From Phycisphaerae bacterium (GTDB lineage: Bacteria > Planctomycetota > Phycisphaerae > Sedimentisphaerales > SM23-30): a stretch of 64,000 bases of DNA. Positions 1 through 64,000 of this stretch are shown piece by piece; position 1 is the stretch's first letter, and each line of letters starts with the position of its first letter. Position numbers and translations under genes: made by a program. The stretch spans positions 1-64,000 of the forward strand of contig JAEIOG010000007.1 in the NCBI GenBank assembly GCA_016342495.1, given 5' to 3'. The notes below the pieces were generated by a model that was not told the DNA's origin, made no database searches, and was given only the letters and a program-made list of their open reading frames with translations.

Positions 1-258
1 TTTTCGCCAAGTGAAGCAATTTATAATAATTGGTATCGCGATGTGGTTTCATCAGCATGGGCAGAGCCCATCCTACCAGCTGGATTGCTGTTGGTTTTGT
101 AGTTTTTTGCCGGCTCCGTTGTCGCCTACAGCTTTTTGCTTCGTGTTTGAGATTGTTACATTTAACTTAACATTTTCGCCAAGTGAAGCAATTTATAATA
201 ATTGGTATCGCGATGTGGTTTCATCAGCATGGGCAGAGCCCATCCTACCGGCTGGATT
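1..258 (+). repeat. direct repeat pair, mosaic intergenic repeat
   Basis: Bases 1-86 and 173-258 are nearly identical (one A/G difference near position 78), a spacing of 172 bp. Each copy reads from TTTTCGCCAAGTGAAGCA through a TATCGCGATGTGG segment into the inverted repeat GGGCAGAGCCC followed by ATCCTACC. The second copy is preceded by TTAACA, so its full left end resembles the terminal repeat of the element at 59145. Copy one is cut by the window edge. No credible gene lies here; the open frames are low-complexity readings of the repeat. Confidence 0.85.
111..162 (+). repeat. 52-bp module shared with the 111-bp tandem array downstream of carB
   Basis: This stretch starts CGGCTCCGTTGTCGCCT and matches the modules at 4576-4627 and 4687-4738 over about 52 bp with a few mismatches, in the same orientation. 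It lies between the two direct repeats at the left edge, showing that several repeat modules are combined in this intergenic region. Confidence 0.8.
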
Positions 259-327
259 TTTATCAGCATGGACATTGGCCCATCGGACCTGCTGCAATCT
301 TTTACTTGGTGTGGATGAGATTTTTTT

Positions 328-720
328 ATGAATGAGCAAATGCCAAAATCTATTGAGTGGATAATGCAGCAGGATGGTCGCTATCCTGCGGCGGCGGCTT
401 ATTTTGTTCAGGAAGGTTTGCAGTATACCGTCGAGCAGTTTTTCCCGAATTTGCCGGCGGGCCAAAGTCAGCATGTGACAGGCCAACAGCTTTGTCTGGG
501 TTTGCATGACCTGGCCTTGCATCGCTGGGGGTTAATGGCTCGTTATGCACTTCGGCATTGGAATATAAATTATACCCGTGATTTTGGTGAGATAATATAT
601 ATTTTAATTGGGGGCGGATGGCTTAATAAGCAGGAAAATGACGGCATCGACGATTTTAATGATGCCTATAATTTTGATGAATCTTTTGAATATAGCATTT
701 CTGTGCCAAAGCGAATATGA
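328..720 (+). CDS. Minf_1886 family protein (TIGR04138-like)
   Basis: A soluble 130-residue protein with no signal peptide or membrane segment. The middle has the signature of the Minf_1886 family restricted to Planctomycetota and Verrucomicrobiota: AAYFVQEGLQYT (about residues 19-30), HVTGQQLCLGLHDLAL (52-67), then GLMARYALRHW and DFGEIIYILI, and an acidic C-terminal part (DFNDAYNFDESFEY) where the family has a Y-F/D-F-E motif. The function of the family is unknown. The length fits the usual 130-150 residues. The ATG start is the first in frame, but the Shine-Dalgarno sequence is weak. It stands alone between two repeat-rich gaps and reads towards carB, 422 bp upstream of it. Confidence 0.85.
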   Translation: MNEQMPKSIEWIMQQDGRYPAAAAYFVQEGLQYTVEQFFPNLPAGQSQHVTGQQLCLGLHDLALHRWGLMARYALRHWNINYTRDFGEIIYILIGGGWLNKQENDGIDDFNDAYNFDESFEYSISVPKRI

Positions 721-1142
721 AATGTTGATCAGGTTGAAGCAATAATTGCAATTCGAAAAATTCTATTATCCTTTCAGTAGCAAAGTCAATAGTAAACATC
801 ATTGGATAATGTCACTCTCAACCAAGGGTGCTTAAGTTATATTTCCAGAAGATAAATAAAGACAAGGCATGCCTTGTCTCTACAGGAGTTAGCGTAGGCT
901 AAATCCATCCTTGTCGTTTATGCGCTGGCGATTGTGGTTATTATGAGGAGTTTTGGGCAATAATTGGGGTTTTAAGGGGTTAAAAGGTGGTTTTTGTTTT
1001 TACAGGGATGGGATTAATTAATTTTCTTGATGGGAGCCTAGAAAGAATTCGTAACGAGCGCTTGCTAAATGTGAGATTATTTGCTAAGATTGTGAAATTT
1101 TATACATAATTACGAACCCTGTATATACTAAGCGGAGCAAAA
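721..1142. other. intergenic region upstream of carB
   Basis: A 422-bp gap containing the palindromic repeat at 861-884 and otherwise AT-rich sequence. GCGGAGC just before 1143 serves as ribosome binding site of carB. I see no PyrR-type leader, terminator or small gene. Confidence 0.6.
861..884. repeat. palindromic repeat GACAAGGCATGCCTTGTC plus TCTACA tail
   Basis: GACAAGGCATGCCTTGTC (861-878) is a perfect 18-bp palindrome followed by TCTACA. Related copies occur at 42287-42307 (one change in the left arm) and 33676-33698 (degenerate). All three are intergenic and keep the TCTAC tail on the same side. Confidence 0.85.
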
Positions 1143-4100
1143 ATGCCGAAGCGTACTGACATTAAAAAGATATTAATTATAGGTTCCGGGCCAATTATTA
1201 TTGGCCAGGGCTGTGAGTTTGACTATTCTGGGACCCAGGCATGTAAGGCTTTGCGTGAGGAGGGATATGAGATTGTGCTGGTTAATAGTAATCCTGCGAC
1301 AATCATGACCGACCCACAATTTGCCGACCGGACCTATATCGAGCCTATCACCCCCGAAGCAGTCAAAAAAATCATTATTAAGGAGCGGCCAGACGCGGTT
1401 TTGCCAACACTGGGCGGTCAAACTGGTCTAAATGTGGCCGTCGAGCTGGCAGATGCCGGTGTGTTTGCCAAGCCATGTGAAGGCTATAAGTCGGTTTGCG
1501 GCTTTGATCATGTCGAAATGATCGGGGCCAACCGGGAAGTTATCCACAAAGCTGAAGACCGTACCCTTTTTCGGGATGCGATGGAACGTATCGGCTTGAA
1601 GATGCCCAAGAGCAAGGTTGCCTATAATATGGAACAAGCCTGGGACGCGTTGGAATATGTTGGTTTGCCAGCAATTATCCGGCCAGCGTTTACACTTGGC
1701 GGCCATGGCGGGGGGATTGCCTATAACAAACAGGAATTTGAAGATATTTGCGGGCGCGGTATCGAATATTCCATGATTCATGAAGTTCTGATTGAACAGT
1801 CAGTTATTGGCTGGAAAGAATATGAATTAGAAGTAATGCGGGATAAAAATGATAATGTGGTAATTATCTGTTCGATAGAAAATATTGATGCGATGGGGGT
1901 TCATACCGGCGATTCTATTACGGTAGCACCGGCTCAAACGCTGAGTGATAAAGAATATCAGCTGATGCGTGACGCTTCGATTAATATCATGCGGGAAATT
2001 GGAGTGGAAACTGGCGGGTCAAATGTACAGTTTGCCATTAACCCCAAAAATGGTGATATGATTGTCGTAGAAATGAACCCGCGGGTTTCAAGAAGTTCGG
2101 CACTGGCATCGAAGGCGACGGGTTTTCCGATTGCTAAGATCGCGGCCAAGCTGGCAGTTGGCTATACGCTGGATGAAGTTTCTAATGATATTACCCGTGA
2201 GACACCAGCATGTTTTGAGCCAACCATTGATTATGTTGTTACTAAAATTCCACGCTGGACATTTGAAAAATTCCCTGAGGCAGATGAAACCTTAACGACA
2301 CAGATGAAAAGTGTGGGCGAAGCGATGAGTATCGGGCGAACATTTAAAGAGTCGCTGCAAAAGGGAATTCGTTCGATGGAAATCAAGCGTTATGGCTATG
2401 GACTAGACCATAATGATGTATGGCTGAATTATATTCGCGGGGAACAGACCGAACAGATCAAAGAGAAAAAAGATGACAGTCCGCTTGATACAGCTTATCC
2501 TATTCCAATTGAGAAGTTGACTAAGAAGCTGGCGGAGCCTTGTCTGGGTCGTCCTTATTATATTCGTTATGCCTTTAAGATGGGCTGGACGATCGATCAG
2601 GTTTTTGAATTGACTAATATTGATCAATGGTTTTTGCAGCAATTAAAAGAACTGGTTGATTTCGAAAATGTTTTAGTTGAATATAAAACTATTGAAGATG
2701 TGCCGGTAGCGGTTCTGGAGCAGGCCAAACAATGGGGCTATAGCAATTATCAGCTGGCTAATATTTATCAGACTGATGAAAAAGTTATTCGTGAAAGATG
2801 CGAAGCGGTCGGGCTACAAGTCGTTTATAAACTAGTTGATACCTGCGCCGCCGAATTTGAAGCATATACTCCTTATTATTATTCGACCTATGAAAATGCA
2901 TTCACGGTTATTGACGAAAATGGCGAGAGCAAAAAAATCTATGAAGATGAAATTCGCATAACCGATAAGAAAAAGATTATGATTTTAGGTGGCGGCCCTA
3001 ACCGTATCGGCCAGGGTATCGAATTTGATTATTGCTGTGTGCATGCCGCTTTTGCCGCGCGGGAGCTGGGTTTTGAAGCAATTATGGTCAATAGCAACCC
3101 TGAAACAGTTTCAACGGATTATGATACATCTGACATGCTGTTCTTTGAGCCATTGACTTGCGAAGATGTTTTGAATATCTGCAAGAAGCTGGGTGACACA
3201 TTACATGGTGTGATTGTTCAGTTTGGCGGACAGACACCGTTGAATCTGGCCCATCGACTACAGGAAGCTGGAGTGCCTATAATTGGAACCAGTGTTGACA
3301 GTATCGATTTGGCAGAAGATCGTAAACGATTCCAGCAGTTGCTGGAAAAGCTGGATTTGAAACAACCGGAAAATGGGACCGCGACAACAATCGCCGAAGC
3401 CCGGGTGATAGCAGAACGAATCGGTTACCCGGTTCTGGTGCGGCCTAGCTATGTATTAGGCGGTCGGGCAATGGAAATTGTAAACGACCATGATCAACTG
3501 GATAGATATATGGCACAAGCAGTCAATGCTTCGATGGTTGGCAGCGATCATCCGGTGCTGGTCGACAGATTTTTAGGTAATGCCATCGAAGTTGATGCTG
3601 ATGCTATCAGCGACGGTAAAGATGTATTAGTTTGCGGTATTATGGAACATATCGAAGAAGCCGGTATACACAGTGGCGACAGTGCCTGTACTTTGCCACC
3701 TTATTCTTTGAGCAAGGAAATTGTTGAGGAAATTCGGGACCAAACGATCAAGCTGGCTAAGGGATTGAATGTGCGGGGTTTGATGAATGTTCAATATGCC
3801 ATCAAAGATGGGATAGTTTATGTATTGGAAGTTAATCCACGTGCTTCGAGAACGGTGCCATTTGTATCTAAGGCGACATCGGTGCCGTGGGCGAAGCTGG
3901 CGGCTAAGGTGATGGCTGGGAAGACATTGAAAGAGCTGGGTATTACCGAAGCACCGGTACCTAAATATACCTCCGTAAAAGAAAGTGTATTTCCGTTTAC
4001 GAAGTTCCCTGGAGTTGATGTGATCTTAGGGCCGGAAATGCGGAGTACCGGGGAAGTTATGGGTATTGATGATAATTTCCCGATGGCTTTTGCTAAAAGC

Positions 4101-4529
4101 CAGATGGCCGCCGGTGTGAACCTGCCATTGGAAGGTAATGTATTTATTTCGGTTCGTCGTGAAGATAAAACTTTGATTGTTGATATGGCCCGCAAGCTGG
4201 TCGAGATGGGCTTTAATCTTTTGACTACTTCTGGGACCGGTAGGTATTTGCAGGAAAATGGGGTTAAGTGCACCATCTTGAAAAAGATCATTGAAGGCCG
4301 CCCGAATATTACAGATTATATTAAAGATAATGATGTCGCTTTGGTGATTAATACGCCAACCCGTAAAGGGCTGAGTACCGATGAGGGTAAAGTGCGTGCT
4401 TCGACAGTAATGCATAATATACCCACAATCACAAATCTGACCGCGGCAACAGCGGCAGTAAAAGCTATCGAAGTTTTGATGAAGACAGACTGGCAGGTAA
4501 AAGCATTACAGGATTATTACAAGCACTAA
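1143..4529 (+). CDS. carB: carbamoyl-phosphate synthase large subunit
   Basis: Makes carbamoyl phosphate from bicarbonate, ATP and ammonia delivered by CarA, feeding pyrimidine and arginine synthesis in the cytoplasm. The 1128 residues show the duplicated plan of the family: first half with [18 protein letters not shown] near the N-terminus and an ATP-grasp module, second half starting at [18 protein letters not shown] (about 610) with its own ATP-grasp module, and a C-terminal MGS-like allosteric domain (about 999-1128). It is some 55 residues longer than the Escherichia coli protein; the extra length seems to lie in short insertions around residues 98-110, 430-450 and just before the second half. 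GCGGAGC precedes the ATG. carA is not in the window. A tandem repeat array starts directly at its stop codon. Confidence 0.98.
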
Positions 4530-4797
4530 GGCACTAAGCGTGCGGCTAAATTGTTGTTGGCTGGTGGATAATTATCGGCTCCGTTGTCGCCTGCAACTGT
4601 TTGCTTCGTGTTTATGATTGTGACATTGTCTATGAATGAGGGCACTAAGCGTGCGGCTAAATTGTTGTTGATTTGTGGATAGTGACCGGCTCCGTTGTCG
4701 CCTGCAACTGTTTGCTTCGTGTTTATGATTGTGACATTGTCTATGAATGAGGGCACTAAGCGTGCGGCTGAATTGTTGTTGATTTGTGGATAGTGAC
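4530..4797 (+). repeat. 111-bp tandem repeat, about 2.4 units
   Basis: Units begin at 4530, 4641 and 4752 with GGCACTAAGCGTGCGGCT, giving a period of exactly 111 bp; the third is cut short at about 4797. The first two units each carry the CGGCTCCGTTGTCGCC module also seen at 111-162. The array begins at the carB stop codon: the last carB codons read CACTAA and the first unit repeats GCACTAAG. Because the period is a multiple of three, antisense frames run through the array as 37-residue repeats, but nothing supports translation. Confidence 0.9.
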
Positions 4798-5111
4798 AAT
4801 ATAAAAATAGGACACGGATTTTGGCGGATCGAGCGGATCAATACGGATTTGATTGGGCTGGAGTTTGCGATTATTTACATGGTTTGTGATTTTTTAACTG
4901 GCAGAGCCGGTTTTGCAGCTAATTGGTTTTTTGATTATCACTGATTGGGCTGGGATTTTTATGGCTATAGGTGAGTATAAACCTGAAAATGTGTGATTTG
5001 GGTATCGCTAGCGCGATGTAATTTTATCAGCATGGGCAGAGCCCATCCTACCTGCGACTTATTACACATGGCTAAAACAACACGATAATTATTAAAATTG
5101 GGAGATTTTTT
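4798..5111. other. intergenic region with dispersed repeat copy
   Basis: Non-coding stretch between the tandem array and the rhomboid gene. It contains one copy of the mosaic repeat at 5001-5052 and, just before 5112, GGGAG as the rhomboid ribosome binding site. No other structure is evident. Confidence 0.6.
5001..5052 (+). repeat. dispersed repeat, GGGCAGAGCCC-ATCCTACC type
   Basis: GGTATCGCTAGCGCGATG runs through TTTTATCAGCATGGGCAGAGCCC into ATCCTACC. This is the same module as at 55-77, 227-249, 7204-7225 and 33630-33652. The GGGC..GCCC part can form a short hairpin. Confidence 0.85.
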
Positions 5112-6038
5112 ATGTTTATGTTGCTGCCTTACAATGTTGATGTGCCTCAGGAACGGATGCCCTGGATGAACTGGGTTATTATTGCAGCCAACGCGATAGT
5201 TTATTTTGGCTGGCAAATACATGTTTCCCCTGAAGCGTGGGAGCCATACATGCAGAATGACTGGGATTTTTCCGGGATGTTTACATCAGTTTTTATGCAT
5301 GCAGACTTTATGCATATTTTTGGCAACATGCTGTTTTTGTGGTTGTTTGGCAATGCGGTTTGTGCCAAGCTGGGTAATTTTTTGTATCTGCCGATCTACA
5401 TTCTAATGGGTTATTTTGCAGGGTGCGGCCAGGCGATATTGACTGATGGATATTGCCTGGGAGCAAGCGGTGCCATTAATGGAATTGTTGGACTGTATTT
5501 GATTTTTTATCCTTTGAATGATATAAGCTGTTTCTTTTTGTTATTTATTAGACCTATGACATTTACAACTTCCAGCGGCTGGATAATCGGTTTATGGTTT
5601 TTGTTTGATATTGTCGGGGCATTATCTGGCGAGAATGGCGTTGGCTATGGGGCGCATATTGGCGGGTTTTTAGCCGGGGCTGGTTTGGCGATTTTGATGC
5701 TGAAAAAATGCTGGCTCCGAATGGATGAGTTGGAAGTTTCACTTTTGGAAGTGATGGGCTGGGACAAAGGATGTCAGAAAAAATACCGGATGCGACCGGG
5801 AGTGGATATGTCGGAAGGGACGATCTGGCATGAGGCTAAACCAAAAACTTATGCTCAGGAAGGTCCTTCAGGAAGTAAGAATCCAATTATGCGTAAAGAA
5901 GGATATAAGCCTGAAGATGATGTAATAGTTAAATTTGAATGTGATTGTGGGTGCATAATAAAGATGCCAGCGAAATTTGCCGGGCGAAAATGCAAATGCA
6001 GCCATTGTCATGAGATACTGGTAGTGCCGGGGAAATAG
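5112..6038 (+). CDS. rhomboid family intramembrane serine protease with C-terminal zinc ribbon
   Basis: Cleaves transmembrane substrates within the membrane. The 308 residues contain about six membrane segments. The catalytic dyad is Ser119 in GASGA and His182 in YGAHIGG, and HIFGNM (68-73) supplies the conserved His and Asn of the oxyanion region. After the membrane part comes a cytoplasmic stretch and, at about 273-308, a cysteine cluster (CDCGC ... CKCSHCHE) followed by ILVVP, a zinc-ribbon-like module resembling the separate protein at 36667-36855. GGGAG seven bases before the ATG supports the start. The next gene starts 12 bp after its stop, so the two are probably co-transcribed. Substrates are unknown. 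Confidence 0.93.
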   Translation: MFMLLPYNVDVPQERMPWMNWVIIAANAIVYFGWQIHVSPEAWEPYMQNDWDFSGMFTSVFMHADFMHIFGNMLFLWLFGNAVCAKLGNFLYLPIYILMGYFAGCGQAILTDGYCLGASGAINGIVGLYLIFYPLNDISCFFLLFIRPMTFTTSSGWIIGLWFLFDIVGALSGENGVGYGAHIGGFLAGAGLAILMLKKCWLRMDELEVSLLEVMGWDKGCQKKYRMRPGVDMSEGTIWHEAKPKTYAQEGPSGSKNPIMRKEGYKPEDDVIVKFECDCGCIIKMPAKFAGRKCKCSHCHEILVVPGK

Positions 6039-6050
6039 AAAGATGAAAAT

Positions 6051-6866
6051 TTGATTGAATTAGTACCGATATTTATTGGTTTGTTAGCTGGAGCCCTGGG
6101 CGGGATGCTGGGGGTAGGTGGTTCGATATTTATTATTCCAGGTTTGGTATTTTATTTTGGACAGACCGAAGGCTTCACTGGCAAGCATCAGCATTTAGCC
6201 CAGGCGGCAGCGATGATATGTAATATTTTTGTGGCAGCGCCGGCGGTACGGGCACATTTGAAAGCCAGAGTTGTCGTCAAAAAAATTGTACTGGTTTTGG
6301 TGCCAACAGCGATTGCCGGGATTATCGTGGGAGTTATGATCAGTAACAGCCGTTATTTCAGTAAAGAAAACGGCAGGTATTTGACTTTGGCTTTGGGTGG
6401 TTTTTTGATTTATGTCGCGGTGTATAATCTATGGAAAATATTTCAAAAAGGAGCCAACCTGGATTCAACGCAATATGTTTATGATAAACCTTTATGGATG
6501 GTGGCGCTGGTTGGACTGCCGATGGGACTGTCGGCTGGATTACTAGGTATTGGCGGGGGAGCTTTGTGTGTGCCGTTTTTGCAAATGGTATTGAAAGTAC
6601 CTTTGCGCCGGGCGATTGGCTGTTCGGCTTTTACAATAGTATGTGTCGCCATGATTGGTGCGGTCTATAAAAACGCAACCTTAGCAGAACATGGGTTTGC
6701 GGTGAGTCGTTCTTTATCGCTGGCGGGCATGATAATTCCAACGGCGATTATCGGCAGTTATTTCGGAGCCAGACTTAGCCATAAGGTGCCACAGAAAGTT
6801 TTGCGGATTATTTTTGTGGTGTTCATGTTGGTGACCGCTGCGAAAATGTTCAGTCAGGTTTTGTAA
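6051..6866 (+). CDS. TauE/SafE family sulfite/anion exporter-like permease
   Basis: A 271-residue polytopic inner-membrane protein of the TauE/SafE family, whose members export sulfite or sulfonate-derived anions. Both halves begin with the family signature: GLLAGALGGMLGVGGSIFIIPGL near residue 9 and GLPMGLSAGLLGIGGGALCVPFL near 154, consistent with the internal duplication and about eight membrane helices. The start is a TTG 12 bp after the rhomboid stop; the ATG eight bases earlier leads to an immediate stop in its own frame. A purine-rich AGAAAGA lies upstream. Sulfite export would suit a sulfatase-rich genome, but the substrate cannot be read from sequence. Confidence 0.9.
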   Translation: MIELVPIFIGLLAGALGGMLGVGGSIFIIPGLVFYFGQTEGFTGKHQHLAQAAAMICNIFVAAPAVRAHLKARVVVKKIVLVLVPTAIAGIIVGVMISNSRYFSKENGRYLTLALGGFLIYVAVYNLWKIFQKGANLDSTQYVYDKPLWMVALVGLPMGLSAGLLGIGGGALCVPFLQMVLKVPLRRAIGCSAFTIVCVAMIGAVYKNATLAEHGFAVSRSLSLAGMIIPTAIIGSYFGARLSHKVPQKVLRIIFVVFMLVTAAKMFSQVL

Positions 6867-7291
6867 TAGATAATTCAAACTGACTCTATCGTTAGCTTTT
6901 AAATTGTCGTGTTACTATCATTTTAATCCTGTAAAAACCATATCTATTTTAACTACTTTTCTATTTAAAATTTTGATTTATAAAATCTCAATATTTTATA
7001 TGTAATGTGTTGTAATTATGAAATAATAAGTTATAATGCGAAAAAATCAAAGCTGCGAATATTGGAACGGCTCGCAAACTTTGTTTTTTTAATACCCCCC
7101 CTATCTCGATGGATGGTTAATTCAATTAGCCGTTTGCTGTAACATTTTAGCCAAGTAACAATGCGCAATAATCGGTATCGCTATCGCGATATGATTTTTA
7201 TCAGCATGGGCGAAGCCCATCCTACTTGCTATATAGAACCTTCGCAGTTAAATTTGCATATTACATATTTTCTAACAGGAAAGAAAACAGG
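6867..7291. other. AT-rich intergenic region
   Basis: A 425-bp gap. It is strongly AT-rich to about 7080, then has a C-run (TACCCCCCCTA near 7093) and the mosaic repeat at 7139-7225. No small gene or clear terminator for the exporter gene was recognised. Confidence 0.55.
7139..7225 (+). repeat. mosaic repeat element, GTAACATTTTAGCCAAGT to CATCCTAC
   Basis: The left end GTAACATTTTAGCCAAGT equals the terminal inverted repeat of the element at 59145-59263; the right part is the GGGCGAAGCCC-ATCCTAC module. TTGCT occurs directly before (7134-7138) and directly after (7226-7230), which could be a 5-bp target duplication but is short enough to be chance. Confidence 0.75.
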
Positions 7292-10231
7292 ATGAAACTT
7301 CTTCAAATCAACCGGGCTATTTTATTGTCAATTTTTTCGCTGGCACTTATCACTTTAATTGCACCTGGCAGAGCATTTGGCCAAAGTGGCAATACCAATA
7401 TCTATGTTGACCCGCTTATTGGACTGGCCTCTTGTGATACTTATGATGTCGATACCCGCAATTCTCTGGGAGGCATCGAAAAGGCTTATAATACAATTGG
7501 TGGCGCTATGGCTGTTGCATTGCCGGGGCAAACGGTTTTCATTCGGGAAGGTGTCTATACTGAGCAATTACGACCCGGGCAGTCCGGAAGAGAAGGCCTA
7601 TATATAACGATTAAAAATTTCCCAAATGAAAAGGCGGTAATTACCGGAGCGACTTTATCGCCAGCAATCAATATATCTGACCGTAGCTATCTGATTATCG
7701 AAGGGCTGGATATTAATAATGTCAGGCGATGGATGCAGGCGATTAATTCCCATCACAATATAATCAGAAATAATCATTTTGAAAAAGCACTGGATACCGG
7801 TGGTAGTTCCAAAACTGGTTTGTTTTTTCAGGAGTCAACATTTAACACTGTAAAAGATAATATAATTGAAGACAGCACTCAGGATAATCTTACCCTGATA
7901 AAATCCGATAGGAACCTGATCGAGAATAATACATTTTTAAAGGCCAGCCACACGCTCTGGACTATCAAAGGTGGAAATTTTAACGTATTGAGAAATAACT
8001 ACTTTCATAACCAATGGCAAAAGATCGGTGAAGTTTATGACTGCCATGATGTTGGTTTTGATCATGAATTTTTTGAATATGACTGCACCAAGTATAATCT
8101 CATCGAAAATAACACTTTTGCCTTTACTCCTTCCAGCGGCAATAGCTCACCTTATTCAGGGATTCAATATGCCGGGCAAAAAGGAATAATTCGCAACAAT
8201 GTTTTCTATGACACTATCGGGCCGGGTTTGTCGATGACATTATATGGTCAGGAAGCGATGTATAATACCGGCAACCGGGTTTACAATAATGTGTTTTACG
8301 GAACCGATTTTGCCGGGATCAGTATATCGCCATCAACGACTTATGCCTTTGCAGATAATGTGATAAAAAATAATATTCTGGCAATGTCTAAATTTGTGGC
8401 CAACGATACCCGCTGGTCCTGGTACACCGGTGAACTGGATCAAAAGCCGGTACAACTATTGTGCGGGCGGCTGGATGGTTTTATTTGTCAGAACAATGGA
8501 TTTTTTGCCGATGCAACTGAGACAGAATATTTAATATCGCTGGGCTCACGTAGTCCGCTGGTTTCGCCCCAGCAAAGCATTGAGACCCTGCAAGCGACCT
8601 ACCCGGATTTATTTTGGGATAATATGACAGCCAACCCTTCTTTTATGAATGCCGATGGGAAGGATTTTCAGTTGCTGGCCGATAGCCCGATGATTGATAC
8701 GGGGGATTTTTTGACAATAGCCCGACAAGCGGGGAGTGGAAATTATTTGCCGGTTGCCGATGTGGGTTATTTTTATGATGGATTTAATATCCCTGGACAA
8801 GTTGGCGACCTTATTCGTCTGGAAGGTCAAGACAATACCGCAAGAATTATCAATATTGATTATGAGAATAATATTCTGGAGCTCAGCCAGAGTCTCAGTT
8901 GGAATGAGGGCCAGGGTATATCATTAGACTATCTGGGTGCCAAACCGGATATGGGTGCTTATGAATTTTTAGCCGGTGACAATTATCCGCCCATCGCCGC
9001 CTTTTCGGCAGAGCCCGATTCGCAAGATACCTGGACTTTTGATTTCGATGCCAGTGAAGCAAATGACTCCGATGGCGAAATCATATTGTATAGCTGGGAC
9101 TTTGGCGATGGCAGTATTGCCACTTCAAGTGTACCAATAATCAGTCATACCTTCCCGGAATCCAAGACCTATACGGTTACTTTGACAATCACCGATAATG
9201 GCAATCCGCCGCAACGTGGAACCGCTAAACAGATTATCAGTATTGGTGATCCGGCATTAATGGTTTCGGCAACTGAACTGAATTTTGGTCCTTTTAAGAA
9301 ATCCGCTACTGTTGAATTGACTAATGGTGGGGCCGGGGCGATGATTTATAATGTAACCACATCGGCATCCTGGCTGAAATTAACAAGTGATAATGGAACA
9401 GTAACCAATCAAGCCGAAACCATAACGGTACAGGTTGACCGGGAGAGTTTGGCCGTTGGCAACTATAGCGGTACAATCACCGTTGATGCCGGGGTTGCCG
9501 GGAGCTGCCAGATTAATGCCGCGATTAATGTAACCGAAATGATCGAAACCAATATCATTAACAGCGATGATAGCTGGAATTACTTTAAGGGTAACCAGCC
9601 ACCGCCATCAGATTGGATTGATGCAGATTGTGAAGATAGCCAGTGGCTTTGCGGGCTTGCCGGGATCGGCTATAGCAATGATGTCAGCTATACAACATTG
9701 CTTGATGATATGTATGATAATTATTTAACGGTTTATATGCGAAGGGAATTTTCTCTTGAGGATTTGAACCTGATAGAGGCTATGGAACTGGGGATGTATT
9801 ATGATGATGGCTTTATCGCATATATAAATGGCATTGAAGTGGCCCGCAGCAATTCAATGGGCGCCCCGGGAGAGGCATTTGCCTTTGATGAGCCATCCAT
9901 AGACAGCCATGATGAAGAAGCCGCCGAAGAAATATATCCCATTGCATTGAGTTCGGCCCTGTTGCTACCGGGCAATAATGTGCTGGCCATCGAATTGCAC
10001 AATGTCTATATTAAAAGTTCCGATGCCTGCGCGGTGCCCAGGCTGACAATTAAAAAGATAAATGGCAATCCGGCAGATATAAATTTTGATGGGCAGGTGA
10101 CATTGCAGGATTTTGCCATCATAGCAGGCCAATGGCTCAAGACCGAAGCACAAATGATCGAAGACCTCGACCACGATGGCAGCATCGGCATTTCTGACCT
10201 GATATTATTTGAACAGCACTGGATGGAATAA
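7292..10231 (+). CDS. secreted parallel beta-helix protein with PKD and dockerin-like domains
   Basis: A 979-residue secreted protein, probably polysaccharide-active. Order: signal peptide (1-30, ends GRAFGQ); right-handed parallel beta-helix at about 36-430, with many N-N-x-F/I turns (IRNNHFEKA, IENNTFLKA, LRNNYFHN) as in polysaccharide lyases; PKD domain at about 563-650 (SWDFGDGS); BACON-like domain at about 655-745; a beta-sandwich (754-925) with YYDDGFIAYINGIEVA; and a C-terminal dockerin-like pair of EF-hand repeats (INFDGQVTLQDF and LDHDGSIGISDL). AACAGG before ATG 7292 and the signal peptide favour this start over the frame's opening 66 bp upstream. The catalytic specificity is not readable, and no cohesin was found in the window. 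Confidence 0.85.
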   Translation: MKLLQINRAILLSIFSLALITLIAPGRAFGQSGNTNIYVDPLIGLASCDTYDVDTRNSLGGIEKAYNTIGGAMAVALPGQTVFIREGVYTEQLRPGQSGREGLYITIKNFPNEKAVITGATLSPAINISDRSYLIIEGLDINNVRRWMQAINSHHNIIRNNHFEKALDTGGSSKTGLFFQESTFNTVKDNIIEDSTQDNLTLIKSDRNLIENNTFLKASHTLWTIKGGNFNVLRNNYFHNQWQKIGEVYDCHDVGFDHEFFEYDCTKYNLIENNTFAFTPSSGNSSPYSGIQYAGQKGIIRNNVFYDTIGPGLSMTLYGQEAMYNTGNRVYNNVFYGTDFAGISISPSTTYAFADNVIKNNILAMSKFVANDTRWSWYTGELDQKPVQLLCGRLDGFICQNNGFFADATETEYLISLGSRSPLVSPQQSIETLQATYPDLFWDNMTANPSFMNADGKDFQLLADSPMIDTGDFLTIARQAGSGNYLPVADVGYFYDGFNIPGQVGDLIRLEGQDNTARIINIDYENNILELSQSLSWNEGQGISLDYLGAKPDMGAYEFLAGDNYPPIAAFSAEPDSQDTWTFDFDASEANDSDGEIILYSWDFGDGSIATSSVPIISHTFPESKTYTVTLTITDNGNPPQRGTAKQIISIGDPALMVSATELNFGPFKKSATVELTNGGAGAMIYNVTTSASWLKLTSDNGTVTNQAETITVQVDRESLAVGNYSGTITVDAGVAGSCQINAAINVTEMIETNIINSDDSWNYFKGNQPPPSDWIDADCEDSQWLCGLAGIGYSNDVSYTTLLDDMYDNYLTVYMRREFSLEDLNLIEAMELGMYYDDGFIAYINGIEVARSNSMGAPGEAFAFDEPSIDSHDEEAAEEIYPIALSSALLLPGNNVLAIELHNVYIKSSDACAVPRLTIKKINGNPADINFDGQVTLQDFAIIAGQWLKTEAQMIEDLDHDGSIGISDLILFEQHWME

Positions 10232-10240
10232 GCAGAAAAA

Positions 10241-10264
10241 AACCCCTTGGCAGACCAAGGGGTT
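10241..10264. terminator. bidirectional intrinsic terminator
   Basis: AACCCCTTGG-CAGA-CCAAGGGGTT is a perfect 10-bp stem with a tetraloop. It has an A-run on its left, and so a U-tract for the minus strand, and TTTATAATTTTT on its right. It lies between two convergent genes and suits both. Confidence 0.9.
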
Positions 10265-10301
10265 TATAATTTTTCAGTTCATGTAAAAACACGATATCAA
10301 C

Positions 10302-11741
10302 TTATTGAGCTTTGGGTTTGGGTTGTTTGAAAATTTCGCTATCGGTACGGGCGGTAACGAAGAGTTTTTCAAACTTAGCGACCAGATCAGGGTTGGCATC
10401 GGCAATATCATTTTGTTCACCTAAATCATTTTTCAGATTGTAGATTTTGATTTTGCCCTGATCGATGCGGATGGCTTTGAGGTCGCCTTGCCTGATGCCC
10501 TGTTGACGGCCCAGTTCCCAATAGAGATGGTCATGCTGTTTTTGTTTGCCTTTGCCGGTAAGAGTCGGCAACATGGAAATACCATCAATATCAGTTGGAG
10601 TTTTTACGCCTGTAACATCGGTAAAGGTTGGCAGAAAATCCCAGAAAGCTGAAACATGATCAGATGTAGAGTTGGCTTTTACCTTGCCAGGCCAGCGGAC
10701 AATAAGCGGTATGCGGATACCACCTTCGTAGACACTGCCTTTGAAGGCATTCAGCGGGCCGACACCTTCGAAAAAGGCCAGGTCCGCCCCGCCATTATTG
10801 GCAGAGCCATTATCAGAAGTGAAGATGAAAATGGTATCGTTTTCCAGGTCAAGGTCTTTGATTAGTTTCATCAATCGTCCAACATCGCCATCCATGCGGG
10901 TAATCATTGCCGCATAAGTAGCATGAGGAGTTTCAGAAGGAACATAAAGCGAATCGCCGGGGAAAGGTTTTTCGGGGAATTTGCCCAGATATTCTTTGGT
11001 TGAATCTTCCGGACACTGCACCGATACATGCGGAATGGTAAATGGCACATAGCAGAAGAAAGGCTGATCTTTATATTTTTTTACAAAGTCCAGAGATTTG
11101 TTGGCTATCAGGTCATGAGTGAAAACTTTTTCCTGGCCATTGGCATTTTCAGGAATTTGATATACCTTGCCATCGTCCCAAAGGTGGGTATTATAATAAG
11201 TGTGAGCCTGTCGCTGACAGATATAGCCAAAGAAATGGTCAAAGCCCTGCTTTTGCGGGTCACCTTCAGAGCCGACTATACCCAGACCCCATTTACCAAA
11301 AGCACCGGTAGCATAGCCTTTTTGTTTGAGTAGTTTAGGGATTGTGACAGTATCTGCGGTGATAGGCCATTGGCCACCAGTAGTTGCGCCGATTTTCCAG
11401 CCTTCAGCTCCGCCAACCTGGCGATTGCCACGGATTTGGGCATGGCCAGTATGTAAACCAGTCATTAATGAACAGCGAGAAGGAGCACAAACAGGATTGC
11501 CGGAATAATGCTGGGTGAACTTCATCCCCTGGGTGCGGAGTTTATCGATATTGGGTGTTTTAATTTTCTTTTGGCCATAACAGCCCAGTTCGGCCCAGCC
11601 GAGGTCATCGGCCAGGACAAAAACGATATTGGGAAGTCGTTTTTTGGTGGAAGCTACTTTTGTTGAGCTACAGCCAGCCATTACTGATAGCATAGAAGCG
11701 CCGGTGAGTTTAAGAAAATTACGTCGATCATAATTTGTCAT
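10302..11741 (-). CDS. arylsulfatase-type sulfatase, Tat-exported lipoprotein
   Basis: Hydrolyses sulfate esters, probably on a sulfated polysaccharide outside the cytoplasm. The formylglycine signature is CAPSRCSLMTG: Cys85 would be converted by a maturation enzyme not found in the window. Asp45-Asp46 in VLADDLGW and FTSDNGSANNGG are metal-binding regions. The N-terminus DRRNFLKLTGAS is a twin-arginine signal ending in a lipobox (VMAGC, Cys24), so the mature enzyme should be membrane-anchored. At 479 residues it matches typical family members. AGGAG lies seven bases before the ATG. It converges with the beta-helix gene and precedes the large dockerin protein's 3' end, suggesting one glycan-degrading locus. 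Confidence 0.95.
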   Translation of the reverse strand: MTNYDRRNFLKLTGASMLSVMAGCSSTKVASTKKRLPNIVFVLADDLGWAELGCYGQKKIKTPNIDKLRTQGMKFTQHYSGNPVCAPSRCSLMTGLHTGHAQIRGNRQVGGAEGWKIGATTGGQWPITADTVTIPKLLKQKGYATGAFGKWGLGIVGSEGDPQKQGFDHFFGYICQRQAHTYYNTHLWDDGKVYQIPENANGQEKVFTHDLIANKSLDFVKKYKDQPFFCYVPFTIPHVSVQCPEDSTKEYLGKFPEKPFPGDSLYVPSETPHATYAAMITRMDGDVGRLMKLIKDLDLENDTIFIFTSDNGSANNGGADLAFFEGVGPLNAFKGSVYEGGIRIPLIVRWPGKVKANSTSDHVSAFWDFLPTFTDVTGVKTPTDIDGISMLPTLTGKGKQKQHDHLYWELGRQQGIRQGDLKAIRIDQGKIKIYNLKNDLGEQNDIADANPDLVAKFEKLFVTARTDSEIFKQPKPKAQ

Positions 11742-11879
11742 ATCTATCTCCTGTTTATGTGAAGTATATTGAAAGTTAAAAACTAAAAGTTAAAAGTGAA
11801 CAGTTGCGGGATTTATAAATAATGTCCAGTTACGCGAATGTCACATTATATTGCAGTTATTATTGTGCCCTATTGGAAA

Positions 11880-14800
11880 TTAATTAGCAAGCCAATTTTC
11901 GGTTAATATTTTGAGATCTTCAAGATTTACATTGCCATCGCCGTTAAGGTCGACTCCGTCACAATAGCCACAGGCGGTGGATAGCCAATTATTTGACAAG
12001 AGTCTAAAATCGCTCAGGCCATCGGAGCCATTATATAATTTTATTATAGTTGAAGCTAAGGCTGAAGGCAGGGTCTGATTGTTGTAAGTACTTTTATCGC
12101 GAACTGCGGCAATAAAATCATATTGCTGATCAATTAAAAGATTTTTGGCAATATATGTGGATGAATTTTGCCATTCGCTATCGCAATTGGAATCCTGCAG
12201 ACAGGCGAAATAATATTGTACTCCAGCAGTGTCATTTGCAGCTGACACCGTCATCGAAACAGAATTATTAGATACAGGTGCTGGGCTTTGAACCCAGGTA
12301 AGTGGTGCTGGCTGCGGGGCAGATAAATCAGGGTTAGGTTGGCCAATAATTAAATTATAGGATTTAGCGATTTTAATTTCATCGACAAATGAATCTTCAT
12401 TGTTCCAGCGATATAAACCCAGACCATTAAAGGTTATGGTTTGGTCTATAGTGGTTGTAGCGGTGTGATCAAATGTCATAGGGTCAGTGATGTCAAAAAC
12501 ATCATCGTCACGAGTTGCATACATATCGATTTGCGTGCTGTCAGACTGAGCGGTAAATTTAAGCAGCATCAACCAGTTACCAGCACAGCTATCACCTGTA
12601 CCAAGTGATCCGCTAAGCGGGATAAAAGTATTATTAAACTCAAAACCTATGGTTTTGTTAACGCCTTTGCCAAGGTAGCCAATTTTACTGGTGCCATTAT
12701 AAAGTGCCAACTGAATGCTATGGCCCGGCTTGATGCCATCGGTGGCTTTAATATCCATCAAGACCGCTATCCATATTTCAGATGATTGCCCGGAGCTGAC
12801 ATTTATGGTATCGGCCAGAGTGCGCTGGATAGTTGAGCCTTGTGAACCCATGGAAACTTTCAGGCCATCAGTGATAAGGTCAGGGAATTGTAAACCCGGT
12901 GAAGTAATAATCCAGTTGGCATCGCCAGACCAGAAGTCAGCCCAGCCAAAACCAGAATTATTTTCGCTGAGGCTATCGCCTGCGGTTCCGGTAAAATCAT
13001 CATAGGTATCTGGCCCCGGTATTGGCAGATTTATATCCAGATCAACATCAATTGATTCATTTTTGTTATCAGTTATTCTGATGATAAAATTATCAGTGCG
13101 GTCGATAGGCTCTGGCGGTGTGCCGGTGATAAAGCCATTGTCGTTAACAGTAAGCCAGGCGGGGCCGGAAACTTTAGTGAAAGTTAAGTTATTCAGTTCA
13201 TCAGGGTCAATAATATCTTTGCGTAGATGGGCATTAAATAATACATCAGGATAAGCATCAAATTTAATTGGATTATTCAAAGCAACCGGTGGTCGATTAA
13301 TAAGATTAACTTTTATATTTACTATTATGGTTTTAGAAAGTCCACCTATGTCGGTAACTTTGAAAACGAAGGTATTCAAGCCAACATCGCTGTCAAGCGG
13401 CTTGCCATAATATTGGCCATCGGGATTGACAGAAAGCCAATCGGGTCCTGATTCCTTAGAAAATGTCAGCTGATCGCCAAAGCCCAATCGCGGTTCAATA
13501 TCTACATCGTTTGCCAGCGGTGCTAATGTTCCTGTGAAAAGCTCGCCCATATCAATTTCGGGAATATTATTGGAATTATAATTGAATACTGGAGCGGTAT
13601 TGGCCTTGACATTAATTTGTAAAGTAGTTTGATCATAAAGACCACCGGGAGCAAAGGCACGCACGGTAAAAGTGTTCATACCAACATCGCTGGCGGTGGC
13701 CTGGCCACTTATCGAGCCATCGGTATTGATGATAAGCCATGCGGGGCCGGAAATTTTGGTATAATGCAAAACATCCCACATATCGAGAGATTTGAGTTTG
13801 GGTCGCAGGTTTTCCTGATAATTTTCTCCAATGAGTTCATCGCGTAAAATGATTAAGTCAGTGCCAAAGTCTGGCTGAACGAATTCGATGGGGCTTAGAT
13901 ATTGAGCTTTAATTATTTGCTGGGAGAATCCAGGCCCTTGCCATTGGACATTGAAATCACCTGCGCTGGAATTTCCCGCTTTTGCCAGAGCCTCAAAATA
14001 ATAACGTTGAGAAGCGTTTAGTGTGACACTGGAAGAAAGCAAAGGTGCATCGTCGGCACGTTTGACTAAATTGGTTTTTGATTGGTCAGTGCTAAGGTAT
14101 AACTCGCATTCTTTATCGCCGATGGCCCAGAAAGTATAGGTGCCAGTAGTTGGCGGATAGAGATAGCCACGAATACGATAGCCTGTTGATTTGCCCATGT
14201 AGTCTTCGGTTAAGTCAGCGACGGCTCCGGTGATGCTTGGATTATCAGGATAACGCGGACTGGTCAACAGTTCCGTTAATGTATCACCTTCCAGAATGTA
14301 CCAGATATCTTTGGTAGCTCCGGTCTGAATATTGTTGTTTACAACTTCGATATTGATATCAGCGGTTACTGTCGCAATATTATCTGTTAAAGAAATTGTC
14401 AAAGGATAGTTTCCTGCTGTTGGCATTTGGTTTTTTATTATGGATTTATTGATTTGGTCAATCGTGAAAAAGTTTTGGGAATTCCCGGCAATAATAGCCA
14501 ACGTATGTGTGTTAGCAATATCAGGATCATGGAAATTAATTTTCGCTAAGACAGGGTCATCCAGTGTTGGTGCGGTTTTAATTTCAATTGGAATATTTAT
14601 AAAAGCTGGTGAATTGTTGGTGGTGTCTTTGGAATAAATAGCGATGGTAAATAACCCATCTATACCCAGTTGGTCAGAGTAAGCTCTAACAGTAAAAATA
14701 TTCTGGCCAACAGTATCGCCGGTGGGAATACCAGAAAGTTGACCATTGGTTGCGACATTGAGCCAGACGGGACCAGAGACTTTCTGGAATTGGAAATTAT

Positions 14801-16151
14801 AATTTGAATATGGATCGTTAATAATATTGGTAAGATCAAAAGAATAATTTAAATTTTTAGCTGCATCGGCAAGTTGATAGCTTTGATCCGGTTCATTTAA
14901 TGAACAAAGTAAATTCAGCGTTGGCATCTGGGGCAGTGGTCGATCTGTGGGAAGGTCATAGTTTATAGCTGAACCACCATTGATATCTTCGAGTTGACCG
15001 CCAATGATAATTTCGACCATATCTTTATTAAGAAAACTTTTACCCCAGCGAAAAACTCCGGTTGTTAAGGGGTCGGGGTTATCTGCAGGATTTTTGAAGT
15101 CAGCAGTCACGGCAACATTTTCAAGCCATGTCTGGGAGTTGTTGTGGGTACCAAAGCTGAAGCTATTGCCCCATGCGCAGGATCGTTGATAATAATGGGC
15201 ATTAAATTTGCTAAAATTTTCTATGAAGCCATAGCCACCGCTGAGATATACCGCAGCGAATTCTTTTATACGTCCCACCAGATGCCAGCGTTGCCCGACT
15301 TCGCCGCCACAGACACTGGTAATGGTATTGCCAGAGCCATCGGGTGTGCGAAAGATAATTATTTTCCTTCGGCGTGTCGGATCAAGATAGAAATCGTCCA
15401 GCTCAATAGTCGAGCCTGTTCCTTCGTGGGTAAAAACTCTGGTGCCGCCATTAGAAACCAGTGGCTGCGGCAAGGTATCATTGGAATTCCAGAGTGAGTA
15501 AGCAATATTGTCATTATTATGAGAATAAGAACCGCTGATAATAGCTACGGTATGGGTTCCGCCAATAGCTTCGATAGGCCAGGGGCGGGGAACCATTTCA
15601 ACATATTTGGCTTTGCGATTAATAGTTAATTCACTTACACCATAGAAAGCAGCGGCAGCGCGGCCCTGCCAGGAAACCGAATTAGATACATAGCCAGGGC
15701 CTTGGAATTTGATAGATTGGATATCGCCGGCAGTTGAGTTTTTAATTTCGGCAGCACGAGCGAAAATGTAGTGCAAACCAGATTCAGGAATACTAATTGG
15801 GCCAAGGTCGACCCATTGGGCTGTAGTGTTTTCCGCCAAAATGGTTGAGCAGAAATCCAGTTCGCCAAAGGTTGGTTCATAATTTCCTATACGGAGAGTT
15901 GAGTTGGTCTGACTGGAAGTTGTTTGAATCAAAGCGGAGACGTAATAGGTGCCAGGCTGGTCGAAATCCAGATGCCAGAACCAGCGGCTGTTAGTGTCAG
16001 AAAATTGCACGGCAGAGTTACTAAGATAAGCACCGCCTAATAAATCGGAATATCCCTGAGAAGCGTTAAATTGTTGGCCATAAGCAGATAAGGATAAAAA
16101 CGGTATAATAAATATAATTACGAAATATGTATGAAATTTAGTAGCGGACAT
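11880..16151 (-). CDS. giant secreted multi-domain protein (Ig-like, PA14, LamG-like, dockerin-like)
   Basis: A 1423-residue secreted protein with a signal peptide (1-25, ends SAYGQ). Order: a carbohydrate-binding-like beta-sandwich; a region to about 400 that might be DUF3472-like (tentative); repeated putative-Ig (He_PIG) units marked by SGP-W-L and G-x-P motifs at about 425-510, 775-850, 860-945 and 950-1030; a cadherin-like unit (515-605); a PA14 domain (612-760, GYLYPPTTGTYTFWAIGD); a concanavalin-like domain (1045-1275) homologous to the N-terminus of the next protein; a fibronectin-like unit; and C-terminal dockerin-like EF-hands (LNGDGNVNLEDL). No catalytic motif was recognised, so it looks like a binding or scaffolding protein. 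AAGGAAGAG precedes the ATG. Confidence 0.8.
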   Translation of the reverse strand: MSATKFHTYFVIIFIIPFLSLSAYGQQFNASQGYSDLLGGAYLSNSAVQFSDTNSRWFWHLDFDQPGTYYVSALIQTTSSQTNSTLRIGNYEPTFGELDFCSTILAENTTAQWVDLGPISIPESGLHYIFARAAEIKNSTAGDIQSIKFQGPGYVSNSVSWQGRAAAAFYGVSELTINRKAKYVEMVPRPWPIEAIGGTHTVAIISGSYSHNNDNIAYSLWNSNDTLPQPLVSNGGTRVFTHEGTGSTIELDDFYLDPTRRRKIIIFRTPDGSGNTITSVCGGEVGQRWHLVGRIKEFAAVYLSGGYGFIENFSKFNAHYYQRSCAWGNSFSFGTHNNSQTWLENVAVTADFKNPADNPDPLTTGVFRWGKSFLNKDMVEIIIGGQLEDINGGSAINYDLPTDRPLPQMPTLNLLCSLNEPDQSYQLADAAKNLNYSFDLTNIINDPYSNYNFQFQKVSGPVWLNVATNGQLSGIPTGDTVGQNIFTVRAYSDQLGIDGLFTIAIYSKDTTNNSPAFINIPIEIKTAPTLDDPVLAKINFHDPDIANTHTLAIIAGNSQNFFTIDQINKSIIKNQMPTAGNYPLTISLTDNIATVTADINIEVVNNNIQTGATKDIWYILEGDTLTELLTSPRYPDNPSITGAVADLTEDYMGKSTGYRIRGYLYPPTTGTYTFWAIGDKECELYLSTDQSKTNLVKRADDAPLLSSSVTLNASQRYYFEALAKAGNSSAGDFNVQWQGPGFSQQIIKAQYLSPIEFVQPDFGTDLIILRDELIGENYQENLRPKLKSLDMWDVLHYTKISGPAWLIINTDGSISGQATASDVGMNTFTVRAFAPGGLYDQTTLQINVKANTAPVFNYNSNNIPEIDMGELFTGTLAPLANDVDIEPRLGFGDQLTFSKESGPDWLSVNPDGQYYGKPLDSDVGLNTFVFKVTDIGGLSKTIIVNIKVNLINRPPVALNNPIKFDAYPDVLFNAHLRKDIIDPDELNNLTFTKVSGPAWLTVNDNGFITGTPPEPIDRTDNFIIRITDNKNESIDVDLDINLPIPGPDTYDDFTGTAGDSLSENNSGFGWADFWSGDANWIITSPGLQFPDLITDGLKVSMGSQGSTIQRTLADTINVSSGQSSEIWIAVLMDIKATDGIKPGHSIQLALYNGTSKIGYLGKGVNKTIGFEFNNTFIPLSGSLGTGDSCAGNWLMLLKFTAQSDSTQIDMYATRDDDVFDITDPMTFDHTATTTIDQTITFNGLGLYRWNNEDSFVDEIKIAKSYNLIIGQPNPDLSAPQPAPLTWVQSPAPVSNNSVSMTVSAANDTAGVQYYFACLQDSNCDSEWQNSSTYIAKNLLIDQQYDFIAAVRDKSTYNNQTLPSALASTIIKLYNGSDGLSDFRLLSNNWLSTACGYCDGVDLNGDGNVNLEDLKILTENWLAN

Positions 16152-16182
16152 TTTCTCTTCCTTTGCAAAAAAGAGGGAGGGA

Positions 16183-16218
16183 CATACCCAAAGGGTATGA
16201 TTTTATCTGGCAGAGCCA
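16183..16218 (+). repeat. palindromic dispersed repeat CATACCCAAAGGGTATG + TCTGGCAGAGCCA
   Basis: CATACCC-AAA-GGGTATG (16183-16199) is followed by TCTGGCAGAGCCA. A second copy lies on the minus strand at 46052-46087 with the same order of modules. Here it sits in the 5' region of the 1423-residue protein gene. Confidence 0.8.
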
Positions 16219-16291
16219 ACACTAAAACCTTGTAGTATATAAACTTATAGGCAAACAGAGTGGACAAACTCATTTATTATGAGTATAGAAT

Positions 16292-16321
16292 AAGTCCGGC
16301 CCGTTTGACCGGGCCGGACTT
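16292..16321 (-). terminator. intrinsic terminator of the LamG/dockerin gene
   Basis: AAGTCCGGCCCG-TTTGAC-CGGGCCGGACTT is a perfect 12-bp GC-rich stem, 26 bp beyond the stop of the minus-strand gene at 16348. The U-rich tail on the minus strand is weak (TTATTCTAT). Confidence 0.75.
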
Positions 16322-16347
16322 GATATTGTATCTAAGCGAACTTAGAG

Positions 16348-18450
16348 TTAAGGGCGATCAATACAATCTGGGACAATGCGACAATTCAGCCAGGTAGCGG
16401 CGAATGTAGCAAAATCTTCCAGGTTGACAACACAGTCATTATTAAAGTCATAGACCAGACCTTCATTATCAACACAAATAGTTGTGCCGGTAACATCGGT
16501 ATAGGAATATGCCACTTCAACAGGACTTAATGGATAGTTATAAATTTTAACATCATCAATAGAACCTATCCATCCCATGCCTGTTTCACTAAATGAACCA
16601 CCAATGACCAATGGAGCGGTATTACCAGCGGCGGTTGGCTCCATTACAGAAAAACCTTTGGCAACCCCATTTTGATAAACCTGAGCAATACCAGTTTCAG
16701 GATCATAGGTAGTAGTCATCAGATGCCAATTACCATCACTGATTGAAGCATTAGTCCATGCAACCGCTGGGCCCATTCTGAATAAACCCTGGGTACCGGC
16801 GACTCTCTGGAACATACGCGAAGCGACATCACCACTATTTTTCTCAACAATATTCTTATATTCTCCACTTTGATCAGCCGGAGTCTTTGACCAGGTAGAA
16901 ACAGTCAGTCCCTGTGGATAGAAATTATAAATTTCTTCAGTGCCAGGGATTTGTAGCCAGCCACCTTCGGCTTCAACTGCATTATCCAGCAACAGACAAC
17001 CGCTGCCTACAATAGCGTCAGTAGTATCAAATTCAACAGTTGGGGCGATCTCATTTTCGCTATTAGGGTCAACAATCTCTGCGTCAACCCCAGTAATTGC
17101 GTCAGTAAGTACATTATCAAAAGTCCAGTGCCCAACCAAACGCTTGGTCATAATCTGAGCCGAAGCGGTTGTTGCCTGACTTGGAACAGTATTAGAAGCG
17201 ACACAGGCATAGAAACCTTCATCAGCCAACTGGGTATTAGTAATGGTTAATGTGTCAGTATTTATACCAGTCACATTTGCGGCTGTAATATCTGCGCCAT
17301 CTTTAGTCCATTTATATGTTTCAGCATTAAGTGCTATAGATGATAATGTTACAGTTTCACCTGCCGCTACTGTTTGGGAAATAGGATCGGTATCAATCAA
17401 AACCACTTGTGGCACAACTGTAAAGGACCAAACTTTGCCCTGATAAGGCGTGGCATTGCCAGCCTCATAGGCATCGACACGCCAATGGTATGTAACTCCA
17501 AGGGCAAGAGCTGGTGTGTATGTCAGTGCAGTGGTGCCGGTTTGAACTTTTGGCATGGTTGCTGCATTGGGGTCAGTGCCAAAGTATACATCATATTTTT
17601 CAGCTGTAATCGCATCTGGTGCCATCCATTCCAGCACCTGGTCGACTGGAACAAGAGTTGCGCCACTTTTTGGAGTCGGGCTGTGAGCTGTATCGGTACT
17701 GAACAGGGTTTCATAGCTGTCGGCGATATGAATTTCATCAATACCATTGGAAGTTGTGCCACCATGATATGCATAGGCATTAACACCATCGAAAGTAAGA
17801 GCACCAGCAATAGTGATTGTCTGGGTAGCGGTAAATGTAGTTGGGTCGGCGATATCGATAGTGTCACCATCAGTTGTGACATATAGAGTCGCGATAGTGT
17901 CAGTACCATCGAAAGCAAGTTTGACAACCAGGAATCTAATTCCAACAGAGTTGGCCGGCACAGTGGAATTAACCCAGTTATCATTCATACTGGTACCAAG
18001 ACCAAAGCTGCTATTGATTTTTTTACCAAAACCAACAACAGCAGTGCCAGCATTAGTTAATTCAACGCCAATGGCACGACCAGCATTGACATCACCAGCA
18101 CCAGAACCTATTTCGATAAGAGCACAAGCCCAGGCTTCAGTATTAGCAGCATCAACCGTGACTGTTGTGGCCATAGTGCGATTGATCCTGGTTGTGGCAC
18201 TACCAGGGTCAAAGACGGTTTTAAGTCCAGTGGTAGGCAGGTCGCCAAAAGTCATGCCTGGACTGACGAAGGTGAAAGAACCGGCAACACCTTCACTGGT
18301 GTTCCAGGGTCCAGCCCAGCCAGTACCCCCTGTGCTGGTAACGACATCGTCACCTGCGGTGCCGTCAAATGGTTCGGCAGCGATTTGGGCGGCACTAACC
18401 ATAGTGGCAAACCCAATCAACAATAGTGTGGACAATAGAATTTTTTTCAT
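16348..18450 (-). CDS. secreted LamG/Ig/dockerin-like protein
   Basis: A 700-residue secreted protein of unknown precise role, probably carbohydrate-binding. Order: signal peptide (1-20, ends MVSAA); a concanavalin-like domain (22-240) that begins EPFDGTAGDD and parallels residues 1045-1275 of the protein at 11880-16151 (DDFTGTAGDSL); a fibronectin-type region (250-345, YHWRVDAYE); an immunoglobulin-like domain (350-440, EGFYACVASN); a LamG domain (442-645, VGHWTFDN ... IGSIDDVKIYNYPLS); and one dockerin-like calcium loop (DFNNDCVVNLEDFATFAATWL) near the end. GGAGG precedes the ATG. It lies between the giant protein and the FecR/sigma pair and is a plausible target of that regulator. Confidence 0.85.
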   Translation of the reverse strand: MKKILLSTLLLIGFATMVSAAQIAAEPFDGTAGDDVVTSTGGTGWAGPWNTSEGVAGSFTFVSPGMTFGDLPTTGLKTVFDPGSATTRINRTMATTVTVDAANTEAWACALIEIGSGAGDVNAGRAIGVELTNAGTAVVGFGKKINSSFGLGTSMNDNWVNSTVPANSVGIRFLVVKLAFDGTDTIATLYVTTDGDTIDIADPTTFTATQTITIAGALTFDGVNAYAYHGGTTSNGIDEIHIADSYETLFSTDTAHSPTPKSGATLVPVDQVLEWMAPDAITAEKYDVYFGTDPNAATMPKVQTGTTALTYTPALALGVTYHWRVDAYEAGNATPYQGKVWSFTVVPQVVLIDTDPISQTVAAGETVTLSSIALNAETYKWTKDGADITAANVTGINTDTLTITNTQLADEGFYACVASNTVPSQATTASAQIMTKRLVGHWTFDNVLTDAITGVDAEIVDPNSENEIAPTVEFDTTDAIVGSGCLLLDNAVEAEGGWLQIPGTEEIYNFYPQGLTVSTWSKTPADQSGEYKNIVEKNSGDVASRMFQRVAGTQGLFRMGPAVAWTNASISDGNWHLMTTTYDPETGIAQVYQNGVAKGFSVMEPTAAGNTAPLVIGGSFSETGMGWIGSIDDVKIYNYPLSPVEVAYSYTDVTGTTICVDNEGLVYDFNNDCVVNLEDFATFAATWLNCRIVPDCIDRP

Positions 18451-18509
18451 TGTAATTCCTCCGTTAAAGTAAAAATATTAAATTTCCAAAATACAATAAT
18501 GCTATCAGA

Positions 18510-20195
18510 CTAATCCAGCTGCAAAGTTGGATTGCCAAACAGCGACAAATTTCTCATGCCTATAGAATCATAGGCAGTAATAAGTGTAATAAAACGGTCA
18601 TCTGGATTTAATTCGATTTCAATAGGAATGCCACCAGTAGTAGCAATGGCATGGTTATATTCAAACCTGACCTGGCCATCAACCAGAACATAGAAGTTGG
18701 CCGAGATTGCGTCCTTGGGAAAATTCTGAATTATTTCTGACAAGCCACAGACGCTGGTAAAGCCAACAATTTTTCTATCTGGATAATCCTGACGAATTTC
18801 ATCAAGGTCAAATGTTATACCTTTATTACGATGCATAATAATAGCGGGGTTGCCTTCAATGCCATATTCGATGCCATTAAGCACCCAGCCACCTTCAAGA
18901 TTGGAACCTGTACCACAAAGATTTATAATACCTTTGCAAATATAAGTTCCATTGGCTTCAATGGCCTGATTGAAGGTATGGCCAAGTGATGAAACTTGTA
19001 ATTTCTCTATTTGACCTTGGGGGACAAAAACACCATCAACATATTTCATATCAACAGAGTTGTATTGGTTTCCGCATAAATCTTCGGATCTTATCTGCCC
19101 TATGGCTTTATAAACATCTAGGCAAATCTGACCATTACCAGCTAGTATTCCAGCTTTGGATTTTCCACCCGTCATCCCATCGCCTCCACCAACCATGTCA
19201 GCTAAGCTAAGACCCTGGCCACGCCAGACAATTTTATAAGCAGATGATATATGACGAACGAATTTATTTTTTTCAAATGCAATGTCAGAAACTCTATCGG
19301 TTGTGGCATCATATTTCCTGCTCTGGCCAGCTTCAATAATATTACTGGTTTTATTTGCCAACGACTTCCCGGCCATCAAAGAAGCCTTACCTTTATATAT
19401 ATGCAAATTCTGATCACCATTTCCCATAACTTCCAGGCCAAATTCTGTACCCAGGTCAATTACTCGCGAATAATTAGTATCAATAGTAAAGCCAATGGCT
19501 TTTTTTGGAACACAGGCATAAACCTTTCCATAAAGCAAGGTCATGGTTTCGCTATCGTCAATGCTGAATTTTGCAGGGGCTTCAATAGTAACCTTCGCGC
19601 CATTTTTAAGCTCTATACCAATATAACCCTGCTTTAATTCCATTGAGTCAGGATAGATTATATTGCCGATAGCAACCTGGCGGTCCGATGCCCATTGAGT
19701 ATCCATCAGTTCGGTTACCGTGGCAACTGGCTGGAGTTGATTTGTATTTATATGATGCTTCTGGCGAGCATAATAATTCTGCAGGCTTGAAAGCATCAAA
19801 GCAACAAAAACCATCGCTGCGATAGAACCGACAGCTTTAAATAAAGAAGTATAAGAAGGGACTGCCCTATGATAGGTACTGCCAGATTTTGTTTGCTTTG
19901 GTTCAATTTCGGCAAGATTTTGTTTTTCTATGGCTTCATAGTCAGCTTCGATAATTTCCGGTAAGATTTTACTTTGCTGGTCAAGCACAATAGAACTTGG
20001 CGAAGGCATGGCTATTGGCACCATGTCATCATTCTGCAAAGCCATCTGAACCCGAATAAACTCATAATAATAATCCAGCGTTTCAGGCCGATCAGTAAAA
20101 TGTTTTTCCAGCTCGACAAATTGTTCATCGGTGAGCTGACCATCTATTAATAAGAGCAAAAGCTCATTGAGTTTATGTTTATCCAACGGATTCAT
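18510..20195 (-). CDS. FecR domain transmembrane protein with NPCBM-like C-terminus (putative anti-sigma factor)
   Basis: Probably senses an extracellular cue and controls the ECF sigma factor encoded just upstream. The 561 residues comprise a cytoplasmic N-terminal helical region (LLLLIDGQLTDEQFVELEKHF) typical of planctomycetal FecR-type proteins, one membrane segment at about 126-140, a FecR domain (about 160-310, with VIDLGTEFGLEV) and a C-terminal beta-sandwich (about 430-561) resembling NPCBM/NEW2 carbohydrate-binding modules. The start ATG overlaps the sigma-factor stop as ATGA, indicating translational coupling. The periplasmic sugar-binding-like domain suggests a glycan signal (inference). 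Confidence 0.85.
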   Translation of the reverse strand: MNPLDKHKLNELLLLLIDGQLTDEQFVELEKHFTDRPETLDYYYEFIRVQMALQNDDMVPIAMPSPSSIVLDQQSKILPEIIEADYEAIEKQNLAEIEPKQTKSGSTYHRAVPSYTSLFKAVGSIAAMVFVALMLSSLQNYYARQKHHINTNQLQPVATVTELMDTQWASDRQVAIGNIIYPDSMELKQGYIGIELKNGAKVTIEAPAKFSIDDSETMTLLYGKVYACVPKKAIGFTIDTNYSRVIDLGTEFGLEVMGNGDQNLHIYKGKASLMAGKSLANKTSNIIEAGQSRKYDATTDRVSDIAFEKNKFVRHISSAYKIVWRGQGLSLADMVGGGDGMTGGKSKAGILAGNGQICLDVYKAIGQIRSEDLCGNQYNSVDMKYVDGVFVPQGQIEKLQVSSLGHTFNQAIEANGTYICKGIINLCGTGSNLEGGWVLNGIEYGIEGNPAIIMHRNKGITFDLDEIRQDYPDRKIVGFTSVCGLSEIIQNFPKDAISANFYVLVDGQVRFEYNHAIATTGGIPIEIELNPDDRFITLITAYDSIGMRNLSLFGNPTLQLD

Positions 20196-20734
20196 TTATT
20201 CCCCCCGACAGAAGTAATTGAACGCTGTAGACATTCCTGTAAAACACTGTGAATTCTAGCCATGGTTTTGTATATGCCCTGACTGGACCTACCCATGTGG
20301 CCTGCAATTGATTTGATGGTAATACCTTGATTATAACGCAATTTAACAATTTGCTGGTCATCATCGCTCAGTTTAGCTACGCAAATGTCAATAGCATCAA
20401 GATAATCTTCCTTTTCATCCTGGAAAAGACTGGCTTTTGTGGTAATCTGGTCGAAAATCTCTTCAGTGAACTGGATTCGGGATCTACGGTATTCTTGGCG
20501 AAAATGCATAATTTTGTTACGGGCGATACCAATGGCCCAGGTCGAAAAGGTGGCATCAGGGCGAAACTGATCAAATTTGCTCCACAATATTGCCGCCGTT
20601 TCCTGCATAATGTCATCGGCATCGGTGCGATTATGGACCAGCATGAGAATATAGGCGTAGATTTTACGCTGATTCTGCATAAATAAGCTGAAAAACGACT
20701 CAGCTTTCTGATTTTCGCCCGGAATATGAACCAA
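20192..20734 (-). CDS. ECF-type sigma-70 factor
   Basis: A 180-residue alternative sigma factor. Region 2 includes DADDIMQETAAILW (38-51) and ATFSTWAIGIARNK; region 4 includes LRYNQGITIKSIAGHMGRSSQGIYKTMARI, a helix-turn-helix for -35 recognition. Regions 1 and 3 are absent, as expected for this class. The start is TTG at 20734, supported by GAGGG seven bases upstream. The stop overlaps the FecR-protein start by four bases, the classical sigma/anti-sigma arrangement. It probably drives part of the surrounding glycan locus; no target promoter was identified. Confidence 0.92.
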   Translation of the reverse strand: MVHIPGENQKAESFFSLFMQNQRKIYAYILMLVHNRTDADDIMQETAAILWSKFDQFRPDATFSTWAIGIARNKIMHFRQEYRRSRIQFTEEIFDQITTKASLFQDEKEDYLDAIDICVAKLSDDDQQIVKLRYNQGITIKSIAGHMGRSSQGIYKTMARIHSVLQECLQRSITSVGGNK

Positions 20735-20907
20735 AATAAGCCCTCAATTGATACGGATTTTAAGCAAAACGGCTATAACACCATTAGACTATATGCTATT
20801 TCACATTATAAGAGGGAAATTGGACTCAAAAAATCAGAAATTTAACCAATTTTGTGGTAGGTCCGGGCTATTTTTGGGCAATTTAGGCATACCATATCAT
20901 GCGAGAT

Positions 20908-23900
20908 TTAGTTTCTGGGTATCAGGGCGATTGATGAAATCATCAGGTTAGGCCCGGAGGCACCAAGTGCTTTTAATGATATTTTGCCATCGAGGCAATC
21001 TTCACGCAGAACTTCAAGCTTGACCCACTGGCCCTTGCCTGCATGTGGTCCCAAAATATATTTGCGATCTTCAAATTCAATGCTGCCGGAGCGGCCATTG
21101 TCATTCCAGTCCCAGAAATGAACATAAAGGTCATAAAGATTAGCGATGGGTACATCAATATCAACTTGCAATGGCGTAGAGTTATGCCAGGCAGTAGCGA
21201 CATTATCTTTCCAAACTCCCTGACATGTAACTTTATAGTTAAAACCTTTTTCCTGGATTTTAATGTCATCGACACTAAGTTGCCATGGGACATTGCCATT
21301 GGAGGGGTGCTTGCCGCCGGCGTTGACATAGAGTACCGATTTTTCAAATTCTTTGGGGACAGCAACTGTAACTTTTTCAACTATCGGGAACATATCAGTA
21401 ATATAATTTTTGGTAACATTTACATTGGGGGTAAAAGCATCGCTCTGCATATAATTTAATAAACTGTAACGGAGCTGTGCGGCGGGTGGGCGATTTTGTA
21501 AATTGTTTATGATGTCATAGCCACAGACTAGAAGTTTGCCACTGCCAACGTTAAATTCAAAAATCGTACCGAGCTTGAGATTATAATGGAAGTCTGTAAC
21601 AGGCTGGACGATTGGTCGATAGCTTTCTGGAAGGCTATTGAGCTGGAAACCTTTAGCATTATTACAAAGGTCAAGCCATTGCCAATCGAGATAATTTTCA
21701 GTGGGGAAATCTGCCAGAGCTTTATGATTTTTATTTACCATAGCGCCAAGGGTTTCTTTATTTTTGAAAAAGATTGAAGACCAGTAAAGCGGCGTATAAG
21801 AAGCTATGTTTTGATTGCGCTTGTCGCCAAGTTTATAAGCGCAAAGCAAAACTTTTTTGCCCTGGTTTAAAGCGGTTAATGCTTCTTTGGGATATTGACA
21901 GATAACAATATCATTGGCTGGATTAACTTTAGGTTCTTTTGCAAATGACCAGATATCCCAGTCATTGAAAATTTTGGTTCCTTCCAGACCAGCGGTTAGT
22001 CGCATGGCTATAGGAGTTGGGATTTTGGAAATATCTATTTCAATTTTACCAAGTTTGGTTATGCCACCGGTTGCGATATTTGCGATTGGTAGCTTACCGC
22101 TTTGTAAAATTTTGCCATTGGTATCTTCTAATTGCCAAAGGGGTTGTGCATTTTTTATTTCATTTCTGTCATAATTAGCAACTTCAAATTCAACGCTTAT
22201 TTTTTCATCATTGCTATAAACATATTTTTTCATACGCGAAAGCATAACTGTTTTATCACACCAGCGACGGAATCTTTCCGGGGTGACGATGCCTTTGCTG
22301 TCATAGAAGGCATCAAGCCAACCAACGAGCGCTTCGCCCTGTCCGGAAAAATCCTGGATGCTCAATAATTGGAAGCCGCTACATGATGGTGTGCGGAAAT
22401 GACTTTCGATTTGCTCTTTGTAGCGATCCATGCCCTGGGCACCAGAAGCGGCGCGGAGGTCTTGGTCTTGATTGACGATGCCGCTTTTAACAGCCATGGC
22501 TTTGAAGTTTTCCAGATTGCCGGGCCAGAGGGTTCCGGTATATTTATCAATTTCGCTCCAAACGGGATATACAGGCCATTGGCCTACTTCATGGGCAATT
22601 ATGGGGACCGGAGCAATGCTGTATTTATCTTCATAGTCCCAGTCATTAAAGGGACTGACTCGGTCGCGGCACCAGCCAATATTGGGGATTGCATGAGTTG
22701 CGCTGAATTCACAATATTCAGAAATTTTTCGGGCGGTGCTGACTGCATAAAGGTGACGAGGGTCATGCTGTTTTTCGCGCTGCATCCATTTGCCGGTGAT
22801 GTCGATATCGACTCGATTAAATTCATTGCCGATACAGAAGAAAATAAATGAAGGGTGATTACCAAAAGCATCAATCACGCGTCGCATTTCTCTTTGGACA
22901 TAATCATCGATGGTACCGGGATGATCGAGCAATTCTTTGGGGAAAGAACCTTGGGCCATGATATCCATGGGGCCGGGTTTATCTTTGCCAAGTTCGCGCC
23001 AGGTCCAGAGCACTTCGGTCTGGATATAAATACCAAGTTCGTCGGCAGCTTCAAATGCTGCTTTTGGTGCGGTCCAGCTATGGAAGCGAATGTGATTGAG
23101 GCCATAATCTTTATAAATTTGTAAAATTCTTTTCCATTCATTTACATCAGTTGATGGATAGCCGGTCAATGGGAAATGGACGCAGTCGAGATTGCCGCGG
23201 AAAAAAGTTTTGGTATTATTAATTGTTATATGTTGGCCATCGCGAGCGAGCTTGCGAAAACCAACGGGGATGATTTTTTCATTTTGATTGGGACCGGATT
23301 GGACTGAAACTTTTAAGTCATAAAGGTTAGCTTCAAATTCGTCCCAAAGTTTTGGTTTAGCAGGAAGGTCAAGAGTGACTGTGGTTTTGCCTGAGGTGAT
23401 TTGGATTTCTTTGTGGCTGGTGGCAAAAGCTTTTCCAGTTTTACGCTCGGTTAATTCATAACTTAAAATACCTTTGCCAGCTTTGCCTGTGGTATTTTTC
23501 AGCTCGACTTCGATATCGACTTTTTTGGCATCGGCATCACCAAAGGCGCGAACCATGCCAAGGGCAACCGGAGCATTAGCGGTTAATTTCACCTGACCAA
23601 TAACACCGTTCCAAATCGTCTGGGTTTGGTTAGTATAACTATGACCCATCAGGCCAATCGGATGAATCGGGCGATTATCTATGCGAATCGATAAAAGATG
23701 TTGGCCAGGGGTTAGACTGCCCAGCGAATAAATATGCGGTGTGCAGAGAGAATCATCTTGGCCAATTTCTTTGCCATCGACCCAAACGGTGCTCTGCCAG
23801 AGAACACGTTCGAGATATAATTGGATTTCTTTGCCCTGCCAATCGGCTGGGATGTCTATAGTTTTGTTATACCAGGCGGAGCCATAATATTTATGGCGGC

Positions 23901-24144
23901 GGGTAAGAACGCCGATGTCAGCGGTGGTGGATTTGGTGCCATAGCCACCATCATCTAAGGTACCGGGCAAATTGATTTTATCGGTAAAATTCTGATTGAA
24001 CCATTTTTGATTTTGGCCAATGTCCTGGCTATCAAGTTTCACATCCCATTTGCCGTCAAGAGAGATAGTATTGGAATCAGCAGAGCTACAGCCAACACAA
24101 CTAGCCATCAAAATCAAAGTAAAAATCATCTGTATTCTGTACAT
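20908..24144 (-). CDS. glycoside hydrolase family 2 lipoprotein
   Basis: A retaining glycosidase of the beta-galactosidase/glucuronidase/mannosidase type. The 1078 residues start with a lipoprotein signal (Cys16 or Cys19 in MASCVGC). Then come a sugar-binding jelly-roll domain (30-190, YYGSAWYNKTIDIP, RVLWQSTVWVDG), an Ig-like domain and a TIM barrel (about 300-620) with acid/base Glu441 in FCIGNEFNR and nucleophile Glu519 in IAHEVGQWP. An unusually long C-terminal extension (650-1078) includes a galactose-binding-like fold (LYDLYVHFWDWNDNGR). AAAGG lies seven bases before the ATG. It is transcribed divergently from the oxidoreductase gene. Substrate specificity cannot be fixed from sequence. 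Confidence 0.93.
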   Translation of the reverse strand: MYRIQMIFTLILMASCVGCSSADSNTISLDGKWDVKLDSQDIGQNQKWFNQNFTDKINLPGTLDDGGYGTKSTTADIGVLTRRHKYYGSAWYNKTIDIPADWQGKEIQLYLERVLWQSTVWVDGKEIGQDDSLCTPHIYSLGSLTPGQHLLSIRIDNRPIHPIGLMGHSYTNQTQTIWNGVIGQVKLTANAPVALGMVRAFGDADAKKVDIEVELKNTTGKAGKGILSYELTERKTGKAFATSHKEIQITSGKTTVTLDLPAKPKLWDEFEANLYDLKVSVQSGPNQNEKIIPVGFRKLARDGQHITINNTKTFFRGNLDCVHFPLTGYPSTDVNEWKRILQIYKDYGLNHIRFHSWTAPKAAFEAADELGIYIQTEVLWTWRELGKDKPGPMDIMAQGSFPKELLDHPGTIDDYVQREMRRVIDAFGNHPSFIFFCIGNEFNRVDIDITGKWMQREKQHDPRHLYAVSTARKISEYCEFSATHAIPNIGWCRDRVSPFNDWDYEDKYSIAPVPIIAHEVGQWPVYPVWSEIDKYTGTLWPGNLENFKAMAVKSGIVNQDQDLRAASGAQGMDRYKEQIESHFRTPSCSGFQLLSIQDFSGQGEALVGWLDAFYDSKGIVTPERFRRWCDKTVMLSRMKKYVYSNDEKISVEFEVANYDRNEIKNAQPLWQLEDTNGKILQSGKLPIANIATGGITKLGKIEIDISKIPTPIAMRLTAGLEGTKIFNDWDIWSFAKEPKVNPANDIVICQYPKEALTALNQGKKVLLCAYKLGDKRNQNIASYTPLYWSSIFFKNKETLGAMVNKNHKALADFPTENYLDWQWLDLCNNAKGFQLNSLPESYRPIVQPVTDFHYNLKLGTIFEFNVGSGKLLVCGYDIINNLQNRPPAAQLRYSLLNYMQSDAFTPNVNVTKNYITDMFPIVEKVTVAVPKEFEKSVLYVNAGGKHPSNGNVPWQLSVDDIKIQEKGFNYKVTCQGVWKDNVATAWHNSTPLQVDIDVPIANLYDLYVHFWDWNDNGRSGSIEFEDRKYILGPHAGKGQWVKLEVLREDCLDGKISLKALGASGPNLMISSIALIPRN

Positions 24145-24420
24145 AAGTAACCTTTCGTACCATGAGCGTTTTGAATTCAGGCTGGGGAAACCTCATCATA
24201 TCTATCTAGATAGTCATTATAGTTTATGCACAAAAAAGTATAAACGCCACTTTTGTTAATCTTTCCTCCAATTTTTGCCATATTTAATCGTAAAAACATA
24301 AAATTGACGATAAAAATGTAAAAATTTAGGCTAATTACTGTTATAATTAAATACCCCTTGCAAAATAATATAAGTTTCGTGGTTAAATAAAATATATAAA
24401 ATAAATTACAGGTTCAAAAC
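24145..24420. promoter_or_regulatory. divergent promoter region (GH2 / oxidoreductase)
   Basis: This 276-bp AT-rich spacer separates two divergent genes and must hold both promoters. TTGACG at 24304-24309 and TATAAT at 24342-24347 are visible on the plus strand, but their spacing (32 bp) is too long for one housekeeping promoter. No operator-like palindrome stands out. Confidence 0.4.
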
Positions 24421-25683
24421 ATGAAGACATTGACCATTGCAGTTGTAGGCTGCGGTGCCAGGGGGCAAACTTACTCTCAAATCGCCAGCGAATTACCCAA
24501 TCAACAATTCCAGATTGTCGCCGGGGCAGATCCGGTAGCGGCTCGTGTGGAAAAGATGTGCGCAATTTCTGGGCATAGTGATTTTCAGGGATTCGATTCG
24601 GCTGATGCATTGTTGGCCCAGGAGAAATTAGCTGATATCCTTATTATAAGCACACCTGACAATTATCATTATGAGCCCTGCAAAAAAGCTTTAGAACTGG
24701 GCTATGATATTCTTTTGGAAAAGCCTATAGCCGACGATCTTGAATCGATTATCGAACTGGAAACTCTGGCTAATAAGCTGAGACGGAAGGTCATGGTATG
24801 TTTTGTGCTGCGTTATACTCCTTTTTATCGCAAGGTTAAGGAAATTATCGATAGCGGACAACTGGGCGATATTGTCAGTGTTAATGCCAACGAAGGTGTT
24901 GTCCCCTGGCATCAGGGGCATTCATTTGTCCGGGGACACTGGTCGGTAACTGAAAACAGCACACCGATGATCGTGCAAAAATGCTGTCATGATACCGATA
25001 TATTGCCCTGGCTGATCGGGGAAAAATGTTTGAAGCTGGCCAGTTATGGTTCGCTGAAATATTTTAAGGCGGAAAATGCCCCAGCTGGTTCGCCGGAGCG
25101 CTGCACTGATGGCTGTCCGCATGAAAACGATTGCCTGTATAATGCCAAACTATACGCAACCGAACATCGCCGGTGGTTGGCAATGGTGTTTGACCGGGCC
25201 AAAGAGGCGACCAATGACGAAATTTATGAATGGCTGAAAACCTCTCCCTGGGGACGTTGCATTTTCAAATGCGATAATACAGCTGTTGACCATCAAGTTA
25301 TTGCTATGGAATTTGCAGATGATGTAACGGCGACTTTCACCATGACCGCTTTTGAAAATCAGCGACATATCGAAATCTATGGCACCAAAGGGATTTTACG
25401 TGGCGGCCATTTCTATAAAACTCATTTGAATAATGACATCATCGTTACCAGCCATGATGGCTTTATCGAAATGTTTAATACCGAAAAAGAAAATCTCAAA
25501 GGCTACGCCGGCCATGGCGGCGGCGATGAAGGGATTGTTCATGCGCTATATGAAATAATGGCCAGTGAGAACCCTGACCCACGCCACCTGATAAGCCAGG
25601 CGGTGCATAGTCATATAATTGCGTATGCGGCAGAAAAATCGCGCGTGGAAGGTTGTGCGGTTGATATTGACAAAATGCCATAA
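24421..25683 (+). CDS. Gfo/Idh/MocA family oxidoreductase
   Basis: An NAD(P)-dependent sugar oxidoreductase of 420 residues, likely processing sugars from the neighbouring glycan locus. The N-terminal Rossmann fold has VVGCGARGQTY (8-18) and the conserved EKP motif (about 100-102) with its catalytic lysine. CHDTDILPW carries the His/Asp of the catalytic region. An insert with CTDGCPHENDC has three closely spaced cysteines that could bind a metal; I have seen similar inserts only in part of the family (recollection, not checked). The start is ATG, with no strong Shine-Dalgarno sequence visible. Confidence 0.92.
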   Translation: MKTLTIAVVGCGARGQTYSQIASELPNQQFQIVAGADPVAARVEKMCAISGHSDFQGFDSADALLAQEKLADILIISTPDNYHYEPCKKALELGYDILLEKPIADDLESIIELETLANKLRRKVMVCFVLRYTPFYRKVKEIIDSGQLGDIVSVNANEGVVPWHQGHSFVRGHWSVTENSTPMIVQKCCHDTDILPWLIGEKCLKLASYGSLKYFKAENAPAGSPERCTDGCPHENDCLYNAKLYATEHRRWLAMVFDRAKEATNDEIYEWLKTSPWGRCIFKCDNTAVDHQVIAMEFADDVTATFTMTAFENQRHIEIYGTKGILRGGHFYKTHLNNDIIVTSHDGFIEMFNTEKENLKGYAGHGGGDEGIVHALYEIMASENPDPRHLISQAVHSHIIAYAAEKSRVEGCAVDIDKMP

Positions 25684-25693
25684 TTTTTTATAA

Positions 25694-26155
25694 CTAGATG
25701 CTGAATGTATAATAATATACTGTGCCGGTTTTGCGATCTATTACAAGATAGCTCATCGTGCATTCAGTTGGTTGACATGTTTGACCATCGCGAACATAAC
25801 ATTCCTTTTCCACAATAGCTTCTGGTTGCCATGCAGGATCGAAAGGGTCTTGATAATTATCTGATAAATCTACAAAATGGGTGGAAATCTCTGACCAGGC
25901 AGTGATTTGATAGCCTTGTGAAATTATTTCATTTATATCAGAATCAGAAGCTTCAAAACGCAGATGCGCTGTATAGTCCAGCCACGACACATAAATCCCT
26001 TGTAGATTCTTAATACTAGCGGGTTTTGAATCTTGTATTAAACCAACAAAAATATTATCCGCATTGGTGGAAACAGTTTCTGGAGAATCAATACAACCTG
26101 TAATTACAAATACAAAACTTATTAGAATCAAATATAAATATTTAAATTTAACCAT
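25694..26155 (-). CDS. small lipoprotein of unknown function
   Basis: Not recognised. From the ATG at 26155 (AAGGATG upstream) it encodes 153 residues. The first 22 form a lipoprotein signal with lipobox VITGC. The mature part has four cysteines after the lipidated one, three of them in CYVRDGQTCQPTEC, and a short C-terminal beta-hairpin-like stretch (MSYLVIDRKTGTVYYYTF). An earlier in-frame start exists 27 bp upstream but overlaps nnrD and lacks a ribosome binding site. It is the last gene of the minus-strand run from lnt. Confidence 0.7.
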   Translation of the reverse strand: MVKFKYLYLILISFVFVITGCIDSPETVSTNADNIFVGLIQDSKPASIKNLQGIYVSWLDYTAHLRFEASDSDINEIISQGYQITAWSEISTHFVDLSDNYQDPFDPAWQPEAIVEKECYVRDGQTCQPTECTMSYLVIDRKTGTVYYYTFSI

Positions 26156-26178
26156 AAAACATCCTTTTACATTATTTA

Positions 26179-27048
26179 TCAATCGGCTTCCATCATCTGC
26201 CAGGCTTCTGGTAGTGAATCGATTATGTCGGTGGCGATCATGCCGGTTTGTCCGAATTTTTCGGCGGCGATATCACCGGCCAGACCATGGATATAAACAC
26301 CTAAGATGGCAGATTGGAAATTATTAAATTTCGCAAATTGATTTCCCGCAAGTGCCCCAATTATTCCGGCTAAGACATCGCCAGAGCCGGCAGTAGCCAT
26401 CCCGGGGTTTCCGGTAGTGTTGGCGTAAATATTATTGCCATCTGTTACGATGGTATCATTGCCCTTGAGTACAACGATAGCATTGGTTCGCAGTGAAAGT
26501 TTTTGGGCGGCTTCCCGACGGGCTTCGGGCATAGGCTCATCAAAATAAGCCTCCCATAATTTCTTGAATTCGCCCGGATGAGGAGTAAAGATGCAATTTG
26601 ATTTTAATCTCTCCGGTTTTTCGCAGAGATTATTTAAAGCGTCAGCATCCATAACAACCGGCCCGGCAAAACCCAATGCGATACGGCTGACAATATTATG
26701 CAGGGCATGACTAGTCGTCAGGCCCGGGCCTATAACAACAACATCATGATTGGGCAGCATGGCTTCCAGTGCCAACAAAGAAGCAGCGGAAATGCGACCA
26801 TCCGAATCTGATTGTAAATGTTCCGAGGTAGCACAAGGGACATTGCTGACAATAGCCATCTGTATGCCTTCGGGGACTGCCATCTTGACCAGGCCCGCGC
26901 CGCTGCGCAAGGCAGCCTTAGCGGAAATAGCCGGAGCGCCGGGCATATTCCGACAGCCACCGATTATCAATATTTTACCAAAATTGCCCTTGTAGCTATC
27001 GATAGGACGCTTTGGAAGTTTGGGTAAATCTGTAATAATATTTGCCAT
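26179..27048 (-). CDS. nnrD: ADP/ATP-dependent NAD(P)H-hydrate dehydratase
   Basis: Repairs hydrated NAD(P)H in the cytoplasm using ADP or ATP. The 289 residues match the YjeF C-terminal (carbohydrate-kinase-like) domain: GNFGKILIIGGCRNMPGAPAI near the N-terminus, VVIGPGL, VMDADALN (about 155), FTPHPGEFKKL and the nucleotide-binding GNPGMATAGSGDVLAGIIG (about 235-253). The N-terminal epimerase domain found in the bifunctional form is absent here, so the epimerase should be encoded elsewhere. It lies within the minus-strand run between the membrane protein at 27065 and the small lipoprotein. Confidence 0.95.
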   Translation of the reverse strand: MANIITDLPKLPKRPIDSYKGNFGKILIIGGCRNMPGAPAISAKAALRSGAGLVKMAVPEGIQMAIVSNVPCATSEHLQSDSDGRISAASLLALEAMLPNHDVVVIGPGLTTSHALHNIVSRIALGFAGPVVMDADALNNLCEKPERLKSNCIFTPHPGEFKKLWEAYFDEPMPEARREAAQKLSLRTNAIVVLKGNDTIVTDGNNIYANTTGNPGMATAGSGDVLAGIIGALAGNQFAKFNNFQSAILGVYIHGLAGDIAAEKFGQTGMIATDIIDSLPEAWQMMEAD

Positions 27049-27064
27049 TTTGGTTTCTCCCTGA

Positions 27065-27802
27065 CTACTTTTTCAAAACTTTTGCGGTAAAAATAATAAT
27101 AACGAAAATACCGACTATCAACAATAAACCCGGCGTGCGTTTGTCCTTTACCAGTGGTTCTTCGGTAAGGTCTGACGGGGCGCCTTTGATGATATTAGCC
27201 ATCAATTCCGCTGAGACATCTTTGACATGTTTGGTGTCGGCAGGGCTCTGTTGACTTTTCATTACGGTAACAACTAATGGTCGGTTGGTCGCTAAAACAA
27301 TGCTGATAGCAGTTATTATTTTGGTGTCTTTACTGAAATTACTCATTAAAAAAGTTGCGAACTTTTTTTCTTTTGGGTCGTTTACTTTATCCAGCCAGAC
27401 AGGTTCTTCAAAAGCGTCGGCTGTTCCTTTTTTCAAGAACTTAGCTTTGCGGTCCTGGGCATATTGTTCCTTAAAAACTACAAAATCACTCAAATTCATT
27501 TCATTTTGCAGATCTTGCAGACAGGTAATCGCAATATCGCATTCTTTGGTGGGTAAAATCTCATCATCTGTATTTTTGGAATCATAAACTTTGGTAGGGT
27601 CAAGTTGAAATGCGACTAAAAACTTTTCGGAATCACTGATTGATTTTTCCCACAAATCGATAACATTTTGATCTTCTACACGGACAAATGCCTGCGGGAT
27701 ATCAAATGTCACAATTTTATTACCCACAGTGATAGATTCCTGGCTTGCAAAAGCAATGTTTACCGCTGCGAAAATAAATAAAAGACTTAGCAAAATTTTC
27801 AT
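27065..27802 (-). CDS. exported, C-terminally anchored protein of unknown function
   Basis: Not assigned to a family. From ATG 27802, preceded by GGAG at good spacing, it encodes 245 residues. It has a signal peptide (1-20, ends AFASQ), an extracytoplasmic domain rich in acidic and lysine residues, and a C-terminal membrane segment (LLLIVGIFVIIIFTAKVL) ending in KK. This gives a protein held in the membrane by its C-terminus with its bulk outside. The frame continues 120 bp further upstream but would overlap tsaD and place the signal peptide internally, so that start is rejected. It lies in the tsaD-nnrD run. Confidence 0.75.
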   Translation of the reverse strand: MKILLSLLFIFAAVNIAFASQESITVGNKIVTFDIPQAFVRVEDQNVIDLWEKSISDSEKFLVAFQLDPTKVYDSKNTDDEILPTKECDIAITCLQDLQNEMNLSDFVVFKEQYAQDRKAKFLKKGTADAFEEPVWLDKVNDPKEKKFATFLMSNFSKDTKIITAISIVLATNRPLVVTVMKSQQSPADTKHVKDVSAELMANIIKGAPSDLTEEPLVKDKRTPGLLLIVGIFVIIIFTAKVLKK

Positions 27803-27830
27803 GATATAACTCCATGTGAGTATGCAATTT

Positions 27831-28853
27831 TCATTTAGATGACGAACTGGCTTCCAACTCCCAGCCAACAAATAATCCGGCTTTGAATTTATGGAAACCC
27901 AAACCGGCAACCATCGCGGCATTGTCAGTGCAGTATTTTCTTGGCGAAATTATACACTGCCAGTTCCGTTGTTGGCATTTTGCTTGGAGTTCTTCACGCA
28001 AAGCTGTGTTGGCCGCGACGCCGCCACCCAGTAAAATATTTTCATATCCCATCTGTTCCATCGCCCAGATAGCTTTGGTTGTCAGAACATCGACAACTGC
28101 GGCCTGAAAACTTGCGGCAACATCGGCTTTTTCTTTTTCGGTCATATTATCGACCTGATCGGCACCCAGCATATCCTGACCGCGACAATGATAAAGCACC
28201 GCTGTTTTCAAGCCACTAAATGAAAAATTCAATGCCCCTTTACCCAAAAGCGAACGGGGGAATTTAATCGCGTTCGGGTCTCCGTCACGAGCCAGCTTTT
28301 CAATTTGAGGGCCACCAGGATAAGGAAGTTTCAAAATCATCGCTACCTTATCGAAAGCCTCGCCGGCTGCATCATCTACGGTGCTGCCAATAAGTTCCAA
28401 TTCCAATAGTGATTTACAATCATACAAACTTGTATGGCCACCAGAAACGATCAGAGCAATAGCCGGAAAACAATCTTTTTCTTCATCAAGCATTACCGAT
28501 TGAAGATGGCCATGCACATGATTGACCGCAACTAAAGGTTTATCCCAGGCCCAGGCCAACGTCTTGGCGGCAGTTACACCAATCAAAAGCGATGGTGTCA
28601 GCCCCGGACAGTTGGCCACCGATATTGCGTCAATGTCATCGACAGTAACATCGCCCTGATCCATAGCCGCTTTGATGACTGGGATAATATTTTCGATGTG
28701 GGCTCGTGCGGCAAGTTCTGGGACAACGCCGCCATATTTCTGATGAATTTGTTCCTGAGCAGCTATCGAAAGGGCAATAACTTCTTTGCCGTCTCTTACC
28801 AAAGCCGCCGACGTTTCATCACAGCTACTTTCTATTCCTAATATTAATGTCAT
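27831..28853 (-). CDS. tsaD: tRNA N6-adenosine threonylcarbamoyltransferase
   Basis: Transfers the threonylcarbamoyl group to A37 of ANN-decoding tRNAs together with TsaB and TsaE. The 340 residues show the family landmarks: ILGIESSCDETSAALV at the N-terminus, GVVPELAARAHIENI, PGLTPSLLIGVTAAK, the metal-binding NHVHGHLQS, SGGHTSLY and LLGGGVAANTALREEL, with CTDNAAMVAGLG near the C-terminus. The length is standard. ATG is used with a weak AGAG upstream. tsaB and tsaE are not in the window. Confidence 0.97.
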   Translation of the reverse strand: MTLILGIESSCDETSAALVRDGKEVIALSIAAQEQIHQKYGGVVPELAARAHIENIIPVIKAAMDQGDVTVDDIDAISVANCPGLTPSLLIGVTAAKTLAWAWDKPLVAVNHVHGHLQSVMLDEEKDCFPAIALIVSGGHTSLYDCKSLLELELIGSTVDDAAGEAFDKVAMILKLPYPGGPQIEKLARDGDPNAIKFPRSLLGKGALNFSFSGLKTAVLYHCRGQDMLGADQVDNMTEKEKADVAASFQAAVVDVLTTKAIWAMEQMGYENILLGGGVAANTALREELQAKCQQRNWQCIISPRKYCTDNAAMVAGLGFHKFKAGLFVGWELEASSSSK

Positions 28854-28883
28854 TTTTTTACTCTATTTTTGTTATTATAATTT

Positions 28884-30236
28884 TCACGCGGCAGTTTTTA
28901 CCGGCTGTTCTTTTGCTAATAAAATCTGACATTGTTTTAATGCCTCATTGAGCTGGTCATCATATTTTTTAATATTTTCAAAATCATCTGTTTCTGTCAT
29001 CACCTTCAGTTCAGGATTATCAAAAGCTTTAATCATTTTTTCAAAGGGAAAACCCAACAGTTTAGCCCGCAAAGCGATTAGAGAAATCACATTATCGCTG
29101 GCAATATCAACTTCAACATCAGGCTCTACACCCCAGGTGTCACTGCCTTCTATACGCTGCACACAACGGCCATTGGGCAGATAATAATAGGCGGTCGTAA
29201 TTTTCAACACTCCGGCAAGCGTTGTCAGATTAGCATCTGGCAATTCATAAACACTTTGTATCAGGCCTTTGCCATAAGTACGCAGGCCTACAACTGTAGC
29301 GCGTTTATGGTCCTGCAAAGCGCCTGCGACAATTTCCGATGCGCTGGCAGATTCGCTGTTGGCCAAAATCACCAGCGGGATATCCGGCAGAGTTCCTTCA
29401 ACACTGGCATGATGGGCCTGGTCAATAGCACGACCACGAGTAGTAATAATTGTTCCGCCAGGTAAAAACTTATCGACCAGCGAACATGCTTCAGTTAAAG
29501 ACCCACCAGGATTGCTGCGTAAATCCATTATCAAAGCTTTCATACCTTCGGTGGCGAGTTTATTATATTCTTTAAGAAAATCCTGAGTTGTGCCATCGAC
29601 AAACTGACTTATCTGGATATAACCTATTTTCTCATTTTCATCAAGCATATATTGCCAGTCATTTTCATCACTTTTCCAACCTTGTATCGTTGGGGCATGG
29701 ATTTTTTCACGCTGGATTTTTACCACTTCTTCACTATTATCGGGATGGCGAATTTTCATAACTACTTCAATCGATCCCGGACCCGAAAGCTTTTCTGCCG
29801 CCTTGCTAGTATTCCACCCCAGAGAAGATTCACCATCAATTTCCAAAATGACATCGCCAGGCAGGACCCCCGCTGCCATCGCTGGCGAATTCTTAAAAGG
29901 CATTATTACCGTCAGTTCATTATTTATCACACTGATCTGAACGCCTATACCTTTATATTCATTATTGATATTTTTGTCATACTGCTCTATTTGCTTAGCT
30001 GAAAAGAAACAACTATACTTATCGAGATTCTGCGTAATAATGCCATTAATCGCATCTGTCACCATTTTCTCTTTGTCCAGCGGACTAACATAGTTTTGCT
30101 CTATCAATTCAGAAACCCGCATTATAGAACTATAATCTTCGGCTCGACTTATCGTTGTACGATAAAGCATATAATTCAGCGTAGTTAAAATAATCGCTAA
30201 CAACAAAACGAAAAAATAAAAATTGTTTCTTTGCAT
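28884..30236 (-). CDS. S41 family carboxyl-terminal processing protease
   Basis: A secreted or periplasmic processing protease of 450 residues. An N-terminal signal anchor (about 5-25) is followed by a PDZ domain (about 90-175, GIGVQISV, GVLPGDVILEIDG) and the S41 catalytic domain. The nucleophile is Ser298 in SASASEI, with Lys323 in TYGKGLIQS 25 residues later, the spacing of the CtpA/Prc family. DLRSNPGG is also present. It is probably co-transcribed with phosphatase and tsaD (56 and 30 bp gaps). Substrates are unknown. Confidence 0.95.
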   Translation of the reverse strand: MQRNNFYFFVLLLAIILTTLNYMLYRTTISRAEDYSSIMRVSELIEQNYVSPLDKEKMVTDAINGIITQNLDKYSCFFSAKQIEQYDKNINNEYKGIGVQISVINNELTVIMPFKNSPAMAAGVLPGDVILEIDGESSLGWNTSKAAEKLSGPGSIEVVMKIRHPDNSEEVVKIQREKIHAPTIQGWKSDENDWQYMLDENEKIGYIQISQFVDGTTQDFLKEYNKLATEGMKALIMDLRSNPGGSLTEACSLVDKFLPGGTIITTRGRAIDQAHHASVEGTLPDIPLVILANSESASASEIVAGALQDHKRATVVGLRTYGKGLIQSVYELPDANLTTLAGVLKITTAYYYLPNGRCVQRIEGSDTWGVEPDVEVDIASDNVISLIALRAKLLGFPFEKMIKAFDNPELKVMTETDDFENIKKYDDQLNEALKQCQILLAKEQPVKTAA

Positions 30237-30292
30237 AATAAACTCATCTTTAGGTTATACTTTTGCACATATGATCTCATTGGCCCATTACT

Positions 30293-31666
30293 TTACTTCA
30301 ATAAGTCAACAATGGTATCAGATATCGCGGTATTGTCGATATACTCACCGCGCTCCGGGTCTTTGCCTATAATCGATTTTTTCAGCATTTTACTGCCTGG
30401 TCCCTTGGCATAAACCGGAACCAGCGAATTGGTATGGCCACCGCTATTCCACTGAAAACCGGGCATTTTACCTTTACCATTGTTTTTGATTGGTTTGAAA
30501 TATGGTTTCTTATCGCTATCGAGACCTGTTAGATAGCCAGTCTCATGGTCAGCGGTAACAATAATCAAAGTTTCATCCCATGAACTGTTTTTTTCAACCC
30601 ATTTTACCGCGGCATCAACAGCTAAATTAAAATCTATCATTTCTTCAATCACTCTGCCAGACTGATTGCCATGTGCGGCCCAATCAACAGCACCGCCTTC
30701 AATCATAACAAAAAATCCATCAGGGTCATTATCCAAAACATTCAATGCCGCATTTGTCATCTCTGCCAGCGTTGGCATATTCTCATTTAGCCTGACCGCA
30801 AAAGCATCAGCTTTGTTATCGCCAAGACGACTTTGCTGCAAGGTTGAATGAGAGCGTGGCACAGCTAATAAACGTTTAGGAGTATCACCTGTTGCTAATT
30901 TTTGAATTTTATTGCGATCCTGAATCAATGTCCAGCTATCAGCTTTACCGTCATTATCTGCATCAGCGCCGGCTTTACCTTTTAATAAATTTTCCCAGGT
31001 TTCTTTACTACCGGTATATTTATAGTCAGGTTTATCTGTTAAAACATTGGTTTCCACAGTATTATAATTAAAATCTGCTTTTTCATCTTTTTTAGTTTCT
31101 TTAGTTTTATATAAAGGATGGCCACAACCCATAATGACTTCTAAGGGTGATTCATTTATCATCTCATTAGAGATCTCTAGATAATTGTTACGGCTTTCAT
31201 TGTGAGCAACAAAACCCGCTGGCGTCGCATGGGCAAACATGACACTGGTAACTACGCCGGTACTCTTATTTAACTTTTCAAAATAATCCGTCAGTACAAC
31301 CATTTTATTACCATCGTTGCCAATATTCAGTTTGCCGTTTTGAGTTTTGCTACCTGAAGATAATGCTGTCGCTGCCGCAGCGGAATCGGTTGGCGATTTT
31401 TTAACATATCCAAAATCACTCCAGGCTTTTGCTTCATCATAGCTACCACCAAACGGAAATGTTTGGGCCGCCAGCTTGACCGGGAATTTTTCATAAGACT
31501 GTTGGCCTTCCTGACCATACTGATAATAATCAGCCACCTGAACATGGTTAAAACCGCAACCATCAGAAATAAACAATATCACATTTTTTGGGGATTTTAC
31601 TTTAGTATTACATCCGCATATAAATAATAAAACTAATACTAACATCAAACTGTTTAATTTTTTCAT
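30293..31666 (-). CDS. alkaline phosphatase, lipoprotein
   Basis: A PhoA-superfamily phosphomonoesterase outside the cytoplasm. The 457 residues begin with a lipoprotein signal (LLFICGC, lipidated Cys19). The nucleophile Ser95 lies in PTDSAAAATA, Asp35 in FISDGCGFNH starts metal binding, and VTADHETG and GGHTNSLVPVYA supply the later metal ligands. A segment near residue 240 (ADADNDGKADSW) looks like a calcium loop. There are only 13 bp to lnt, so co-transcription is likely. No Pho box was recognised. Confidence 0.94.
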   Translation of the reverse strand: MKKLNSLMLVLVLLFICGCNTKVKSPKNVILFISDGCGFNHVQVADYYQYGQEGQQSYEKFPVKLAAQTFPFGGSYDEAKAWSDFGYVKKSPTDSAAAATALSSGSKTQNGKLNIGNDGNKMVVLTDYFEKLNKSTGVVTSVMFAHATPAGFVAHNESRNNYLEISNEMINESPLEVIMGCGHPLYKTKETKKDEKADFNYNTVETNVLTDKPDYKYTGSKETWENLLKGKAGADADNDGKADSWTLIQDRNKIQKLATGDTPKRLLAVPRSHSTLQQSRLGDNKADAFAVRLNENMPTLAEMTNAALNVLDNDPDGFFVMIEGGAVDWAAHGNQSGRVIEEMIDFNLAVDAAVKWVEKNSSWDETLIIVTADHETGYLTGLDSDKKPYFKPIKNNGKGKMPGFQWNSGGHTNSLVPVYAKGPGSKMLKKSIIGKDPERGEYIDNTAISDTIVDLLK

Positions 31667-31679
31667 GATTTTTCCTTTG

Positions 31680-33569
31680 CTATAAATCTATCTTTTCCTG
31701 AAATGATTTTCTTTTGAAATTTACAATTAATATCAATGCCGTCGCGACAACACATGCTATCGCAAAAACATCGCCTATTTTGCTATATAAACTTATTCTA
31801 CTGTCGATATAAACATTATCTGTCACAAATCCAATCTGACCCTGTCGATCAAATGGATCTTCAGCCAGCGATGTAACTTTTCCACCGGCCTGCAATGAAC
31901 CATCGGGCTTGATAAAACAACTTATGCCGGTATTGACCGAACGGGCAATACCAACACGATTTTCTACCGCGCGCAAACGACACTGCGCTAAATGTTGGCT
32001 ATGCTGAGCCGAGGTCGTGATTTTGCCATAGTCACCCGCGGCTCTTTGCTCCTGGTCCGCATCGGTTGAAACATACCAACCGGCATTGGTAATATTAAGC
32101 AGAAAATCCGCCCTCTTCTTACCATCGTTGCTCACCGTCAATTCACGCGCCACCTCTGATGTAACATCTTCATAACAAATCATCACACCAAATTTATATG
32201 CCTCTTGATCCCTGGACATCTCAAAAACAATAGCTTTCTGGCCATAGTCCAGCGAATAATCATAATCATAAGGCGTAAAACTATTTAACAATCTATTCAG
32301 CCAGGGACAGCTTTTCTTAAATGGGACTACCTCGCCAAACGGCACCAGGTGCATCTTATCATAACGTCGATCACTTTTACTGCCATCAGGCTGGTAAAGA
32401 AAAGCACTATTGTAGTTCAGCTGCTCACCTTTTAAATCATAATCGTTGGCAGCGGCCCCTATCAGCATATAAACTTCATTATCTCTGGCCATTGAGCGAA
32501 GATCATTATCAAATTTTTTCGGACAACTAAAATAATCTTTTATGACCTGCTCTTGCTGTTGTTTTTCTTTTTCAGTTAAATCAGTATAGCCTGAGGATTG
32601 ACGAAAAGTCTCAATATTTTCCGAAATTGAATCATCTATTACTTCCTGAGATAATGTCGGCAAAATATTGAAATCAGAATTTATAACTGTTTCAGGCCAC
32701 ACAACCAGCATTGGCTTATCATCTTTGCTCAAAGCCTGCCTGGAAATATCATAATGCTTATCAAAAATATCCTGGCTGCTTTGGCCTGACTCTTCAACAT
32801 ATTGCGGTATTGATTCCTGCACCACCGTTATTAATGGTCCCTGGGTTGTAGTGTCCTGTGACTGTTTAATCCGAAACGCTCCATAAAATAAAGCAACCAC
32901 TACAACAGCAGAAACTATTACAAAACTTGTCTTTGTCGTTAATTTGAGTTTTCGTTGGCCGGATTTCGGCGCTGCGACTAATGGGCGTAACAATAAATCA
33001 CATAAAAATCCATTCACCATCGCAACAATAAATGTAACGCCATAGGCGCCAAAAATATCACAGCATTGAATAAGTTTCAGACAATTATGTTGGCTATGCG
33101 AAATGAACAACCAGGGGAAACCTGTCAACACCACTGCTCTTAAATATTCCTGTGCTACCCAGGCAACCGGCAAAACCAAAACCATGGGCCATCTTCTTTT
33201 TAGATAAGCACCTCTGACAACCCAGCCCGAAAAAACAATATAAAATCCCAGGTAAACCGCCAGGCCAACTAAGCCTGGGCCGGTCACATTCCAAAGCCAA
33301 CTTAGATTGGCCAGATAATATAAAAACCAGATACCCAGGTTCATAAAAAAAGCATGTTTGGGTTTTTCAGTCCCGACATTAGCGATCACCCAGGGCACCA
33401 AACCGAACCAGGCCAAAAAACTCCAGCCTATCGGTTCATAAATCAATGACATCAATAATGCACTGACAAACATCAGTATAATTGCAGTCCGAGACTTTAC
33501 TATAATACGACGATTACGAAAATCCTTCTGCAAATTAATAATCATTGGTCCTGTTTTTTCTTTAGTCAT
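31680..33569 (-). CDS. lnt: apolipoprotein N-acyltransferase
   Basis: Adds the third acyl chain to lipoproteins in the inner membrane. The 629 residues have about six N-terminal membrane helices, a periplasmic nitrilase-like domain and a final membrane segment. The catalytic triad is Glu293 (VVWPETVIN), Lys405 (YDKMHLVPFGE) and Cys465 (MICYEDV). It is longer than typical (about 510), mainly through an insert around residues 300-355 between the Glu and Lys motifs. The start could also be Met9; the first ATG has GAGAAAG upstream. The many lipoproteins in this window are its potential substrates. Confidence 0.95.
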   Translation of the reverse strand: MTKEKTGPMIINLQKDFRNRRIIVKSRTAIILMFVSALLMSLIYEPIGWSFLAWFGLVPWVIANVGTEKPKHAFFMNLGIWFLYYLANLSWLWNVTGPGLVGLAVYLGFYIVFSGWVVRGAYLKRRWPMVLVLPVAWVAQEYLRAVVLTGFPWLFISHSQHNCLKLIQCCDIFGAYGVTFIVAMVNGFLCDLLLRPLVAAPKSGQRKLKLTTKTSFVIVSAVVVVALFYGAFRIKQSQDTTTQGPLITVVQESIPQYVEESGQSSQDIFDKHYDISRQALSKDDKPMLVVWPETVINSDFNILPTLSQEVIDDSISENIETFRQSSGYTDLTEKEKQQQEQVIKDYFSCPKKFDNDLRSMARDNEVYMLIGAAANDYDLKGEQLNYNSAFLYQPDGSKSDRRYDKMHLVPFGEVVPFKKSCPWLNRLLNSFTPYDYDYSLDYGQKAIVFEMSRDQEAYKFGVMICYEDVTSEVARELTVSNDGKKRADFLLNITNAGWYVSTDADQEQRAAGDYGKITTSAQHSQHLAQCRLRAVENRVGIARSVNTGISCFIKPDGSLQAGGKVTSLAEDPFDRQGQIGFVTDNVYIDSRISLYSKIGDVFAIACVVATALILIVNFKRKSFQEKIDL

Positions 33570-33629
33570 AAAACTTTCTCGTTTTGTAATATCTTAACCA
33601 ATTGAAAATATGCGATGTAATTTATATCT

Positions 33630-33652
33630 GCATGGGCATAGCCCATCCTACC
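33630..33652 (+). repeat. dispersed repeat, GGGCATAGCCC-ATCCTACC type
   Basis: A degenerate member of the family at 55-77, 227-249, 5030-5052 and 7204-7225. It lies 24 bp before a copy of the GACAAGGCATG family, so two repeat families adjoin in this 132-bp gap. Confidence 0.75.
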
Positions 33653-33675
33653 TGCTTTCTCGCTGGACACTGTGT

Positions 33676-33698
33676 TGGCAAGGCATACTTTGTCTCTA
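33676..33698 (+). repeat. degenerate palindromic repeat of the 861-884 type
   Basis: TGGCAAGGCATACTTTGTCTCTACA matches the perfect palindrome at 861-884 with several changes in the arms, keeping the TCTCTACA tail. Confidence 0.65.
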
Positions 33699-33701
33699 CA
33701 T

Positions 33702-34538
33702 TTACAAACCATTAACCATCGCATCAACTAATCGCTTCTGCAATTCATCTGTATAAAAGCCGACTTTGCCATCGGCTATCTGTTTATCATCTAATTGGGT
33801 CAAACCCAAAACCTCAGTTGATGTTCCGCTGACCATCAATTCATCGGCGTCAAACATTTCTTCAACTTTAAATGGTCTTTCAATTAATTCCATACCCAAT
33901 TCACCGCCCCAATTCAAAACCAGCTCTCTGGTAATGCCAGGCAAAATATTTGTGCCCAATGGCGTTGTTATCAGCTGCTTGCCTTTAACCATCAAAACTG
34001 TCGAGCTAGTCGCTTCAGTTACATATCCATTATCATCAAACAAAATCGCTTCATAGGCACCAGCTTTTGTTGCCGCCTGACGTGCCAAAACATTAGCCAG
34101 CAAATTCAAAGACTTAATATCGCAACGCTTCCAGCGCCAGTCGGGATGGGTGATAGCCTTACCCGATTCAATTTGGCGGCCCTTGCTTTCTCGTATTGTC
34201 AGCAAAAACATCGGCTCCCAATCCGGGGCGTAAGTATGATGACGATAAGCTTCACCTCGTGTGATCTGGAAATAAATCGTTGCTTCGGCTAATTCTGATG
34301 CAGCTAAGACCTTAGCGACTCGCTGCCGGATAATATCCAGATCAACCTTAGCTGACATGTCCATCTGCTCTAAACTGTATTTTAAGCGACTCATATGTCT
34401 TTCAAAAGCAAAACATCGGCCCCGGCATACCCGGATAGCCTCATATACGCCATCTCCAAAATATACCCCCCTATTATGTATGCTGATTGTTGCCTCATCC
34501 AAAGGCATAATCTGCTCATTTACCATCGCTAATTCCAC
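33702..34538 (-). CDS. dat: D-amino acid / branched-chain class IV aminotransferase (D-AAT-like)
   Basis: A PLP-dependent aminotransferase of fold type IV, 278 residues. RGVYFGDGVYEAIRV (23-37), ITRGEAYRHHTYAPDW (108-123, with the Arg-x-x-His pattern of D-amino acid aminotransferases), CDIKSLNLLANVLARQ with the PLP lysine (about 141), and TEATSSTVLMV are all present. The RxxH pattern and the SLNLLANV context favour D-AAT, providing D-glutamate or D-alanine for peptidoglycan, over IlvE. GTG at 34538 is the start; AAGGAG lies six bases upstream. ilvE-like activity cannot be excluded. Confidence 0.88.
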   Translation of the reverse strand: MELAMVNEQIMPLDEATISIHNRGVYFGDGVYEAIRVCRGRCFAFERHMSRLKYSLEQMDMSAKVDLDIIRQRVAKVLAASELAEATIYFQITRGEAYRHHTYAPDWEPMFLLTIRESKGRQIESGKAITHPDWRWKRCDIKSLNLLANVLARQAATKAGAYEAILFDDNGYVTEATSSTVLMVKGKQLITTPLGTNILPGITRELVLNWGGELGMELIERPFKVEEMFDADELMVSGTSTEVLGLTQLDDKQIADGKVGFYTDELQKRLVDAMVNGL

Positions 34539-34594
34539 GATCTACTCCTTGATCCATATTTTTTAACTTTTCACTTAACAGCATAAGTGAAATC

Positions 34595-34912
34595 TTGACT
34601 AATTTATCAGCATCAGCTATAACAATAATAATGTTACAACAAGTTCAACAATTTAGCACCAACATGCTCGCTGCTACCAAAGAGCAAAAACAAAATCTGC
34701 TAATATGGTCGATTTTATCCATGGTGGCGCTATTGGCCATCATCTTTGTTTCTGCCTTTGTCTACAAAAAAACCAAAAAACAGCTTCTGGATGTCGATAC
34801 CACCCCAGGAGCAGACCTCGGTTTTGACCTTGACAACCTCAAAGCAATGCTAGACTCTGGCAAAATCACTGAGCAGGAATATAAAATCCTACGGGATAAG
34901 ATGATAAAATAA
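34595..34912 (+). CDS. small membrane protein with SHOCT-like C-terminus
   Basis: A single-pass membrane protein of up to 105 residues with unknown function. LLIWSILSMVALLAIIFVSAFVY (about 35-57) is the membrane segment. The C-terminal LDNLKAMLDSGKITEQEYKILRDKM is a SHOCT-like helix pair (leucine-rich, GKI-TE-EY). The start is uncertain: TTG 34595 has an AAGTGA upstream, whereas ATG 34631 has no ribosome binding site but is the first ATG. It is separated from clpX by 227 bp. Confidence 0.75.
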   Translation: MTNLSASAITIIMLQQVQQFSTNMLAATKEQKQNLLIWSILSMVALLAIIFVSAFVYKKTKKQLLDVDTTPGADLGFDLDNLKAMLDSGKITEQEYKILRDKMIK

Positions 34913-35063
34913 TTTCTTCACCCGGTCGAGTTTTATCGTCAATTATTATGAAATATCTTTGGTCTGCCCTTTCAATTTCTTTTCAAACGAACAAATTGAC
35001 TCCGGCAAGCATATTAATTAGAGGATTTTTGCTTTTTTCCTCGTATTTTGCATATATTCAGTT

Positions 35064-35091
35064 TTGTTGTATTAACTTGTCGATATATAAT
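35064..35091 (+). promoter_or_regulatory. candidate clpX promoter
   Basis: TTGTTG (35064-35069) and TATAAT (35086-35091) with a 16-bp spacer lie about 50 bp before the clpX start in an AT-rich tract. The -10 box matches consensus; the -35 box is weak. Confidence 0.35.
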
Positions 35092-35139
35092 ATAACTGTA
35101 AATTAAAATTTTATCCACCAGTAAAGAATAGGAAAAATA

Positions 35140-36432
35140 ATGACTCAAGGCAACAACAATGGTAAGGGAGGCTCAAAACGCCGTAGCCATAATTGCAGCT
35201 TTTGTGGAAAAAGCGATAGCGAATCAGGTCCGATAATAGAAGGCCCAGATAATACTAATATCTGCGCCGGCTGCGTTGAACTCTGCGACAGCATTATCGA
35301 ACAGGAAAAAAGGAAAATCAAGACCTCTTCTCCCATGTTCAGCACCATTCCCAGCCCGCGATCCATCAAAGAAATGCTCGATGATTATGTTATTGGCCAG
35401 GAAAAAGCCAAAAAACGCCTTTCCGTAGCTGTTCATAACCATTATAAAAGACTGACCCTCAAAGATGGCAAAAGCGGCGATGTCGAAATCGATAAAAGCA
35501 ATGTCCTGATGATCGGGCCTACCGGGTGTGGGAAAACTTTATTAGCAAAGACTTTAGCACGTTTTATTGATGTGCCATTCGCTATCAGTGACGCCACCAC
35601 CTTAACTGAAGCTGGTTATGTGGGCGAAGATGTAGAAAATATCCTGCTTAGATTACTTCAGGCAGCTGATTATGATATTGAATTGGCCCAAAGAGGAATT
35701 ATTTATATCGATGAAGTGGATAAAATTGGCAAAACCAATCAAAATGTCAGTATTACCCGTGATGTTTCCGGTGAAGGCGTGCAGCAATCATTATTGAAAC
35801 TGCTGGAAGGCACTATTGCCAACATACCACCTCAGGGCGGGCGCAAACATCCTGAACAACAATATATTCAAATGGACACCTCACAAATTCTCTTTATCTG
35901 TGGCGGGACATTCAGCGGCTTGGCTGACATCATCAAAAAACGGCTCGGACGTCAAAAAATCGGCTTTGGCGCTGAACAAATCCAACAAGAAGCCGAAAAA
36001 GAAAAAGATAATGTGCTGGATAAGGTTACTCCCGAAGACCTGGTTCACTTTGGTATGATTCCGGAACTTCTGGGACGCTTGCCAGTTATGACAGCTTTGG
36101 CACCATTAGACGAAGAAGCCCTGATTCGTATCATTACTGAACCTAAAAACGCTCTGATCAAACAATACCAGAAATTCTTTGCCTTAGAAGATTGCGAGCT
36201 GGAATTCACTGAAAAAGCTCTTATTGCTATCGCTAAAAAGGCATTAATTCGTGATACTGGTGCCCGGGCAATTCGTGGGGTTATGGAAGAAATTATGATT
36301 GATATCATGTATGAGCTGCCCGACCAGAAATCTCAGGAAAAATATATTATCGATGAAAAAATCGTTGAAGGCGAATCGGAGCTTTTTAAATCTCCACCAA
36401 AAAGAAAAAAAGCGAAAAAAGAACCCGCATAA
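35140..36432 (+). CDS. clpX: ATP-dependent Clp protease ATP-binding subunit ClpX
   Basis: AAA+ unfoldase that feeds ClpP. The 430 residues contain the zinc-binding C4 domain (CSFCGKS ... CAGCVELC, residues 20-50), a Walker [16 protein letters not shown] (about 127-141), the pore loop GYVGEDVEN, Walker [10 protein letters not shown], an arginine finger region and sensor 2 (DTGARAIRG). The length is typical. A basic tail ([11 protein letters not shown]) ends it. The ribosome binding site is AGGAAA. clpP is not adjacent. A clear terminator follows. Confidence 0.98.
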
Positions 36433-36451
36433 AACATAATTATTAATATTT

Positions 36452-36485
36452 AGCCCTTCCAGATTTGTCTGAAGGGCTTTTTTTT
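36452..36485 (+). terminator. intrinsic terminator of clpX
   Basis: AGCCCTTC..CAGA-TTTG-TCTG-AAGGGCT forms a long stem with one bulged base, followed by eight T residues. It ends 53 bp after the clpX stop. Confidence 0.93.
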
Positions 36486-36666
36486 GTGCAATAAACGGAA
36501 TTTTTAAAATAAATTAAATATAGTTTCATTAACTATTAATTCGCTAAACATGGGCCATAATAGTGACGATATTATTATTGAATGCTGAAGTTAAGGATAT
36601 CAAACAGCACATAAATGTTGGTAAAACGTGAAATTTTGCGTTTCAGATGAAATAACAGGAGCAAAA

Positions 36667-36855
36667 ATGGCCGTTACTATAATGTGCCCAAATTTACGTT
36701 GTCGGAAAATTCTGGTAGTACCTAGGCAGGTTCGTGGCACTCGTGTACGATGTGCCTACTGCAAAACCATGTTAGCTGTACCCATGGCAAAACCATTGGC
36801 AAACGCACCAGTCAAGACTAAAGAAGAACCAAAAAAAGAAAAATCTAAGAAATAA
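36667..36855 (+). CDS. small zinc-ribbon protein
   Basis: A 62-residue cytoplasmic protein. MCPNLRCRKILVVP is followed by a second pair in RVRCAYCKTMLAVP, giving a CxxxxC...CxxC zinc ribbon with the I/L-x-VP motif after each pair, and then a lysine-rich tail (KEEPKKEKSKK). AGGAG lies close upstream of the ATG at 36667; an upstream in-frame ATG at 36628 lacks a binding site. The ribbon resembles the C-terminus of the rhomboid protease at 5112-6038. Function unknown; such ribbons are frequent in planctomycetes (family knowledge). Confidence 0.75.
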   Translation: MAVTIMCPNLRCRKILVVPRQVRGTRVRCAYCKTMLAVPMAKPLANAPVKTKEEPKKEKSKK

Positions 36856-36880
36856 TTGCTTCTTAAAAAATAAAATTAAA

Positions 36881-36914
36881 AAAGGGCCACGTAAATTACG
36901 TTGGCCCTTTTTTT
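36881..36914. terminator. bidirectional intrinsic terminator
   Basis: AAAGGGCCACGTAA-ATT-ACGTTGGCCCTTT, with one bulge, is preceded by an A-tract and followed by T-rich sequence. It lies between the convergent zinc-ribbon and tatA genes. Confidence 0.9.
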
Positions 36915-36970
36915 ATAATTTCATTCTACCGTACAACAGAAAAAATCATAAACCATTACAAATAAATGTT

Positions 36971-37219
36971 TTACAGTTCTTCTTTTTTTTCTGGCGTTGG
37001 CTCTGGATCACTGGATGGTTCCGATTCAGCTTTATTCATTTCTTCATCAATCTCTTCTTTGACACCCTTAACGCCTTTTTTGAATTCAACGATACTTTTG
37101 CCCAAAGAACGACCAACTTGTGGCAATTTATTGCCAAATACTAAAAGACCTACCAAACCAGCCACTATCATTTCTGGAGGGCCAATCATCCATGCTAAAA
37201 TGTCACCAAAATTACCCAT
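36971..37219 (-). CDS. tatA: twin-arginine translocase subunit TatA
   Basis: A pore-forming component of the Tat pathway, which exports folded proteins such as the two sulfatases of this window. The 82 residues show one N-terminal membrane helix (PEMIVAGLVGLLVF), the signature FGNKLPQVGRSLGKSIVEFKKG (about 28-49) at the amphipathic helix and a long acidic tail (DEEMNKAESEPSSDPEPTPEKKEEL). The TatA/TatB split is not certain by sequence alone; the FGxxLP and FKKG patterns favour TatA. TatC is not in the window. Confidence 0.93.
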   Translation of the reverse strand: MGNFGDILAWMIGPPEMIVAGLVGLLVFGNKLPQVGRSLGKSIVEFKKGVKGVKEEIDEEMNKAESEPSSDPEPTPEKKEEL

Positions 37220-37567
37220 ATTTTCACCTTATTCAAGAGATAATACTTATTGTTTTCCAGAGGGCTATATCGATCAGCCCACAATTAACTATTCATTGTA
37301 ACAAAAATTTAATATCAATGCCAACAATATTTAATTTCGCTCGACAAAGAAATTTGTTCATTATTTTGAATTTATTTTTCATTAAAACGGCACAACAACA
37401 CTTGGACATGCCAAGTAAACCAGGTCAATCTTCTCTACAATATAAATATAGCCGTAATTGTATTATTGTTGCCAATATTATGAAATATAATAAAAAATCT
37501 CTTTTTGCTATAAAAAAAGCCCGCACTATTTGTAACGGGCTTTGAAGTTCAAACTATTTATTTTCTA
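37220..37567. other. intergenic region between tatA and nrdJ
   Basis: A 348-bp AT-rich gap between two minus-strand genes. It contains the nrdJ terminator and must also hold the tatA promoter. No gene with a ribosome binding site was found. Confidence 0.6.
37516..37543 (-). terminator. intrinsic terminator of nrdJ
   Basis: AAAGCCCG-CACTATTTGTAA-CGGGCTTT has an 8-bp stem. On the minus strand it is followed by a run of T, 25 bp beyond the nrdJ stop. Confidence 0.88.
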
Positions 37568-40534
37568 TCAACTGCAACCTAAACTCGCTCCACAATTGAA
37601 GCAGCGGTAGCAGTTTCCATTGCGAACCGTTATTGATCCACAACAGTCGCAAACCGGAGCGTCTTCCTGGAAATGGGAAAACTGGCCTGAGAGCACCTCA
37701 ACATCATTGCCACCGACAGCGGCGGCAGCAAATTTTTCGGATGCTGGATGATTAACCGCGTCAATTATCTTTCCCAGGCGATTGCCAATATCAGCGAGTT
37801 TTTTTTTGCCCGTCTTGGCGGCAGGATCATCTTTTGTACGATCATCCCAGACGTTCATTCGTTTTGGGCTTTCCGAGTTGCCCTCACGATTAACAATAGC
37901 CGCATCAGAATGGGTTGGCTGGAATGTAATCGCAAGCCAACGGGCAATATAATCAACCAGGGATTTTGCAAATGGAATGTCGCGATTACTTGTCATGCCA
38001 GCCGGTTCAAAACGAGCATGGCTGAATTTCGTGATAAATGCTTCTAATGGAACGCCATACTGCAGGGCCATCGAAATACATGTCCCTAATGTGTCCATTA
38101 AACCCCCGACGGTGCTGCCTTCCTTGGCCATGGTGATAAAAATCTCACCCGGGGATCCGTCCTCATATAAGCCCACCGTCAGGTAACCTTCGTGTCCGGC
38201 CACATCAAATTTGTGGGTGATGCTGCGTCTGGTTTGAGGCAGACGGCGTCTTTGTGGTCGGATTTCTGCAGGTTCAAAAGCTGTCTCAGATTTTACAGCT
38301 TCTTTTTTCTTATCTGTAATTTTTTTAGTATTCAATGGCTGTGAACGCTTGGAACCATCGCGATAAATCGCCAGAGCCTTCAAGCCCAATTCCCAGCCAA
38401 CAATATAAGCATCTTTAATATCTTCAACAGAACATTCTTTAGGCATATTAACAGTTTTACTAATCGCTCCAGAAATGAAAGGCTGAGTAGCAGCCATCAT
38501 TTTAATATGAGCGAGATAATCAATTGCCCGAACACCATTAGCAGGCTTAAACGCACAATCAAAAACTGGTAGATGTTCGTTTTTGAGTTCTTCAGAATTT
38601 TCAATAGTATCATTTTTTTCTATCGAAGCAACAATAAAAGCAACTTGTTGTTCATCGTAGCCCAGACGTTTCAGCGCCATTGGCACTGTCTGATTGACGA
38701 TCTTAAGCATGCCACCGCCAGCTAATAATTTATATTTCACCAGGGCGATATCAGGTTCAACACCTGTTGTGTCGCAATCCATCAGGAAGCCAATGGTTCC
38801 TGTCGGAGCCAAGACAGTAACCTGAGCGTTTCGATAGCCATTAGCTTTTCCCATTTTGACGGCCTGATCCCAGCATTGTTGAGCCGAGGTAAGCAGGTTT
38901 TCAGGACAGAGCTGTTTATCAATATTCTTTATCTGATCCCGATGCATTTTAATGACATCAAGCATACAATCAGCATTAGCTTCATGGCCTACAAAAGGAC
39001 CGATACCTTTGGCTATTTCAGAACTGATACAATAGGCATGGCCTGTCATGACAGATGTAATGGCCCCGGCCATCGCACGGCCTTCTTCACTGTCATAAGG
39101 TAATCCTAATGACATTAGCAACGAACCTAGATTAGCATAGCCCAGACCCAGCGGTCGATATTCATGCGAATTTTTGGCTATTTCAGCTGTTGGATAACTG
39201 CCCCGGTCGACCAGTATTTCCTGGGCGATAATAAAGATACGAACTGCACGCTTCATAGCTTCGACATTAAAGCTGCCATCGGCATTGCGGAATTTCATCA
39301 AATTCAAACTGGCCAGATTACAAGCGGAATTATCAACAAACATATATTCGCTGCAGGGATTTGAAGCATTAATGCGGCCAGTATTCTTACAGGTATGCCA
39401 GTTGTTAATAATAGTATCATATTGAACGCCGGGGTCGCCACAAACATGGGTACCTTCAGCGATCAGGTGCATGATTTCATCAGCATCAAGTTCTTCAACC
39501 GGTTTGCCATCAGTAACGCCAATAGTGTTAAATTTACCTTTGGTCTCGACAGCTTTCATAAAATCATCGGTCAGTCGAACCGAAAGATTAGCATTTTGGA
39601 ACATGATACTGCCATAAGCATTACCATTATAATCCCCGCTATAGCCTTGCTCGATAAGGGCCCAGGCTTTTTTCTCTTCTTCGGTTTTACAAGTAATAAA
39701 TTCGCGAATATCAGGATGATGGATTTTAAGTGACTGCATTTTGGCGGCACGTCTGGTTTTGCCACCCGATTTTATGACACCGGCGATCTGGTCAAAAACC
39801 CGCATAAAGCTCAATGGCCCAGAAGGTTTTCCGCCACCGGAAAGTTTTTCACGGCTGGAACGCAGGGTTGACAAGTCAGTGCCTGTGCCAGAACCATGTT
39901 TGAAAAGCATAGCCTCAGATGTTGCCAGAGCCATGATGTCTTCCATCGTGTCGCCAACATTCTGAATAAAACATGCTGAAGCCTGAGGAAATTCATAAGA
40001 ATTAGGACAAGCCTGAATTTCCTGAGCATCCTGATTCCAATAAAAATTATGTGGACTGCCAGAAACACCATTAACATGATGCAAGCCAACATTAAACCAA
40101 ACCGGTGAATTAAAAGCACCATATTGATTAACACAAAGCCAGGCTAATTCATTATAAAAGGTTTCGCATTGTTCTTCATCGACAAACAGGCCATCAGCTA
40201 AGCCCCAATCGGCGATAGTGCGAGCGACGCGATGGACCAGCTGTCTGAAAGAGGTTTCTCTTTCGTCAGTATCCTGTTCGCCATAAAAATATTTACTTAC
40301 AACAACTTTAGTTGCTAATTGTGAGAAAAAGTCAGGCACTTCAACATTTTTTTGTTCAAAAACAATATTGCCTTTATCATCAGTAATTGTAGCAGTACGA
40401 TAATCCCATTCTATCTGATCAAATGGATTAACACCTTGAGTAGAAAAAAAACGTTCAACAGGAATAGCTTTGCGCTCTAATTTCGCAGAACCTTTGGAGG
40501 CAGTTTTTGACGAATCCTTGTCACAGCCTGGCAT
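37568..40534 (-). CDS. nrdJ: vitamin B12-dependent (class II) ribonucleoside reductase
   Basis: Reduces ribonucleotides to deoxyribonucleotides with adenosylcobalamin, with or without oxygen. The 988 residues show RNR landmarks: FNSPVWFNVG, SACFIQNV with the first redox cysteine, HGSGTGTDLSTLR, NPCSEYMF with the thiyl-radical region, CNLASLNL, and VTVLAPTGTIGFLMD with the nucleotide-binding motif. The C-terminus ends in a zinc-ribbon-like CDCCG ... CYRCFNCGASLGCS, typical of the long class II form. AGGAG lies just before the ATG. An NrdR-like box and a hairpin-rich leader precede it. It is the only RNR in the window. Confidence 0.97.
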   Translation of the reverse strand: MPGCDKDSSKTASKGSAKLERKAIPVERFFSTQGVNPFDQIEWDYRTATITDDKGNIVFEQKNVEVPDFFSQLATKVVVSKYFYGEQDTDERETSFRQLVHRVARTIADWGLADGLFVDEEQCETFYNELAWLCVNQYGAFNSPVWFNVGLHHVNGVSGSPHNFYWNQDAQEIQACPNSYEFPQASACFIQNVGDTMEDIMALATSEAMLFKHGSGTGTDLSTLRSSREKLSGGGKPSGPLSFMRVFDQIAGVIKSGGKTRRAAKMQSLKIHHPDIREFITCKTEEEKKAWALIEQGYSGDYNGNAYGSIMFQNANLSVRLTDDFMKAVETKGKFNTIGVTDGKPVEELDADEIMHLIAEGTHVCGDPGVQYDTIINNWHTCKNTGRINASNPCSEYMFVDNSACNLASLNLMKFRNADGSFNVEAMKRAVRIFIIAQEILVDRGSYPTAEIAKNSHEYRPLGLGYANLGSLLMSLGLPYDSEEGRAMAGAITSVMTGHAYCISSEIAKGIGPFVGHEANADCMLDVIKMHRDQIKNIDKQLCPENLLTSAQQCWDQAVKMGKANGYRNAQVTVLAPTGTIGFLMDCDTTGVEPDIALVKYKLLAGGGMLKIVNQTVPMALKRLGYDEQQVAFIVASIEKNDTIENSEELKNEHLPVFDCAFKPANGVRAIDYLAHIKMMAATQPFISGAISKTVNMPKECSVEDIKDAYIVGWELGLKALAIYRDGSKRSQPLNTKKITDKKKEAVKSETAFEPAEIRPQRRRLPQTRRSITHKFDVAGHEGYLTVGLYEDGSPGEIFITMAKEGSTVGGLMDTLGTCISMALQYGVPLEAFITKFSHARFEPAGMTSNRDIPFAKSLVDYIARWLAITFQPTHSDAAIVNREGNSESPKRMNVWDDRTKDDPAAKTGKKKLADIGNRLGKIIDAVNHPASEKFAAAAVGGNDVEVLSGQFSHFQEDAPVCDCCGSITVRNGNCYRCFNCGASLGCS

Positions 40535-40559
40535 TGTCAGCTCCTAGTAATAAAAAAAA

Positions 40560-40740
40560 TTAAAAAAAAGACCCACGGACAACCATTAAAATAATTATAT
40601 AACTCTGGCCGGTACAAGCGCAAAATAAGCGCATTGTCTCCGTCGCCTCTATGGTAAGCCCACTTTAATCAGCTCGTTAGAGCTGTACTAATATGCTGAC
40701 AGGATACTAATAAATATCGTTTCCGGCAGCATCACCCCTC
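40560..40740 (-). ncRNA. candidate structured 5' leader of nrdJ
   Basis: The leader folds by eye into at least three stems: ACAA/GCGC with GCGC/TTGT at 40614-40637 (7-nt loop), CAGCTC-GTTA-GAGCTG at 40670-40685 (perfect 6-bp stem, 4-nt loop), and ATGCTG..CAGCAT at 40693-40732 enclosing a smaller GATA/TATC stem. I could not match a known riboswitch, and the cobalamin core is not evident. It could belong to a published nrdJ leader motif; recall of that motif is not precise enough to claim it. Confidence 0.45.
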
Positions 40741-40803
40741 GAAAATCTGAGTTGTCATCAAATATGAAAATAAACCACATCTGGGACAAGGGCAAATGAT
40801 AGC

Positions 40804-40819
40804 ACACTATATATTGTGG
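40804..40819. promoter_or_regulatory. NrdR-box-like operator upstream of nrdJ
   Basis: ACACTATATATTGTGG matches the NrdR consensus ACACWATATATWGTGT at 15 of 16 positions. NrdR boxes usually occur in pairs about 31-32 bp apart; only a poor second match is visible at 40773. It lies about 270 bp before the nrdJ start, just beyond the structured leader, where the promoter would be. Confidence 0.6.
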
Positions 40820-41087
40820 AGTCAAATGCTTTTTTGATGGTTTTTAAAGGTTTTTTAAAGGTTGCTGTTAATGCTTATTTTACAAAGACCTAGAGAGCCC
40901 CACCCCAATAACTCACAGCCTGAGAACGGAATTTTTCACAATAGCACAGCACGAAATCCTTAAAATCACTCAATGTTATTTTCCTATACACATCTATTCG
41001 CTAAAGCCAACCCCATATAGTGCCGAACATTATAATATACTATCGTTTCAACCTGACTTTTAATGCTTTGGTTATGAAAGGCTCATA

Positions 41088-42251
41088 ATGCCCGCTCCTA
41101 AACAACTTCTTATTATCGATAATGGCACTGAGTTACCTACTGCTCTAAGCCAGGCGATCAATGAACTATCAAAACTTGGAACGATATGCCAGCAAATTCA
41201 AAGTCTGGACAACCTGGAAAATGACACGAATACCGTCGCGGCAGTCATTGCCAACACCAATAAAAAACAAATTAGCACAATCTCAGAATATCTCGAACAG
41301 ATGGCCATTAATATGCTGGTACTCGAAACAAATGTCGATACCTACAAATATAATGACCGGATTATCCAGATCGACCCAAATGAATCTGCAGAGATGATCA
41401 AAGGTCGTTTGCTGACAATGATCCAAATGCAAAAGCACCTTAAAATGTTGAATTTCGAACTCATACGGCTACGCGCTACTGGTCAACCTTTAAATAGTCA
41501 TTTCAACCAGGTGACCGAAGAAATGCAGTTAGCCGCACGACTGCAAAGGGATTTTCTCCCCCGGTCATTACCTGAAATTGATGGCATAAAATTTGCGGCG
41601 ATATACCGCCCGGCAACCTGGGTAAGTGGCGATATCTATGATATTATGAGACTGGACGAGAACCATGTTGGCTTCTATATCGCCGATGCGGTGGGCCACG
41701 GTATGCCTGCGGCTCTGCTTACCATGTTTATAAAAAGATCAATTGTAACCAAAAAAATTACCGGCAATAGCTATGAAATAATTGATCCAGGCCAGGCCCT
41801 GATGAGCCTTAACCATGATATGTGCGAACAAAATCTCAATGATTGCCAGTTCGCTACTGGTTGCTATTGTATATTAAATCAGAAAACCCTTGAATTGCGT
41901 GTCGCCTCGGCAGGCCATCCAATGCCCATACGAATTGACGACGGCGGAGAACTGATCGAACTGGAAGTCAAAGGCGCATTACTAGGAGTTTTTGAAGAAG
42001 CTGAATATAAAACCGAAACTTTTCAACTACACCGCGGTGATAAATTATTGATTTATAGCGATGGCGTTGAAGTGGCTTTTGCCGACGATAAAGACCCAAC
42101 CAAACCATTGAGCTTCCGTCGGGAATTCAATGACCTGGCCAATCTTGACATCCAGGAAATGGCCGAAACATTATTGATCGATATTAATAACGAAGAAGGC
42201 TCCTTGCATCCGCGCGACGATGTAACGATTGTCGGCCTGCAACTTTCCTAA
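41088..42251 (+). CDS. SpoIIE/PP2C-type serine phosphatase
   Basis: A 387-residue signalling phosphatase probably acting on an anti-sigma antagonist. Residues about 1-115 may be a receiver-like domain without an obvious phosphoacceptor pattern. A coiled stretch (MIQMQKHLKMLNFELIRLRA) follows, then the PPM catalytic domain with LQRDFLP, VSGDIYDI (metal Asp), IADAVGHGMPAALLTMF, ASAGHPMP, IYSDGVEVAF and DDVTIVGLQ. AAAGGC lies close upstream of the ATG. It is transcribed divergently from nrdJ. Confidence 0.92.
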   Translation: MPAPKQLLIIDNGTELPTALSQAINELSKLGTICQQIQSLDNLENDTNTVAAVIANTNKKQISTISEYLEQMAINMLVLETNVDTYKYNDRIIQIDPNESAEMIKGRLLTMIQMQKHLKMLNFELIRLRATGQPLNSHFNQVTEEMQLAARLQRDFLPRSLPEIDGIKFAAIYRPATWVSGDIYDIMRLDENHVGFYIADAVGHGMPAALLTMFIKRSIVTKKITGNSYEIIDPGQALMSLNHDMCEQNLNDCQFATGCYCILNQKTLELRVASAGHPMPIRIDDGGELIELEVKGALLGVFEEAEYKTETFQLHRGDKLLIYSDGVEVAFADDKDPTKPLSFRREFNDLANLDIQEMAETLLIDINNEEGSLHPRDDVTIVGLQLS

Positions 42252-42286
42252 AACAACTCGACTCTCTACCTGCCAAGCCGATGGGA

Positions 42287-42307
42287 GACGAGGCATGCCT
42301 TGTCTCT
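42287..42307. repeat. palindromic repeat of the 861-884 type
   Basis: GACGAGGCATGCCTTGTC is followed by TCTAC, the same palindrome as at 861-884 with one substitution. It is located 35 bp after the phosphatase stop. Confidence 0.8.
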
Positions 42308-42336
42308 ACCAGACACCTGCGATTGGTATTGTCACC

Positions 42337-42930
42337 CTAATCATCTTCAGTTAATATATATTTAATTTCATCAGGAATAATAATCCGCATATTCTTTCTC
42401 AATTTCAATGACTCTATTGAACCAGCTGGCAATTCCAAAGCATAGCGACATCGAAACTTACTGTCATAATACTCCGACGCCATACCCGGCGATGGCTTTT
42501 TCATCTCGGCGGCACTAACAATATATCCGTCGCCGTCAATAAAAACTATGTCGATATCTACCAGGCAATTATCCATTATGAACTGACGATAGCCAGAAGT
42601 ATTAAACACGAAAATCATGCCAGTCCCATCAGGAATTTCCTCTCGAAACATATAACCTTTTGCTCGGGAAAAACGAGTCGCTGCAATTTCAACTTCAATT
42701 TCTTTATTGGCTACCGTAATTTTCGCCTTGGGCAACTCGGCTTTTTTAGGGGGCTGCTGCTCTTGTTGCTTTGCTGTTTTGCCCTCTTGCTCTCGCTGGG
42801 AATCGGTGGCATCTTTTTCTTTTTGCTGTGGTGCTGTCTGCTGAACATCAACATTCTGCTCTTGCTGACCTGTTGGCTTATCACATGAACAAACCAATAA
42901 TGACAATATCACTGCTAATATCTCTTTCAT
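42337..42930 (-). CDS. DUF192 domain lipoprotein
   Basis: A 197-residue lipoprotein (LLVCSC lipobox). A low-complexity glutamine- and lysine-rich linker (about 20-65) leads to a DUF192 domain: AATRFSRAKGYMFREEIPDGTGMIFVFN, FIMDNCLVDIDIVFIDGDGYIV and ALELPAGSIE. DUF192 function is unknown. It ends a run with maf and nadB (9-bp gap to maf), so an operon is likely. Confidence 0.92.
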   Translation of the reverse strand: MKEILAVILSLLVCSCDKPTGQQEQNVDVQQTAPQQKEKDATDSQREQEGKTAKQQEQQPPKKAELPKAKITVANKEIEVEIAATRFSRAKGYMFREEIPDGTGMIFVFNTSGYRQFIMDNCLVDIDIVFIDGDGYIVSAAEMKKPSPGMASEYYDSKFRCRYALELPAGSIESLKLRKNMRIIIPDEIKYILTEDD

Positions 42931-42939
42931 TTTATCACC

Positions 42940-43518
42940 TTAAAATTCTTCTAAAACCTGTGCCAGTTTTTCCATAGGCAAACCAACAATATTAGATTCA
43001 CTTCCTACAACTTCCTGGGCGAATTTATCTCCGCCTTCCTGGTAGGCATAAGCGCCAGCCTTACCTTGCCATACGCCAGAAGCTAAATAGTCTTCCAGTT
43101 CAATAGCGGTCATCGCCCGCATTATAATCGTGGTCGTAACATGAACAATGATTCGCTTACAAATTGCCGGGCACAAAACCGCCAAACCCGTAATAACTTC
43201 ATTGTGACCAGCGAACATTTCTGTCAAAATTTTTCGCGCATCATCTATATCAACGGGCTTACCAATTAATTTATTACTATGAGTCACAATCGTATCTGCG
43301 CCTATCACAATAGCATCAGGATGATTTTGGGCAACTGCACAAGCTTTCAAATATGCCAGCGATTCCGCCCAATACAGCCCTGCCCCCCCATCAGATAAAT
43401 GCACAGATGGTTCATCAACTGTTGGCTTTACAACCTCAAATTCATAGCCCCACTGCCGCATCAATTCACTTCGGCGAGGTGAGCCGCTGGCCAAAATTAT
43501 TTTTCGCTTCGTTTCCAT
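42940..43518 (-). CDS. maf: Maf family nucleotide pyrophosphatase
   Basis: Hydrolyses non-canonical nucleoside triphosphates to monophosphates. The 192 residues contain ASGSPRRSELMRQWG at the N-terminus, GADTIVTHSNKLIGKP (about 73-88), NEVITGLAV and GKAGAYAYQEGG (about 150-161), and end in the S-N-I-V-G-L-P motif. It sits one base after nadB and nine before the DUF192 gene. The start follows nadB without a strong ribosome binding site, consistent with coupling. Confidence 0.96.
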   Translation of the reverse strand: METKRKIILASGSPRRSELMRQWGYEFEVVKPTVDEPSVHLSDGGAGLYWAESLAYLKACAVAQNHPDAIVIGADTIVTHSNKLIGKPVDIDDARKILTEMFAGHNEVITGLAVLCPAICKRIIVHVTTTIIMRAMTAIELEDYLASGVWQGKAGAYAYQEGGDKFAQEVVGSESNIVGLPMEKLAQVLEEF

Positions 43519-43519
43519 C

Positions 43520-45124
43520 TTAAAATTCTATATGCATCGCAAAATCTTTTTTGTTTTGTTCAGGATAATCTGTACGATAATGCACACCCCGCGACTCTTT
43601 ACGCTCCAGAGCTCCTTTGGTAATCAGTTCGCACACTGTCAACATATTTTGACATTGCCATTGCAGCGGCGTATCAAAAACTTTATCCATAACATAACGC
43701 TGCCAGAAATTAATTATTTCCAGCGTCTCAGTCAATCTTTTACCTTCACGCTCCACACCAACATTACGCCACATAATCGAACGCAGCGAATTAACAACAT
43801 CATTAACATCAAGCTCGACCTTGACTGATGGCTCGTGCTGATAAGTCAACCGCCTTAACTTTATCTCGTTATCTCCCTGGGTAAAATCAACTGTTGCGTT
43901 CTTTCCGCAAATCTGGCCAAAGACCAATGCCTCCAATAGCGAATTGCTAGCCAAACGATTAGCGCCATGTAAACCGGTTGCCGCTGCTTCACCACAACAA
44001 TACAAACCTTTGATATTCGTACGGCCTTGCAAATCAGTTTTAACGCCACCGACCATGTAATGAGCACTGGGCCGCACAGGTATAAGATCAGTGTCAACAT
44101 CAATATCAAAACTTTCGCACAAGGCACTGATAGTCGGAAAACGCTTCGCCAGCCAATCGCTGCCAAGATGTCGCAAATCCAGAAAAACATTTGTCGCAGA
44201 AGCCTTACTAAGCTCTTTATAAATCGACCGGCTGACAATATCACGCGGAGCCAGATCTCCCATTGCATGATAATTGTGCATAAAACTTTCACCCTCGGCA
44301 GTAACCAGTTTGCCACCTTCGCCCCGAATCGCTTCGGTGATGAGCATACGAGCTGCCCCGGCAATATAAAGCGTGGTCGGATGAAACTGCATAAATTCCA
44401 TGTCTGCTAATTTTGCCCCAGCCCGATATGCCATGGCAACCCCGTCGGCTGTAGCGCCTGCGGGGTTAGTCGTCTCGCGCCAAAGCTGACCGGCACCACC
44501 CGATGCCAAAATCGTTGATTTCGACCAAATACATTGGAAACCATGTTTTTTATGCCAACTCAATACGCCCAGGCAACCATCATCGTCAGTCAAAATATCA
44601 ATCACAAAACAATGTTGAAAAACTGTGATATTCTTATTTTGGCTCACCTGGTCATAAAGCGTAGAGCTCATCACCCTACCTGTGGCATCACCTTGGGCAT
44701 GGATAATCCTGTTATGGGAATGCCCTCCCTCACGGCCTGCTTCCAGTTGCCCGGCTTCAGTATCAAACGAAGTTCCCCAGTCCAACAATTGTTTGATCTG
44801 GGCTGGCCCCTGCCTCACAGTCAACTCTACCGCTTGAGGGTCGCACAAATCACAACCCGTCTTTAATGTATCTTCGATATGGCTGGCAAAAGAATCGTCT
44901 ATATTTAAAACCGAGGCTATGCCACCCTGAGCCCGAAAGCTATTACTGTCTTTGATTTCATCTTTGATAAGCATAAGCACACGGCCAGACTCCGCCGCTT
45001 CCAGAGCCGCCCGTAAACCAGCAACTCCACCACCTATGATAATGCAGTCAGTATAAAGATTGCCCATCGCCGAAGTATCCATGCAAGCCAGATAACGACG
45101 GACATTTATTGAATCATGTTTCAA
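43520..45124 (-). CDS. nadB: L-aspartate oxidase
   Basis: Oxidises L-aspartate to iminoaspartate with FAD, the first step of NAD synthesis. The 534 residues show FAD binding CIIIGGGVAGLRAALEAAESG (27-47), RAQGGIASVL, GREGGHSHNRIIHAQGDATG, LASGGAGQLW, MEFMQFHPTTLY, EAIRGEGG, ARDIVSRSI, PSAHYMVGGVKTDLQGRT and ANRLASNSLLEALVFG, all matching the family. The N-terminus is about 22 residues longer than the core. TTG 45124 is chosen because AAGGCG lies upstream, while ATG 45082 has no binding site. It is the first gene of a nadB-maf-DUF192 run; nadA and nadC are absent. Confidence 0.97.
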   Translation of the reverse strand: MKHDSINVRRYLACMDTSAMGNLYTDCIIIGGGVAGLRAALEAAESGRVLMLIKDEIKDSNSFRAQGGIASVLNIDDSFASHIEDTLKTGCDLCDPQAVELTVRQGPAQIKQLLDWGTSFDTEAGQLEAGREGGHSHNRIIHAQGDATGRVMSSTLYDQVSQNKNITVFQHCFVIDILTDDDGCLGVLSWHKKHGFQCIWSKSTILASGGAGQLWRETTNPAGATADGVAMAYRAGAKLADMEFMQFHPTTLYIAGAARMLITEAIRGEGGKLVTAEGESFMHNYHAMGDLAPRDIVSRSIYKELSKASATNVFLDLRHLGSDWLAKRFPTISALCESFDIDVDTDLIPVRPSAHYMVGGVKTDLQGRTNIKGLYCCGEAAATGLHGANRLASNSLLEALVFGQICGKNATVDFTQGDNEIKLRRLTYQHEPSVKVELDVNDVVNSLRSIMWRNVGVEREGKRLTETLEIINFWQRYVMDKVFDTPLQWQCQNMLTVCELITKGALERKESRGVHYRTDYPEQNKKDFAMHIEF

Positions 45125-45182
45125 TGTTTCGCCTTTCAGTAAAAGTTCAAAACATTATAAACCAACCGAAAGCAGGTTTCAA

Positions 45183-45299
45183 GGGCAATAATACCACCAT
45201 CAAGAGCTAACGCATGAAATTTTATTGTGTCATCCCCGCGAAGGCGCCGAATCCAGTTTTCGAGCCACAAATAAAGATGAAAATTTCATGTGATTGCCC
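45183..45299. mobile_element. short MITE-like element (family of 61746-61926)
   Basis: GCTAACGCATGAAATTTTATTGTGTCATCCCCGCGAAGGCG opens it and CACAAATAAAGATGAAAATTTCATGTGATTGCCC closes it; the outer GGGCAAT (45183) and ATTGCCC (45293-45299) are inverted repeats. The same two ends occur at 61750-61926 with a longer centre. TACCACCATCA at 45192 and TACCACCACCCATCA after the element could be a decayed target duplication. Confidence 0.6.
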
Positions 45300-45313
45300 T
45301 GTACCACCACCCA

Positions 45314-45943
45314 TCATTTCAATTCTACCGTCCAATATGCATGATCTAAAAACTGTTTCCAGCTGCTATATTTTCCCTGATTGAAATCCAGCTCTATCGT
45401 AGGGCATCGATTCGGTTGGCTTGGAGGGTTAATCAACTTCATATTCGCCTGATGCGGGGTTCTACCGCCTTTTCTATTGTTACATTTTACACAGGCGCAA
45501 ACCAGGTTTTCCCATGACGCCCTGCCACCCAATGAGCGGGGTACGACATGGTCCAAAGTCAACTCACTGGTCTTGAATTTCCTGCCACAATATTGACAAT
45601 GATTGTTATCCCGGGCGAAAATATTCCTGCGGTTCAACTTGGCCCCACCTTTAGGCAAGCGATCATAAAAAAGCAAACGCACGATCCGTGGCACCGCAAC
45701 GCTGATTTTTACCGTGTGCAACCAATCATGTTCTTCCGGGCTGAACTGCTGATGATACTGTGAGACTTCCAGCCAACTGCTAAAGTTGTAATTGCTGTAA
45801 TAACCATCATCACAAACCACTACCTCAGCCAGCTCTTTACACAAAAGCATCATGGCTCTCTTGATATTGATAATACGAATCGCCATATAATGTTTGTTGA
45901 GAACCAGAACATGGTTGCCCAGAACGGAATATGTGCCAGACAT
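45314..45943 (-). CDS. HNH endonuclease domain protein
   Basis: A 209-residue protein whose HNH core has zinc-ribbon cysteines CQYCGRKF (about 115-122) and CVKCNNRKGG (151-160) around LTLDHVVPRSLGGRASWENLV (about 128-148). The N-terminal 90 residues (VLVLNKHYMAIRIINIKRAM) are the part shared by a widespread family of stand-alone HNH proteins in planctomycetes. No methyltransferase or phage gene is adjacent, so it is not obviously restriction-related; its role is unknown. Confidence 0.92.
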   Translation of the reverse strand: MSGTYSVLGNHVLVLNKHYMAIRIINIKRAMMLLCKELAEVVVCDDGYYSNYNFSSWLEVSQYHQQFSPEEHDWLHTVKISVAVPRIVRLLFYDRLPKGGAKLNRRNIFARDNNHCQYCGRKFKTSELTLDHVVPRSLGGRASWENLVCACVKCNNRKGGRTPHQANMKLINPPSQPNRCPTIELDFNQGKYSSWKQFLDHAYWTVELK

Positions 45944-46051
45944 AAACTACCTCACAATCACAGTGTTCAAACGGATTAGCCGGTAATCATACTCATAACA
46001 GTTGAATTTGCCCGCTTTGATTTCATGTAACATTTCCTAAGACTTCAGCGA

Positions 46052-46087
46052 TGGCTCTGCCAGAGAAATTCATACCCTTTGGGTATG
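46052..46087 (-). repeat. palindromic dispersed repeat (second copy)
   Basis: Read on the minus strand this is CATACCCAAAGGGTATG, a short spacer and TCTGGCAGAGCCA, the same arrangement as at 16183-16218. A TTATCCACA DnaA-like box lies 33 bp away at 46120-46128 in the same gap. Confidence 0.8.
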
Positions 46088-46231
46088 CATCCCTTGTGCA
46101 ATCCCATAATGCTAACAAATTATCCACAAGCTGTTCGAATTCCGATAGCTTTTTGCAAGGTGTAGATCTGTTTTCTCGAGCAACTCTATTTCACTTATAA
46201 CATATCCACCATTTATGCACAAATATAAAAT

Positions 46232-47113
46232 CTATTTTTTCCCCAGAGCCCGACGAAGGCAGCTCCCCGCAAATTTTTCTTTTTTTTGCTCATTATCCAA
46301 CCTCGCCAGCTCATCTAAATCAACATAAGCATGACAAATCTTAATTTCCCTGTCTTTACAGATAACCGGGGCGCTATTGCAGGGGCAAACCTCCTGGCAA
46401 ATATCACATCCAAAAAAACGGTTCCCGGCCACTGCTTTAATATCATCCGGCATCTCTTCGTTGGCTTCAACCGTCCAGTATGAGATACAACGCCTTGCAT
46501 CCAATTTCCTGTCGGGCGTCAGTGCCTGGCTCGGACAAGCCTCAATACACTTCTGGCAATCGCAGCAGCCATCATTAACCGGCTCGTCATAAACATCAAA
46601 TTCCAGATCTGTCACAATTTCGCCTAACACCAGCCACGAACCATATTTTCCATTGATCAATAAATTATTTTTGCCGATCCAGCCTAAACCCGCCCGGGCG
46701 GCAAATGATTTTTCCAGAATCGGCCCACTATCCACAAAACAACGAAACTTCATTTCTGCTTTTTCGCTGATTTTCATAGCCAGCTGCTTCAATCTCTTTT
46801 TCAAAATTTTATGATAATCCCGCCCCCAGGCATAACGTGCGACTTGCCCACAATGCACAGGTTTATCCACAGGATCAGATTGATAATAGTTGACCGCCAG
46901 GCATATAACGCTTTTCGCATTTTCAACCAGCTCACGCGGATCCATTCGTTTAGCTAAATAATTCTCCATATAAGCCATCTGTCCATGGCGACCTTCTTCC
47001 AGATAAGCTAACAACCTGTCAACATCATCACCGGGCACCGACGGAGTAATCCCAACCAAAGAAAACCCCAGCTCCATCGCCCATTGCTTAACTGTATCAC
47101 TTTTAAATACCAT
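46232..47113 (-). CDS. queG: epoxyqueuosine reductase
   Basis: Reduces epoxyqueuosine to queuosine in tRNA using cobalamin and two [4Fe-4S] clusters. From ATG 47113 it encodes 293 residues. MDPRELVENAKSVICLAVNYY, RYAWGRDYHKILKKRL and the DSGPILEKSFAARAGLGWIGKNNLLI cobalamin-binding segment are followed by the ferredoxin-like cysteines CDCQKCIEACPSQAL and CDICQEVCPCN. The short C-terminus lacks the HEAT repeats of the longer form. The frame extends 22 residues upstream through a terminator hairpin, so that GTG start is judged unlikely. Confidence 0.93.
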   Translation of the reverse strand: MVFKSDTVKQWAMELGFSLVGITPSVPGDDVDRLLAYLEEGRHGQMAYMENYLAKRMDPRELVENAKSVICLAVNYYQSDPVDKPVHCGQVARYAWGRDYHKILKKRLKQLAMKISEKAEMKFRCFVDSGPILEKSFAARAGLGWIGKNNLLINGKYGSWLVLGEIVTDLEFDVYDEPVNDGCCDCQKCIEACPSQALTPDRKLDARRCISYWTVEANEEMPDDIKAVAGNRFFGCDICQEVCPCNSAPVICKDREIKICHAYVDLDELARLDNEQKKEKFAGSCLRRALGKK

Positions 47114-47121
47114 AAATTGCC

Positions 47122-47149
47122 AAAAAAAAGACAGGCCATCTAGCCTGCC
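47122..47149 (-). terminator. intrinsic terminator of gyrB, overlapping the queG 5' side
   Basis: On the minus strand GGCAGGC-TAGATG-GCCTGTC forms a 7-bp stem (one G-U pair) followed by eight T residues. It begins 45 bp after the gyrB stop and ends nine bases before the queG ATG. Confidence 0.8.
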
Positions 47150-47194
47150 CGAATATTCAAATTTTAGAATCCCGTTCACCGCACAAGTAGTGCA

Positions 47195-49729
<2,535 letters not shown>

Positions 49730-50119
49730 TTAAAAGTCGGCTATCTTATTGCCTTGCTCATCCACATGATACCAGCGGGCATGCATTATTTTTATATTTG
49801 ATAATGGTAGATTCGGGCACATCTCACGCAGATGATCCGCCAATCCTTCGCGGACCAGCATATTCAACTCAGCCAAATGGGCCGGACTATCCACAAGAAC
49901 CTTGAGCGTCCCACGCGTGAAATTTTCCAGGCAGCTATGCTCAGTCAACTCCTCAGGAAGCAACTCATCCCAGGCCGCGGCCAGTTCACCAAGTTTCTTT
50001 TGCCTTGGATACACCTTACGCCGCATAAAACTATCAACAACTTTGCTAAAAGTCAGGTCTTTTTGATAAAACTGCCTCTGTTTAGCCAGCAACCTCAGTT
50101 TTTTTGGGTCCCATTCCAT
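49730..50119 (-). CDS. DUF721 / DciA-like protein
   Basis: A 129-residue DUF721 protein. The family includes DciA, the ancestral loader of replicative helicase DnaB. The core reads VVDSFMRRKV ... LGELAAAWDELLPEEL ... TRGTLKVLVDSPAHLAELNML, the KH-like DciA fold, and the N-terminus has MEWDPKKLRLLAKQR. ATG 50119 with GGGGAAAAG upstream is chosen over an earlier start that lacks a binding site. Its place between dnaN and gyrB supports a replication role. Confidence 0.85.
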   Translation of the reverse strand: MEWDPKKLRLLAKQRQFYQKDLTFSKVVDSFMRRKVYPRQKKLGELAAAWDELLPEELTEHSCLENFTRGTLKVLVDSPAHLAELNMLVREGLADHLREMCPNLPLSNIKIMHARWYHVDEQGNKIADF

Positions 50120-50249
50120 CTTTTCCCCATCAAAACAGCCCGTTAATATAACACAAACCCAGCCATCACGCCAGCCCAATTTTACCCACATATTATTAAC
50201 AATTTATACAGTAATTATCAAAACTGTTAGATATCTGGGCCTACAATGC

Positions 50250-51350
50250 CTATACCGTAACTGGCATTAGAACATACAAAAAATCTTTACCGCTTCGCAA
50301 AACCCCAGGCTTATTCTCACCGGCAAACTCCATCACTATCTCTGGAGTATCAATCACCTTCAAGGCCTCAAGAATATATTGAGGATTAAAACCAATTTTC
50401 ATATCCGGCCCGTCAAATGCGATAGGCATATTGATTTCTGCGTCCCCTGCTTCAGGAGTGCTGCTGGACAGGCACAGGTTATCCGAAGAGTAACTCAACA
50501 CAATCCCATTAGTATGCTCATTGGTGAGCAATGCTGCCCGCCTGACAGCACTGAGAAACGATTCCTTTTGCATATGGGCTTTGATATCACAGCCCGTGGG
50601 GATAACATCGGTATATTTCGGGAATCGCCCCTGCACCAGATTTGCCGAAAACTTAACTTTTTCAGTTCTAACAACAATTTGGTTGTTTTCAATACTGATA
50701 CGCACCTTTTCCATTGGCTCAGTTAGAACTCGCTCAATCACCGCCATCGCCTTAACCGGAACAATCGCGGTCTGATCCTGAGCTATTGCCACCGATAATC
50801 CCCCATCAATCTGGGCCAACCTTCGCCCGTCAGTAGCGACCATCCGCAACTTTTTACCGCTCAATTCCCACAAAACTCCATTGATAGCGTAGCGGCTGCT
50901 TTCCCTGGCGGCTGAAAATGCTGACATGTGAATCATCTTTTTCAGCACTGATGCTTCAATTTCCAGAACATTTTCCTGCTCTTCTATCTCTATCACAGGG
51001 AAATCGTCTGGGTCATAACCATAAATATTATATTCGCTGTCCTGACCGGTTACATGGCAGGTAGATTCTATTAATTCCAGATCTATATTTTCATCTTTTG
51101 TCTCATGCAGAATCCGGCCCATCCGATCCGCTGGCAGCACCATAGTGCCTCCAACTTCTACCAATACGCCCGATAAAGTGTAATCAATTGTTACTTCGTT
51201 ATCTGTTGCAATAACTCGCAAAGACTGATTTTCCTGATCCGCCACTAGTTTGGCACATTGTAAAACCGGTTTTGGGGTGCGGGTTGGTACGATTGACGAT
51301 GCTAACTGGATAGCTTCATTTAGAGCTGATCGGCTGCATTTCAGTTTCAT
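50250..51350 (-). CDS. dnaN: DNA polymerase III beta subunit (sliding clamp)
   Basis: The ring clamp that tethers DNA polymerase III. The 366 residues carry the three-domain pattern: MKLKCSRSALNEAIQLASSIVPTRTPKPVLQ at the start, VLPADRMGRILHET, FSAARESSRYAINGVLWEL and RRLAQIDGG in the centre, and FNPQYILEALKVIDTPEIVMEFAG to DFLYVLMPV at the C-terminus. The length is typical. It is the gene nearest to the presumed origin and is transcribed away from it. Confidence 0.98.
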   Translation of the reverse strand: MKLKCSRSALNEAIQLASSIVPTRTPKPVLQCAKLVADQENQSLRVIATDNEVTIDYTLSGVLVEVGGTMVLPADRMGRILHETKDENIDLELIESTCHVTGQDSEYNIYGYDPDDFPVIEIEEQENVLEIEASVLKKMIHMSAFSAARESSRYAINGVLWELSGKKLRMVATDGRRLAQIDGGLSVAIAQDQTAIVPVKAMAVIERVLTEPMEKVRISIENNQIVVRTEKVKFSANLVQGRFPKYTDVIPTGCDIKAHMQKESFLSAVRRAALLTNEHTNGIVLSYSSDNLCLSSSTPEAGDAEINMPIAFDGPDMKIGFNPQYILEALKVIDTPEIVMEFAGENKPGVLRSGKDFLYVLMPVTV

Positions 51351-51893
51351 AACCGTTTACCTTTCTTTTGCACTGGCCTACTCCATTGAATTTTGAGTCA
51401 CTGAGTTTGCACATGCGGTATATTAATATATATTAGTATAATAATTTAAATCAGTATTGTTATTCATATGTCCTGTGAAATCTGTTAGATGTCACGTCCG
51501 GCAATTATAACCTATATTATGGCAAGAGTTTAGCAAAAAAACTCATTGTGGAAAAACTGTTCAATTAACTGATGCCAACTGTGCGTATCAGTACTGATAA
51601 CGCCGATTAAAACAACACCCCTGATATTTTGTGTGCGACAATCTCTTACTTATCCACATAACCTGACAAGTTATCCACACCTTCTCACAGATGTTCTAAC
51701 AGAAATATTCAAAACATTGGTCCAATAACCCGCAATTATACACATTATTGGACCACAAATCCAGTTTTCAGTACTGAAAACAACGATTTTTTTATTACTT
51801 TATTCTTCAATTCAATCAGTAGAGTTGTAGTTATCCACCACCTGTCCACAACATTGGCTAAGCTTTCGGTTTTAACTGGCCAAGTAACCAAGG
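51351..51893. other. putative chromosomal replication origin (oriC)
   Basis: A 543-bp gene-free region between dnaN and an HD-GYP gene. It has exact DnaA boxes TTATCCACA at 51650-51658 and 51671-51679, TTATACACA at 51736-51744, and near matches at 51831-51839 (TTATCCACC), 51842-51850 and, on the minus strand, 51547-51555. An AT-rich tract (51415-51475) could be the unwinding element. Two palindromes with a TCAGTACTGA core lie at 51586-51599 and 51764-51781. The dnaN-dciA-gyrB neighbourhood is typical of origins, although dnaA is not in the window. Confidence 0.75.
51719..51754. repeat. perfect inverted repeat enclosing a DnaA box
   Basis: GGTCCAATAA (51719-51728) and TTATTGGACC (51745-51754) are perfectly complementary and enclose 16 nt that include TTATACACA, a DnaA-box consensus match (51736-51744). 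The element lies within the presumed origin. Confidence 0.8.
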
Positions 51894-53087
51894 CTAAAAC
51901 AAATAAGTACTTACATCAAAATCGCCCACTTTGGCAATAGATAACTCTGAGTTGTATTGTAAATTGATATCTTCGACTTGTGCTTGCTGACCTTCTGGGC
52001 CAATATCGCCGGTTGCTTTGTCGAGATCTACAGGCCTGACTGTTGGCCTGCAGGGGGCTTTGGCGTTTATTTGTGTTACTACTGCCTCTTGACCATTATT
52101 AAGTGTAACGCTTTCCCCAATACCGAAAGCTGGCATTGCATCTGTGAAAGCCTTAAATACTATTGGGTCAAACCATTTTATATAGCCTGGGTTATTTAAC
52201 CTTTTTAACGCAACAATATTTGGTGCGACACGACCATCAGGCAAATGTCGGAAGTTAATAAAACGGTCGGCCAGCGTGGCAATTCGGCCAAAAACGTGAA
52301 TATCGTCACCTTTCAGAGTGAAATAAGGATCTTTCGTGCCTGGAACTGGGTTTCTTTTCGGGAAACCACTGCCATCAAAATGCTGATGATGATTCAAAAC
52401 GATTTGTCCAGCCAGTGGATCAAGCCCACCTTTTATCATTGTATAGCCCACTTCGGTATGGCTCTGCCAGTGCTGAGAACCCCGATCCTGAGCGGTCAAC
52501 TTAAAATTAATTTCTTCTTCGGTCATTCCCATTTTGCCTACGTCATGCAACAGACAGCCCAGCCCCAAGGGAGTCAGGCAGCTGGCCAGCGATGGCGGGG
52601 TATTTGGGCGACACCGCACAATATGGGAATCCAGACGCATTCCTATTAGCATAGCCAGGGATGCAACTTGAGTGCCATGATGGAATAAATCCTGATTATT
52701 GCCATGCAATTCATCTATGAAATGTGCTGATTCGCAATTTACCGAAACCATTCTTGAAAACAATGCTGTGAGCTGATCGACAAAAAGACCATAGTTGATA
52801 TTGCTAAGTCCTTGATCTTGCTGGGCTTGAGCAAATTCTTCTTTCAGACTTCCATAAAGTTTCTGTTGTTTGTCGACCATCTTCTGGTCTATTACATTAT
52901 CAAGAAAATCCAAACCCGGATAATGAATCCAGGCACTATACACCCTTAATATCCTTAAACGCTTGATATAATCTTCGTTTAATTCAAAACCTGTTTTAAG
53001 TAAAACATGCCCATCGGTGTTTGGGTCTAAGATTGATTGTGCCAGCACCATACCTGGGCGGGCCTGTTCTATGGAAACTCTTAACAT
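51894..53087 (-). CDS. HD-GYP domain protein (putative c-di-GMP phosphodiesterase)
   Basis: A 397-residue cytoplasmic protein with no membrane segment. Its C-terminal half has the HD-GYP signature: FHHGTQVASLAM, LLHDVGKMGMT (the HD pair), HTEVGYTMI, VLNHHQHFDGSGFP (the GYP loop read as GFP) and RIATLADRFIN. The N-terminal 130 residues resemble the DUF3391-type region often preceding HD-GYP domains. The change from GYP to GFP is tolerated in active members. No diguanylate cyclase is in the window. Confidence 0.9.
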   Translation of the reverse strand: MLRVSIEQARPGMVLAQSILDPNTDGHVLLKTGFELNEDYIKRLRILRVYSAWIHYPGLDFLDNVIDQKMVDKQQKLYGSLKEEFAQAQQDQGLSNINYGLFVDQLTALFSRMVSVNCESAHFIDELHGNNQDLFHHGTQVASLAMLIGMRLDSHIVRCRPNTPPSLASCLTPLGLGCLLHDVGKMGMTEEEINFKLTAQDRGSQHWQSHTEVGYTMIKGGLDPLAGQIVLNHHQHFDGSGFPKRNPVPGTKDPYFTLKGDDIHVFGRIATLADRFINFRHLPDGRVAPNIVALKRLNNPGYIKWFDPIVFKAFTDAMPAFGIGESVTLNNGQEAVVTQINAKAPCRPTVRPVDLDKATGDIGPEGQQAQVEDINLQYNSELSIAKVGDFDVSTYLF

Positions 53088-53146
53088 ATGTTTTTTTCTA
53101 AGCTTGGATTATAAAAATCTCACTAATAACACTATTATCGCCCTTT

Positions 53147-53737
53147 TCAACCTTGGGCTTTAATCTCTGCCGCAATCTTCTCTCCCAGCTCATGGGCTTC
53201 TCGCAAAACCTCAGCCATTTGGGTGACCTCACCTTTGGAATCAGTATTATTAACTAGAAAATTATCATAATATTCCATATCTAAGGCATCAAAGACATAT
53301 TTCATTGTTGCTTTTATGCCATCAAAAAGGTGGCGGGACTTTTGCCCGGCGACCCCTATAAATATTCCACGCCTTGGACTGGTATTCTCTGCAACCTTTT
53401 TATGTTGAATATATTTCATGCTCCAAAATAACTGGCAGCGGTCAATAACTGCTTTTGCCTGGCTGGGCATGCTCAAAAAAAATAAAGGACTGGCAAAGAG
53501 TAAATAGTTTGTTTCCCTCAATTTTCCATAAAGCACTGACATATCATCATTTATAGAGCATTTATCATGCACATAGCAATAATCACAATGAATGCAACCA
53601 CCTATATTTAAGTCGCAAAGATAGATTTTCTCTGTTGGAACATCCTGATTGGTCAGGGCTTTTAAAACCTCATCCAGCAATAAATCAGAATTGCCTCTCT
53701 TGCGAGGGCTACCAGCCAGGGCTAATACTTTTTGCAT
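53147..53737 (-). CDS. flavodoxin-like NADPH-dependent FMN reductase (iron-sulfur flavoprotein type)
   Basis: A 196-residue flavoprotein. ALAGSPRKRGNSDLLLDEVL (7-26) binds the FMN phosphate, and CIHCDYCYVHDKCSINDD (about 48-65) carries four cysteines in the position of the iron-sulfur ligands of this subfamily. ASPLFFLSMPSQAKAVIDR and IGVAGQKSRHLFDG follow. It likely transfers electrons under anaerobic conditions or protects against oxidants (family inference). The partner is unknown; a ferredoxin gene lies about 1.7 kb away. Confidence 0.88.
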   Translation of the reverse strand: MQKVLALAGSPRKRGNSDLLLDEVLKALTNQDVPTEKIYLCDLNIGGCIHCDYCYVHDKCSINDDMSVLYGKLRETNYLLFASPLFFLSMPSQAKAVIDRCQLFWSMKYIQHKKVAENTSPRRGIFIGVAGQKSRHLFDGIKATMKYVFDALDMEYYDNFLVNNTDSKGEVTQMAEVLREAHELGEKIAAEIKAQG

Positions 53738-53781
53738 TAGTAGGTCCTTATTGGGGGCGTGTACAAAATACCAAAAATAAA

Positions 53782-53839
53782 CGGCACAAGCTTTTATGGC
53801 TCAACCGATTTTCGATTAAACTAATAAATGCCTGTGCCG
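53782..53839 (-). terminator. inverted repeat downstream of the sigma factor gene
   Basis: CGGCACAAGC (53782-53791) and GCCTGTGCCG (53830-53839) pair at nine of ten positions around a 38-nt loop that includes a smaller CGATTTTCG hairpin. On the minus strand it is followed by TTTATTTTTGG. It could be a terminator or a processed 3' RNA end. Confidence 0.5.
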
Positions 53840-53866
53840 CTATTATCTTTTCTACCTCATGCCTGG

Positions 53867-54736
53867 TCAACTGCAAAGCCGAGACTCTGTGAGATTTTTT
53901 AATTTCACCAGGGCTTTGTTTTGGATCTGCCGTATGCGTTCTTTCGTTAGATGCAGGCTTTCACCTACACTTTTAAGGGTCATAGGCTCCTTAGGACCTT
54001 GACCAATCGCAAATCTCATCCTCACGACAGTTTCTTCAATATCTGACAAGTCTGCCAGATTATTATTCATTATGGTATTAACTTCGTCAGCCAATTCGCT
54101 CTGATCGCGTTTTTGGTTGAAGTCAATCTGATCGTTATTTCCTTCCAAAAGTGCGTCGCACTGAGTTGGAAATAGTTTGTTATATCTGTAACTTTGCTTG
54201 GCGGCCCTCGAAAACCCCTTCAAAATAGCACGACATGCATAAGTACTGAACCTGAAACCCATCGAGGCATCAAATTTTTCAGTAGCTCTTAGCAATGCCA
54301 TCGATCCTTCGCTGACAAGATCAGTAAAATCTACCCCTGGATAATCGACTTTTTGTGCCATCGATAGAACCAGGCCCATATTCCCAGAAACGATTTTGCT
54401 GCGAACATTTAGCTGTTCGGTATTATATTTTAGCATTTGTTCAACTTGTGCCTGACTTAGTTCTGGTTGATAAGCCAGAGAATCCTGGATGCCTCTAATC
54501 TGGTAACGATAATAATTCATCTGTAAAAACAGTATCGTTTCGCTTTTTGGTGGAATCGTTTGTCCCGGCAGGACAACTACTTCAGTGCTTAAAATTTGGG
54601 CCATTTCTGTAGTGTTAACGAAACTGTCGTTATCCATGTAGTCCATTGGTTTGGCCATTAGCTTACTGAAAGTATTTTGCTCACTGGCGGAAAGATTATA
54701 ACTTGTTTTTTGTTCGGTTATTGTAGCATTTTTCAT
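53867..54736 (-). CDS. sigma-70 family RNA polymerase sigma factor
   Basis: An alternative sigma factor of 289 residues. Region 2 is DFTDLVSEGSMALLRATEKFDASMGFRFSTYACRAILKGF, region 3 follows (RAAKQSYRYNKLF), and region 4 carries VRMRFAIGQGPKEPMTLKSVGESLHLTKERIRQIQNKALVKL, the HTH of group 2/3 sigma factors. The N-terminus (1-110) lacks a recognisable region 1.1 but has a helix typical of region 1.2 (QMLKYNTEQLNVRSKIVSGNMGLV). ATG 54736 has GGAG upstream; an earlier in-frame ATG has none. It is transcribed divergently from the small gene/ferredoxin pair. Confidence 0.92.
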   Translation of the reverse strand: MKNATITEQKTSYNLSASEQNTFSKLMAKPMDYMDNDSFVNTTEMAQILSTEVVVLPGQTIPPKSETILFLQMNYYRYQIRGIQDSLAYQPELSQAQVEQMLKYNTEQLNVRSKIVSGNMGLVLSMAQKVDYPGVDFTDLVSEGSMALLRATEKFDASMGFRFSTYACRAILKGFSRAAKQSYRYNKLFPTQCDALLEGNNDQIDFNQKRDQSELADEVNTIMNNNLADLSDIEETVVRMRFAIGQGPKEPMTLKSVGESLHLTKERIRQIQNKALVKLKNLTESRLCS

Positions 54737-55192
54737 CTTAAACTCCATGGTTGGATGTTTTTATTTATCTATATATAAAGAGTTATGCAATAGCTGTGCC
54801 ATAATATTATTGAGGTTTGCTAAAATTACATAAGACTTTTTCAAATAAGACTTTAAGATTTATATTTTAAAAGTAAAATAGGCAGACTTTTCTATCTGTA
54901 TCATTATTACCACCGAAGTTTTAATAGGCATAAATCCGCAAAATTCAAAAAAAATTGCATAAATGCCCCTTTTTGCTTTAACAAACCTATAATATTTATA
55001 GCTGAAGTAGCAAAAGTGTATCACTAAACATTTTATGATACGCCTTAAGTGTATCACTAGATTATTTACCCATACATGTAAGTCTTTGATATATAAAGAG
55101 ATGAATGCATATTAAAGTGTGTCATATTGCCCGAAGAACGGGAAAGTGTCTCGCTTCTTAATGATACACAATTTTTATTTGCGGAGGACACA
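54737..55192. other. divergent intergenic region with operator-like repeats
   Basis: A 456-bp AT-rich region. Apart from the site array (listed separately), ATATATAAAGAG occurs twice, at 54771-54782 and 55089-55100, near the starts of the two flanking genes and in the same orientation. No small gene was supported; the frame at 55127 is replaced by the start at 55193. Confidence 0.55.
55014..55169. promoter_or_regulatory. GTGTATCA operator-like site array
   Basis: AAGTGTATCACTA occurs exactly twice at 55014-55026 and 55047-55059, 33 bp apart (about three helical turns). TGATACGC at 55036-55043 is an inverted near-match between them, GTGTGTCA lies at 55117-55124 and TGATACAC at 55162-55169. 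Together these give five half-sites within 154 bp directly upstream of the gene at 55193. Confidence 0.65.
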
Positions 55193-55399
55193 ATGGAAAG
55201 CCATTGTAATGATAATTTGCGTGCCCTTTTAGAAATGACCGAGATGATGCAGGCCTTGGCTGATAAAGGTGATTTAGAACGACAAGATGCCAGTTGTGGT
55301 GCTGTGTTTGGCCAGCTCCGCGATACCGCTTATAAATTGCGCGGGTTAGCAGAAGCTGAAATGTCCCGCCATTTACTTCGGACTAAGGTGCCTGGTTGA
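55193..55399 (+). CDS. small protein of unknown function, co-transcribed with ferredoxin
   Basis: Not recognised. It has 68 residues, is mainly helical, and has two cysteines (residues 5 and 35). The sequence (LRALLEMTEMMQALADKGDL ... FGQLRDTAYKLRGLAEAEM) suggests a small helical regulator or subunit. ATG 55193 follows GGAGG at good spacing; the upstream in-frame start at 55127 lacks a binding site and would include a TGATACAC operator-like site. The ferredoxin gene starts 24 bp after it, so they form a small operon. Confidence 0.65.
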   Translation: MESHCNDNLRALLEMTEMMQALADKGDLERQDASCGAVFGQLRDTAYKLRGLAEAEMSRHLLRTKVPG

Positions 55400-55423
55400 A
55401 AATCTATAAGTAGGAGAATAAAT

Positions 55424-55609
55424 ATGAAAGCTATTGTAAATGCTGACACTTGCACTGGTTGTGGGATTTGCGTGGATATCTGTCCAGAAGTTTTCCAGTT
55501 TGTTGGCAATGTTGCCCAAGCCATCCTTGACCCGGTCCCGAACTTATTAGAAGAAGCAACCTCTCAGGCCGCCGATAGCTGCCCGGTTGAAGCGATAAAA
55601 ATTTCCTGA
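55424..55609 (+). CDS. small ferredoxin ([4Fe-4S])
   Basis: A 61-residue cytoplasmic electron carrier. The cluster ligands lie in CTGCGICVDICPEVFQF (Cys10, Cys13, Cys16, Cys20) and the later SCPVEAIKI (Cys53). The length and single-cluster pattern fit the short [4Fe-4S] ferredoxins of anaerobes. TAGGAGAA precedes the ATG. The stop is two bases before the end of the convergent O-antigen ligase gene. Confidence 0.94.
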   Translation: MKAIVNADTCTGCGICVDICPEVFQFVGNVAQAILDPVPNLLEEATSQAADSCPVEAIKIS

Positions 55610-55611
55610 CA

Positions 55612-57933
55612 TCATTCAATCGTTACACGTTTATCCATGGCCCACTGAATATCTCTATAGTCCAGTCGATTCACTAGCTTTGTAAAGTCCGGCACTAATT
55701 CTTTATGCTGAATCAGGCCATCTTTCCGGGTGCGTTCAGGATACATCTGCTGTTGCAGATCTAAAAATTCATTTTCATACTGCAGCGCCTTTTCAATTGC
55801 ATCCATCGCAATTTTTTCATTTTCCTTATCTCGAAATTCCAAACTATCATTATGATTAAGCAATAACTTTGCATATTCAATTAAGGTTGTGCTGTTGGTC
55901 GGATATTGCCCGATAAGAATTTCCAACAATTTTTTTGCTCGTTGATAAAAATCTTCGTGCCGATCTTTGAATTCTTTTTTTGATAATCCGATTGTCATCA
56001 GGTTCAGTTGTTGCTGATAAAACTTACTTTTTAATTTGTCGCAGTCGATGGCTCGCTGGGCAGATTGCCATGATTTTTCCATATAATCAATCTGGCCAGT
56101 TTCCATCCACCTGTTCATTTGCAGTTGGCTGGCATAATAATTTGCCATCGGGTCATAGGACCAAATATCATTTGCCCCCTGTAGCATTGCCATTGCATCA
56201 TCATATGATTGAGCAGTTCGCATTTCATTCATTTTATTTTGCGAAAGACATACCGGCCCGATAAACATCACCCACATCACAATCGCGGTTGCCCCGGCAA
56301 TAAAGCTAAGAAGAATTTTCCTATTTCGATTAAAAACAATTTTAGTATAGCTTTCACTCTTCATACACAACATCGCAGCCAACAAAGCAAAAGCACAATA
56401 GCCCACCCCCGGAACAAAAAATGCCATGTCGATACTGTTATGAATTAAAAACGCCACAAGCCCGCTGCTCAAAATCATTACCGCCGGATTAAATTTATTG
56501 GTATCATTAGTATTGCAGCCCAAATAAAATAATATAAAGCTGCCCAGCCAGATAGCCGCCGGTATTATCATTTTAATTAAATAATAGCTGCTAAGCTCTG
56601 CCGGGTTCAAATTCCCCAAAGACGAATTTACTATCCTTATTATCATCGCCCCAATCGCTAATATTATCCCTAAAGCAAACACTGCCCCTTGCGGGATATT
56701 TTCATTATCCTGACAGATCTCTTTAATTGTTGGCCGGGATATTTTTATTGCCATTGCAATTATCAGCCAGACAAAACCAATCAAACCAATTATCCCCCAT
56801 TGGCACCCAATCGACAAACCCACACAATGCGGGTCCTGCACAACTTCCGGGGCGCTGGCCGTTTTATACATAGTGTAATGACGGCCAAAATTATTTGCCC
56901 CTGTCCCACTTAGCCAGTTGTCTTTGAATATCTCAGTTGCCCCAGTCCAGTATTGCCATCGCAATAACATTGAATTGCCAGGTAGCCGCCCATTTTGATT
57001 GCCATAATGTATTACTGAGCCGATACCAAATATTACAATCAAAGAAAAAGCAATTAGCGATTTTTTCCAATGCTTAATAAATATTTTTCTACCAAGCAAA
57101 AGCAAACCGACAAGAACCACTCCAACTAGCCAGGCCGCTATCCCGCCCTTGCTTTTGGTTAATGCCATCCCAAATAAAGGCACCGCAGCCACCAGTCCAG
57201 CTAAAATAAAACCAGGCAGTTTCTCCTTATTGACATTGGACCACCTGCAGGCTAATAACGCCGCACCGGCGGCAATTGCCAAAATGAAAAATGATGCGGT
57301 GGTATTGCTCACGGTGAAAAATCCATGCACGTCACCGCTTTTTATTCTGCCAACATATTGCCAGGCTTGAAATGGTGTTTGGATTTTTGTCATCTCAATA
57401 AATTTTTCAGGACTTTTTTCATAGTCACTTTGCACCACCGGGATTTCATAACTGTATTGTTCCCAACAGGTATAAGTGCTTGTTACTGCCGTAGCGACAA
57501 TCCCCGCCAGTAAAAATTTCACCTTCCAGCTTCTATCCAAAAGCTGAACCATTAAAATTCCTACAACTAAAAAACTTAGTAGGGATAATGACCCAACCAT
57601 CGCCTCATGTTTATTCGATGCCGCAGCCGTCGAAATAATCGAAGCTATACCTATCAACACCAATGGCACAACCATAGCGGTTTTACGCCAGTAAAGTGTG
57701 CCACTGATAATCCTGCTTATCACCCATATCGCCAAAGCCGTCATTGTCAGCCCGGCCATCACCACCAAAGTGGTTGTCTCGCCCGATGCGGTATATGTAT
57801 TTGATGACATGCCCGGGCTGTCGAAACCAAGCGTCATCGATTCGCTTATTTGGCAGCGCCCCACAATTATCAATACCAGACCAACCAGCAAACCAATATC
57901 AATAAATTTCAAAACAGAATTCTTTTTCAACAA
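55612..57933 (-). CDS. O-antigen ligase family / Wzy-type polytopic protein
   Basis: A large inner-membrane protein of 773 residues with about twelve membrane helices in the first two-thirds and a soluble, TPR-like C-terminus (about 570-773, e.g. AMLQGANDIWSYDPMANYYASQLQ). The periplasmic loop has the ligase pattern RWQYWTGATEIFKDNWLSGTGANNFG (about 325-350), followed by DPHCVGLSIGCQWGIIGLIGFVW. Ligation of O-antigen or polymerisation of another polysaccharide are both possible. It follows the MraY/WecA-type gene by 42 bp, which suggests polysaccharide synthesis on an undecaprenyl carrier. Confidence 0.85.
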   Translation of the reverse strand: MLKKNSVLKFIDIGLLVGLVLIIVGRCQISESMTLGFDSPGMSSNTYTASGETTTLVVMAGLTMTALAIWVISRIISGTLYWRKTAMVVPLVLIGIASIISTAAASNKHEAMVGSLSLLSFLVVGILMVQLLDRSWKVKFLLAGIVATAVTSTYTCWEQYSYEIPVVQSDYEKSPEKFIEMTKIQTPFQAWQYVGRIKSGDVHGFFTVSNTTASFFILAIAAGAALLACRWSNVNKEKLPGFILAGLVAAVPLFGMALTKSKGGIAAWLVGVVLVGLLLLGRKIFIKHWKKSLIAFSLIVIFGIGSVIHYGNQNGRLPGNSMLLRWQYWTGATEIFKDNWLSGTGANNFGRHYTMYKTASAPEVVQDPHCVGLSIGCQWGIIGLIGFVWLIIAMAIKISRPTIKEICQDNENIPQGAVFALGIILAIGAMIIRIVNSSLGNLNPAELSSYYLIKMIIPAAIWLGSFILFYLGCNTNDTNKFNPAVMILSSGLVAFLIHNSIDMAFFVPGVGYCAFALLAAMLCMKSESYTKIVFNRNRKILLSFIAGATAIVMWVMFIGPVCLSQNKMNEMRTAQSYDDAMAMLQGANDIWSYDPMANYYASQLQMNRWMETGQIDYMEKSWQSAQRAIDCDKLKSKFYQQQLNLMTIGLSKKEFKDRHEDFYQRAKKLLEILIGQYPTNSTTLIEYAKLLLNHNDSLEFRDKENEKIAMDAIEKALQYENEFLDLQQQMYPERTRKDGLIQHKELVPDFTKLVNRLDYRDIQWAMDKRVTIE

Positions 57934-57975
57934 AGCTCATCCCCTTTTACACCCAGTGGCAGCGATTGGATAAAA

Positions 57976-59034
57976 CTATTTTTCTTTCGTGGTATCAACA
58001 GGCCGTTCCAGAATAGCGATAATCAGCAAAATCATAATCGTCTGAATAAAAATCAAAATCATTCCTGTGGTATTCACCATATGCAAAACTGTTGCCCCCA
58101 GACCCGTACACGCCGTTGCCAGCCAAATCGTCAGCACCGATTGCTTTTGAGTCATGCCTCGTTTGACCAGCCGATGAGAAAAATGCTGGGTGTCACCCAC
58201 GAACGGGCTTTTGCCCTGCATCAATCTTAATATTACCACCACAATAAAATCATATAAAGGCACTGCCAGCGCGATCAATGGCATTAACGTTACAAACCAT
58301 GCGCCTTGGCCCTGATAATAAGTCGTGCGGATGGTAGCAATTGACATAAACAGCCCCACCAGCAGCGAACCGGCATCACCCATAAAAATTGAAGCCGGGT
58401 TAAAATTATAAAACAGGAATCCGATTAAAGCTCCGACCAGCAAAGCTAAAAAGATACTGATGAAAACCTGTCCGGCTGCCCAGGCCGCTCCTAAAATAAT
58501 ACAGCCACTAATTGCTGCGATACCCGCTGATAGCCCATCCATATTATCCAGAAAATTGAATGCGTTCATTATGACAATGATCCACAGAATCGAAAGCACT
58601 TCGGCAATGCCCGGTACGGTTATGAAAAAGTCAAACTTCATCCCGCCAAAACAAACCAGCGCAATTGCCACCCCCACCTGTACCGCCAACTTGGGCATTG
58701 CTCCTAATCTTTTGACATCGTCGATTAATCCCATGACAAACAAAGCCGTCGCACAGCCAAACAATAAAAATATTTCCCGGGTGCGATTTGCCAGCCCCGG
58801 CAAATGGGAATTCACCGTTTCCCCCAGCCACGTCGGCCCGCCTTTGCCCCACATAACTGAAACTACTCCGGCAACCAGCAAAGGCAAAACCCCAATGATA
58901 TACAAACCGATCCCGCCGCCATAGGCAATAGGTTTTTTATGAATCTTAGCGGTGCCGGGCTTATCGGTAAAGCCGATTTTAATCGCCCATTTACGAACCA
59001 GACCTGTCAATAGCAATGATGCAACTAAAGCCAC
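57976..59034 (-). CDS. undecaprenyl-phosphate sugar-1-phosphate transferase (MraY/WecA family)
   Basis: Transfers a sugar-1-phosphate to undecaprenyl phosphate in the inner membrane. The 352 residues have about ten membrane helices and the family motifs HKKPIAYGGGIGLY, GLIDDVKRLG (catalytic DD), NAFNFLDNMDGLSAGI, FMGDAGSLLVG and a cytosolic FVGDTQHFSHRLVKRGMTQKQSV loop. These favour WecA-type over MraY. The annotated start is GTG; an upstream TGGAG and continued hydrophobic reading suggest translation may begin about 17-18 codons earlier on a non-standard codon. A ligase-type gene follows it. Confidence 0.88.
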   Translation of the reverse strand: MALVASLLLTGLVRKWAIKIGFTDKPGTAKIHKKPIAYGGGIGLYIIGVLPLLVAGVVSVMWGKGGPTWLGETVNSHLPGLANRTREIFLLFGCATALFVMGLIDDVKRLGAMPKLAVQVGVAIALVCFGGMKFDFFITVPGIAEVLSILWIIVIMNAFNFLDNMDGLSAGIAAISGCIILGAAWAAGQVFISIFLALLVGALIGFLFYNFNPASIFMGDAGSLLVGLFMSIATIRTTYYQGQGAWFVTLMPLIALAVPLYDFIVVVILRLMQGKSPFVGDTQHFSHRLVKRGMTQKQSVLTIWLATACTGLGATVLHMVNTTGMILIFIQTIMILLIIAILERPVDTTKEK

Positions 59035-59144
59035 AGCCCCAACACTAATTATATAACCAGCCTCTTTTATGATTAATTCTCCAGTAATAAAATAAGTTTT
59101 AGCATAGCGACACCATAACTTTTAACTGCTCACTTTTAGTTTTT

Positions 59145-59263
59145 GTAACATTTTAGCCATAAGTAGGATAAGCTTCCAGCTTGTCCCATAGTGCGATAGC
59201 CAGATAGAAAGCCTTACTTTCTGGCCAGTCATCGCACACTGCTTCACTTGGATAAAGTGTTAC
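59145..59263. mobile_element. 119-bp MITE-like element with 8-bp target duplication
   Basis: Left end GTAACATTTTAGCCATAAGT and right end ACTTGGATAAAGTGTTAC are imperfect terminal inverted repeats (16 of 18 positions, allowing a two-base gap). TAGTTTTT flanks the element exactly on both sides (59137-59144, 59264-59271). Inside is a hairpin with GTGCGAT/ATCGCAC (59191-59197, 59231-59237) over a CCAGA..AGAAAG/CTTTCTGG stem. The element touches the stop codon of the DUF4416 gene. No open frame. Confidence 0.85.
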
Positions 59264-59817
59264 TAGTTTTTAACTTTCTTAGTTTGCTCCAGCAATTTGG
59301 CCCGAACCGGGTCAAGGAAAACATTATAATCCCCGCTGGCATAATCCGGGAATGTAAACGGGAAACTATGCCAACTCTCATGTTTATAATATAAAGTAAC
59401 TTCAGCGAACATATTCTCGCCAATATAAATCCGATGTGAAAAATTCTTAGTTGTCGCCAAAACCAGCTTGGCTGGCTCTATATAACCGGGGTCCAAATTG
59501 ATGGGCCGATCAACGCCAAACTTTTTTCCTTCAGGCGTCAGGGCCAGCTGCTCTTCCATTTCATTGGTCTTATGCTTAATGCCAGCTATCTCACCCGGGT
59601 CAATAAGATTTTCAAAGCTGACAAACTTCCGCAGAAGATTTTCGCCCATTTCTTTTTTATAATATTTCGTATAGTCAAACTTCAAATTGTCACTGATTAT
59701 ATCGACCTCGCCCCAGAGCTTTTGCATTTGCTCGATGGCAATAGCGAAAAGCTCGGCGCTCTGGCTTATCATAGCGACAATCAACTTAACAGGTTTTGGC
59801 GTATTAATCTGTCCCAT
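59263..59817 (-). CDS. DUF4416 family protein
   Basis: A 184-residue cytoplasmic protein of unknown function. It carries DUF4416 features: the N-terminal KPVKLIVAMISQ, FDYTKYYKKEMGENLLRKF (about 48-66), IKHKTNEMEEQLA, RPINLDPGYIEPAKLVLATTKNFSHRIYIGENMFAEVTLYY (about 104-145) and the W-F-P-D-Y region (SFPFTFPDYASGDY). The stop codon TAG lies on the junction with the element at 59145-59263, so the insertion sits at the very end of the gene; the C-terminus looks complete. It is followed upstream by proS (43 bp gap). Confidence 0.9.
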   Translation of the reverse strand: MGQINTPKPVKLIVAMISQSAELFAIAIEQMQKLWGEVDIISDNLKFDYTKYYKKEMGENLLRKFVSFENLIDPGEIAGIKHKTNEMEEQLALTPEGKKFGVDRPINLDPGYIEPAKLVLATTKNFSHRIYIGENMFAEVTLYYKHESWHSFPFTFPDYASGDYNVFLDPVRAKLLEQTKKVKN

Positions 59818-59860
59818 AACTTAGCCCCCAACCTTCAGACTGGCTAATGGCCAGTTTGAG

Positions 59861-61606
59861 TTATTCACCTGTTATCTCTTTATATAGCTGTTCAACCATC
59901 TGGCAAACCCGCAAACCGACTTCATCCAGATCGACATTTTCAGATTCGGCTTCGCGTCTCATTTTTACTTCCAGCTTACCTTCTTTTAGTCCGCGTCCGC
60001 CAACGGTCACCCTAATCGGGATCCCGATCAGGTCGGCATCTTTGAACTTCACACCACCGCGGGCTGGCCGGTCATCAAAAATAACATCCACGCCAACTTC
60101 TTTGAGTTCATTATAAAGATCATTGGCTACCTGCATCACCTCTTCGTCATTATGATTTACCGGCGTGATGATAACTTCAAACGGTGCAATACTGATAGGC
60201 CAGATAATACCATTTTCATCATGTCCATTTTCAATCGCCGAGGCCATAATGCGGTTAATACCAATTCCATAACAACCCATCAGGCAAGGATACTGCTTAC
60301 CATTTTCATCCAGGAAATTTGCCCCCATTTTTTTGCTGTATTTTGCTCCCAGCTTAAATACCTGTCCCACTTCGATCCCGCGTTTGAACAATAACTTTTT
60401 ACCTTCAAAGGTATCGCCTTCGACAGCATTGCGGATATCAGCTACAACAACATTATCACCTTCTAAGGCAAAATCTCTGCCCGGCACAACATTTTTAACA
60501 TGATAACCACTCTTGTTTGCACCGGTAATAGCAATTGCCATCGCCGCTACACTATGGTCGATAAATACTTTTGCAACCTTTTCTGCCAAGCCAATCGGCC
60601 CGGCAAAACCAACTTTAGCTGATGTAACTTTTTCAATTGTTTCTTCGTTGGCTAATTCACAACCTTTGCCATTCAGTAACTGTGTTACTTTTTCAGGATT
60701 CATTTCATTATCGCCCCGAACCAGCACCGCTATCACTTCATCATCAACAGTTTTATAAATCAAGGTCTTAATTAACTCTTGGGGTTTAGCTTTCAAAAAT
60801 TCGCAAACCGTTTCGATGCTACCTACGCTCGGTGTCCGAATTTCTTCAATTGCAGGTGCATCGGCGATTGGTTCAGCTTTTGCCACGGCATCAACCGGAG
60901 CCTTTTCAATATTGCAGGCGTATTTACTGTCTTCGGTATAGACAATCACATCTTCGCCCGTTTCGCAAGGCACGGTAAACTGATGCGAACCGGAGCCACC
61001 CATCTCACCGGTTTCAGCTTCAACGATAACATATTCAACGCCAGCCAACTGGAAAATCTTGCAATAGGCATTATACATATCCATATATGTTTCATGCAGG
61101 CATTCTTCGCTGGCATGGAAACTGTAAGCGTCTTTCATGGTAAATTCGCGGCTGCGCAACACGCCAAACCGAGGGCGAAATTCGTCCCGGAACTTGAAAC
61201 TAATCTGATATAAATTTATCGGTAGCTGTTTATATGATTTAATTTCATGACAGGCGATAAAGGTTGCGACCTCTTCGGCGGTCGGGCTCAATACATTTTC
61301 TCGACCATGACGGTCGGTAAAATGCCCTAATGTTTCGCCATAATCAACATTACGACCTGTCTGAGCCCATAATTCCATTGGCTGAACAGATGGCATCAGC
61401 ACTTCCTGACCGCCAGCGGCATCCATTTCCTGCCGAACAATCTCGGTAATCTTACGGATAGTCCTGAACCCCATCGGCAAATATATATAGGTTCCGCTGG
61501 CCAGTTTACGAATCAGCCCGGCCCTCAGCATTAACTGATGGCTGGGAACTTCAGCATCATTTGGCACTTCTTTTATGGTCGGAACCAGCAATTTACTCCA
61601 TTTCAT
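59861..61606 (-). CDS. proS: prolyl-tRNA synthetase
   Basis: Charges tRNA-Pro. From ATG 61606 it has 581 residues, typical for the bacterial form with the editing (YbaK-like) insertion at about 235-385. Class II motifs are visible: GLIRKLASGTYIYLPMGFRTIRKI (motif 1), FKFRDEFRPRFGVLRSREFTMKDAYSFH (motif 2) and MGCYGIGINRIMASAIE (motif 3). The C-terminal anticodon-binding domain includes DDRPARGGVKFKDADLIGIPIRVTVG. AAGGATG before ATG 61606 supports this start over an in-frame ATG 81 bp upstream. Confidence 0.97.
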   Translation of the reverse strand: MKWSKLLVPTIKEVPNDAEVPSHQLMLRAGLIRKLASGTYIYLPMGFRTIRKITEIVRQEMDAAGGQEVLMPSVQPMELWAQTGRNVDYGETLGHFTDRHGRENVLSPTAEEVATFIACHEIKSYKQLPINLYQISFKFRDEFRPRFGVLRSREFTMKDAYSFHASEECLHETYMDMYNAYCKIFQLAGVEYVIVEAETGEMGGSGSHQFTVPCETGEDVIVYTEDSKYACNIEKAPVDAVAKAEPIADAPAIEEIRTPSVGSIETVCEFLKAKPQELIKTLIYKTVDDEVIAVLVRGDNEMNPEKVTQLLNGKGCELANEETIEKVTSAKVGFAGPIGLAEKVAKVFIDHSVAAMAIAITGANKSGYHVKNVVPGRDFALEGDNVVVADIRNAVEGDTFEGKKLLFKRGIEVGQVFKLGAKYSKKMGANFLDENGKQYPCLMGCYGIGINRIMASAIENGHDENGIIWPISIAPFEVIITPVNHNDEEVMQVANDLYNELKEVGVDVIFDDRPARGGVKFKDADLIGIPIRVTVGGRGLKEGKLEVKMRREAESENVDLDEVGLRVCQMVEQLYKEITGE

Positions 61607-61730
61607 CAGAACATCCTTTATATCTAAGTTATTGTCATATAAGTCTTTAAGAAAAATAAAATCCGCAGCTCCGCCATCAAAGCGCACCGCGAACCAACAT
61701 TATAATATATATATTAATACATTACAACAT

Positions 61731-61938
61731 CCCAATTATATCCGGCAGGGCTAACGCATGAAATTTTATTGTGTCATTCCCTCGAAGGCGGGAATCCCGT
61801 TTTCCAGCTAAAATCATGGTTTGAATTTCCTGGATCCGGCGTCTGCGCGGGGATGACAAGGTCAACTTTTTTGATTTAGCATCGATTTTGAGCACAAATA
61901 AGGATGAAAATTTCATACAATTGCCCAATTATATCCGG
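61731..61938. mobile_element. MITE-like element flanked by a 15-bp direct repeat
   Basis: CCCAATTATATCCGG occurs exactly at 61731-61745 and 61924-61938. Between them, ends matching the copy at 45183-45299 (GCTAACGCATGAAATTTTATT, ATGAAAATTTCATACAATTG) enclose an inner inverted repeat running from GTCATTCCC (61773) to GGGGATGAC (61857). It contains ATTCCC-N8-GGGAAT at 61776-61795 and a GGATCC site. It contains no gene. Confidence 0.8.
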
Positions 61939-61982
61939 AAATACCAGATTAACTCATAAAACACCAGTTGCTAATTATCTAG

Positions 61983-63419
61983 TTAATTCCGATATGGTAT
62001 CGTGCCATTGATAACTTTGTAATCCCACTTTTTGATATATTCTGCGCCATCTTTGAACTTGTCATTGCGTTCTTGGAGTTTCTGGGCCAGTTGTTTTTCG
62101 AGATTTGTCTGGATTGCCGCAGATTCAGGTGAATTAACCAGGTTTTTGAGCTGATATGGATCTTTTTCATTGTCAAAAAGTAGCCATGGCCCAGTCAAAT
62201 CCCGTACATAAGTATAACGTTTAGTGCGAATCCCGCGGTATTCTTTCCCACCTGAAGCACGGTTCCATTGCCCAAAAGGCGACAAACATTCAATCAGGGC
62301 AGCATTATCTGGGGCAGTTGTTTTGCCAGATAAAACTTTTGAATAATCAGTACCTTCTACACTGGCTGGGATAGCTATGTCGCACAGCCCCAGTAATGTT
62401 GGCATAATGTCAGGGGTGCCAATTGGCATGTCGATTACTCTTGAAACTTGTCCCAGCTTGGCTGGATACCTGACCAGAAATGGCACTTTAATAGATTCTT
62501 CATAGGGATTTTGTTTTTTTCTTTGTGCATGTGAGCCCAACATATCGCCATGGTCAGAGGTAAATACTAAAATTGTATTATCTTTTATGCCCGACTGAGC
62601 GATGGTTTTGTTGATATCTCCTATGCATTCATCCAGTGTCGCGATATGTGCATAATAACCCGCCAATTCCTTTTTTGCTGTGGCTTTCATTGGCTCCGGT
62701 ACATTCGGCGACAACTTAATGTCTTTGGGGTCGAACAGGTTTTTATATTTTTCAGGGGCGGTGTTATAAGGTGCATGAGGTGGCCCCCATGACAAAAACA
62801 TTATAAATGGTTTTTCATTATTGGCATTTGCTTTTAAATACTCCTGAATATCGTGTGTTTGTGCAATTGCGTCATAGCCTTGCCAGCGACGTTTGGTTTG
62901 GTCTTCATCAGCATAATACCAGGAATTATTATAGTCATGTGTACATTCAAGCACCTTCCAGTATTCAAAACCCTGGCGACGTTCTTTTGGGATATAGCTA
63001 CCACGGCCATGGCCATCAATGTGCCATTTCCCAACATAAGCGGTGTCATATCCCTCTGCTTTATATACTTCTGCTATACTTAATGCATTTTGGGCAAGAG
63101 GAGCATCATTAAGAAACAGACCGTGACTTAGCGGGTATTGCCCCGTCAAAAGACTTGCGCGATATGGGGTACATACCGGACAGGTCGAAACAGCATTAGA
63201 TAAATTTACACTTTCACCTGCCAACTTGTCAAGATGGGGTGTCTTGCCCGCCAGATTTGGGTCGCCAGCATAGCCGCATGCCTGAGCTCGCCATTGGTCT
63301 GCGAAAATGAAAATAATATTTGGCTTCTTGGCGGGCTTGAGCTGTGCTTTCAGAGAAATTGGATTCAAAAAAACCGCCGCACCCAGAGCGGATATTTTAA
63401 GAAAATATCTGCGATTCAT
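61983..63419 (-). CDS. sulfatase (Tat signal), secreted
   Basis: A formylglycine sulfatase of 478 residues from ATG 63419 (AAAAGGA upstream). The Tat signal MNRRYFLKISALGAAVFL is followed by a soluble mature enzyme. The signature is CTPYRASLLTGQ with Cys83 modified to formylglycine; the Asp of FIFADQWRAQACGY, VGKWHIDG and FTSDHGDMLGSH supply metal and substrate ligands. It differs strongly from the sulfatase at 10302, lacks a lipobox and is more similar to iduronate-2-sulfatase/choline-sulfatase-type proteins (family inference). The preferred start removes ten residues from the open frame. It is separated from proS by the MITE-like element. Confidence 0.95.
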   Translation of the reverse strand: MNRRYFLKISALGAAVFLNPISLKAQLKPAKKPNIIFIFADQWRAQACGYAGDPNLAGKTPHLDKLAGESVNLSNAVSTCPVCTPYRASLLTGQYPLSHGLFLNDAPLAQNALSIAEVYKAEGYDTAYVGKWHIDGHGRGSYIPKERRQGFEYWKVLECTHDYNNSWYYADEDQTKRRWQGYDAIAQTHDIQEYLKANANNEKPFIMFLSWGPPHAPYNTAPEKYKNLFDPKDIKLSPNVPEPMKATAKKELAGYYAHIATLDECIGDINKTIAQSGIKDNTILVFTSDHGDMLGSHAQRKKQNPYEESIKVPFLVRYPAKLGQVSRVIDMPIGTPDIMPTLLGLCDIAIPASVEGTDYSKVLSGKTTAPDNAALIECLSPFGQWNRASGGKEYRGIRTKRYTYVRDLTGPWLLFDNEKDPYQLKNLVNSPESAAIQTNLEKQLAQKLQERNDKFKDGAEYIKKWDYKVINGTIPYRN

Positions 63420-63683
63420 CAGTATATCCTTTTGTGTATTTGCTAGCATGTCTTTAAAAATATCATACTGCCTGATTATAATAAAAATATTTATACATTA
63501 CAATATCATTATTTAAACGTTTAATCCTGCTTGTTTAACATTTTACAAATTATCTGTATTTTTAATGCAATTTTAAATTTATTTATGCGTTGTTTAAGTG
63601 GATGATCATTCTTGGCAATGTCTGGACCATAGTCAGACATACAAACTGTAAAACACACCAGAGGCCAGCCAAGGAGGCTTACA

Positions 63684-64000
63684 ATGAGAAAAAATAATTA
63701 TACACAAGCTGTACCCACCCCAAATAAATTTCTTATTAGATTTCCTTTATTTTGGCTGATGTTTGCTCTTACTACTTTTGGCACTGCAAGCGATATTCTG
63801 GCATTACACCCTCCCGTTAATAACCCCAGGGATCACTATCGGCCCAGCCGGGAATTGGGCCACGGGCCCAGGAATAACCCTGGACCTCGCCATCATGGTC
63901 GTAGAAATCCAACTGAATTATTTTATCTGGATGATGATTCTTTTCAGCCTGATTTTGCTATTACTATCGATCTTGATGTTGATATGGAAACTTTGACCGT
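63684..64000 (+). CDS. secreted protein, 3' end outside the window
   Basis: ATG 63684 follows a strong AAGGAGG (63671-63677). The visible 105 residues start with a possible signal peptide (IRFPLFWLMFALTTFGTASDILA, about 18-40). Then comes a low-complexity stretch rich in Asn, Arg, Gly, Pro and His (RELGHGPRNNPGPRHHGRRNP), and acidic repeats (DDDS, DLDVDMETL). The frame stays open to the window end. Not recognised; the histidine-rich region could bind metals (inference). Confidence 0.7.
   Translation, partial: MRKNNYTQAVPTPNKFLIRFPLFWLMFALTTFGTASDILALHPPVNNPRDHYRPSRELGHGPRNNPGPRHHGRRNPTELFYLDDDSFQPDFAITIDLDVDMETLT

Follow-up and report, generated by a model that had tools for sequence, protein, structure and literature searches.

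A conserved symmetric site upstream of dnaN is probably the operator of a regulator specific to one order of Planctomycetota

Introduction

Replication control in the Planctomycetota is poorly known, and the stretch of 64,000 nucleotides analysed here (the window; contig JAEIOG010000007.1 of a Phycisphaerae bacterium, positions 1 to 64,000) raises the question of what recognises two perfect palindromes that share a core and lie on either side of DnaA boxes next to dnaN. The original prediction was a dimeric origin-binding protein that is not one of the well-known oriC regulators. CtrA in Caulobacter, MtrA in Mycobacterium, AdpA in Streptomyces and HP1021 in Helicobacter are transcription factors that also bind oriC. 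In a literature search on TCAGTACTGA, and on the regulons and origins of Planctomycetes, nothing matched. As set out below, the palindromes are probably operators of an order-specific dimeric regulator, with transcription control as its core job and replication genes among its targets.

The palindrome pair and its surroundings

The two palindromes are perfect, share the core CAGTACTG and lie 180 bp apart with DnaA boxes between them, as had been predicted, in the 543-bp intergenic region between an HD-domain protein gene and dnaN (Table 1). The core occurs at 51589 and 51769 and nowhere else in the window, which also agrees with the prediction, and at least two copies of it were found anywhere in only 3 of 100 shuffled windows. 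The length of the palindromes alone means little, since those of at least 14 bp are as common in the window as in shuffles (5 observed, 5.7 expected) and an 18-bp palindrome was present in 54 of 200 shuffled windows. Single palindromes of 14 to 18 bp are hence to be expected in a window of such size, which is what a chance resemblance of the two would start from; however, two palindromes sharing a 10-bp core at most 250 bp apart appeared in none of 200 shuffles, and the motif is both conserved and enriched, so that chance is refuted as an explanation and keeps a negligible probability. Furthermore, the two sites resemble each other past the ends of the palindromes, TCAGTACTGATAACGCCGATT and TCAGTACTGAAAACAACGATT being 86% alike. 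The best-scoring site of the window is the 16-mer TTTTCAGTACTGAAAA of palindrome 2, which is flanked by A/T tracts (acaaatccag before it and caacgattttttt after it), while the weaker third site inside the dnaN coding sequence may be a chance match.

Table 1. Positions of the palindromes, DnaA boxes, genes and candidate promoter elements in the window
Feature	Sequence	Position	Strand	Bits (DUF2617-only matrix)	Remarks
Palindrome 1	TATCAGTACTGATA	51586-51599			14 bp, perfect
16-mer of palindrome 1	GTATCAGTACTGATAA	51585-51600		21.5	
Palindrome 2	GTTTTCAGTACTGAAAAC	51764-51781			18 bp, perfect
16-mer of palindrome 2	TTTTCAGTACTGAAAA	51765-51780		24.6	
Weaker third site	TTTTCAATACTGATAC	50686-50701		18.6	inside dnaN coding sequence
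DnaA box	TTATCCACA	51650-51658	+		exact
DnaA box	TTATCCACA	51671-51679	+		exact
DnaA-box-like sequence	TTATACACA	51736-51744	+		fits TTATNCACA
Candidate -10 hexamer	TATAAT	51735-51740	-		24 nt downstream of palindrome 2, reading towards dnaN
Inverted repeat	TGGTCCAATAA / TTATTGGACCA	51718-51755			perfect, 11 bp, 16-nt loop; encloses the candidate minus-strand TATAAT
dnaN		50250-51350	-		downstream of the sites; Pfam DNA_pol3_beta domains
HD-domain protein gene		51894-53087	-		other side of the intergenic region

Three exact DnaA boxes had been announced between the palindromes. Two are exact copies of TTATCCACA, whereas the third, TTATACACA, fits only the degenerate form TTATNCACA; together they make up, within 95 bp, a DnaA-box cluster of the kind expected of an oriC at the dnaN locus. 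These boxes and the dnaN-dciA-gyrB cluster favour an origin at this locus, but the GC skew lends the presumed origin no support, as it is negative to the left and to the right of 51.6 kb and does not switch anywhere in the window. The skew of the single-contig relative G033 tracks local blocks and not replichores and is uninformative on the origin. In G033, two of the three exact DnaA boxes in 400 kb of sampled stretches lie at most 600 bp upstream of dnaN. The dnaA gene is far from dnaN in the window genome and in its relatives. Nearly every genome also encodes a second, divergent DnaA-like protein with about 32-40% identity to DnaA (for example G000:C94:11488-12438).

The minus-strand TATAAT between the palindromes could, judging from its sequence, be the -10 box of a promoter towards dnaN, and no good -35 was found for it. 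The HD-domain gene adjoins dnaN in most family members. In the dnaN-proximal promoter a block near ATATGAATAATACTRCTGG at 51426-51470, followed by a TATAAT-like box, is conserved across the family (dnaN upstream regions L010-L020).

Shape and phylogenetic range of the site

Both palindromes are instances of a 16-bp symmetric site, TTWTCAGTACTGAWAA, with A/T tracts outside. In relatives, the sites upstream of dnaN read, for example, TTACCAGTACTGAAAA in G008, ATTTCAGTACTGATAT in G007 and TTACCAGTATTGATAA in G033, and the consensus of these dnaN-upstream sites is TTWYCAGTAYTGRWAA. Many sites can be written as AAAA-nCSSC-n-TTWTCAGTACTGAWAA-n-GSSG-nTTTT, the window site at 51764 among them, and the whole symmetric site measures about 36 bp. 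A sequence of this shape could act as a nucleic-acid structure and not as a protein site, that is, as a terminator or one of a set of REP-like hairpin repeats. Indeed, a fold-back of the 16-mer is possible, and in a few copies (L160, L163) a G+C-rich stem is combined with a T-run as in terminators. However, the outer flanks are usually conserved A/T tracts that are mostly non-complementary, as in the window copy, which by inspection also has A/T-rich stems and so does not look like an intrinsic terminator. In addition, the core that would form the loop is invariant, and the sites at DUF2617 genes described below lie just upstream of the promoter at a fixed distance. Since the outer flanks do not usually pair, contact with a symmetric protein explains the site better than a hairpin does, and we consider the hairpin decidedly improbable.

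The strict motif was present in 100 of the 161 genomes of the order (Sedimentisphaerales-like), where the reversed pattern gave almost no match, and in 59 relatives it had well over a hundred matches compared with about ten for the reversed control; some counts rest on metagenome assemblies that are incomplete. The nearest relatives that bear a name are MAGs with the label Sedimentisphaerales. Outside the order, a phylum-wide draw yielded a match in 1 of 282 other Planctomycetota, a count obtained with the slightly stricter TTWTCAGTAYTGAWAA and among high G+C genomes that lower the chance expectation of a match. The restriction of the motif to the order is nevertheless clear from the reversed control and the in-order numbers.

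The bare 10-mer TCAGTACTGA occupies 8 places in the 5.4-Mb assembly of the window's own genome (each counted once although a palindrome is listed once per strand), compared with 3 for the reversed pattern. By our own estimate base composition alone would give about 6, which means that the bare 10-mer shows no enrichment. Two of the 8 are the window sites, one precedes dnaG by about 230 bp and another two lie between genes; some sites of this genome are slightly off the consensus.

Comparison with the known binding sites supports the part of the prediction that set aside the well-known oriC regulators, as the motif matches none of those that could be tested. Like parS of ParB and NBS of Noc it is a 16-bp palindrome with some copies near the presumed origin, but its sequence is another one and its sites stand at promoters instead of being clustered around the origin only. 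The parS sequence TGTTTCACGTGAAACA is present in the window as a single copy with 3 mismatches, which is chance-level, and the palindrome differs from it; ParB/parS was thus rejected. DnaA boxes share with the site an AT-rich TTWTC start and occur together with it at dnaN and dnaA, whereas the site is a symmetric 16-mer, separate from and beside the true boxes. The palindrome half TTATCAGTA does not fit TTATNCACA, and a DnaA box was rejected as well.

A related possibility is that two inverted DnaA-like 9-mers (TTATCAGTA) overlap in the site and are bound by a second DnaA paralogue. The TTATC start and the A/T at position 3 do resemble DnaA boxes and a divergent DnaA paralogue is present in the genomes, but it is also found in f4 genomes that lack the motif, the two 9-mers would have to overlap by 2 bp, and DnaA boxes rarely lie within 200 bp of the non-replication sites; this explanation is therefore hardly credible.

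DUF2617 promoters

The sites are mostly found outside genes, 87 of 109 distinct ones lying outside ORFs of at least 120 aa in fetched loci that are 79% coding. The gene most often found next to them is DUF2617 (PF10936); its product is widespread and of unknown function, and the operator would tie it to the control circuit of dnaN, dnaA and dnaG. A site stands 85-118 bp before the start of 29 of 30 DUF2617 genes, and among further DUF2617 genes, mostly from the window's own family, about 10 of 15 have one in the fetched upstream stretch. These promoters are built alike: the palindrome is followed by 5 nt, TTGA, about 17 bp and a TATAAT-like box, an arrangement that would put the palindrome centre near -48. 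A fixed -35 spacing was rejected as a general rule, given that it is seen mainly at DUF2617 sites. Some 20 bp upstream of the palindrome, DUF2617 genes have a second conserved element, CTTGCAAAATAATCGTCCGATAAG (e.g. L289-L318), which resembles a sigma-28-type promoter; in L303 it reads TAAACTTG-N11-TCCGATAA.

The constancy of this site could mean that the DUF2617 protein is itself the regulator and autoregulated. The presence of a site at almost every DUF2617 promoter in the order would fit, and so would G040, which has neither DUF2617 nor the motif while its congener G051 has both. On the other hand, Corynebacterium glutamicum, Haloferax volcanii and some other Planctomycetota have DUF2617 without the motif, motif sites are present in G078 and G094, where no DUF2617 was found, and the protein gave no solved homologue and no recognised DNA-binding domain. 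Because the protein and the motif occur without each other, DUF2617 is more likely the most constant target, and its being the regulator appears improbable.

Replication genes

The first matrix was built on dnaN-upstream sites and is circular for dnaN, which a matrix trained on DUF2617 sites only is not. The latter was applied to other genes as an independent test with a cut-off of at least 16 bits. Upstream of dnaN it found 14 matches in 56 kb, about 50-fold over background, falling in 10 of 97 genomes, many of which are outside the order; upstream of dnaA there were 7 matches in 17 kb, about 80-fold over background. The remainder of the same loci contained 3 matches in 594 kb, and the reversed matrix had none at this cut-off in these loci. 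Recovery was weaker upstream of dnaG, with 5 of 30 regions at 15 bits or more. Nearly all matches in the intergenic control fell in DUF2617, dnaA, dnaN or dnaG regions retrieved as targets and left unmasked; one leftover match was at recA of G028.

A palindromic operator near replication genes also recalls LexA and the SOS response, whose operators are likewise palindromes upstream of replication genes. However, the 30 recA upstream regions gave a single weak match of 14.7 bits and the targets are not SOS-like, so that LexA is largely refuted and its involvement extremely unlikely.

The window's own genome has, apart from the two sites at dnaN, one at dnaG (17.0 bits) and one at DUF2617 (15.0 bits), and none at its dnaA. 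In G008 the spacing between the dnaN site and TTGAAA equals that of the DUF2617 promoters. Conservation in relatives, on which the prediction depended, is partial: other genomes of the order also have related sites ahead of dnaN, but in the window's family only 4 of the 10 members whose dnaN upstream region is complete have kept theirs. DnaA boxes lie within 200 bp of 9 of 112 sites, mostly at dnaN and dnaA loci, and a general association with DnaA boxes beyond these loci was rejected.

The putative regulator and its other targets

The picture that best fits these results is that of a regulator confined to one order of Planctomycetota that would bind TTWTCAGTACTGAWAA as a symmetric dimer within the A/T-tract-flanked site of about 36 bp, with transcription control as its main job. 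The presumed operator at DUF2617 genes directly adjoins the -35 box with constant spacing, and in several genera it would also have been recruited to dnaN with its DnaA-box region, to dnaA and to dnaG. In the window's own genome the operator pair flanking the DnaA-box cluster most likely sets dnaN expression, and it may also influence DnaA assembly. The idea of an unrecognised dimeric regulator is therefore plausible, and the symmetric, conserved, protein-type operator that recurs at dnaN, dnaA and dnaG in the order agrees with it. By contrast, "origin-binding" is too narrow, as the site is not reserved for the origin but is the probable operator of a small regulon with replication genes as recurrent members, through which the regulator would couple replication to other functions of the cell; copies stand before unrelated genes, DUF2617 being the most constant. 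The copies outside origins, in this genome and in relatives, are conserved promoter sites and not random ones.

The flanking of a DnaA-box cluster, together with A/T tracts that suggest bending, would also suit a protein such as YbaB/EbfC or HU, with a nucleoid-associated or architectural role. Short GTnAC palindromes are the target of EbfC, which one study reportedly links to DnaA. Nevertheless, a few sites per genome with a specific 16-bp core are too sparse and too specific for such a protein, and the core here is GTAC and not GTnAC; we regard this as very unlikely.

The transcriptional regulator favoured here resembles CtrA, MtrA, AdpA and HP1021 in that its regulon would combine sites in the regions of replication genes or origins with sites at many further promoters: the same operator is found at the dnaN/DnaA-box region, dnaA and dnaG as well as at DUF2617 and others. 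It differs from them in its motif, in its restriction to the order and in being predicted from its sites. A stronger version, which we hold only tentatively, is an order-specific master regulator functionally like CtrA or MtrA, with paired operators around the oriC DnaA boxes and further ones at the dnaA, dnaN, dnaG and tmk-holB promoters, tying initiation to a regulon that includes DUF2617.

Most target genes are not replication genes. Besides DUF2617, 85 other neighbours comprise nucleotidyltransferases, TonB receptors, HAD hydrolases, porins, DnaA and single cases; rfbA/glmU are among the targets, as is tmk-holB in G051. The 85 target genes share no transcription-factor family and no regulator gene stands out there; the conserved and sharply defined operator common to dnaN, dnaA and dnaG provides a direct way to capture the regulator. 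At rfbA/glmU and other genes (L240, L245, L250, L253, L256 and similar) the upstream site is followed by TTGCWTTGCCGATA and, further on, by a GTATAGT-like box, a recurrent promoter form. In the window's own genome a dnaJ-like gene lies about 400 bp from the motif site L181 (G000:C167:39341), which directly adjoins TTTATCCACA.
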